37,863 nt of DNA from a virus, in IMG/VR virus record IMGVR_UViG_3300026097_000048, positions 1 through 37,863 of that record; one strand, written 5' to 3'. Both the position numbers and the translations under genes were made by a program. Positions 1-37,863 of the stretch are shown here, one piece after another (the first letter of the stretch is position 1; the number at the start of each line of letters is the position of its first letter). Under the pieces are notes generated by a model. It saw only the letters and a list, made by a program, of their open reading frames with translations. It was not told where the DNA came from and made no database searches.

Positions 1-2
1 CT

Positions 3-284
3 ACTTGCCATGACTTCATTGAGTGGTGTGGGCTTATTGAAGGACACCAAACCAATGCAAGTTTGAATGTGGGTGAGAAGATATACAACCAAGATTTGTA
101 TGTTGACTTCATACAAGAGTACCCTGACTATAGACCAAACGCTAAGATGACCATATCAAGGACTGAGTTCTATAAGTGGCTTGTAAAGTATGCGGTATTC
201 AAAGAGGGCATTGAACCTAAGCAAGGTAGAGATGCAAGAGGCAAGTGGATGATAATAATTAAACCATCAGAGATAGAGATATGA
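3..284 (+). CDS. C-terminal end of a replication protein (5' truncated)
   Basis: The reading frame is open from the window edge (frame of base 3) to the TGA at 284, so only about 93 C-terminal residues are present. A TTG at 63 is an internal codon and not a convincing start. The tail is basic and aromatic (FYKWLVKYAVF, then GRDARGKWMIII) and resembles the winged-helix tail of phage primase/helicase proteins, where a conserved GRD..G.W pattern is common. It overlaps the helicase start by ATGA (281-284), which fits a replication operon. Assignment to a primase/helicase is an inference from the tail and context; the catalytic part lies outside the window. Confidence 0.6.
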   Translation, partial: TCHDFIEWCGLIEGHQTNASLNVGEKIYNQDLYVDFIQEYPDYRPNAKMTISRTEFYKWLVKYAVFKEGIEPKQGRDARGKWMIIIKPSEIEI

Positions 285-1516
285 TAATATTTAGAGACTA
301 TCAGACTGACATTATTGTTAGGGCCTGTAAGATATTAGAGGAAAACAGATTTGTTTACTTGTCAATGCAGGTGAGAACTGGAAAAACACTTACATCTCTT
401 GGCATAGCCAACAGACTCATTGATGTGAAGAATGTTTTGTTTGTTACAAAGAAGAAAGCGATGTCATCCATACAAGCTGACAATGAACTGCTTGAACCAT
501 ACTTTGCCCTCACTATTATAAACTATGAGAGCCTTCATCATATTGATGGAGAGTATGACCTTATTGTACTTGATGAAATACATTGCGGCGGTGCATACCC
601 CAAGCCTAGCAAGAGAGCCAAGCAAGTAAAGGAATTGTTAGCGAAGAACGACCCCTATGTAATACTGCTATCTGGGACACCAACCCCAGAGTCTTACAGT
701 CAAATGTACCATCAAGTGTACGGAATAAAGAACAATCCATTTTCAAAGTACAAGAACTTCTATAGGTTCTGTGATGACTATGTGAATGTAACATCGAGAC
801 CCATTAACGGTATAAACATAAAGGACTACTCAAAAGGGTCAGAGGATATAATCAAAGCAATGGCTCCCTTTACAATTAACTTTACACAAAAGGAGGCTGG
901 CTTTACGACAAGCACCACAGAGACAGTGCTAGAGGTAGAGATGCAGAAAAAGACCTACGAGATTGCAAAGAAATTGCAAAAGGACTTAGTTGTGCAAGGT
1001 AAGGATGAGGTGATATTAGCAGACACTCCAGTGAAACTAATGATGAAGCTGCATCAGATATTCTCAGGAACAATAAAGTTTGAGAGCGGTAATGCTATGG
1101 TGCTTGATACCAGTAAAGCTGAGTTTATTGCATCGAGATTTGAAGGCAAGAGACTTGGTGTGTTCTATAAGTTTAAGCAAGAGCTTGAGGCTTTAAAGAG
1201 TGTCTTTGGAGATGAGCTGACTACTGAGCTTAGTGATTTTGATGACTTTTCTCATAAGATTATAGCACTTCAAATTGTTAGTGGGCGTGAGGGAATATCG
1301 CTTCGCAATGCTGACTATATTGTGTTCTATAATATCGACTTTAGTGCTACAAGTTATTGGCAAGCCAAGGATAGGATGACAACAAAAGAAAGACTTGAGA
1401 ACGATGTATATTGGATATTCTCAAAAGGAGGAATTGAGAAAGACATATACAAGGCGGTTACTAAAAAGAAAGACTATACACTTAATCACTTCAAAAATGA
1501 GTTTAATAAGAAATAG
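281..1516 (+). CDS. Superfamily-2 DNA helicase (SNF2/DEAD-like)
   Basis: An ATP-dependent DNA helicase or translocase of 411 aa. It starts with a Q-motif-like FRDYQ; the Walker A is QVRTGKT (residues 30-36), the Walker B is LDEIH (97-101) and motif III is LSGTP (130-134). The C-terminal RecA-like domain holds SGREGISL (motif V-like) and QAKDRMTT in the place of motif VI. Motif VI normally reads QxxxRxxR; the second arginine is replaced here, as in some short phage SNF2-like helicases. The protein is compact, with no accessory domain. It probably works in phage replication or recombination together with the nuclease that overlaps its 3' end (1497-1516). Confidence 0.85.
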   Translation: MIIFRDYQTDIIVRACKILEENRFVYLSMQVRTGKTLTSLGIANRLIDVKNVLFVTKKKAMSSIQADNELLEPYFALTIINYESLHHIDGEYDLIVLDEIHCGGAYPKPSKRAKQVKELLAKNDPYVILLSGTPTPESYSQMYHQVYGIKNNPFSKYKNFYRFCDDYVNVTSRPINGINIKDYSKGSEDIIKAMAPFTINFTQKEAGFTTSTTETVLEVEMQKKTYEIAKKLQKDLVVQGKDEVILADTPVKLMMKLHQIFSGTIKFESGNAMVLDTSKAEFIASRFEGKRLGVFYKFKQELEALKSVFGDELTTELSDFDDFSHKIIALQIVSGREGISLRNADYIVFYNIDFSATSYWQAKDRMTTKERLENDVYWIFSKGGIEKDIYKAVTKKKDYTLNHFKNEFNKK

Positions 1517-1889
1517 CAACCAAGTAAAGCAAGCCATTGATTTCAGTGGCATACAAAACGGAAGAATACACCCATCTGATATTGATGCTGTACTTGAGTT
1601 TGACAATGAAGCACTCATATTAATTGAGGTTAAAAGAGAAGGCAACACCATACCTACAGGGCAAAGACTTTTACTTGAGAGATTATGTAACGCCTGGAGA
1701 ACTGAAAAAAGTATTGTATTATTTGTAACACATTCTTTCACGGATGACAAAAAAGATATACCTTTGAAAGAGTGCTGTGTATCAGAGGCTTACTATGATA
1801 TGAAATGGCACAAGGTACACACCGAGCTTCTTGGCTCAGTGCTCAATAAAATAGGGCTTAGGTGGAATATAAAAAAGCTAAGCATATGA
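1497..1889 (+). CDS. PD-(D/E)XK-type nuclease
   Basis: A 130-aa protein if started at ATG 1497. The frame is open further upstream, but 1497 limits the overlap with the helicase to 20 bases and gives a sensible N-terminus (MSLIRNSNQ). The core has the restriction-endonuclease-fold signature: an acidic SDIDAVLEF strand (Asp at about residues 27-29) followed by LILIEVKRE (E-x-K). A helix rich in Leu and Arg follows. This is the pattern of small phage nucleases and Holliday-junction resolvases. The adjacent helicase suggests a helicase-nuclease pair in replication or recombination. The substrate cannot be told from the sequence. Confidence 0.6.
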   Translation: MSLIRNSNQVKQAIDFSGIQNGRIHPSDIDAVLEFDNEALILIEVKREGNTIPTGQRLLLERLCNAWRTEKSIVLFVTHSFTDDKKDIPLKECCVSEAYYDMKWHKVHTELLGSVLNKIGLRWNIKKLSI

Positions 1890-2104
1890 AGTATAAGTCT
1901 TCAGAGGTAGCCTACAATGAGATAGTATATTGCGACATTATTGTAGAGAAAGAAACAAAGAGAGGCAGAAGAACCATACTTGAAGAGGAGAAAATAAAGA
2001 AGGCTGTCTACAAGGAGCTAAACGGAATGTACAAGAAACGAAAAGTACTTGATGTAATTATAAGAGCAAGATTAGGATTTTCATTTAATAAAACAAAATT
2101 ATGA
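1886..2104 (+). CDS. Small basic protein of unknown function
   Basis: 72 aa from ATG 1886, whose ATGA overlaps the preceding stop; an in-frame ATG at 1862 would add 8 residues but overlaps more. The protein is Lys/Arg-rich, with a KRGRRT patch and a predicted helical middle (EEEKIKKAVYKELN). The charge suggests nucleic-acid binding. I do not recognise a family. It is translationally coupled on both sides. Confidence 0.55.
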   Translation: MKYKSSEVAYNEIVYCDIIVEKETKRGRRTILEEEKIKKAVYKELNGMYKKRKVLDVIIRARLGFSFNKTKL

Positions 2105-2289
2105 CAAAAGAAAAAGGATTAAGTTTGGTTACGATTTTATTCGTAGTGATTTTAACATTAAAGTTAACAGGAAATATTGATTGGTCATGGTGGTGGGTGT
2201 TGCTTCCGTTTTGGTTGCCTGCATTTGGATTTGTATTGCTATTAATTACAGTACTTATCGTTCAATTTTTTAATGATGAAAAAATATGA
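2101..2289 (+). CDS. Small two-helix membrane protein
   Basis: 62 aa with two hydrophobic segments, about residues 9-24 and 29-53, separated by NIDWSWWWV. The ends are short and charged (MTKEKG; FFNDEKI). It sits in the early operon with ATGA overlaps at both ends. A role in host takeover or superinfection exclusion is possible, but there is no specific evidence. Its location among early genes argues against it being the holin. Confidence 0.6.
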   Translation: MTKEKGLSLVTILFVVILTLKLTGNIDWSWWWVLLPFWLPAFGFVLLLITVLIVQFFNDEKI

Positions 2290-2588
2290 ATAAAAGAGAA
2301 TTAGCATTACAAAGAGCAGCCTATGACTACCACTTTAGCGGTGACTCAATAGCCGAGATAGCAAAAAACCACAAGCTGCCATATGGAACTGTCTCTATGG
2401 CTAAGAACAAATATGAGATAGACTCATTTAAAGAGGACATACCTAAGAATGAATACATAAAAGATTGTGTTGTTTTAATTAACGAGGTAGAACTTGAGAG
2501 AGCTATATTTTTATTTAAGGAGTATGATATAAAATATTCCTTACCAGTAGATTGTGAAATTGAAATTAAATTTGAAAGCAAGCTATGA
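2286..2588 (+). CDS. Helix-turn-helix domain protein
   Basis: 100 aa. Residues about 8-45 match the pattern of a sigma-region-4/resolvase-like helix-turn-helix: an AAYDYHFSGDSIAEIAKNH helix pair followed by PYGTVSMAKNKY as the recognition helix. The C-terminal half (residues 55-100) is acidic and ends in alternating charged beta-like sequence. It is probably a small DNA-binding regulator or replication accessory. The target is unknown. Confidence 0.5.
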   Translation: MNKRELALQRAAYDYHFSGDSIAEIAKNHKLPYGTVSMAKNKYEIDSFKEDIPKNEYIKDCVVLINEVELERAIFLFKEYDIKYSLPVDCEIEIKFESKL

Positions 2589-2728
2589 AAATAACAGTAA
2601 AATCAAACAAACTAAAGTACTCAGTTAAGATGAGTGATGACACCGACTTCATGGAGTTCATGAACGTAGTAAATGAAATATCTAAAATCATATACTCATC
2701 AGATGAGGTTAACGACTATTGGGAATGA
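2585..2728 (+). CDS. Very small protein, unknown
   Basis: A 47-aa reading frame starting MKITVKSNKL and ending NDYWE. ATGA overlaps join it to the gene before (2585-2588) and the gene after (2725-2728). That coupling is the main evidence that it is translated. The first half is basic and the second acidic. No family is recognised. Confidence 0.45.
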   Translation: MKITVKSNKLKYSVKMSDDTDFMEFMNVVNEISKIIYSSDEVNDYWE

Positions 2729-2895
2729 TAACTCCAAACATATTTGAAAGAAAACTGGGTATAAGTAGATATAGAATAATCCTTACTAAAGAATCTTACA
2801 CCAGAGCTCTAAACGCAGGAATGTTTTGGGAACATTGGCCAGAGTTGAGCGGTCATTGGGAAGAAGATAAAAAAATAATTCATAAAGAGAAATGA
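2725..2895 (+). CDS. Very small protein, unknown
   Basis: A 56-aa reading frame starting MITPNIFERK and ending IIHKEK, linked by ATGA overlaps on both sides (2725 and 2892). It is Trp-rich for its size (MFWEHWPE, GHWEED). No family is recognised; translation is inferred from the unbroken chain of overlaps. Confidence 0.45.
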   Translation: MITPNIFERKLGISRYRIILTKESYTRALNAGMFWEHWPELSGHWEEDKKIIHKEK

Positions 2896-3104
2896 AAATA
2901 AAAGATAGAGTAGTATTACCATTAGGTGCCTCAGAACTTCCATTAAACTACAAGCTAGTTAGAGAAAGAGATGGTTTAACTAAACAGTCCTATGCTGTAA
3001 AATGGATAGAATGGAATGGGGATGGGACATATAAGGAAACGCACCTAGAACCATCTACCGGATACTCTTTAATTATGTCTCCCTTTAACATTTCCTTTAC
3101 TTGA
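2892..3104 (+). CDS. Small protein, unknown
   Basis: 70 aa, predicted mainly beta (KIKDRVVLPLG, then YAVKWIEWNGDGTY). This resembles small SH3-like or KOW-like phage proteins, but no family can be named. Its start overlaps the previous stop (ATGA). The next frame begins at a TTGA overlap, where a broken mini-gene follows. Confidence 0.5.
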   Translation: MKIKDRVVLPLGASELPLNYKLVRERDGLTKQSYAVKWIEWNGDGTYKETHLEPSTGYSLIMSPFNISFT

Positions 3105-3197
3105 CAGACAACTGAGATTACTGAGATTATAGAACAAAGAGATGATTATATAAAATTTAAGACTAAAAACTCTAACTACGAATTATTTAGATTGTGA
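3101..3197 (+). pseudogene. Mini-gene broken by a one-base shift (or with a hidden start)
   Basis: A TTG at 3101 overlaps the previous stop (TTGA) but runs into TGA after four codons. The frame one base away is open from about 3105 to the TGA at 3195-3197 and encodes TEITEIIEQRDDY..., ending in YELFRL. It has no ATG, GTG or TTG near its front. Its stop overlaps the GTG start of the next gene (GTGA, 3194-3197), just as in the other coupled genes here. The simplest reading is a roughly 31-aa gene with a single-base indel near 3110, either real or a sequencing error. A rare start codon is also possible. Confidence 0.35.
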
Positions 3198-3379
3198 AAA
3201 CAAGCAAAGACATCATTAAAGAATTGTCAAAAGTAATTAATGCCGTTGGGACTGTTTGTTCAGAACCTAATGATATAGCTATAGTAACTGAAGTAGATAA
3301 CGAGATTTGCTATATAAACCATAAAGACTTACACAAATACGAGTACAAAAACGGAGAAATAAAATTAAAAAAGATATGA
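3194..3379 (+). CDS. Small protein, unknown (GTG start)
   Basis: 61 aa starting at GTG 3194, which overlaps the preceding TGA. The N-terminus is helical (SKDIIKELSKVINAVG) and the rest is beta-like and ends lysine-rich (IKLKKI). No family is recognised. The ATGA overlap at 3376 couples it to the next gene. Confidence 0.5.
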   Translation: MKTSKDIIKELSKVINAVGTVCSEPNDIAIVTEVDNEICYINHKDLHKYEYKNGEIKLKKI

Positions 3380-3705
3380 GCGGAGGACATTTTAATTACA
3401 CGCAGCACAATATCAGAGATATTTTTGAAGATATTGAAAAAGAAATTAGAAATAACGGCAAAATCAAAACCTCTGCAGAGTTAAAAGAAGAGGGATGGAT
3501 AGACTCAGATTGGTATGAGAAATATCCTGAAGACCTTAAACACTACGAATACCCAGAAGAGGTTATAGAGGAATTTAAAAAAGGCGTTGAAATATTAAAG
3601 AAAGCGTATATTTACGCTCATAGAATAGATTGGCTTTTGTCTGGAGATGATGGAGAGGAATCATTTTTAAGTAGATTAAAAGAAGAATTAAATAAAATAA
3701 ACTAA
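3376..3705 (+). CDS. SGGHFNY-type phage protein
   Basis: 109 aa beginning MSGGHFNYTQHNI, an N-terminal signature I recognise from a family of small phage proteins of unknown function, followed by helices (IRDIFEDIEKEIRNN; EEVIEEFKKGVEILKKAYIYAHRIDWLLSGDDGEESF, split here for description). It is acidic overall with a probable helical bundle at residues 65-105. It lies next to the DUF3310 gene, a neighbour often seen in phage nucleotide-metabolism or replication regions. The biochemical role is unknown. Confidence 0.65.
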   Translation: MSGGHFNYTQHNIRDIFEDIEKEIRNNGKIKTSAELKEEGWIDSDWYEKYPEDLKHYEYPEEVIEEFKKGVEILKKAYIYAHRIDWLLSGDDGEESFLSRLKEELNKIN

Positions 3706-3707
3706 AT

Positions 3708-3962
3708 ATGCGAGGAAGCCAATTACATTACGAAGCCACTGGAGATTACGACCTAATAGACGTTATCCAGGATTACAAACTAAATTTTAACCGTGGGAAC
3801 TGTGTAAAATACTTATTCAGGGCGGGAAAAAAAGATGATGAACTGCAAGACTTACTCAAGGCTAAGGACTATCTTGAAAGAGAGATTCAGTTCGTAAGAG
3901 AATTAAGACACAAAGCTGCTGATGATTTTAGAGAAAACAGATGGACTGAAACAAAAGCATGA
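3708..3962 (+). CDS. DUF3310 protein
   Basis: 84 aa matching DUF3310: HYEATGDYDLIDVI at the start, then the core LNFNRGNCVKYLFRAGKK, then DLLKAKDYLEREI. Family members are small phage proteins sometimes labelled nucleotide kinase-like. The label is weakly supported and no P-loop is present here. The ATG at 3708 is two bases after the preceding TAA. The 3' end overlaps the VRR-NUC gene (3959-3962). Confidence 0.8.
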   Translation: MRGSQLHYEATGDYDLIDVIQDYKLNFNRGNCVKYLFRAGKKDDELQDLLKAKDYLEREIQFVRELRHKAADDFRENRWTETKA

Positions 3963-4204
3963 CAGAACAACAGATACAAGCCAAAAGAATAAAGAAACTT
4001 GAAGATGAAGGTTATTATGTGATAAAGCTGATTAAGACAAACAAGAATGGAATACCTGACATTATTGCTATTCATCCTAACATGGGAGTACTATTCGTTG
4101 AGGTAAAGACTCCAAAGGGAGTCTTGTCTAAGCTGCAAGAGTACAGATTAAAGGAGCTAAAAGAGCTTGGATTTAGAACTGAAGTGTACAGGGGTGAAAA
4201 ATAA
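3959..4204 (+). CDS. VRR-NUC domain nuclease
   Basis: 81 aa, the whole protein being a minimal VRR-NUC domain of the PD-(D/E)XK superfamily. The motif reads GIPDIIAIHP (catalytic Asp in G-x-PD) followed by VLFVEVKTPKG (E-x-K) and the family's terminal helix KLQEYRLKELKELG with a strand FRTEVY. Stand-alone phage VRR-NUC proteins act as structure-specific nucleases, for example on branched or junction DNA. It closes the first coupled gene chain; a 50-base gap follows. Confidence 0.85.
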   Translation: MTEQQIQAKRIKKLEDEGYYVIKLIKTNKNGIPDIIAIHPNMGVLFVEVKTPKGVLSKLQEYRLKELKELGFRTEVYRGEK

Positions 4205-4239
4205 TTTCATTTAAACACCAATTAATAAAAATATTTTAG

Positions 4240-4247
4240 TAATTTTA
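4240..4247 (+). promoter_or_regulatory. Possible weak -7 element
   Basis: The only sizeable gap in the early operon (4205-4254) is very AT-rich. TAATTTTA at 4240-4247 is one base off the Bacteroidetes TAnnTTTG box and lies 7 bases before the ATG at 4255. No clear -33 element is visible, so this may simply be an AT-rich leader. Confidence 0.25.
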
Positions 4248-4254
4248 GAGCGTT

Positions 4255-4488
4255 ATGGTTTATACAGCAAAAGACATAGATAAGATTTTAGGCTTCAGAA
4301 CTTGGAGCGATAAGAAAAAGACAGACGAGCTGCTCAGAATTGATGCAGATATGTACTGTAATCTTGGAAGTGAATCAACCAAAGCGGATAAGGAGAGGGT
4401 AAAGAAACAATCACGAAAAATCTACGAGGCCATTAAGAAAATCGACTATCTTACTGGTCTCTCCTTCTTACACGTCATGGACTTATGA
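4255..4488 (+). CDS. Small protein, unknown
   Basis: 77 aa and charged. The N-terminal helix YTAKDIDKILGFRTWSDKKK resembles a DNA-binding or regulatory helix pair, followed by a lysine-rich helix (KADKERVKKQSRKIYEAIKK). It follows the only clear gap in the early operon and so may begin a second transcription unit. No family is recognised. It is coupled to the next gene by ATGA (4485). Confidence 0.5.
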   Translation: MVYTAKDIDKILGFRTWSDKKKTDELLRIDADMYCNLGSESTKADKERVKKQSRKIYEAIKKIDYLTGLSFLHVMDL

Positions 4489-4673
4489 AAATATCACCGC
4501 TTGAAGCCAAGAGAATACAAAACATTAATTTCTTAATGGATGAAATACACGACTCAGCAAACGAAATATATGAGTGCTTAGTTGATAAAGATTATAAACA
4601 GCTCAAGGCAGAGACAAACTCTGTAATCAAAAAGATAAGAGCTTTATCAGATTCAGTTCAAGATGAAATATAA
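4485..4673 (+). CDS. Small helical protein, unknown
   Basis: 62 aa, almost entirely predicted helix or coiled coil (EAKRIQNINFLMDEIHDSAN; QLKAETNSVIKKIRALSDSV). The 3' end overlaps the metallophosphoesterase gene by 11 bases. It may be a partner of one of its coupled neighbours; there is no direct evidence. Confidence 0.5.
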   Translation: MKISPLEAKRIQNINFLMDEIHDSANEIYECLVDKDYKQLKAETNSVIKKIRALSDSVQDEI

Positions 4674-5379
4674 AGAATCAAGGCCAAGGCTAAGCGGTAA
4701 TAAAAGATTTGCTTACGAGAACATAACAAAAGACGAGAGAAGAATACTTGTCATAGGAGATATTCACGCACCATTTGAGCTTGATGGTTACTTTGACTTC
4801 TGCAAAGAGACATACGCAAAGTACAACTGCAATCAAGTTATATTCATAGGAGACATCATTGACAATCATTACGCATCTTTTCACGCCACTGACCCTGATG
4901 GTATGGGCGGTGGAGATGAGCTTGACTTTGCTATTGCACAAATAGATAAGTGGTCTAAGGAGTTCCCTGTAGCTGACGTATGTATTGGAAACCACGACAG
5001 GATTATAATGAGAAAGGCTTTTGACTCTCAAATACCAAGTCGCTGGATAAAGTCATATAACGAGGTCTTAGGCGTTAACTGGAACTGGGTGGAACAAGTA
5101 GTCTATGACAACGTACAATACGTTCACGGAGAGGGAGGAACGGCCAGAACAAAGGCTAAGAATGATATGATGTCAACCGTTCAAGGACATATACACACTC
5201 AGGCATATACTGAGTGGATGGTAGGAAAGAACTTTAAGATATTCGCTACACAAGTAGGCTGTGGAGTTGACTCATCTGCATACGCTGCTGCATATGCAAA
5301 GCATTTTAAGAAGCAAGCTATAGGTTGCGGTGTTATACTGGGAGGTCATACCGCAATAAACTGCCTTATGGAGTTATGA
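4663..5379 (+). CDS. Calcineurin-like metallophosphoesterase
   Basis: 238 aa with the five-block metallophosphoesterase signature: GDIH (32-35), GDIIDNH (63-69), GNHD (109-112), a histidine in VHGEGG (155) and GHIH (175-178). These residues bind the two metals and attack phosphodiesters or phosphomonoesters. The length matches phage single-domain enzymes often found in replication regions. Candidate substrates are DNA ends, cyclic nucleotides or RNA 2',3'-phosphates; the sequence does not decide. A Gly/Ala-rich end (CGVDSSAYAAAYAKHF) follows the last metal motif. Confidence 0.85.
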   Translation: MKYKESRPRLSGNKRFAYENITKDERRILVIGDIHAPFELDGYFDFCKETYAKYNCNQVIFIGDIIDNHYASFHATDPDGMGGGDELDFAIAQIDKWSKEFPVADVCIGNHDRIIMRKAFDSQIPSRWIKSYNEVLGVNWNWVEQVVYDNVQYVHGEGGTARTKAKNDMMSTVQGHIHTQAYTEWMVGKNFKIFATQVGCGVDSSAYAAAYAKHFKKQAIGCGVILGGHTAINCLMEL

Positions 5380-5756
5380 TATTCAATGACAGTCAAGACG
5401 CTAAACTACAGAAGAACGCCATACAATGCTTTGTAAACCTTTTTAAAGGTAGCTTTGTTAGGCTCGCACCTCCTGATGTTGACTACAAGATATTCGACAA
5501 GGACAAAAAACTAATAGCATACGCTGACGTAATAGTGGAGGATAGAAGCATGAGAGATGCTTACCCGCTCAAGATAAATGCACGCAAACTAATAAAGCTG
5601 TCAGACAAAAGACTAAGCCCTGTTATCATCTGGTACTTCAATGATGGTATCATATACGGCAAAGTACAGAAAATATCAGGACAAATAGAATGGGTCAACG
5701 AAGAGCTGACCGCATCCTACTCAAACAAATCAGACTTCAAATACGTTAGGATTTAA
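5376..5756 (+). CDS. Putative nuclease-fold protein, last gene of the early operon
   Basis: 126 aa from ATG 5376 (ATGA overlap with the preceding gene). The order of elements, DYKIFDKDKKLIAYADVIVED followed by INARKLIKLSDKRLSPVIIWYFNDG (split for description), resembles small phage PD-(D/E)XK-like proteins in which an acidic strand is followed by a lysine and a long helix. The catalytic E-x-K is not clear (A-D-V-I-V here), so it could be inactive or a different fold. Its stop codon overlaps the stop codon of the convergent late operon. Confidence 0.45.
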   Translation: MIFNDSQDAKLQKNAIQCFVNLFKGSFVRLAPPDVDYKIFDKDKKLIAYADVIVEDRSMRDAYPLKINARKLIKLSDKRLSPVIIWYFNDGIIYGKVQKISGQIEWVNEELTASYSNKSDFKYVRI

Positions 5757-5760
5757 TCCT
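5748..5760. repeat. Near-palindrome at the convergence of early and late operons
   Basis: AGGATT and AATCCT arms flank one T. The plus-strand TAA (5754-5756) and the minus-strand TAA (5755-5753) overlap inside it. There is no spacer and no obvious intrinsic terminator, so both transcripts would have to read into the opposing gene. Confidence 0.5.
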
Positions 5761-8700
5761 TATATTCTTCAGCAAGTATTGCATTTCTAATATCTCTATA
5801 GAACGGAAGCATACCTGTTGCACCTAGTGCGTCTGTCACACTTCTTAAAGATAGTAGCTCATCCATATACTTTCTTTTATCCTTTTTAGTTTTTGCATTT
5901 TGAAATTTACCAAAAGTCTTTATGGCTCTAATTATTGGTTTAGCTATTGGTTGGTAAGGCCCAAGCCCTGTTAGTGTTATTGTTTCTGCTGGATTCCTGT
6001 ATATTTTTTCAGGAGTTACCTGAGAGTAAACAATAGAGTGCTTGTATGGGTCGTATTTTTTACCATCTCTAAGCTCTTGTCCATATTCTTCATTTAGCTT
6101 TTCAATACCTATGTTTATAGGAATCATAGCAGCATTACCAAGAGTCCTTCTACTTATAAGAGAAACAGCTGAACCAACAGTACCTCTCTTTAAATCATTA
6201 ACCAAGTCTTCTTCATCATCTCCAAAGCCTAGAGCATTATTTAAAGACGTTCCGAAGAACTGACTTAAAGCTAGATAAGTTGCCATTCTTAAATTTAACG
6301 CCACAAGAGTAGCAGCTCCCTGAGACCTTGACATTTCACCGCTGCCTAATAGAGATGCAATCCCTTGCCTTGCGGTAGTGTATTCATTTATAGCAAACCT
6401 AGACATATAGGAGTTCATTGTCTTATACACCTTAGATAGCGTGGCATCATCAGGGCGTATTTGATTTTTTAATATGACATCCATCCTACTGTTTGTGGTA
6501 GCTGCCCTTTGAACCGCAACATCAGCAGCTCTTGTAGCTTTCTCTATGGCATCTCTATTGTCAATCAAGTACTCCTTATCTCCTTCGCTCATCTTGTCAA
6601 AGTCAATCTCATTACCTGTTTGATTTTTAAATTCAGCGGCAAATGTCCCAAAGAACAATGGCCTTGATATGGCTTTATCTGGAGTTGATATTAAGTTCTC
6701 AGCAATCTTAGAAGAAACTTTAGCGATAGGTCTAACACCCATAGATAAAACCTCCATGGCTACTCCTGCTTCGCTCTTAGCTCTTGCCGAGCCTTTCTTT
6801 CCTCTGACAAAACCACTTGCCTCAGCTTTTGAACCAGCTAATTTCTCGTCTCCATATAGTTTAGTAAATGCCTTTGAGCCTGAGTTTCTAACTATGTCAA
6901 GTCCTGACTGCCCAAAAGACCACTTACCATACTTTGATACACCACTTGAGAACTCCTTGGGAGAAGCTGTCATTACATAGGACAAGTTACTTAGGTATTC
7001 AGCAGCAGCCCTTGGAACTGAGGCTAATGCAGCTTGATACCCCACTGTTCTTGCTTTGTCGAAAGCTCTTGTTAATGCGTTGTATTCAGTAAAGTTACTT
7101 AGAAGTACATTCTTAATAGCCTCATTAAACGATGACCTAAGTGCATTTGCAGCGTCCTTCTGCATTTTTGTTGATTCTGGACTATTGACAATATCATCCT
7201 GTATCTTAGTCAGTGTTTGATTGATTGTCTTTAGCTGGTCAGTTAAGTTGTAGTCAAGAAGAGTATATCTTGCAGACCTAATCAGTGTACTTATTGGGTC
7301 AAACTCAATAGGCTTAGCTCCAGCTGTACGAGATATTGCAGCTTTTGATTTTGTGGATGGGCTGAGTATTGAGTTGGTTTGCTTTAATAAATCTGACGCA
7401 TCTGATTCCTTGTTTATAGAGGTTTTATGATGTACATAGTTATTAAAAAGTTCGATACCATCTCCCCTAACAACAGTAGCTGTATAGGCGGCCAACTCTG
7501 ATAGCTCTTGATATATGGCTTCGATTTCTTTTATCGCCTTCTTCTCTTTTGGAGAGAACGACTCAAACATCTCTGAAGCTGTTTTGTTTTCAGCTTTTAT
7601 TTCTTGTAATATTTTTATATCTCCTTCTCCGTAGTTTGACTCTGAAGGGTCTTTGTTGAAATCCTCTACAGTGGCGTCAATAAAGTCATTAGCCGATGCT
7701 GTTCCTTTTTTATTGTCATTTGACTCATACTCTTTCTGAAGCAAGTAAGCTGTCACTTCAAACTTTTTCTTAGCCTCATTTCTTATATTGGTATAAAGCC
7801 CCTTCTCAATCTGCTCAACTTTAGCCAATATATTTGACATCTTAGACTCGTATTTAGCAAGCGAGGTGGCTGCTTTCTCAAATATGTTATCTGATATCTG
7901 TCTACCTTTAAAGTTGCCGTAAACGTCATCTATGACGTTCAGAGGATTAGACCTAACAGACTCAAGTATGCTTGACTTTTTTCCTTTTTTTAGTGCTGAC
8001 TTTATTTTTCCATAAACCCTTGTTGATGCCGTCGCTAGTTTTGACTTGTCTATATTTTTTATTATAGGGATTACGTTTTTACTTGCTCTGTTTGATTCAA
8101 TGGTTCGCATTAAGTTATTAGCAGGGTATGTATAGAAACCATTATTGATATTGTCCATGTTTACTATGGCTTCTTCAAGTTCCTTTCCTGTTAAATCAAT
8201 AAAGTCTTTCTTTTTTAGCTGCTTGTATTTTGATGCACTATCTTTTGATAGCTCGTCAATAGCAGTCAGCTTAACATCTACAGCGTTCGCTTCATTCACT
8301 AATTCGTTTCTGAGCTCTGCATATTCATTAACACCATCAATAATATCCTGTGACTCAGCGTCTTTTACTTTGTTTAATTTTTCAACTAAATTAAAAAGAG
8401 TAGTGGTGTCGATGTCATTTAGCTTTGCCTGTATAAAATCAGAGTAGTTTTCAATCAGAAACTCACCATCTGTATCCTTGGAGTTTATACTTGCTATCGC
8501 TTTCTTTGTAACCTTACTATCAGCAGGAGACACCTCAACCTCCTCTTGTGGAGTAAACACTTTTTCATAAAGCTCATTGGCTTGCATCGTTAATGTGTTG
8601 GCTTCCTGGAGCGGTATGGTTCTTTTTCTTGATGAGAACTTACTTACGAAATCATTATACTCATCTATATTCTCATTAGTAAGTTGTTCTACGGGTATGT

Positions 8701-11700
8701 TAAGTAAAGAGCTTAATGCGGCACTGAACGATTTGTTCATACCTAAATTACCTTTCTTTAGATTCTTCTTTGCAGCTTCATTTATTTTCTTAGCCGTAGT
8801 TAGCTTCTCAGCAAACTCAGCATTTTGAAAAACTTTTGCAGCGTAATCAAGCACATTATTAACCGCAGTCTCATTGTTTAAATTTACTTTTGAGATTCTA
8901 TTAATAACAGCCTTTGCTTGTGGAGAACTAATCTTTCCAGTACTAGACATTTGTCTTATTGACGTTATAATATCTTGTCTTCTTTTGTTTTGGTCTAGTC
9001 TAGCTTCTCTTGCGGCTCTTGCCTCTAGTCTTATTTGGTCTGTAAGTGCCTTAGCTTCATCAACAGTTACCATGGTCGGCTTCTCTCCTGTTATTTTCTT
9101 AGGAGAAGGGCCTCTTTTCTTTCCAAAAACTCCAGGGTCTTCAGCTTCCATTTGAGCTCTTTGCTCTGCTTCTGCCTGAACATCTGCTATCGCTCTAGCA
9201 TCAGATTCAATACTCAGCACAGTCTCAATGTTACTGGGCGTTGCCTTAGTGCTAGTTAAATCACTAAACTTAGCTTCCAAGTCAACAAGTGTTGGTGTTT
9301 TTACTATAGCTGAATCAGCTTTTAGTTTTTTAACCTTAGCCTCAGTATTGTTTGTTGTTATGAAATCAATAACCTCAGACAGTTCTATTCTATCTGTAAC
9401 ATCAACAGGTAACTCCCCCTCTCTTGCCAATGAGTTAGTCCATCCATCTTCAACAGATATACCATTGGGCTCTCCTGTACGCTCATCTACTGTGTCGTCT
9501 ATCCAGTATTTATCTATCTTGCTTTGCTTAGGTGTCTTGCCTGTTACTATCTTCCAGCTATCACTTGTGAATTTTAAACCAGCTAAATCTGCAAGACCAG
9601 AGCTCTCGAATAACTCTTCAGTGTTTACCTTTCCTTCCTTTATTCTTTTTGTCTCAATATCAATAGCCTCTGCAATCTCTCTTATATTCTCGCTATTATC
9701 AAGTATGTATCTTGTGTATTCTTGCTCTGTGATTCCTTCTTCTATATCTGCTTTCTTTCCTGCATTAACATCAATAACGCCTTTAAGGTAAACCTCCTCA
9801 GCTTTCCTTTTAGTCGGCTCTGATACCTCCTTTCCTGTGTTCTTGTTTACTATAGACTCAATCTTGCCATCCTCAGTAAAGTTTATTTGTGTACTTGTTG
9901 GTCTTCCTGTATTGGGAGAAGGCACTATAAACGGCTTTTCTATTGAAGGCATAGTAACAAAGTCTCTCTTTACTTCCTGAACTATCATGTCTCCCTCACC
10001 ATAATCCCACACAGGGTCGTCAATTAAACTCTGTGCTTCTTTCTTTGATGTAGCTGCAACAATCTTGTCAGTGACTTTATTTCTAACGTACCAATTACCT
10101 TGCTTACCATCAATCTCAAGGTCAGCTTTACCACCTCTATTGTCTATAATCTCAAAGTCATTCTTAGCCTCATTAGGGTCTTCAGGTAGTGTGTACTCTA
10201 CTTCCTCTTCTTGGACTTGACCTTCTGTGGTAGGTTCTTCTGCGAGGGGTACTTCTTCGACCACTTCTTCGCTAACTGCGGGTTGGTCGCGTAAAGGAAC
10301 CTCCTCTGTGCTTGGCTCTTGAACGGCATCTAGTTTCTCTTTATTAAGTTCATCTAATTTATCTATAATTTGCTTATCTGTAGGCTCAGTAATACCATCA
10401 TCAGCAAGAGCTTGTCTCGCCTCTTCATTTGTGGTCTCTACCTCAACGCCTTCATACTTAGCAGTGATATCATCTATTTGTTTTTCTATTGATGCTAATT
10501 TATTCTTAGCTATCTTAGTGTCATTTCCTTGTAGATTTTGTCTTTGAGTCTCTAGCTGAACGACTCTACCTCTATCTTCCTCAGTGAGCCCAGGTAAAGC
10601 CTCTTTTATTTTGTAATCAATAATAGCCTCTTTTCTTTTGCCTTCAACAAATCCCTTTAGGTCAGGGTCATTTGTTATTGTCATATCAATGGCTGCCATC
10701 TGCTCAGGCGTTGCTGTATCAATTACATCTTGTATAGTTCTCCTACTTACAACTTGGTCTTTTATTTTGTATACAGGTGCATTTAAAATACCTCTCGCTA
10801 CAGTTATTGGTGCTGTAGCTGCGCCAGCAACACCTTCTAAAACTATATCAGCCGCCTCCATCTCTTGTCCAACTACGCCCCTTGCTATGGCTTCTCCAGC
10901 AGAACCTCCCAGCATTTCCACTGCTCCACCTGTCGCTGCCCCTATTGCTTTGCTGGCTGCTTTTCTGGCAACAGTCGTTGTTAATTTGCCAGCTAAACCA
11001 CCTGTTAGTGCGTCAATAGCACCTATAGTAGCTCCTCTTGCAAGTGACTTGTTTCGTATTCTCTTTACAGCTTCTGGGTCTTGGAGTGTTTGTCTAATAC
11101 CATCTTTGTCAAAGGTCAATCCTTTGTCTTGTATCTCTTCTTTTAAAAATTCAGTATATGATAATCCTGTCTCTAGTGCGGTTGTCATTCCTCCTATAGC
11201 TCCAGATACAGCTCCAGTTGCTGCCGTTACACCTGCTCCAGGGCCAAGAGCAGCTCCTGCTAAAGCACCTGTTCCAGCACCTGTTAAAGCACCAACCCCT
11301 GCTCCTGCGGCTACCGCTGGGTTAAGCATTGCAAAAATTGATGATGTAAATACTTGGGGTATTACGCTTGGATTTTGACCCAATCCAAGAACAACTCCAA
11401 GAACACCTCCACCATTTTCTTCGTAAATTTTATTGAACTCAGTCATCTCATCAGACTGAGGCATAGAGTCCATTGTTTTTACAGACTCAATATATGCTTG
11501 TAAATTTTCATCAGAAATATCTTCTGACTGACCAAATATTTTTAAGGCATCATCAATGGTATCTGCTTGTGAAGCTCCTTGTACAGCAGCCCTATATATG
11601 TCACCCATATAGTCGGTAACAGTATTTTTACCAAAAGCTCTTTCAATAGCCGTTGGGGCTTCTGAGCTTTCAATCACTTCTACCTTTGGCTGCTCATCAA

Positions 11701-11992
11701 CCTGAGTTGGTTGCACCGATAAACCAGCCTCTGAAGGTAAAACCGAATCGTCTTTTTTTTTTAATTTTCCTTCTGATACCAACGAATCAAAACGCTCGCC
11801 ATATTTAGAACGCAAAACACCCTCATCCAATACACTTCCATTTGGAGTGACGTATTGAGATGCTGATATTTCTTCGCTCACTTGCAGTGTTAGCGTTCCA
11901 TTAGATACCAATTCATCAAATCTGCCCCCATATTTAGAGCGTAAAACTGATTCTTCTACTAAACTTCCGTTAGGAGTTAAATACTTGTCCAT
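5753..11992 (-). CDS. 2079-aa giant internal virion (ejection/cargo) protein
   Basis: The last and largest gene of the late operon. The N-terminus has a tandem motif (TPNGSLVEESVLRSKYG..RF at residues 4-25, and again at about 47-68). Residues about 195-290 are very Gly/Ala-rich and hydrophobic (GAGVGALTGAGTGALAG), with a second hydrophobic stretch near 330-400, both able to insert in membranes. A Pro/Glu/Val-rich acidic linker lies near 565-625 and long charged helices fill most of the middle. A last hydrophobic segment (ATYLALSQFFGTSL) lies near residue 1910. Size, position and membrane-active segments match the large ejected proteins of podoviruses (T7 gp16-like in role) and the cargo proteins of crAss-like phages. 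No peptidase or transglycosylase motif was seen. Confidence 0.65.
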   Translation of the reverse strand: MDKYLTPNGSLVEESVLRSKYGGRFDELVSNGTLTLQVSEEISASQYVTPNGSVLDEGVLRSKYGERFDSLVSEGKLKKKDDSVLPSEAGLSVQPTQVDEQPKVEVIESSEAPTAIERAFGKNTVTDYMGDIYRAAVQGASQADTIDDALKIFGQSEDISDENLQAYIESVKTMDSMPQSDEMTEFNKIYEENGGGVLGVVLGLGQNPSVIPQVFTSSIFAMLNPAVAAGAGVGALTGAGTGALAGAALGPGAGVTAATGAVSGAIGGMTTALETGLSYTEFLKEEIQDKGLTFDKDGIRQTLQDPEAVKRIRNKSLARGATIGAIDALTGGLAGKLTTTVARKAASKAIGAATGGAVEMLGGSAGEAIARGVVGQEMEAADIVLEGVAGAATAPITVARGILNAPVYKIKDQVVSRRTIQDVIDTATPEQMAAIDMTITNDPDLKGFVEGKRKEAIIDYKIKEALPGLTEEDRGRVVQLETQRQNLQGNDTKIAKNKLASIEKQIDDITAKYEGVEVETTNEEARQALADDGITEPTDKQIIDKLDELNKEKLDAVQEPSTEEVPLRDQPAVSEEVVEEVPLAEEPTTEGQVQEEEVEYTLPEDPNEAKNDFEIIDNRGGKADLEIDGKQGNWYVRNKVTDKIVAATSKKEAQSLIDDPVWDYGEGDMIVQEVKRDFVTMPSIEKPFIVPSPNTGRPTSTQINFTEDGKIESIVNKNTGKEVSEPTKRKAEEVYLKGVIDVNAGKKADIEEGITEQEYTRYILDNSENIREIAEAIDIETKRIKEGKVNTEELFESSGLADLAGLKFTSDSWKIVTGKTPKQSKIDKYWIDDTVDERTGEPNGISVEDGWTNSLAREGELPVDVTDRIELSEVIDFITTNNTEAKVKKLKADSAIVKTPTLVDLEAKFSDLTSTKATPSNIETVLSIESDARAIADVQAEAEQRAQMEAEDPGVFGKKRGPSPKKITGEKPTMVTVDEAKALTDQIRLEARAAREARLDQNKRRQDIITSIRQMSSTGKISSPQAKAVINRISKVNLNNETAVNNVLDYAAKVFQNAEFAEKLTTAKKINEAAKKNLKKGNLGMNKSFSAALSSLLNIPVEQLTNENIDEYNDFVSKFSSRKRTIPLQEANTLTMQANELYEKVFTPQEEVEVSPADSKVTKKAIASINSKDTDGEFLIENYSDFIQAKLNDIDTTTLFNLVEKLNKVKDAESQDIIDGVNEYAELRNELVNEANAVDVKLTAIDELSKDSASKYKQLKKKDFIDLTGKELEEAIVNMDNINNGFYTYPANNLMRTIESNRASKNVIPIIKNIDKSKLATASTRVYGKIKSALKKGKKSSILESVRSNPLNVIDDVYGNFKGRQISDNIFEKAATSLAKYESKMSNILAKVEQIEKGLYTNIRNEAKKKFEVTAYLLQKEYESNDNKKGTASANDFIDATVEDFNKDPSESNYGEGDIKILQEIKAENKTASEMFESFSPKEKKAIKEIEAIYQELSELAAYTATVVRGDGIELFNNYVHHKTSINKESDASDLLKQTNSILSPSTKSKAAISRTAGAKPIEFDPISTLIRSARYTLLDYNLTDQLKTINQTLTKIQDDIVNSPESTKMQKDAANALRSSFNEAIKNVLLSNFTEYNALTRAFDKARTVGYQAALASVPRAAAEYLSNLSYVMTASPKEFSSGVSKYGKWSFGQSGLDIVRNSGSKAFTKLYGDEKLAGSKAEASGFVRGKKGSARAKSEAGVAMEVLSMGVRPIAKVSSKIAENLISTPDKAISRPLFFGTFAAEFKNQTGNEIDFDKMSEGDKEYLIDNRDAIEKATRAADVAVQRAATTNSRMDVILKNQIRPDDATLSKVYKTMNSYMSRFAINEYTTARQGIASLLGSGEMSRSQGAATLVALNLRMATYLALSQFFGTSLNNALGFGDDEEDLVNDLKRGTVGSAVSLISRRTLGNAAMIPINIGIEKLNEEYGQELRDGKKYDPYKHSIVYSQVTPEKIYRNPAETITLTGLGPYQPIAKPIIRAIKTFGKFQNAKTKKDKRKYMDELLSLRSVTDALGATGMLPFYRDIRNAILAEEYKD
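11767..11989 (-). repeat. Intragenic duplication at the N-terminus of the giant virion protein
   Basis: Two copies of a roughly 42-codon unit with consensus Y(L/V)TPNGS..(E/D)E.VLRSKYG.RFD.LVS.G.L. The DNA has diverged more than the protein, so the duplication is old and kept by selection. The KYG..F..L..G pattern suggests a short winged or helical interaction module, possibly for docking to a portal or core partner. Confidence 0.65.
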
Positions 11993-12001
11993 ATATTTTT
12001 T

Positions 12002-13834
12002 TTATATTGGTATACCAAATTCATCTACTTGAGGCCCTGATTGTGTTTGAGCTCCAGGGCTTGATTGCGTTCCGCCTTGAGTATTATATATTCTTACTCT
12101 TTCATTTATAATGTTCTGAACATCTGATGATAATTTTGTGTTGTCTCCTTTGTACTTTATGTCATACAGCTGACCATCAATAGTCACCTTTATTGAGTCT
12201 CCAGTACCCAAACCTGGCTCATCCATAACCTCAACACTAACATCTGTAGTTATATCTAATAAAGAATTTTTAATAGCATCGTTAACTAATTGCCCTGCAT
12301 CCTCTGCGTTTTCACTTAACTCATTAAATTTCTGTTGTATAGTCCCTGACTTTTTATCGTTAGGATTAATAAGTGCTTGAGTAAACACAACTTCAGGCTT
12401 CTGAGTAAATCCTAAGCCTCTTGACGCTATTGACAATCTTTCAGGCACAGGAGAGAATCCACCTTCAGTTTTTTGAAAATTACTATAAGCAGAGCCGAAT
12501 GAGCCCATCCCTGGCGTTAAGTATCTTGATAATTCTTGACCAATAGTTCTTGAGTCTCTATCTCTTATGCTTATTTCTTCTACTCTTCTGCCTTTTGGCT
12601 CTTCAAAGTAAATAGATATTTTATCAGCACCTCTATCAACTTTCACTATCTTAGAGTTTATCCCTTTATCCTCGTTTAGCCTGTTGACATCTTCAATCCT
12701 ATCAGCTACAGCTGCTTCAAATTGAGCAGGGTTTCCTGATATAATTGTATCTATATCTTTCATATAGCCTATCTGCAATTCTTTACCCACTCTCTCTCCA
12801 TCACTTTGTCTTTCAGGAGCAAACTCAGCTCTTGCTGATTCCTGCTCATCTATCATGGCGTCAAACTGCTTACTTAAAGCGTCTTTAGCTACCGCCTCTT
12901 GCTTTGGAGTTAGCTTTGGAACTAATCTACCAGAAGATGGGTTAGCAGGGTCTGCAACCAAAAGTATTTTACTTGGGTCTTTCTCATCAGGGTTTCTTGT
13001 AAAACCATAAGCATCTCCAGACGGAGACAGTTTAACATAGTCAGTAAGTATACTACCTACATTTACTGAGTCAGTCATTAAGGAGTCAAGATATGTATTT
13101 TTAACCTTGTCATAATCAGCTAGGTTCTTTGGGCTCTCAAATGTCTTTACACCATTTCGCATTACAACCTCAGTCTTTTTGCCAAGAGCATCAACACCTG
13201 TCTTTAAATTACCAATAACATCATACTTATTAATCTTAGTATTTAATTGGTTTCTTAGAGACATTACGCTTGCAAAGTCATTAGGGTCTTTGCTTAGTCT
13301 CATAACGCCATCTTTTCCTTTAACTTTTTTACCAACACTAACTGTAAAATCAGTTGGGTTAATATAAAGCTCTGAGTTGCTAAAATTACCAAAGCCCTCA
13401 ATCTGCTCCATCAAGTATTGCTCTTGAGCAGCTGATACGCCTTCAGACAATCTTTTCATTTTCTCCTCAGCCTTTGCATTGTATTCCTTTACAAGACTAA
13501 AAGCCTCTGACGTACCGTCTGTTATGTTTTGACGCATAACATTGTAGTCTCTTAGCTTTAGCTGTCCTGACTTTAAAAGTCTGTCCTGCATAAGCCTTGC
13601 TTGCTGAGCGTTATTTGCATAAGTCAAGGCCCAAGAGTTTACACCTTGATGCTGACCTTGTGGTGCATCTGATAATGTTTTACCAAACTCCCTTGACGCA
13701 TCATCAATAGCCTGCTTCTTGTCCTCTCTTAGCTTTGCTTCATCTTGAAGCATGTCGGACATACTCTTTCCAATAGCAGCCCAATTTATTTCGTTTTCTA
13801 CATTACGCTCTGCGTAACCGTAATATGATGCCAT
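12002..13834 (-). CDS. 610-aa internal virion protein, unknown
   Basis: 610 aa, starting MASYYGYAERNVENEINWAA. The first roughly 150 residues are long charged helices (KSMSDMLQDEAKLREDKKQ and others), followed by a mixed region with beta character and a C-terminal tail rich in Gln, Ser and Gly (TQGGTQSSPGAQTQSG). There are no membrane segments and no enzymatic motif that I recognise. It lies between an Ala/Gln-rich core-like protein and the 2079-aa giant, with spacings of 3 and 9 bases. This is the place of the T7 gp15-type core or cargo protein. Confidence 0.55.
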   Translation of the reverse strand: MASYYGYAERNVENEINWAAIGKSMSDMLQDEAKLREDKKQAIDDASREFGKTLSDAPQGQHQGVNSWALTYANNAQQARLMQDRLLKSGQLKLRDYNVMRQNITDGTSEAFSLVKEYNAKAEEKMKRLSEGVSAAQEQYLMEQIEGFGNFSNSELYINPTDFTVSVGKKVKGKDGVMRLSKDPNDFASVMSLRNQLNTKINKYDVIGNLKTGVDALGKKTEVVMRNGVKTFESPKNLADYDKVKNTYLDSLMTDSVNVGSILTDYVKLSPSGDAYGFTRNPDEKDPSKILLVADPANPSSGRLVPKLTPKQEAVAKDALSKQFDAMIDEQESARAEFAPERQSDGERVGKELQIGYMKDIDTIISGNPAQFEAAVADRIEDVNRLNEDKGINSKIVKVDRGADKISIYFEEPKGRRVEEISIRDRDSRTIGQELSRYLTPGMGSFGSAYSNFQKTEGGFSPVPERLSIASRGLGFTQKPEVVFTQALINPNDKKSGTIQQKFNELSENAEDAGQLVNDAIKNSLLDITTDVSVEVMDEPGLGTGDSIKVTIDGQLYDIKYKGDNTKLSSDVQNIINERVRIYNTQGGTQSSPGAQTQSGPQVDEFGIPI

Positions 13835-13837
13835 ATA

Positions 13838-14626
13838 TTAAAAGTTTGATTGTCGTTCAGCCAGCTCTCTATCTGAAAGCCTTACACCTCCGAATGGTTG
13901 GTTTAGTTGAAATTGAGCCAGTAATTGTGGGTCGAAGAATCCATCAGCATAAGTACCTAAATTAGGTGTCATACCTCCTCCAAATGCTTGAGAAGCTCCA
14001 GCGTTTGCAGCACCTCTAATTTGCTCAGGACTTCCTTTAAATTTCTCAGCAGCTCTTACTGATGCGTTCTTAGAATACAATGGAACAAAGTCAAGTCCTT
14101 GCTGAACAAAAGACTGAACGCCTTGCATTGCTTGTTGCTGTGCTGCTTGCCTTGCTTCTTGTGCATCTCTTGCCGCTAACTGAGCTCCTTGTGCCTCTCC
14201 TAAGTCGAGTGACGCTAAGTTTTGAGCTATCCTTGCATCCTCTGCTGCTGCTGCTCTTTCAAGTCCCGCCATCTCTTGACCCATAGCTGAAGCTATTTGT
14301 CTCTGTCCTTGTTGCTGTGCTGCTTGAACTCTACCTGCTGTAGCTGCTGCCCCTCTTACATCACCTTCAACACCAGCCTGTAGTGCTTGTGCTCCTGACA
14401 TTAATAGGGCTTCTCTCTCAAGCTCGTAAGGTTCTTTCTGAATAGATAGTCCCTCAAGATAGTTTACGTCTAATCTTTTTCTTGCATCAGCCATGGCTTT
14501 GTCAGCTTCTTCCTCCGCTTTAGCTTGAAGTTTTTTCTGCTTAGACGCCTGAGCAAATGATTTTCCAGTTGTAGCTGCTGTTGTAGCTAACCCGATACCA
14601 GCTGCTATAGTTGTAAATGCCGCCAT
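13838..14626 (-). CDS. Ala/Gln-rich internal core protein (gp14-like in role)
   Basis: 262 aa. A hydrophobic Ala-rich N-terminus (AAFTTIAAGIGLATTAATTG) is followed by a long Ala/Gln/Glu coiled coil (about residues 28-175) and a Gly/Phe-rich C-terminus (FGGGMTPNLGTYADGFFDP). This is the usual make-up of T7 gp14-like ejection proteins. It is the first of three tandem internal virion genes. One base separates it from the GNAT gene upstream. Confidence 0.6.
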   Translation of the reverse strand: MAAFTTIAAGIGLATTAATTGKSFAQASKQKKLQAKAEEEADKAMADARKRLDVNYLEGLSIQKEPYELEREALLMSGAQALQAGVEGDVRGAAATAGRVQAAQQQGQRQIASAMGQEMAGLERAAAAEDARIAQNLASLDLGEAQGAQLAARDAQEARQAAQQQAMQGVQSFVQQGLDFVPLYSKNASVRAAEKFKGSPEQIRGAANAGASQAFGGGMTPNLGTYADGFFDPQLLAQFQLNQPFGGVRLSDRELAERQSNF

Positions 14627-14627
14627 A

Positions 14628-15038
14628 TTATAATACTTTTATCATTTCTTGGTTATAATTATCAGCCTTTATATATCCAACATCTTGATACGTCTCTATA
14701 AGGCTTTTATTTTTTATCAGAGCATAAACGTATTTAGCTCCTGAATTTTTACATACAGTAGTAAGTGAGTCAATTAAAAATGTAATTGCTTCTTTCCTAT
14801 TGTCTCTATCCTTGTATTCTACATTTGATATAATCCAATCAACCCAGCATACTTTTGAGTTGGTTATGTATACAAACCCAGCACATACAGGTGTGTCTCC
14901 ATCATAAACAATTAAACCACCATTACCATTGTGAGGAAGAAAATCTTTTTCAGGAGCAGTCCATCTCCATTGCTTCCACCATTTGACTAAAATTTCCTCA
15001 TAATCTCCATCATGAAGGGGTCTAATTTTAAATTCCAT
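14628..15038 (-). CDS. GNAT-family N-acetyltransferase
   Basis: 136 aa with a GNAT layout: strand 1 FKIRPLHDGDYEEI, central strands GGLIVYDGDTPVCAGFVYI and VCWVDWIISNVEYKDR, then helix, and the C-terminal AKYVYALIKNKSLIETYQDVGY (split here) typical of the acetyl-CoA-binding half (N-x-x-x-x-x-Y-x-x-x-G-Y). The Q/R-x-x-G-x-G/A loop is degenerate (YKDRDNRKEA). Such small GNATs recur in late operons of marine phages, where they may modify virion or host proteins. It has its own TAnnTTTG box. Confidence 0.65.
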   Translation of the reverse strand: MEFKIRPLHDGDYEEILVKWWKQWRWTAPEKDFLPHNGNGGLIVYDGDTPVCAGFVYITNSKVCWVDWIISNVEYKDRDNRKEAITFLIDSLTTVCKNSGAKYVYALIKNKSLIETYQDVGYIKADNYNQEMIKVL

Positions 15039-15045
15039 ATTGTAG

Positions 15046-15053
15046 CAAAGATA
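15046..15053 (-). promoter_or_regulatory. -7 promoter element TATCTTTG
   Basis: An exact match to the Bacteroidetes TAnnTTTG consensus on the minus strand, 7 bases upstream of the GNAT start (15038), in a 21-base gap. No clear -33 element was found, but it would fall inside the upstream gene. Confidence 0.5.
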
Positions 15054-15059
15054 CTAAAT

Positions 15060-15854
15060 TTAAGGATTACTTTTCATTACATCAGACTCAACAGCAAAAA
15101 GCTCAGTAGCAGATGTATCGTCATTTGTTATAACAAATTTGCAATAGTGACCAAGTATACCATTTGATTCACCGACCTGATTTTTAACAAACATTATATA
15201 AGACTCATTAGGCACAGGTGTTACTGCTCCAGATATGCTTGCGTCAAGAACTATGTTGTTGATACCATTAGGCAAGTCAACATTTATGCTTGTTACTACC
15301 CCTGCTAATTGTGGTGTATCATAAGGAGGTGTTGAGAAGTAAGCCACATCACCCACACTTAATATACTGCCTATGCTTGTTGTTAAAGCAAAGTTTATAG
15401 TAGGTGCTGATGTCGTTCCGCTCACACTGCTATTTCTGCCAATACCATTTACGGAGCGAAGTGAGTACTCGCCTTGTGATGCTGGAGTAGTTCCTGAGCT
15501 TCTTACATAAGCAAACCACGCACCTTCTTTTTTTACAAACCAAGGAGCCTCTATATATCCAGTAGTCTGTATGTCAGTCTCCATTGTTACATCCCAAGCA
15601 CTATCAGACTCTAAGTTTATCGTCTTAAATAGCTTGTTCTGTAATGGTGAGTCATTAAATACGCTTGTGACTTGCGAGCTAAATTGCTCTCCATAGAAGT
15701 TGTTTCTTGTCTCGTTGGTATTGTGTCTGTATAGGTTTCCTCCCTTAAAAGAGTATAGGTAATTATTCATTCCTATCATCCAGTCAGGATAAAAAGAATA
15801 AAACGAAGGCCAACCTTGTGCTGATTCGCTATAACTTAGTGTGTAATTTGGCAT
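15060..15854 (-). CDS. Virion protein, stump/needle-like
   Basis: 264 aa. The N-terminal part (residues about 10-95: GWPSFYSFYPDWM, then a LYRHNT segment, FYGEQF and KTINLESDSAWDV) is a pattern I associate with the C-terminal part of large podoviral stump/tail proteins that read out as WxSFxSYxP...NxFYG. The rest is beta-rich with Ser/Thr/Gly. No signal peptide. It may be a separate piece of the distal tail complementing the 1625-aa protein. It follows the modification genes but has its own promoter box. Confidence 0.55.
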   Translation of the reverse strand: MPNYTLSYSESAQGWPSFYSFYPDWMIGMNNYLYSFKGGNLYRHNTNETRNNFYGEQFSSQVTSVFNDSPLQNKLFKTINLESDSAWDVTMETDIQTTGYIEAPWFVKKEGAWFAYVRSSGTTPASQGEYSLRSVNGIGRNSSVSGTTSAPTINFALTTSIGSILSVGDVAYFSTPPYDTPQLAGVVTSINVDLPNGINNIVLDASISGAVTPVPNESYIMFVKNQVGESNGILGHYCKFVITNDDTSATELFAVESDVMKSNP

Positions 15855-15867
15855 AGTATCTTTTTTA

Positions 15868-15875
15868 CAAAATTA
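15868..15875 (-). promoter_or_regulatory. -7 promoter element TAATTTTG
   Basis: Exact TAnnTTTG match on the minus strand followed by TAAAAAA, 13 bases before the ATG at 15854. The same box plus A-rich leader occurs at 26961 and 30419. Confidence 0.55.
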
Positions 15876-15886
15876 CGAATTTAATC

Positions 15887-16540
15887 TTAATAGGTTAATC
15901 CTTGTATTTGAGGTTGAGGTGACTTGTGTTCAAGTCCAATGGTGTTATGTATAAGCACCTTCTTCTCATCCTTTATTGATAGCGGAAATAAAAACTGGTC
16001 TTGTGCGTGATTGTACCTTTCAATAGCAGCGTTCATCTTTGCTGTTATTCTTTCAAAGTCACTATGTTGCGTGTTATACATTATAAGACCGCCATAAAAT
16101 AGCTCTGCCTCACCGCACTCGTTTACGTTCCTTCTTATCTCACTTATCGTTGATACATACCTGTCGTAAGCCATTGAGTCATAGAACTCCCTGTAAACAG
16201 TCTTAGGATTCTTAAATGATAAGAATGGTTCGTCGCCAATGGTGTCAATTAAAGGTTGTATATGCTTGTTCTCAATAATGTATTTGTGGTCTACATATAT
16301 GACATGCTTTGTTCGAGGCTTAAAAGCCTTTAGTGTTTTGACATATTTTGACTGCCGAGTAGCTTTATATAGGTCATTCGTATGAGGGTAGTCCAAATAG
16401 ACAACTTTCCACCCCATATCTTTGCAGTGATTTTTAAATGACTCGTCTCTTAATGTAGTGACTACATAAGCCTCTGATATATCTGTTTTGTGAACTTTAT
16501 TAAAGTTACCTGTAACGCAAGTTACAACTGAGACAGCCAT
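15887..16540 (-). CDS. DUF616 (TOD1/MUCI70)-like glycosyltransferase
   Basis: 217 aa with a GT-A-like order of elements. Strand 1 is VSVVTCVTGNF, followed by a nucleotide-binding-type helix. SKYVKTLKAFKPRTKHVIYVDHK (split) puts Asp84 where DUF616 proteins have their D-G-x metal/sugar-nucleotide motif. FYGGLIMYNTQHSD at 148-161 and a YNHAQDQFLF block (177-186, the DQ pair) match the acceptor half. DUF616 members are predicted glycosyltransferases; plant members act on cell-wall polymers. It overlaps the preceding glycosyltransferase by 19 bases, so the two are made together. The likely target is the phage fibre; the sugar is unknown. Confidence 0.6.
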   Translation of the reverse strand: MAVSVVTCVTGNFNKVHKTDISEAYVVTTLRDESFKNHCKDMGWKVVYLDYPHTNDLYKATRQSKYVKTLKAFKPRTKHVIYVDHKYIIENKHIQPLIDTIGDEPFLSFKNPKTVYREFYDSMAYDRYVSTISEIRRNVNECGEAELFYGGLIMYNTQHSDFERITAKMNAAIERYNHAQDQFLFPLSIKDEKKVLIHNTIGLEHKSPQPQIQGLTY

Positions 16541-17352
16541 TCTTTTGCTTGGTTATAAAATAAATTGTCAGGGAATTTAGATATATCAACACTAGGTATT
16601 TTATGCTTGTCGAACAATGGGTCGCAACTATAATGAGCTATATAGTGGTTATTATTTAGCTCATTTACATTTGGATAATAGCAATTACCTCCGCTAATCA
16701 TTTTTATTCTATGGTTATGACAAGCTATATTTAAGCCATACATCGCACACCACCATGAGTTACTTCCACCTTTGTGCTTCTCAGTGACAAGTATTGAGTA
16801 CCTAATAACATCATCTATTAACTTCTTTATAGTCTTAACCCTGCCTATGACATTAAAACCTCCGTTCATGTAAGCGTTTGAGTCGTGCCATAGATACTCA
16901 GCTACAACCCCTCTATTCTTTGAGTCGGTTCTTGATATGTGCATGTGCCATTCCTCATAAGTTGAATCGGCTATCACTAAATCGTAAGGTATGGAATCGT
17001 ATCTTTCTGGGTACGGTTTCATATGCACAAGGTCTGAGTCAATTATTTCAACCACCTCATCATCAGGTAAATCCTCAATAACTTGCTTAGCTGCTGTAAA
17101 TACATTTATAGGAATATACCACTGCTCCTTACCATCAATGTAGTCATACACTGACTTCACCATTTTATACGGCAAGTTTATATCCCAGTCGACATCATCG
17201 ACAGGAGTCTCACCGCTATGATTATACCTCACTATAGCCATTATAGCTTTATCTGAGGCACTTTCTTCGTAAACCTTATTATGTTGATGTTGGAAAAAAG
17301 ATATTTGCTTACGGAAGCTCTCTATGGGTACTGCACAAGGTATACTTATCAT
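16522..17352 (-). CDS. Glycosyltransferase resembling hydroxyproline/serine O-glycosyltransferases
   Basis: 276 aa. VVEIIDSDLVHMKPYP (100-115) gives a D-x-D motif (Asp105, Asp107) at the end of a strand, as in the (A/P)D-x-D-x-(I/L)-x-x-x-P pattern of plant HPAT (GT95) and peptidyl-serine galactosyltransferase (GT96). YMNGGFNVIGR (161-171) is an acceptor-loop-like block. SNSWWCAMYGLNIAC (197-211) aligns by eye with the W..EMYAY..A motif of that family. YIAHYSCDP (237-245) supplies a late catalytic-type His. The match is from memory, not from a search. It overlaps the prolyl hydroxylase by ATGA (17349-17352), which links proline hydroxylation to glycosylation. A cytoplasmic role is expected since no signal peptide is present. 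Confidence 0.6.
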   Translation of the reverse strand: MISIPCAVPIESFRKQISFFQHQHNKVYEESASDKAIMAIVRYNHSGETPVDDVDWDINLPYKMVKSVYDYIDGKEQWYIPINVFTAAKQVIEDLPDDEVVEIIDSDLVHMKPYPERYDSIPYDLVIADSTYEEWHMHISRTDSKNRGVVAEYLWHDSNAYMNGGFNVIGRVKTIKKLIDDVIRYSILVTEKHKGGSNSWWCAMYGLNIACHNHRIKMISGGNCYYPNVNELNNNHYIAHYSCDPLFDKHKIPSVDISKFPDNLFYNQAKEWLSQL

Positions 17353-18521
17353 ACTAACTTATAATGAACAAAAAAGTTTCTAAAAAATTCACCGCCAAAT
17401 GGCTCTTGTCTTCCGTGCTCACAAATAGCTGACTCGTATAATATCATATCGCCAGGCTCTGCATACACTTTATGCCAATTACCATCGTGGTCTTGTATGT
17501 CTAAAGGCCAGTCATCTGCAAACTCTTTATGTTTGCAACCACATCTAAGGTCTTTATCGACTATAATGATTGAAGATATATGGTGTGTCTCAACTCTATC
17601 TACATGGTTTATTAGCGTTGCCCCTTTTGTATACGACCTAATGCCATAAATAAAACTTGGCTCTATAGAAACGCCACAGAACTCCTCGTGTACAGGCTGC
17701 AACTCTTTGTGTATAGCTGCTCTTATGCTTGGCAAATGCTCAAATGAAAGTATATCGCTACCTCCCCCTATAATTACACTTTCTTTGCCTTGAAACACCT
17801 CTTCTGTTTTTTTGTCTTTGAGAATATTATAAGCGTCCTGTATTAAACCCCAAGCCGTTTCTGGGCATTTAACAACCTTAAAACCTTTCTCAGTTAGCTT
17901 TGGTATCTGGTCTTTATGCGTGTATACTTTTTTCATATTTTTATACTTATATGTATCTTCTGCATTGTTCCATTCGTTTTCTCGCCACCATGAGGTAATG
18001 ATGTATTTTTTTCCTTTTACTACGGACTGACCTTCGTGCAAAGTTTCTGATATGCCCACTCCATCTTTTGTGTTTCTCCATATAACAGCCTTACCTTTCT
18101 TTGGTTTTACCGATGTTTCAAGCTGAGGGAAATTAGTTTCCCCTCCTTCAAAATCATCATTGAGATAAATCATAAATGTAAAAGTTCTGTTTCCTGAGCT
18201 TAGACAGTGTTTGTCATAAGCACTACCGCTAAAGAAATCATTGTGCGGTTTAAAGAACTGACCAGGCTCGTATAATTGGCCTTGTAATGCCTCACCTTTC
18301 TCGATAGGCTCATCTAAGTGAGCAGCTATTTTATTATGCACCCTACTTACAAGCTCGTTGCTCGGCTCAAGGTTGCTAGTGCTTGACGTTCTTGTCTCTG
18401 ACACTTTGCTTATATCAGTGCCACCCTCAACTACTGAGGAGCGAGTATGATTGGCGTCAATCATTGATACCAATAAGTCACAATCCTCGTGGCTTAAAAA
18501 GTCTTCGATTTGAATTATCAT
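17349..18521 (-). CDS. Prolyl 4-hydroxylase with a second 2OG-Fe(II) oxygenase domain
   Basis: 390 aa and two oxygenase domains. Domain 1 (1-180) follows prolyl 4-hydroxylases closely: SETRTSST (41-48), LYEPGQFFKPHNDFF (83-97) with iron ligands His93 and Asp95, FMIYLNDDFEGGETNFP (116-132), VKPKKGKAVIWRN, then His162 and the 2-oxoglutarate lysine at +10 (Lys172) in GKKYIITSWWRE. Domain 2 (about 285-390) has HVD (306-308), EHGR (His369) and Arg381, a second full His-x-Asp...His...Arg set. It converts peptidyl proline to hydroxyproline using O2, 2-oxoglutarate, Fe(II) and ascorbate or another reductant. It sits one gene after the Pro-rich fibre and is fused by ATGA overlap to a glycosyltransferase gene. 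The role of domain 2 is open: another residue, or a structural copy. Confidence 0.88.
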   Translation of the reverse strand: MIIQIEDFLSHEDCDLLVSMIDANHTRSSVVEGGTDISKVSETRTSSTSNLEPSNELVSRVHNKIAAHLDEPIEKGEALQGQLYEPGQFFKPHNDFFSGSAYDKHCLSSGNRTFTFMIYLNDDFEGGETNFPQLETSVKPKKGKAVIWRNTKDGVGISETLHEGQSVVKGKKYIITSWWRENEWNNAEDTYKYKNMKKVYTHKDQIPKLTEKGFKVVKCPETAWGLIQDAYNILKDKKTEEVFQGKESVIIGGGSDILSFEHLPSIRAAIHKELQPVHEEFCGVSIEPSFIYGIRSYTKGATLINHVDRVETHHISSIIIVDKDLRCGCKHKEFADDWPLDIQDHDGNWHKVYAEPGDMILYESAICEHGRQEPFGGEFFRNFFVHYKLV

Positions 18522-18529
18522 TTTTTTTA

Positions 18530-18537
18530 TAAAGATA
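18530..18537 (-). promoter_or_regulatory. Degenerate -7 element TATCTTTA
   Basis: One base off TAnnTTTG, in the 16-base gap before the hydroxylase gene and followed by TAAAAAAAA. Probably a weak promoter for the modification operon. Confidence 0.35.
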
Positions 18538-18951
18538 TTAATTTATATTGTACAAGACTTTATTTGACTCTATCTTTTTCTTGGTATATTCATTTGGCTT
18601 GTTATTGTAAAAGGACTGATGCAAATCTATATCTCCCTTTGGTGTTATAACATTAACACCTCTTATAAGGCTATGCTCAATATCTTCATTTATTACAAAA
18701 CAATCTACTATCCAGTTGTCGACTTTCATTATGAATTGGTCTATAATTGGTAAAGGAAAAGAAGTCCCTTCGCTTAAAGGTAAATACTCTCCTAATAGTT
18801 TAATGCTTTCTACCGAGCCTATTGGTATACAAATGTCTATCCATTTTTTATCGTACCCTTCAGAATAGCCGTTTAGCCATTTTGCAACACCTCCGACTAT
18901 TATTGCTGAGCCAGAGGTTGTGTCGTTAATTTGTTTTAATATACTATCCAT
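18538..18951 (-). CDS. Nucleotidyltransferase-fold-like protein
   Basis: 137 aa. GSAIIVGGVAKWLNGYS (14-30) followed by KKWIDICIPIG resembles the GG/GS...hD-x-D start of minimal nucleotidyltransferases. WIVDCFVIN (80-88) stands where the third acidic residue would be. The second Asp of D-x-D is replaced (D-I-C), so the fold could be present without normal catalysis. Position between the Pro-rich fibre and the hydroxylase suggests a role in sugar-nucleotide supply or fibre modification, but this is guesswork. Gaps to its neighbours are 16 and 11 bases. Confidence 0.4.
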   Translation of the reverse strand: MDSILKQINDTTSGSAIIVGGVAKWLNGYSEGYDKKWIDICIPIGSVESIKLLGEYLPLSEGTSFPLPIIDQFIMKVDNWIVDCFVINEDIEHSLIRGVNVITPKGDIDLHQSFYNNKPNEYTKKKIESNKVLYNIN

Positions 18952-18962
18952 AAACTATAATT

Positions 18963-20404
<1,442 letters not shown>

Positions 20405-20405
<1 letters not shown>

Positions 20406-23400
20406 TATAAATATTCACAATTAGTATTCTCAGTACAAGAACCTCCGTTCTCAAGCTCAATAACTCCAGATATAGTCACTATTGTATTAGTGCTTGAATC
20501 CCAAGTCGATGGCGATAATGTGCTACATACGCCATAAACAACTCCCTCATCCCCTCCGTATGTGTATGGAGTTCCAAGTAAGTTATTAAATAAAGAGTCA
20601 GTCACACTTCCTCCTGGTGGCTTGTATCTTAAACCGTATCTTGAGCCATCAACACCATTTTCAACAAACACAAATCTACAAGTACCTACTACGGTTGGAC
20701 TTGGTACTGGAACTGGCACAGGTACTGAGCAATCACAGCAAGCATCAAAAGTTGATACATCTGAGTAGCAAAGTGTTGCAGCAGTTGATTCTCTGTAATC
20801 CCAAACCAAATACAAGTACTGGCCACTTACAGGCATTGTAAAGTTAGCTGAATATGTAGTTCCGTCTGCAACTATAGGCGTGGCCTCAGCAGAAGCTGAA
20901 AGAAGTGACGCCATGTCACTTGAGTTATTCTCGTATAATGTGTTGGTTCTAATGTACTTTAATTTATTTTTATCTGTATTAAATACAAAATCATCAAAGT
21001 CAATCTTATTAGAGTATATAGTAACAGTTGCCCCATCATTTGGTATAATACCTGCTCCTTGTGGCCCAGTAACTGATGTATACTGAGATACAAGAGGAGA
21101 CTCATCTCCTGATGCAAATGTAACTAAGTTTGAATGTAAAGGCGAGTTAAAAGTTCCTTCCTTCCATCTATACTCGTTGTGTATATATTTACCAGCATTG
21201 TTGTCGCTTGTAATACAAACATTGAATATTGTAATCTCATCTGCTTGTGGACATCCAACAGTAACTTGAACGGTATCGTCTTGAGTGTTTGTTGTTGACA
21301 CTGTTATCTGTGCCTCAGTTGCACTTACTGAATTTTTAGGGAATGTAAGTGTTCCACTTGTAAAAACTTCTCCAGTGGTATACACATTGCCATTGTAAGT
21401 AACTGATATTGTATATCCAGTTCCTGTCTGTGCCACCTCAGTAACAACATCTTCTCCAGACTCTGTTTGTATGTCATCCGCAGAAAGTTCAGTAACAATA
21501 TTGTCAAGACCTTCAAATGGTATCACATAGTCAACATCAACATCTCCAACGACCTCTGATAAATCAACACAATAAGTAAAGTCTTTGCTGCTGTTTAAAG
21601 TAATGTTCTTGCTTATACCGCAGTTTATGCACTCGTCAATAACAGGAATTAAATTCTCGTTAGAAGATAATACATATTCATTCATATAAGGGTCAAACGC
21701 ACCTAGCTTTTGTGTTTTAAAAGATTCTATAAAAGTATCTCTAAACCAAGAACGCATACCTTCTTGAGATATAACAGTAAGCTCATCGCTTTTGTAAGAC
21801 GCTCCTCTCAACCTAAGTACAGCCCCTCTCTTAGCGTCTGTAAAAAACTTGTCATAGCCCCATGATGAGAAACTCTCAGGATTTGAGCTAATACCAAAGT
21901 TCTCAAGTCTTGCTATCTGAGTTCCTAAAACCTCTGGAACTGACGTCACAGCAGAACCTCCTGTCGAGTCTGTAAGTAAATTCTTACCAGCAAGCACATA
22001 TGATATTTTATCTTCTTGCAAAGTAAGTATGTCAGTCTCTCTTGCGAATAACATTTCTATAGGCCCAAATATATCCTCTAGTGGCTTAAAGTTTAATAGG
22101 CCAAGGTTGAACTCGTTTAATTTGTTTACGTTGCTCTCATCGTTGTAAACACCGCTATATGTCAAGTCAGCAAATCTATCAGCTTCTTTGTACTCAATGT
22201 TTGATGTAGAGAATATTCTATTACCTAAGTTAAAGTACTTTCCTGATATACTATCTCGTATCTTGTAGCTTTCAGCTCCATTGCCAAAGGCAAAACAGTT
22301 GAAGAACTCAGTATTTACAATAGCTGGCTTATTTAGAGTAAAGTCTTGGTTTTGAACATTACCACCATGCTCGCCTGTTGGTGTTATTGGGAATGATAAA
22401 TTATTCTCATACCAAACATCTGGCAAAGCATCTGCTGGCTCTGACTCAAACACTAATGTTCTGTCGGCTCTATATACCGTAAACTCAGCTTGAACAGTAG
22501 AGCGTCTTTTTGAGTTTTGACCAATCCCACTGCATCTTCTTGTCCCTGTTACTAATAAAAATAACTGATTGGTAGTGGTGTTTCTATAAAATCTATAATA
22601 GTTAGTAGCACCCGCTACACTTATGATTGAATTTCCTGGAGCAGCTAAACTATTTGGTGGATTTGATGTTCCAGTTGCTAATGTTTGGTCATAAGAATTG
22701 CTTATGCCTTCATCGTTAGCCCCTACATTTTGTATTCCATCATCTAAAATATTTGATATATTATCTCCATTAAACCAATCAAACATATTGTCGTAGTCCT
22801 CAGAAGAGCTAAGCGTAATTTCGCCTAATGTATATATCCTTCTTTCACAACTATTATTACCATCCCCTGTTCCTAGTCTTTGTTGTTTTATTTTCATTAC
22901 AATCCTACTTCCCGAAGGAACTGTGTAGTCAATATAATTACCAGGGTTAGAAGGGTCTTCTATATTCATTGGGTAAGCTAATATTGGAAACTTATCCTTT
23001 GCATTTTCATCTCTCGTTTTTTGACCTAAAGCAATAACTGAGTTCTCTTCTTGTATTACCGTGAAGTTGCTTGGGTTTATTTTCATATAAACACCAGCGG
23101 GTATAGGCAATAGAACAGGAGTATCAGGAGCTGGGTCAGGCTGTATCTCTGATGGTATCTCTAAGAAGTTGGCCGCTTGCGACTCTTTCTCAAGCACAGT
23201 TGCGTACACGCAGTTTTGCATTTCGCCAACAGAGTCTCTTTTAACTACAAGTCTATCTCCTTGCTCTATCTTAGCAGCGTTCTCACCTTCTAATAAAAAG
23301 TAAGCAGCGTTACTTGTTGGGTCTTCAAAGAATATATTGCTATATATTGTGTCGTAAGTATCTTCATCGGGCTTAATAACAAACTTATATCTTGAGGCCC

Positions 23401-25282
23401 ACGATGGTGCTACTTGAGTAGTTGGTATTGATACCTGTATTGAGTTTTTGTTTGAAGAGTTTGAGCAGGGTATCTTAATGGTATTGTCTGGACTAACGAG
23501 TGCTGTTGAAGCTCTGTTAAACTCATCCATATACACAATACCTATCTCATACCCTCTGTTACTATGTAAACTTCTTGTGTTAGATACTTTTTGATAATAT
23601 CCTTCTGCAAATACAACTGAGTAGTACTCATACACATCTTGAGTCGGAGTAGTTACATTATCCACATATCTCATGGCTTGAAACTGTAAACCTATTCTTG
23701 TACTCGCTGGATTAGTTATAACTTGTATTGGCTCGCCATCATCATATATACCACTTGCTAATTTAGTAAGTGAATCTAAGTTGTTTGGCAGTAAGCAGTT
23801 TACTTGGTCTGTAAGTGTAGTTCCATTACAAGCATCAGCTACAGTCTGTATGTTTGATGCGTTACCAATCTTCTCAATAAAATCACTATCAGTTGCAAGC
23901 TCGTATACTGAGTCATAATCAGAAAGAAGAACATAATTAAACGATACCTCTATATCTACAGTAGTCTCATCAGGAAAAGGCGTGTCTCCAGCAAAGTCAA
24001 TATGGGATAGCCTTACGTCAAAAGTAATTGAAGACCCTTGAACAAGCTCTACACCATCCAAGTCAAAAAACACTATGGCATTTTGAACATACTTACCTAT
24101 TCCTCCAATATTATAAGCACCTCCCTCAGTAGTATCAGGCAAGTCAGTCTCTCCTATAACCTCAGAAATAAGAGAAGTCTTGTACTCAAATCTTGTCTTA
24201 TTACCGTTAGCGTCAACCATATTGTTGCCGTCAACATAATTTCCGTACACAAGCCTATTGGCCATTACCGTTTGAGCCTTCGCTAATTTAGGTACATTGT
24301 CATATAACCTTAATATCTCGCTGTCAGGAAGTACTGTGAATATCTTACTGTTCGTGAAAGTATATGTATAGTCAGTATTGTCTGAGTAGCCAAGCTCTGA
24401 TTTGTTTAGTTTTTGTATTACTTTAATCGTAGGGGTCTGAGCTTCTTTAAATAAAAGGTCGATACCAACCACAAGAGGGCCTCCTGAGTTGAATGTTATT
24501 ATGCTGCTATTCGTAGAATTTTGCATACCCTCATTGAGGTAGCTATTGTAACTAAAGTTAAAAGGCTTTGGCACAAAAGAAGGCTCACTAAATTGAGACG
24601 TGGCGGAATATCCGCCATCTTCATATCTGTATCTATATGCAAAGCAAATAAACCTATCTTCTAAAAATGTATCTTGGTCTCCTGTCTTTATTGGCTGTAT
24701 CGTAGGAGCTTCTATAGGTGGTCTTTTTATAACCATTATAGATTCGTCACTAAACTGGTCTATATTTGTGACAGGATTAGGGTAGTTTCTTTTTATATTT
24801 ATAAACCTTGGCGGGTTTAAATCGTCAGTAAAAAACAACAAGTCATCAATAATGTTAATTCCTGTTATTAGATATTGACTGTCAAAATTAAGAGTAGTCG
24901 TAACTCCATCGCCACTGTCTATACTTACAATATGATACGTTAGATTCTGAGTATTCGTATTGTACGACACAACCATATCTAATTTACCAGTATCTCCTAA
25001 AGAAAAATTACTATCGTGTATAAACCAATATATAGTTTCTCTTGAGCCATCCTCAATAGCTCCTATACATCTTGCACTTGAACTTAACGCTGTTCCATCT
25101 ATGTATTGAAGAGATGTGACCTTTGTGTTACCTTTTGAGTTTTCTACAGAGCCAATCTCAGACTGCTCAGTAGAGCCAAGCCTCACGTTTAAAGCATCAA
25201 TATACTCTCCGTTTGGTACAAGCCTTTCGTCAAGGCTCTTATTCATTCGCCCTGCTATAAAATTTCTTTGGATATTAGCCAT
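20405..25282 (-). CDS. Tail stump / tubular-B-like virion protein with a C-terminal Pro-linked domain
   Basis: 1625 aa. The start ([32 protein letters not shown], split here as it is long) is the usual opening of T7 gp12-like/stump proteins: a gly-x-N-x-D...P-x-G-x-Y-x-x-A-x-N-x-R pattern. It is beta-rich throughout, with Asn/Ser/Thr-rich repeats and no enzyme motif. Near residue 1180 [22 protein letters not shown] is a conserved-looking loop. The last 110 residues are a separate module joined by [15 protein letters not shown] (about 1513-1530), the same Pro linker as in the next gene, and end with Cys-containing sequence. It overlaps the fibre gene by one base; that and the shared linker suggest that the two work together at the tail tip. 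Confidence 0.7.
20693..20728 (-). repeat. Proline linker in the stump gene
   Basis: Encodes [12 protein letters not shown] right after a CCDC motif. It is the same design as the tracts in the neighbouring fibre gene and could serve as a recombination site between the two genes. Confidence 0.8.
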
Positions 25283-25283
25283 A

Positions 25284-26207
25284 TTACTTAATCCACTTGT
25301 TTTGTCCTCTTAGATTCATTAATAATCTTCCAGGGTGAATATTACTCATTCTTATTCTTGCGTTCCTTAGAAGGGCTGATTTGTCTTTTCTAGCCCTATT
25401 CACTATGTACTCTTGAACATTAAATTTGCTATTCAGTATAGAGAACTTAATGTAAGCGTAAATATACTCTTCAAACATTTTGTTTACGCTGATAAGAGAA
25501 TCATCTCCATTCTCCATACCATCTGATATGTACTCTAAGATACAGGTTTCATTTGCCATAGTTGAGTCAAAGTTTATAACACCTGACTTCTTGTCTATTC
25601 TAAAGGTAGGATTAAAGTTCGCAGTCTCAGTATTTAAACCAAATGCTCCTCCGATGCTGTACTCTCTGTAACCTCTATAATCGTTTTCATCGTAGTTGTC
25701 CTCGTCCTGTACTCCGTTTGACTTGTTGAGGTATATACTTCTTTGCTGTCCTGACTTCCTCTGCTCGTCTAAGAGTGACTCTTTTGTTATAACATTACCA
25801 TTACCATCAAAAGTTAGAGAACCATCGCTAGATTGGATGTATGCCTTTGCTGTGTTTAGCTGTATGTTCTCAGTAAGTGGTCTGATTAAACCATCCTTAT
25901 ACAGAGATATTCTCACCCAGTTCACATAGTCTGAAGGCAATATGAATTTCAAGTTCTCAGTAACTGTAAGCTCAAGTGCTTTTATCTCCTTGAACGCATC
26001 ATAGTTTAGCTCTTGAATACCTCTCTTTGCATGAAACAGAACTTTGTATCTCTCTTCATTATTTACTAACGAGTGATTGCCTGAGTACATCAGCATAAAA
26101 TTGTTCACTATGTCATTCAAACTAACATACTGATATGACCCCCAATTAGCGTCATCTGGAGATGCACCTCCATTCTCATAATATTGGTATTGTGATATAT
26201 ATGCCAT
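25284..26207 (-). CDS. Ring/adaptor protein, P22 gp4-like (tubular-A role)
   Basis: 307 aa. The N-terminal half carries a pattern I associate with the gp4-like ring proteins of crAss-like and marine podoviruses: VSLNDIVNNFMLMYSG (29-44), RYKVLFHAKRGIQELNYD (53-70) and LPSDYVNWVRISLYKDG (94-110). The C-terminal half ends in helices with many Arg and Lys (NRARKDKSALLRNARIRMSN). These proteins connect portal to tail stump. It is flanked by a head-completion-like gene and the stump gene, as expected for that role. Confidence 0.7.
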   Translation of the reverse strand: MAYISQYQYYENGGASPDDANWGSYQYVSLNDIVNNFMLMYSGNHSLVNNEERYKVLFHAKRGIQELNYDAFKEIKALELTVTENLKFILPSDYVNWVRISLYKDGLIRPLTENIQLNTAKAYIQSSDGSLTFDGNGNVITKESLLDEQRKSGQQRSIYLNKSNGVQDEDNYDENDYRGYREYSIGGAFGLNTETANFNPTFRIDKKSGVINFDSTMANETCILEYISDGMENGDDSLISVNKMFEEYIYAYIKFSILNSKFNVQEYIVNRARKDKSALLRNARIRMSNIHPGRLLMNLRGQNKWIK

Positions 26208-26210
26208 AGC

Positions 26211-26945
26211 TTATAGTTGTTCTTGTTGGTTTTGAGATTGCTCTTCTATCTTACTAAAATTGTAAACCTCAGAGTCTCTAACTGATATACCTGAGTATTG
26301 TAATATTTTAGCTACTAACTTTGGCTCATCCTCAATAGGCAACTCAAAGTCTTGATAGTCTGATTGTGTTTGGTCAAATATAGGCTCACCACCTGATATG
26401 CTTATGTAAGTCCACTTGGGGTCTTTAGGGTATCTTATATACTGAGCAGAGACATCTGACGTACCATTAAAAGTGGATGGGTATATTGTTATACTATTAC
26501 CCTCTTGAGTGTACGATGGAAACATTACAGTTGGCTTAGTTAAAAGCGAATTGTTAAGCATAGTAATTTTACTATGAGAAACCTTCTCAGCCTCTCCCTT
26601 GAATATACCACCTGTTGAACATAGCACCTTATTTAAAAGATAGTAGTCATTGCCTGTTGTTGTTTGAGATGGTAGAAAATATGTATTTAACGAATCTCTA
26701 GTTAGGTTGCTCGTTACTGAAAATGTATCTATTACTTCCTCTATTGTTTTTGTTATATCTGCATACTCAGTTCCTGAAACTCTTGAGTTCTCTTTATTGA
26801 TTTGATTATTGTATCTACCTAAATACGAATCAAAGATGTCTAACTGAGCTTGCTTTGCAAATAAGTTAAAATCAGAAGGAGGTATATATCCGTAATTATT
26901 TTTATTCAATACAGCTAAAACTGTATTTCTAACAGAGTTTATCAT
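26211..26945 (-). CDS. Head-neck/ring protein
   Basis: 244 aa. An N-terminal helical pair (MINSVRNTVLAVLNKNNYG; FNLFAKQAQLDIFDSYLG) resembles a family of crAss-like head-neck proteins, followed by a beta-rich middle (IYPSTFNGTSDVSAQYIRYPKDP) and a C-terminal helix with a Gln-rich end (QSQNQQEQL). It has its own promoter box after the terminator at 26971-27009 and is the first gene of the tail-assembly operon. Confidence 0.55.
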   Translation of the reverse strand: MINSVRNTVLAVLNKNNYGYIPPSDFNLFAKQAQLDIFDSYLGRYNNQINKENSRVSGTEYADITKTIEEVIDTFSVTSNLTRDSLNTYFLPSQTTTGNDYYLLNKVLCSTGGIFKGEAEKVSHSKITMLNNSLLTKPTVMFPSYTQEGNSITIYPSTFNGTSDVSAQYIRYPKDPKWTYISISGGEPIFDQTQSDYQDFELPIEDEPKLVAKILQYSGISVRDSEVYNFSKIEEQSQNQQEQL

Positions 26946-26960
26946 CTGAAACTTTTTTTA

Positions 26961-26968
26961 CAAAGATA
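26961..26968 (-). promoter_or_regulatory. -7 promoter element TATCTTTG
   Basis: Exact TAnnTTTG on the minus strand, followed by TAAAAAAA, 15 bases before the ATG at 26945. It lies just past the U-tract of the upstream terminator, so it would restart transcription for the tail genes. Confidence 0.55.
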
Positions 26969-26970
26969 AC

Positions 26971-27009
26971 AAAAAAAAAGAGGTGTCGTTTTTTTAACAA
27001 CACCCCTTT
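26971..27009 (-). terminator. Intrinsic terminator
   Basis: On the minus strand a 12-bp stem (three wobble pairs) of AAAGGGGTGTTG and CGACACCTCTTT closes a TTAAAAAAA loop and runs into nine T. It follows the 249-aa gene (stop at 27034). Confidence 0.8.
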
Positions 27010-27033
27010 CTGTAGTAATATATAAGCCTTAGT

Positions 27034-27783
27034 TTACTGCTCCATTAGGTTTTCTAATAGCATTAAAACTTCAACACCTTCCTCTGTTTGGAAGTGTGAT
27101 ACCACCATTGCTTTTCCATCTTCTCCAAATGGTACATTCAATAGCTTGCTCTTGCTTGATGGTGTATTAAGCCATACCTCTCTACTTTTGTTTCTGAAAG
27201 TTAGTAGCTTCTCATCAAAGAACATCTGTACTTTTGATTGTAGTTTTAACATTGGGTCATTAACCATATTCAAGAAAGACTGTGGTTCTCTTTTAGCGAA
27301 CACAAGCACCTCTCTTCTAATCTCAGCAGAACTAATCTTGCTGATGTCTCTATTTAAAAGAACTCTACCTAAAGATTGTATTTGCTCTACTCCAAGCTGA
27401 CGAGCTTCTATCAAGGCGTCTGCCTCTAAGTTCATCTTGTCAACAATAGCTTGAGCATCTTTCTCCTCATCCATCTCAACAAATTTAATACCGTTAAGTG
27501 GGTGTAGATATAAAAACTCTTGTAATACAGGGTTTGTTCTTGGTACTCTTAAAAAGCCATCTTCAAAAATGATAGGCTCAATAATTGCGTTTCCATCTTG
27601 CTCGTCTTCAAAGACACTTTTTTGGTTTCGTGCATAACGCAAAGAGCGGTTAGTTCCGTTCTTTTCATCAAACCATAATAGAGGGAATCGCTTTGAATTT
27701 CTTGTTGGAAGCATAAAAGAAAGTGGGGCTGCTTCTCTTGTAAGTTTGTAGGTCTTGTCTACGAATTTTTTTTGTATTGCCAT
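27034..27783 (-). CDS. Capsid-associated protein, unknown
   Basis: 249 aa. The N-terminus is Lys/Arg/Phe-rich (MAIQKKFVDKTYKL...FMLPTRNS), the middle is helical (EMDEEKDAQAIVDKMNLEADALIEARQLG), and the end is acidic. It lies between two terminators directly after the major capsid gene. Similar proteins follow the capsid gene in many large phages of Bacteroidetes, with no assigned function. A head-decoration or head-vertex role is plausible from position only. Confidence 0.5.
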   Translation of the reverse strand: MAIQKKFVDKTYKLTREAAPLSFMLPTRNSKRFPLLWFDEKNGTNRSLRYARNQKSVFEDEQDGNAIIEPIIFEDGFLRVPRTNPVLQEFLYLHPLNGIKFVEMDEEKDAQAIVDKMNLEADALIEARQLGVEQIQSLGRVLLNRDISKISSAEIRREVLVFAKREPQSFLNMVNDPMLKLQSKVQMFFDEKLLTFRNKSREVWLNTPSSKSKLLNVPFGEDGKAMVVSHFQTEEGVEVLMLLENLMEQ

Positions 27784-27810
27784 TTTTATATAATTTTAAT
27801 TTGATTTAAT

Positions 27811-27847
27811 AAATAAAAATTACCCCCACCGTTACAGTGAGGGTAAT
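27811..27847 (-). terminator. Intrinsic terminator after the capsid gene
   Basis: On the minus strand an 11-bp stem (ATTACCCTCAC with GTGGGGGTAAT, one wobble pair) with a 7-base loop runs into TTTTTATTT. It begins 14 bases past the capsid stop codon. Confidence 0.8.
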
Positions 27848-27860
27848 AGTTTTAATAATA

Positions 27861-29294
27861 CTACTCTTGGAATAAGAAGAAGTTGTTTGCACCTAAAGTA
27901 CATACAGCTCTTTCTGACAAGAATTGTACTTCCATAGCATCTAAGTCAGATGTTTGAGCACCTCCAGCAGAACCTGTAATCCAAGTTTTGTATCGTCTGT
28001 CTTCAGTCTCTGAAGCTCTATAACGTACATGCAAGAATGGTCTCTTAGCGTTTTTACCTAACACTTGGTCGTAAACAGTAGTAGAACCAGCAGGTACTAA
28101 AAGTCCATTTACTTTACCAGAAGAAGCTCCAGACGCAAGTCCACCTCTCATTGTTGGGTCGTTTAAGTATTTCCAATCAGACTTGTAGAAATCATAACCT
28201 CTACGGAATCCAGAGAAACCTAAGTTTAACGCCATATCAACGTCATTGTCAAATAAACCAAAGGAAGCAGCGTTTGCAGCTGATGTTCCATTGAATCCAT
28301 TTAATGAAGCTAACATATCATCGATATCAAATCCAAAGTCTCTGTTGTTGAAAATAACATTCTCTTCAATAGCACCTTGCTTATCTAATCTTGAAACAAC
28401 GCTGTCAAAGTCAGCAAGGGTAGTTGGGTTTCCACCGCCCCATACATTTCCTCTGTTCTCTACAACGTAGAAGATACCTTCAGAACCTTTGTCACCAACC
28501 TCAGTGTTGGCAGTTTGAGTTGCAGCTCCTGAGTTTGCCTCAGCAGGTACAGCTTCAATCATAGAAGTCTCTAGGTAATCATCGAAACGTAATCTTGTTT
28601 CGTGCTCAGACTTTAAGTACCATAAGAATCCAGGGCCATTGTCAGTCTCTACTTCAATCCATCCAATTTGTGCCATGTCAGACCCACTCACAGAGTATTT
28701 GTCTTTGATGATGATTGGAGAATTTTCGAAAATTAACGGGTCAGACTCTAAAGAACCTTTCATTCCAGTAGTTCCTTTCTTGAACTCAGAACCATAAATG
28801 AATACAGTTAAAGTGGTGTCACCAAATACTTGTCCACCAGCCTCGTAGTAAGCTACGTCAAAAGTTCCGTTTGCAGTGTCTACAGCAGTAACGATACCTT
28901 TGTTGAATCCAGTTCCGTTATTAGCAGAAATGAAAACAGTTTGTCCTTCACGAACAGCAATCGCTCCTGAACCAGGGACTAAAGTGTCTCCTACAGTAAT
29001 TGTAGCTGTGTCATCAGCAGCAGAACCGTCAGTAGAACAGTTGGTGTATTTAGTGTGTAATCTTCCTTGCTCAGACCATTTGATTAAGTCAGAGCTAGAA
29101 GGCATTTCAGCTCCTACCAAACGAAGGAAAGAAGCAATACTTCTATTACCATAACGCTCAAATTCCTTCTCATAAGTATCAGGAAGATACTGATTCAAGA
29201 AATCAAAGTTAGTAATGTAGTTAGTCGATAAGGGAACCTGCTCAGCACTCGGCTGCAATTGGAATCCCGGGGTTGTTAAAACTTGTCCAGCCAT
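27861..29294 (-). CDS. Major capsid protein (HK97-fold expected)
   Basis: 477 aa, starting MAGQVLTTPGFQLQPSAEQV. Length, neutral Gly/Ala/Asn-rich composition and position (scaffold before it, strong terminator after it) fit the major capsid protein of crAss-like podoviruses. Notable blocks are TNYITNFDFLNQYLPDTYEKEFERYGNRSI (24-53, split by the reader as needed), YLKSEHETRLRFDDY (P-domain-like) and SWKY-type strands near the C-terminus (FLHVRYRASETEDRRYKTW). The HK97 fold is assumed from context. The following terminator could hold its transcript apart and raise its level. Confidence 0.7.
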   Translation of the reverse strand: MAGQVLTTPGFQLQPSAEQVPLSTNYITNFDFLNQYLPDTYEKEFERYGNRSIASFLRLVGAEMPSSSDLIKWSEQGRLHTKYTNCSTDGSAADDTATITVGDTLVPGSGAIAVREGQTVFISANNGTGFNKGIVTAVDTANGTFDVAYYEAGGQVFGDTTLTVFIYGSEFKKGTTGMKGSLESDPLIFENSPIIIKDKYSVSGSDMAQIGWIEVETDNGPGFLWYLKSEHETRLRFDDYLETSMIEAVPAEANSGAATQTANTEVGDKGSEGIFYVVENRGNVWGGGNPTTLADFDSVVSRLDKQGAIEENVIFNNRDFGFDIDDMLASLNGFNGTSAANAASFGLFDNDVDMALNLGFSGFRRGYDFYKSDWKYLNDPTMRGGLASGASSGKVNGLLVPAGSTTVYDQVLGKNAKRPFLHVRYRASETEDRRYKTWITGSAGGAQTSDLDAMEVQFLSERAVCTLGANNFFLFQE

Positions 29295-29308
29295 AATTTT
29301 TTAATGTT

Positions 29309-30403
29309 TTAGTTTTTTTTACTTTTAATCTTTAAGCCTCTACCGCTATCTGGGTTTACAGCTCTTACGCTAATACCACCTTTTGAAACGACCTCTGGTG
29401 CTCTACGCTCTGACATATTAATATTTTTTGTCTTACGCATTACATCATCTGTAGCTTCTGATTTGCCTTGCTCATAAAAGAACTTAGCAAACTTGTCAGG
29501 GTTCATAGCAACCGCTAAGGATTTGTGATAACCAACTGCATCCTTCATTAGTCCATCATCGTCAAGATACTTCTGAATAAAATTCATCGGGCTCTCTTGA
29601 TTCTTTCTTAAATCAGAAACGCTGCCAGGATTAAAAGTAAGTTTTTTGTCGTCTAACGAAAATTCAAAACCTTTGAAATCATCATTAAATACATCGTCAG
29701 TTTTCTTAGTGAACCACTGACGCTTTCTCTCAACCTCTTCTTGTTGGGTCTTTGCGGATTCAATATATTGCTTATAAGCCTTGAACTCTTCATTGTCTTC
29801 AAGAGATGAAGCATTGCTCCTTGACTCAAGGGGCTGCTTGTAAGTCTCTTTCTGCTCATTAAAGTATTTCTTGGCCTTGGCAACCATTTTCTTCTTTGCT
29901 AATCTTGCTTTCTTTATAGTTGACTCGTCATCTAATTCTTCGTCATAACTATACTCTTCCATTAAATCATTAATGTCAGACTCATCTAAGCCTTCTTCTG
30001 TAACACTTAGATACTCCTTTAGCAAAGAATCTTGGCTCATAGAATCAAAGTCTTTGTTTAGTTTAACAAAGTCATTAAGTCCACGGCCAGTTTCTTTTTT
30101 ATATTTATAGTAAGCCGCTACATCTTCTGGCAGCTCTTCAGCTTGTTCTCGTTCTTTAGTTAACTCATCTAAAGACGATACTTGCTTACCATACTTTTTT
30201 TCAATATAAGAAAGAACGTCTTTCTCTTCTATTTCTTTTTGCTGTAGCTCTTGCTCTTGCTCTTGCTGCCGCTTTTGCTCATCTTGTTCTTGCAGGCTTT
30301 CTTTTTCATCATGTTGCTCTTCATGTTTTTTAAGTAAAGTTTCCTCTACCTCTTGTTGTGATTTTGGCTCAATGCCATCTAATGCTCTTACCTTTAATTC
30401 CAT
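29309..30403 (-). CDS. Scaffolding protein
   Basis: 364 aa, strongly charged. Residues about 15-70 are almost wholly Glu, Gln and Lys (EEQHDEKESLQEQDEQKRQQ), residues 100-160 are acidic, and 165-235 form a Lys-rich coiled coil (KKARLAKKKMVAKAKKYF). The C-terminus is basic (GRGLKIKSKKN), as in scaffolds that bind capsid protein with a basic tail. It lies between portal and capsid genes, the usual place. It has a promoter box of its own. Confidence 0.7.
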   Translation of the reverse strand: MELKVRALDGIEPKSQQEVEETLLKKHEEQHDEKESLQEQDEQKRQQEQEQELQQKEIEEKDVLSYIEKKYGKQVSSLDELTKEREQAEELPEDVAAYYKYKKETGRGLNDFVKLNKDFDSMSQDSLLKEYLSVTEEGLDESDINDLMEEYSYDEELDDESTIKKARLAKKKMVAKAKKYFNEQKETYKQPLESRSNASSLEDNEEFKAYKQYIESAKTQQEEVERKRQWFTKKTDDVFNDDFKGFEFSLDDKKLTFNPGSVSDLRKNQESPMNFIQKYLDDDGLMKDAVGYHKSLAVAMNPDKFAKFFYEQGKSEATDDVMRKTKNINMSERRAPEVVSKGGISVRAVNPDSGRGLKIKSKKN

Positions 30404-30418
30404 TTGATTTAATTTTTA

Positions 30419-30426
30419 CAAAGTTA
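30419..30426 (-). promoter_or_regulatory. -7 promoter element TAACTTTG
   Basis: Exact TAnnTTTG on the minus strand in the 49-base portal-scaffold gap, followed by TAAAAATTAAATCAA and the ATG at 30403. It would drive the scaffold and capsid genes. Confidence 0.6.
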
Positions 30427-30452
30427 TAAATTATATTGATACGATTTTTCGC

Positions 30453-32888
30453 CTATCTTGGGTCAAACTCACCCAATGAAAAACCATCTAAGCTATCCTC
30501 ATTTGACTCAAAATTCTGAGGTGGTAAATTGTTTTTCCTCTGAGTTATAAGTTTTGATTGCTCTGTGTTCTGCTGACTAATCCTTTCTTTCTTAGCCTGC
30601 TCACGCTCATCCTCTCTTTTACTCAGAGCCATCTCGCTCATACCTTTTAACTGCAAGTTATAGTCAAACTCTTCTCTCATCAGTTGAGACTTCAATCTAG
30701 CTTCATTCTCAGTTTTCGATATCTCAAAAGCAATCTCAGCTTGTTTGACTTTAATCTTAGAGTCAGTCTCGAGTTGTATTTTTTGCATAGCTGTCTGAGC
30801 TGCCATCTCTTGAGATTTAAGCTGCTGCTGTGATACCATAGCTTGCTGCTGCATTTGCATCCTTTCGTCTCTCTCTTGCTTAGCAATACGCTTAACTTTG
30901 AGTAATTGGTTTGCAAGTTTAAGGTTCTTAATCTCACGAATGTCAATAGCATCCTCAAGGTTAATGTCTCCTTTAGATAAAGCCATTTGTATGTTCTGCT
31001 CAAGCATTGCTTTCTGCTCTTCGTCTGGAGATAGCTCTATGAAAATACCAAAGTCATATATATACAAGTCTGATATCTCATTTAAAATACTAACATTGTA
31101 CTTGCCTATCTTATTTATAAAGTCATCTTTGAAGTCAGCGTACTGCAATATGTCTGCTATCCTGTACGTCAATGCTTCAGCAAGTGTTCTGTATAAATAC
31201 AAACTACCTTCAAGTATGTGTCTAGTAGCTGTGTTTGAACTCATAGCTGCCATCTTCTGAACACCAACAAGTGCATTTGAGTTTGGAGTCGTTCCGTCTC
31301 TTGCCTCGTTTAGTCCTGTAACTGCCCTTATTTGGTCTAAATAAAAATTGTAGTTAGATATTAGCATCTGAACCTTAGAAGCTCCTGAGCTTGATGTAAG
31401 CTGCTCTATTGGAAGTCTTGCGTTGTTGTAGTCTCCTTCTTGAGTATAGCTTCTACCAACCACACTACCTGTCTGGAAGTAAAGCCTAAGAGCATCCTCA
31501 GCATTATAAGCTGAGCCGTTACCAAGGTCAACCTCGTTTAGTCCATCTGCATTTATAAACACACCATCAGGTGTAACTCTCGAAACAACCTGCTGCAACT
31601 TTAAATGCGTTAGCTGTATCTGGTCAACCATTGGTATCATTCTACCTACTAATGACTCAATTACACCTTTGTACATTCTTGGTGCTACTGCTACATAATT
31701 AGGTATTGCGTGTTGAGATGATGACTTAGGTCTGACCATATTCTCAGAAAGCTCCCACTTTAATAGAATGTCAGTACCCATAACCATGATACCATCGTAC
31801 CAAACGTCAATAGTCTTTTCAATTCTTTCAAAGTTTCCTTCTTCCATCATCTCTGCTGGTGGATTGAAGTCTTCGTCTTTCTCTATCATCTTAGAGTTGC
31901 CACTTTCTGTAATCTTCTTTTTGTAGACGAACTTTTTAGTTGTCTTATAATTGAAGTACATAAGCGTACAAGTGTCTCTTCTAAAGATATCGTCTTGATA
32001 ATACTGTGCTACATTATAGTAGTCATACCAACTTTGGCTATATTGAGATATCTCATTTAAGTCTTCTTTTGTAAGAGACTGGTCTATCTTTAATAGCTCT
32101 GTAATTGGAACTGTCTTAATCTCACCCCAATAGTAGCAATCCTTAAAGTTCGGGTCTTCAGTATAACTGTACACTACGTTAGCTGGGTCGACATAACTCA
32201 CCTCTACACCTGAGCCTGGTAGAAACTGATGTTTTGCTACAGCAATACCAAGTGTTGTTAGGTCATAGTCAAGTCTCTTTCTTGTATCTACATAGTGGTT
32301 CTCCTCAAATATAGTATCAATAGCCTCCTCCTCAGCTATCTCAATAGCTGGCTTGTAGTTGAGGTTCATGTATAATGATAACTCTTCGTCTGTTGCTGGA
32401 AGCTCATCTGGGTTCATTACAAATGGGTCAACCCCTGTCTCACTCTGTATAGTAGACAGAATATCTTTTGCGGCCATTTGGCCCTCTATCATATCTTGAT
32501 ACTTGCTTCTTTTTGACTGAGACATTGCATCTTGTGCATACGCCTTTACTTTAAAAAGCCTGTCAGACATACCGTTTACAACGATGTCAACAAACTTTGG
32601 AAGTATCGGTACGGGTGTCCAGTCTAAGTTTAAATACGATAGGTCACCATCAATGGCAAGCCTGCTTTTATACTTAGCTATCGCCTGTTCTCCCCTTGCA
32701 TACAATCTTAGTTTGTGGAAATTACCCCACTGGTTATAATACCGACATTGCTGTCCATCTTTCTTGAACCATTGGTATTGTATACTTTGTCCTATTTGAA
32801 GTCCAAACTCTTTTGTGTTTTTCTCCGCATCAGAAACAAACTGACTGGGGAATCCTTGTGGACTAATATTTATTTTTACTTTATCCAT
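30453..32888 (-). CDS. Portal protein (crAss-like type)
   Basis: 811 aa. Residues about 45-120 (KKDGQQCRYYNQWGNFHKLRLYARGE... WTPVPILPKFVDIVVNGMSDR) give the layout of crAss-like portal proteins, with an early wing and a stem region. The C-terminal third has a long Gln/Lys-rich coiled coil (QMQQQAMVSQQQLKSQEMAAQ) resembling a barrel extension, ending QNFESNEDSLDGFSLGEFDPR (split as needed). Position right after TerL supports the call. It forms the dodecameric DNA channel at one vertex. Confidence 0.75.
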   Translation of the reverse strand: MDKVKINISPQGFPSQFVSDAEKNTKEFGLQIGQSIQYQWFKKDGQQCRYYNQWGNFHKLRLYARGEQAIAKYKSRLAIDGDLSYLNLDWTPVPILPKFVDIVVNGMSDRLFKVKAYAQDAMSQSKRSKYQDMIEGQMAAKDILSTIQSETGVDPFVMNPDELPATDEELSLYMNLNYKPAIEIAEEEAIDTIFEENHYVDTRKRLDYDLTTLGIAVAKHQFLPGSGVEVSYVDPANVVYSYTEDPNFKDCYYWGEIKTVPITELLKIDQSLTKEDLNEISQYSQSWYDYYNVAQYYQDDIFRRDTCTLMYFNYKTTKKFVYKKKITESGNSKMIEKDEDFNPPAEMMEEGNFERIEKTIDVWYDGIMVMGTDILLKWELSENMVRPKSSSQHAIPNYVAVAPRMYKGVIESLVGRMIPMVDQIQLTHLKLQQVVSRVTPDGVFINADGLNEVDLGNGSAYNAEDALRLYFQTGSVVGRSYTQEGDYNNARLPIEQLTSSSGASKVQMLISNYNFYLDQIRAVTGLNEARDGTTPNSNALVGVQKMAAMSSNTATRHILEGSLYLYRTLAEALTYRIADILQYADFKDDFINKIGKYNVSILNEISDLYIYDFGIFIELSPDEEQKAMLEQNIQMALSKGDINLEDAIDIREIKNLKLANQLLKVKRIAKQERDERMQMQQQAMVSQQQLKSQEMAAQTAMQKIQLETDSKIKVKQAEIAFEISKTENEARLKSQLMREEFDYNLQLKGMSEMALSKREDEREQAKKERISQQNTEQSKLITQRKNNLPPQNFESNEDSLDGFSLGEFDPR

Positions 32889-35177
32889 TTATCTTATTAA
32901 CTCGCTTAGGTTTCCATTGTTAGTGTACCTTGCAAAGTTAAGACTTATTTTTGATTGTTTTTGCTCAGGTAAATATAGGTTTTTTTGGTTTGCCATAATT
33001 GCCAACCCTGAGCTGATACTCGCATCAAAGTTAGTTCTGTTTGATATATCAAACTTAGCCCAGTCTTCAAGCGTTCTATTAAACAGCATATCACCTATCT
33101 CATCAACTGGTCTAATAGTTCCTTCCATATCAAAGCCTACATGCTTTTCAATGTAAGACTCAATAGCAGCTGCGTGTGATTGCTTTACGTCTTCAGAGGT
33201 GTTTGGTATTCCTCCAAGCTCCCTCTCAGTCTTTGATAGTTTGTTGTAGTGCTTATCGGGTCTGTTCATTGAGAAGCCTCTGTAGCCTCTGTTCTTTAAA
33301 TGATACAATAGCCTTGGCTTGTTGTTCTCTGCAAGTATTGGCATACCATAAAATACAATAGCCATTAGTACCTCTTCAAAGAATATCTCAGCAGTCTGTG
33401 GCCTTGCTACATACTGTAAGAAGAACTCATTGCTTGGTGCGTCATCCATATTGAACTTAGTCATTCCGTGTAAAGCTCCGTTAGAACCTCTGCCTCCAAC
33501 AGTTCCTGATATGTCATAACTATCACAACCAAACGAGCCTATGTGCTCATTGCCTGGGTACTTAATACCGTTCTTTTCTATTACTCTGTTCTGTAAGTTT
33601 TTGCCAGGAACCCATGACACTAAGAACCTTCCTCTTTTGTCAGGAGAAAATATTACCTTTGTGTCCTTAATTCCGTTCTCCCAATAAAATGTACCTTGCG
33701 TTGTATGCTGGTTCATAATAAGAGAATCATTGTAGTCAATCTGCTGATATATCTTAGTGAGGTTAAAGATTGATGATTTACTCTCATCTCTAAATGCGTG
33801 TGACTCAGTTCTTGGAAACTGTCTGTAAAATTCATTCAGTGCATCAGCATCATTTTTTAATGAGTCAACCTCTGCTTCCCAATAGTCAATAGCACCATTC
33901 TTTATCATCTCACCATCAACACCTCTTACAGGAACCTCAGGTTTTTTAAGCACAGGCATACCATAAATATCAATGAACCCCTCCATGTTCCATTCCATTG
34001 GAATAAAGAGTGAGTACATACCTGACTTAGTCTGACCATTCTGATTTCGCTTTGTAGCGTCTGAGTCTTCGTATAGTTTCTTAAAGTTCTCACCTCCCTT
34101 GTTTAATGCGTTTGAGGTTGAGCCCATCATACACTTACCGATAATCTTACTACCTAAACGCAAACAAGTCTTTGTTACACGCCAGTTGTTTAGTATGCTG
34201 TTTGGCTTTAATATCTTACCACTCTCATCATGTATTAGTAACTGTAGCTTCTCACCATCATAGGAGTTGTCATCTGTATTCTTCCAGTCAATAGTAGTAT
34301 TAAGACCTGTCATCTCTTCACTTGCTATGTCGTGCATATTTTTCTTGGTAATCCTTGACGCTGGTATTCTAAAGGCAAGCTCTGTCTTCGGCTTGTCCAT
34401 ACCGTCTTGTATTGGCTTGAAGAAAAACGGTAGTTTGTTTGCTATTGGAACAACCTTGTCGGTAAACATCTTTTTGGCATCTCCCCCTGTCTTTGATAGT
34501 ATTCCAAGTCTTGAATCTTTTGCAAGTGTACCTATATTAACAGACTCAGTTGAGCCCATAAATGAGAACCCTGAACGTCTTATTTTTAGATACACCATTC
34601 CAAAGCATCGTGCATCAGCTTTACAGGCTTCCCATAAAATCCAGAAAATCCTGTTCGCCTCACGGTAGTCAGGATAACCTACGTCAATACTTGACCACTG
34701 CAAGTACATATAGTGAGAGCCTGTAATGTAGGTAGGCTCTCCGTTGTTCATAAACCAAAAGCCTTCTTCTCTTTTGTCAAACTCTTCTTCAATGTAATCA
34801 ACCCACTTATTCTTAAAAGCTGTAGGCATATCGTTCCATTGGAATATGGACTGTATGCGTGAAAGCTCTTTAGGTATGTCTTGTCTCTCCCAGTATTGGT
34901 CTTTCTTTGTCTTGCTTCTTGAGTGAGGTTTCTTAGGAGTTTCAGGAAGTGCAATCTTCACGCCTGATATCTCAATAATATCGCCAACCGTTCCAGTCTT
35001 TGATATAATTACAATATCATACTTATCATCATAGCCATAATCCCACCCCTTCTTTTTGTTCTTTCTTTTTAGAACACCGATTGGAATGTGGTCAGGTATT
35101 AATGTTACAAGATTATTTTGACCTTCGTTCTGCAAATCCTTGTTTTGTTTGTGTTTTGCCATCATCGGCAGCCGCAA
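32889..35177 (-). CDS. terL: Large terminase subunit
   Basis: 762 aa by the longest frame. It drives DNA into the capsid and cuts it. The ATPase domain has a Walker A-like IRRSGFSFMGST (199-210; the classical G-K-T is replaced, as in many crAss-like TerL proteins) and a Walker B LLIHDESGK (313-321). The nuclease domain in the C-terminal half has GCDSYD as its first acidic motif. The frame starts MRLPMMAKHK; starts at 35165 or 35162 (MAKHKQNK) would reduce the overlap with the preceding gene and are more likely. The portal gene follows without a gap. Confidence 0.85.
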   Translation of the reverse strand: MRLPMMAKHKQNKDLQNEGQNNLVTLIPDHIPIGVLKRKNKKKGWDYGYDDKYDIVIISKTGTVGDIIEISGVKIALPETPKKPHSRSKTKKDQYWERQDIPKELSRIQSIFQWNDMPTAFKNKWVDYIEEEFDKREEGFWFMNNGEPTYITGSHYMYLQWSSIDVGYPDYREANRIFWILWEACKADARCFGMVYLKIRRSGFSFMGSTESVNIGTLAKDSRLGILSKTGGDAKKMFTDKVVPIANKLPFFFKPIQDGMDKPKTELAFRIPASRITKKNMHDIASEEMTGLNTTIDWKNTDDNSYDGEKLQLLIHDESGKILKPNSILNNWRVTKTCLRLGSKIIGKCMMGSTSNALNKGGENFKKLYEDSDATKRNQNGQTKSGMYSLFIPMEWNMEGFIDIYGMPVLKKPEVPVRGVDGEMIKNGAIDYWEAEVDSLKNDADALNEFYRQFPRTESHAFRDESKSSIFNLTKIYQQIDYNDSLIMNQHTTQGTFYWENGIKDTKVIFSPDKRGRFLVSWVPGKNLQNRVIEKNGIKYPGNEHIGSFGCDSYDISGTVGGRGSNGALHGMTKFNMDDAPSNEFFLQYVARPQTAEIFFEEVLMAIVFYGMPILAENNKPRLLYHLKNRGYRGFSMNRPDKHYNKLSKTERELGGIPNTSEDVKQSHAAAIESYIEKHVGFDMEGTIRPVDEIGDMLFNRTLEDWAKFDISNRTNFDASISSGLAIMANQKNLYLPEQKQSKISLNFARYTNNGNLSELIR

Positions 35178-35394
35178 ATGTGATACTCTCTTTCTCAGCC
35201 TCTATTCTTGTGAGTATTGAGAAAGCATCCTCTATGGCTAATTTTTTTGTAGCAGCAGCATTTTTTAATTTATCAGCAGCAAGGTCATCATCCTTTTGAC
35301 CTGTTATAATTTTCTCTCCAGCAACTTTAATCAGTTCCTGTACCGCCTTGTAGCCTGCTTCTATTATTTGATTTTTTAGCTCTTCTGATGTCAT
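35113..35394 (-). CDS. Small helical protein before the terminase (possible small terminase or head factor)
   Basis: 93 aa, highly helical, Lys/Ala/Glu-rich (EELKNQIIEAGYKAVQELIKVAG; DLAADKLKNAAATKKLAIEDAF). The C-terminus is basic (QGFAERRSK). It overlaps the terminase start. Position and size fit a small terminase-like or head-assembly factor, but no DNA-binding motif is plain. It overlaps a 49-aa frame by 68 bases. Confidence 0.5.
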   Translation of the reverse strand: MTSEELKNQIIEAGYKAVQELIKVAGEKIITGQKDDDLAADKLKNAAATKKLAIEDAFSILTRIEAEKESITFAAADDGKTQTKQGFAERRSK

Positions 35395-35476
35395 CTTTAA
35401 AACGCTTTACTTTTTTTATTTTTACATTGTAGTCGGTATGCTCAATGTCATCCTCCATCCACTCCCATTCTCTCAT
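35327..35476 (-). CDS. Possible 49-aa overlapping small protein
   Basis: The frame starts with an ATGA overlap on the preceding stop (35473-35476): MREWEWMEDDIEHTDYNVKI, ending RLQGGTGTD. It fills a 78-base gap and then overlaps the next gene by 68 bases. The coupling supports translation; the long overlap argues against it. The basic C-terminal half could be an accident of the opposing frame. Confidence 0.3.
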   Translation of the reverse strand: MREWEWMEDDIEHTDYNVKIKKVKRFKDDIRRAKKSNNRSRLQGGTGTD

Positions 35477-36036
35477 ATCACCATTGTTATTTGGTGGTCA
35501 AACATTCTGTACATCTTCTTGCCGTCAACATTAAACTCATACTCACTATCAGGCTTGAATGACACTCTGTCTCCATCTTTAACACCATACGATGATAGGT
35601 GCTCATTTGGATAACGCATGATTCCCATAAGCGGTTCTTCTTTCATTGGCTTGAATATATGAGACTCAGTAGGAGGTACAGGCTCTACAAAGCAGTACCT
35701 GTCGTATGCCTTCCATTCGCCTTCTGACTTGTACATAAAGAACTGGTCTAGCTCTATAAAGAAAAGGTCGTCTTTAAAAAAGCTCTTACCACTTCTTTGG
35801 TTTCCCTTTATGTCATTGTAGAACTTAAACACATTGTGATGCACGAGAAGTGTGTCTCCCTTTTTAATCGGGCCATTGTATTTGATAGGAGTCTCTATTA
35901 CCTCTGCCTCACGGTTTGAGAACCTATGGTCTTCCTCTGAGGTGCTGATAAGAAAGTCAACACCACCTATATTTTTTGTGTTGTTGTATCTTTTGCCCTT
36001 TAAAGGTCTTGCTATAAAGTAATCAGGTGAACGCAT
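35473..36036 (-). CDS. GroES-fold-like phage co-chaperonin candidate
   Basis: 187 aa. The end, VKDGDRVSFKPDSEYEF (152-168) then DGKKMYRMFDHQITMVI (171-187), follows the GroES terminal pattern V-x-x-GD-x-V-x-F...DG-x-x-Y-x-x-M...I. IKKGDTLLVHHNVF (57-70) and a following FFIELDQFFMY strand give a second partial copy, as in T4 gp31-like longer co-chaperonins. It would assist folding of the capsid protein by host GroEL. It is found near head genes, which fits. Without a search this stays a candidate. Confidence 0.45.
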   Translation of the reverse strand: MRSPDYFIARPLKGKRYNNTKNIGGVDFLISTSEEDHRFSNREAEVIETPIKYNGPIKKGDTLLVHHNVFKFYNDIKGNQRSGKSFFKDDLFFIELDQFFMYKSEGEWKAYDRYCFVEPVPPTESHIFKPMKEEPLMGIMRYPNEHLSSYGVKDGDRVSFKPDSEYEFNVDGKKMYRMFDHQITMVI

Positions 36037-36251
36037 TATATGTCAATGTTATATTCATACGACACAGGCATTGAGTCATTGAACTCTTTCCAGAGCAATA
36101 CCTCATTGTTCTTCTCAATAAATATTTTTGTTGAGTGCTCTTCTTTTTGAATTAGGTGTATGACATACGAGCCATCCAACACAGACTGATTTACAATATA
36201 GTGCATCGCATTTTTATAGTCTGCCCCTATTGATATTTTTCTTATGTACAT
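36036..36251 (-). CDS. Small protein, unknown
   Basis: 71 aa, beta-rich (MYIRKISIGADYKNAMHYIV; SYVIHLIQKEEHSTKIFIEKNN). Its TAATG overlap with the next start shows translational coupling. No family is recognised. Confidence 0.55.
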   Translation of the reverse strand: MYIRKISIGADYKNAMHYIVNQSVLDGSYVIHLIQKEEHSTKIFIEKNNEVLLWKEFNDSMPVSYEYNIDI

Positions 36252-36252
36252 T

Positions 36253-36681
36253 TTATTTAATTTTTAATAATGCTAAGTTAAGCAATATTGAGATAGCTAA
36301 TGTAGTTATTAGCCAAAAAGGTGTTTTGTATCTGACTATCTCAATCTTCTCATTTTGATTTGTATTTGTTGTTTTGCTCTTATACTCTTTTTGAATACTG
36401 TTTACAATGCTGTCTAAGTTAATCTCAGCTCGTATCTCGTTGTTTTTAGACTCAACTGTTATATTCCCTTGTGCGGTTCTTAATCGTTGCTTAAAAGGCT
36501 TTAAAATGCCTAAGCTATCGCAAGGGCTTTCAATGATAATACTATCTCGTATTGCCTTTGTTATAATGCGGTCTTTTGTAACAACTATGGTGTCGTTTTT
36601 TATAACCTCTTTTGTTTGGTTTATAACCTTCTTGCTACCGCATGACGTTAGTAAAAGTAAACAAATAATAAGTAGTCGCAT
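36253..36681 (-). CDS. Unimolecular spanin candidate
   Basis: 142 aa. The N-terminus MRLLIICLLLLTSCGSK is a lipoprotein signal with a lipobox LTSC (Cys14, lipid attachment). A charged periplasmic region (about 20-115) is predicted to be helical or beta. A single membrane span near 117-139 (FWLITTLAISILLNLALL) ends the protein. An outer-membrane lipid anchor joined to an inner-membrane span in one chain is the layout of a u-spanin, which fuses the two membranes at lysis. Adjacent DUF5675 and small membrane proteins form the lysis region. Confidence 0.75.
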   Translation of the reverse strand: MRLLIICLLLLTSCGSKKVINQTKEVIKNDTIVVTKDRIITKAIRDSIIIESPCDSLGILKPFKQRLRTAQGNITVESKNNEIRAEINLDSIVNSIQKEYKSKTTNTNQNEKIEIVRYKTPFWLITTLAISILLNLALLKIK

Positions 36682-36685
36682 AGGT

Positions 36686-37090
36686 TTACTTTATGGTTAG
36701 TGTAAATCCGTTTGGAGCAAATTTAACTAATTTTTTTAAGGTGGCTTTGCTATTAGTCACATCTTTGTAACTATCACCATCAATATCAACTAATTTATCT
36801 CCAACAAGTATACAGCCCTTTATCTGCGAGTGGTAATTGCCTGCGTGTATAAGTATGTATGAGCGACCCTCTACTTCTTTAACATAGAAGTGGTCTCCGT
36901 ACTTAGAAGACTTCCTAGGAATCACATCATACTCACCTTCTGGGATGCAGCTAACCTGCCTCTCATTATTAAGCCAAGGTAGCTCAAGGGTCTTGCATTG
37001 AAAGACGACGTGCTTGTCGTCTACAACAATGCTAAACGTACCTGTTGTTTGCATGTCTTCAAATGTCTCTCTATTTATTATTGCTTTCAT
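36686..37090 (-). CDS. DUF5675 protein, possible lysis enzyme
   Basis: 134 aa. The DUF5675 pattern is clear: TFSIVVDD, CKTLELPW, SCIPEGEYDVIPRKSSKYG, then ILIHAGNYHSQIKGCILVG. The last block, with a conserved His and a Cys, resembles the catalytic His and Cys of L,D-transpeptidase-type folds, so a cell-wall role is often suspected but is not proven. No other endolysin was recognised in the window, so it may be the phage's muralytic protein. It lies between the spanin and small membrane proteins. Confidence 0.7.
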   Translation of the reverse strand: MKAIINRETFEDMQTTGTFSIVVDDKHVVFQCKTLELPWLNNERQVSCIPEGEYDVIPRKSSKYGDHFYVKEVEGRSYILIHAGNYHSQIKGCILVGDKLVDIDGDSYKDVTNSKATLKKLVKFAPNGFTLTIK

Positions 37091-37125
37091 TGTTCAAATT
37101 AGGGTATAGCTCCGTCATTATCGTT

Positions 37126-37141
37126 TTGCTGACGTCAGCAA
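37126..37141. repeat. 16-bp perfect palindrome
   Basis: TTGCTGACGTCAGCAA is its own reverse complement, in the gap before the DUF5675 gene. Candidate dimer-binding operator. Confidence 0.75.
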
Positions 37142-37152
37142 TATGATATATT

Positions 37153-37182
37153 TGTCCAGTTAATTTTCGTAAAAACTGGACA
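37153..37182 (-). terminator. Hairpin directly after a holin-like gene
   Basis: Nine-base arms TGTCCAGTT and AACTGGACA with a 12-base loop start right at the stop codon of the gene at 37183. The following run is AT-rich but not a clean T-tract on the minus strand (AATATATCATA), so termination is likely weak; an RNA-processing or regulatory role is possible. Confidence 0.45.
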
Positions 37183-37392
37183 TTACCACTTCTTATCCTT
37201 ATTGTTCTTTATCAGTGAACGTAAGCCTTCTACGATAGTATCTGGTGCAAATAAGAACCCTACACCTACCACCAAAAGTATAGCAAACTGAAACACCTTA
37301 CTGTCTTGTACAACAAAGATATAAGCTATTGCAGCAGCCATAATAAGTATGCCCAATAAAGTAGTTTTCCAGCCTTTTACTATGTTGTTCAT
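37183..37392 (-). CDS. Small two-span membrane protein, holin candidate
   Basis: 69 aa with spans at about 11-28 (TTLLGILIMAAAIAYIFV) and 34-48 (FQFAILLVVGVGFLF) and a Lys-rich tail (LIKNNKDKKW). A short loop joins them. Together with the lysis genes downstream, this is the usual holin layout. The start overlaps the preceding stop (ATGA at 37389-37392). Confidence 0.55.
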   Translation of the reverse strand: MNNIVKGWKTTLLGILIMAAAIAYIFVVQDSKVFQFAILLVVGVGFLFAPDTIVEGLRSLIKNNKDKKW

Positions 37393-37520
37393 TTTATGAA
37401 TAAGCTAAATATCTTTAAGATAATAGTAATTACAATTAATGTAGCAGCACCTAATTGGAATAAGTCCCATTGTGTACCGTTCTTTTTCTTATCAATCCAG
37501 TTTAATATCTTATCTATCAT
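37389..37520 (-). CDS. Very small one-span membrane protein
   Basis: A 43-aa frame: a charged N-terminus (MIDKILNWIDKKKNG) followed by a C-terminal membrane span (FQLGAATLIVIT... LFIK). It overlaps both neighbours. A lysis or holin-regulatory role is a guess from position. Confidence 0.5.
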   Translation of the reverse strand: MIDKILNWIDKKKNGTQWDLFQLGAATLIVITIILKIFSLFIK

Positions 37521-37680
37521 TTCTTTTATTTTTACGTTCCTCTATTAATAAAATCCATTTGCTTATTGTATAGCCTATAGCCACACCAGTCAAAATGATT
37601 TTCAGTATTAAGTCAACTTGCATAAAGTTAAATGCCATTGCTGCAAGGTTAAGTCCGTATATTTTCAAGTCTTGTGTCAT
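37510..37680 (-). CDS. Very small membrane protein
   Basis: A 56-aa frame with a central span (VDLILKIILTGVAIGYTISKW, split as needed) and a basic tail (LIEERKNKRNDR). An amphipathic N-terminus precedes it. It overlaps the next gene by 11 bases and follows the gene at 37683 by two bases. Confidence 0.5.
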   Translation of the reverse strand: MTQDLKIYGLNLAAMAFNFMQVDLILKIILTGVAIGYTISKWILLIEERKNKRNDR

Positions 37681-37682
37681 AG

Positions 37683-37862
37683 TTAGAATTGATTAGCGAA
37701 AGCCATATAGATAAATTCTCTACCGCTTTCGTTTATTGTAGAGCCAGTAAAAGAAAAACCACCGACAAGACCAATCATAGCGGCTTGTGCTACTCCCATA
37801 ATAGTTATTGTTGATAGGGTTGTAAACATAAACCCACTTATAAATGATATTTTATTGTCCAT
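37683..37862 (-). CDS. Very small hydrophobic protein at the window edge
   Basis: A 59-aa frame starting at an ATG two bases from the end. Its middle is hydrophobic and Gly-rich (MGVAQAAMIGLVGGFSF), ending in IYMAFANQF. This Gly-rich hydrophobic pattern recurs in tiny phage membrane proteins of unknown role. It may belong to a longer chain of small genes beyond the window. Confidence 0.5.
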   Translation of the reverse strand: MDNKISFISGFMFTTLSTITIMGVAQAAMIGLVGGFSFTGSTINESGREFIYMAFANQF

Positions 37863-37863
37863 A

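Follow-up and report, generated by a model that had tools for sequence, protein, structure and literature searches.

The viral fragment analysed here (37.9 kb; 37,863 nucleotides, hereafter the window) carries, beside its tail genes, a cassette in which a predicted prolyl 4-hydroxylase (P4H), a glycosyltransferase (GT) distantly related to the plant hydroxyproline arabinosyltransferases (HPATs), and a protein with long X-Pro repeats are encoded close together. It is probable that this cassette makes a hydroxyproline-rich glycoprotein, in which prolines of the tail repeats would be hydroxylated and then glycosylated.

PHROG and Pfam matches identified crAss-like structural genes in the window. 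The genes for the muzzle, portal, terminase and capsid proteins are found in crAss-type order, and the Pfam matches include crAss_MUZ_C, which places the window in the Crassvirales. Its portal protein is 73.6% identical to that of MW202828 (Manatee Spring) and 45–49% identical (lowest value, 44.7%) to those of the Flavobacterium elemo and Maribacter Panino phages. The window represents a marine phage related to crAssphage of the gut, and the cassette lies beside the tail genes. The genes of the region are arranged on the minus strand in the following order:

20405–25282, minus strand: crAss-like tail muzzle protein, 1625 aa (phrog_14478; E-value, 7e-222)
18963–20405, minus strand: appendage-type protein, 480 aa, in which long (Val/Thr/Ser/Ala/Ile-Pro)n runs separate small repeated domains, as read from its sequence; proposed substrate
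18538–18951, minus strand: ORF for a small protein, 137 aa, between the repeat protein and the P4H
17349–18521, minus strand: tandem 2OG-Fe(II) oxygenase, 390 aa, with a predicted N-terminal P4H and a second 2OG-oxygenase-like domain; adjacent to and upstream of the GT
16522–17352, minus strand: HPAT-like GT-A glycosyltransferase, 276 aa, DxD at D105/D107 (ORF; PF23452 in 24 of 43 family members; hhalign; AlphaFold; Foldseek)
15887–16540, minus strand: conserved cassette gene, 217 aa, starting inside the GT gene; candidate second GT-A enzyme (homologues beside the GT in many loci)
15060–15854, minus strand: crAss muzzle-C-terminal-domain protein, closing the cassette (PF25729; E-value, 1.5e-19)
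14628–15038, minus strand: small gene, GNAT-like by eye, placed after the muzzle-C gene here and in several crAss-like relatives

The GT gene overlaps both of its neighbours, its start with the stop of the P4H gene and its end with the start of the 217-aa gene. An earlier reading of the letters alone (the sequence-only reading) had singled out this frame as a phage glycosyltransferase with plant HPAT- and SGT-like motifs, and a frame with precisely the coordinates given there exists on the minus strand, from an ATG at 17352 to a stop ending at 16522.

On its own, the window GT gave no confident match to Pfam or PHROGs, and none to the HPAT family PF23452 (GT95) up to an E-value of 10. When this protein and a number of its relatives were compared by tblastn with 50,697 annotated phages and with 72,556 plasmids, no matches were returned. 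An HPAT query likewise gave none in viral, genome and phage collections, and a canonical HPAT DNA motif sought in viral contigs was not found in them. Close homologues of the window GT are few (three at 78% identity). Distant ones were reached via the neighbouring hydroxylase gene, and the resulting alignment then found 80 viral loci. The viral GT alignment comprises 43 sequences, with relatives 32–78% identical to the window protein. Scanned singly, 24 of the 43 family members matched PF23452 (best E-value, 4.2e-12), and five of ten members scanned singly exceeded the Pfam curated cut-off of 23.9 bits (L285, 39.2; L229, 31.0; L240, 27.7; L289, 26.2; and L281, 25.0 bits); the second of these, L229, is 50% identical to the window GT. 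Alignment of the phage profile with an HPAT exemplar by hhalign yielded an E-value of 6.6e-8 and a probability of 94.6%, and no comparable match was obtained with reversed HPAT, shuffled HPAT, GT60, O-fucosyltransferase (O-FucT) or GT32 decoys. Similarly, the phage HMM scored 30.2 bits to the exemplar versus 4.8 bits to the best decoy. Because the exemplar is not a database record, and a match of 426 bits to PF23452 is its sole validation, the Pfam results are taken as the primary evidence for HPAT kinship. The profile searches led to the HPAT family itself and not to unrelated bacterial glycosyltransferases. These comparisons support the placement of the phage GT family with PF23452, to which the window protein would belong by transitivity, and the resemblance first noticed by eye can be regarded as genuine distant homology.

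An AlphaFold model of the window GT built on the 43-sequence alignment (pLDDT 96.0, pTM 0.92; pLDDT 35 with three near-identical sequences) has a GT-A fold, and GT95 is likewise predicted to be GT-A-like (PMC8476585). The model was matched by Foldseek to GT-A enzymes, namely alpha-1,3-galactosyltransferase and blood-group A/B synthases (E-value, 1e-7; TM about 0.5). That the top matches are other GT-A families, with no HPAT structure among the matches listed, and that the window GT by itself lacks a Pfam match would agree with a likeness to HPAT limited to the general GT-A fold and the DxD motif, with no common descent. However, several relatives score above the curated PF23452 cut-off and GT decoys of other families give no comparable score with the phage profile, so that this explanation is highly improbable and already largely refuted.

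The motifs named in the sequence-only reading are all present in the window GT: IDSDLVHMKPYP (D105/D107), NGGFNVIG (N163-G164-G165) and WCAMYGLNIA (W201, M204). Residues D105, D107, G164, G165, W200, W201, M204, C211, H240-Y241-S242 and D244 are invariant across the 43 viral sequences, and little or no variation is seen at the DxD, YExWH, GG, WWxxM, C, HYSxD and FxK positions, which argues that the motifs are not due to chance. The suggested correspondence to the W..EMY block of the plant enzymes holds in part: the W and M do not vary and the window protein has the Y, but every sequence of alignment A3 carries A, G, C, L or T where the plant enzymes have Glu. That this HPAT residue is not conserved in the phage family counts against the proposed role of the cassette.

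The protein encoded by 17349–18521 matches PF13640 (E-value, 6.8e-19) and contains the HxD...H and 2OG-binding Lys of the 2OG-Fe(II) fold. Its P4H domain comprises residues 1–195, and the second 2OG-oxygenase-like domain approximately residues 196–390. The phmmer search retrieved the Bacillus-type P4H 5iax/3itq (E-value, 4e-26) and the P4H 2jig/3gze (E-value, 6e-17), while H93, D95, H162 and K172 do not vary among distant phage P4Hs. As its best solved relatives are P4Hs, the N-terminal domain is predicted to be a prolyl 4-hydroxylase. The C-terminal part matches a 2OG oxygenase of Synechococcus phage S-SCSM1; this second domain (17349–17936, minus strand) also matches phrog_2954/3531, labelled 'ferrochelatase', which is probably a misannotation.

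With regard to the proposed substrate, MW202828 has a repeat-free protein in the corresponding position, to which the N-terminus of the 480-aa protein is 40% identical (E-value, 3e-18). The repeat draws on every codon for Pro and for Val, indicating that it is maintained at the protein level and is no DNA microsatellite. Comparison of the repeats also showed that the C-terminal tail of the muzzle contains a 10-residue segment absent from the MW202828 homologue, and in relatives the muzzle-C-terminal-domain protein itself bears X-Pro repeats. The X residues of the window repeats are 60% Val and 29% Ser/Thr, so Ser/Thr residues are a minority of the possible acceptors in the window. This composition bears on the alternative that the cassette O-glycosylates Ser/Thr of the repeats in a mucin-like manner, with proline as a spacer and the P4H only stiffening the polyproline helix or modifying something else. 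In many relatives the repeats are indeed rich in Thr/Ser (with a Ser/Thr fraction as high as 0.99), loci L331 and L367 combine TP repeats with a GT60 gene and no P4H, GT60 holds a Trypanosoma cruzi polypeptide GlcNAc-transferase as well (PMC6939170), and SGT1 of GT96, a family related to GT95, galactosylates Ser (PMC8012813). Nevertheless, we consider Ser/Thr acceptors unlikely, given that the repeats are mostly Val-Pro in the window and in L217 and L218, that Ala-Pro is the commonest unit in L353 and L149, and that most loci with the HPAT-like GT also have a P4H. A comparison of GT types showed no difference in X residue composition (p 0.80), and the idea of such a difference was discarded.

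As for the remaining genes, homologues of the 137-aa protein come after repeat-bearing muzzle genes in L331 and L367. The 217-aa protein has YxDHK in place of DxD, and three of 11 members matched GT34 weakly (E-value, 0.0088); this protein is possibly a second GT-A enzyme, whereas its assignment as a TOD1/MUCI70-type enzyme found no support and was rejected. The MW202828 copy of the GNAT-like gene is annotated as an N-terminal acetyltransferase subunit.

The association of GT and P4H recurs among viral contigs that were found through the GT alone: a P4H, usually encoded by the adjacent gene, is present in 66 of 81 GT loci with near copies included, and in about 31 of 40 GT loci clusters after their removal. 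An X-Pro repeat protein was found in 40 of the 81 loci, the flanks of which are often truncated. As a background, 120 mostly unrelated viral loci returned by a PVPVPVP DNA pattern were used, and none of them contains a P4H; the pattern was accordingly discarded as a cassette marker. The two genes occur in several arrangements: P4H-GT in crAss-like phages; a P4H of about 385 aa and then the GT in L192, L240 and L283; an N-terminally extended GT and then the P4H in L247 and L248; and the repeat protein followed by the GT, with the P4H on the other strand, in L229 and L230. The cassette is thus not one frozen block. The extra N-terminal domain of the GT in L247 (6380–7834; a 287 kb contig) and L248 looks like an SGNH hydrolase by eye (GDSWTAGHG). 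In L289 (5984–7897) and L290, an N-terminal GT60 and a C-terminal HPAT-like GT form a single 638-aa chain. The UDP-arabinose mutase of plant-type arabinose supply (PF03214) was absent from 20 GT-bearing viral records, many of which are fragments.

To follow repeats and enzymes together, 72 crAss-like loci with enough upstream sequence were collected with an unrelated bait, the muzzle-C-type tail protein. X-Pro runs of at least five were found in 9 of 10 P4H-positive loci (the tenth has a run of four) versus 3 of 62 P4H-negative loci; the nominal Fisher p of 2.5e-8 overstates the independent evidence, since the tree supports only three independent repeat–P4H pairs (one concordant, two uninformative), with at least five changes in P4H. 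Two of the repeat-bearing loci without P4H, L331 and L367, have GT60 and GT32 genes at the place of the cassette, and the third, L296, has a homologue of the second 2OG domain together with an O-FucT and a carbamoyltransferase. Proline hydroxylation is thus not obligatory for cassettes with X-Pro repeats.

These distributions are also relevant to the view that the GT and P4H act on other targets, such as a host surface glycan, another virion protein or modified DNA, and that their clustering with tail genes reflects a hot spot for accessory genes. Marine phages, S-SCSM1 and AG-345-E08 among them, do often carry 2OG oxygenases and GTs as accessory genes, and about half of the GT loci lack a visible X-Pro protein, from which it follows that the GTs of these loci may use other acceptors. 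In the crAss-like loci, however, the presence of the repeats follows that of the enzymes, and MW202828, which keeps homologous muzzle and appendage proteins, lacks repeats, P4H and GT there all together. We therefore regard unrelated targets as quite improbable, more so than Ser/Thr acceptors.

Most relatives without the HPAT-like GT retain the P4H, and in these the gap between the P4H and muzzle-C genes is occupied by O-FucT (PF10250), GT60 (PF11397) or GT32 (PF04488) genes, as well as by nucleotide-sugar epimerases, NodU-type carbamoyltransferases and radical SAM/SPASM proteins. A protein GT of one kind or another was found in 43 of 50 P4H/repeat loci and in 2 of the 40 crAss-like loci that lack a P4H. 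GT95 (HPAT) glycosylates hydroxyproline (PMC8012813), and Gnt1, which transfers GlcNAc in the Skp1 prolyl-hydroxylation pathway, belongs to GT60 (PMC6939170). The recurrence of two families with hydroxyproline-modifying members beside one P4H may be considered the strongest indirect evidence for a hydroxyproline acceptor.

In crAss-like phages, GT60 genes (PF11397, up to 256.7 bits) adjoin X-Pro repeat proteins, with the P4H present or absent, in L331 (5281–6519), L163 (10250–11182) and L151 (8305–10248), and in the last of these an O-FucT is fused to the GT60. NodU-type carbamoyltransferase genes lie inside the cassette in L144, L149, L296 and L161; L161 also has a radical SAM/SPASM gene beside the P4H, and similar-looking genes are found in L155 and L157. 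A cluster in the tail region of Marine virus AG-345-E08 (MH319737; L128) contains several 2OG oxygenases and GT-A-like genes in alternation with RCC1-like repeat proteins (SSPVQIPGTTW). In Synechococcus phage S-SCSM1 (102203–104620; L129), a 2OG oxygenase, a protein O-fucosyltransferase and a further 2OG oxygenase follow one another, and genes for GDP-fucose synthesis are located close by; this cluster is possibly a parallel cassette in cyanophages.

Taken as a pathway to a hydroxyproline-rich glycoprotein, the cassette would operate as follows. The phage would make tail-tip or appendage proteins with X-Pro repeats, the prolines of which would be hydroxylated by the adjoining P4H domain. The HPAT-like GT would then move a sugar, not assumed to be arabinose, from a nucleotide sugar onto the new hydroxyl of hydroxyproline, and the glycan may be lengthened or decorated by the 217-aa protein and by other genes of relatives. 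The crassvirus muzzle is located at the tail tip (PMC10172136), and the likely product at this site of the virion would be a rigid polyproline stalk coated with sugar, which might serve in adsorption, stability or masking. We lean slightly towards the broader reading that a widespread aquatic phage family makes true hydroxyproline-rich glycoproteins with a conserved P4H and an interchangeable slot (HPAT-like GT, GT60, O-FucT or GT32) that attaches different sugars, so that the glycan of the stalk could be switched without a change of the stalk itself.

Hydroxyproline O-glycosylation is regarded as plant, algal and protist chemistry, and no published description of it in phages was found in the open-licence papers searched. 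If the proposed pathway is true, plant- and protist-type hydroxyproline glycosylation has phage counterparts, possibly with a phage or bacterial root, which bears on the origin of the HPAT and GT60 families, and phages have a new way to build or mask tail structures. A compact cassette that encodes the hydroxylase, the glycosyltransferase and their substrate next to one another would then offer a bacterial expression route to hydroxyproline-linked glycans, and the natural variety of GTs in its slot would supply a range of enzymes for comparison on one kind of substrate.

Among known systems, phage-encoded GTs have also been proposed to decorate virion proteins in mycobacteriophages, in an account whose abstract mentions no proline hydroxylase or hydroxyproline acceptor (PMC11256854). 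With plant HPAT (GT95; PF23452) and SGT1 (GT96), the phage GT shares homology over most of the chain, the DxD region, W..M(Y), the C-terminal HY(S/T) and the GT-A fold; it would also share with them a pathway that includes a P4H and a presumed X-Pro-rich substrate. It differs in being short and phage-encoded, in having DxD where the HPAT exemplar has EPD, and in the non-conserved Glu of EMY; the HPATs of plants reside in the Golgi as type II membrane proteins (PMC8012813), whereas no membrane anchor is apparent in the 276-aa chain of the window GT. Although the repeat protein here is a phage tail or appendage protein, it would resemble the extensins and arabinogalactan proteins of plant and algal hydroxyproline-rich glycoproteins as a repetitive, Pro-rich substrate of P4H and glycosylation. 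The Dictyostelium/Toxoplasma Skp1 pathway (cytosolic P4H and the GT60 enzyme Gnt1) modifies one site, while the window phage combines an HPAT-like GT with a repetitive tail substrate; GT60 homologues nevertheless sit in the same gene slot in relatives of the window phage, and in the Skp1 pathway prolyl 4-hydroxylation is coupled to hydroxyproline glycosylation in the cytoplasm, as is proposed here for the phage.
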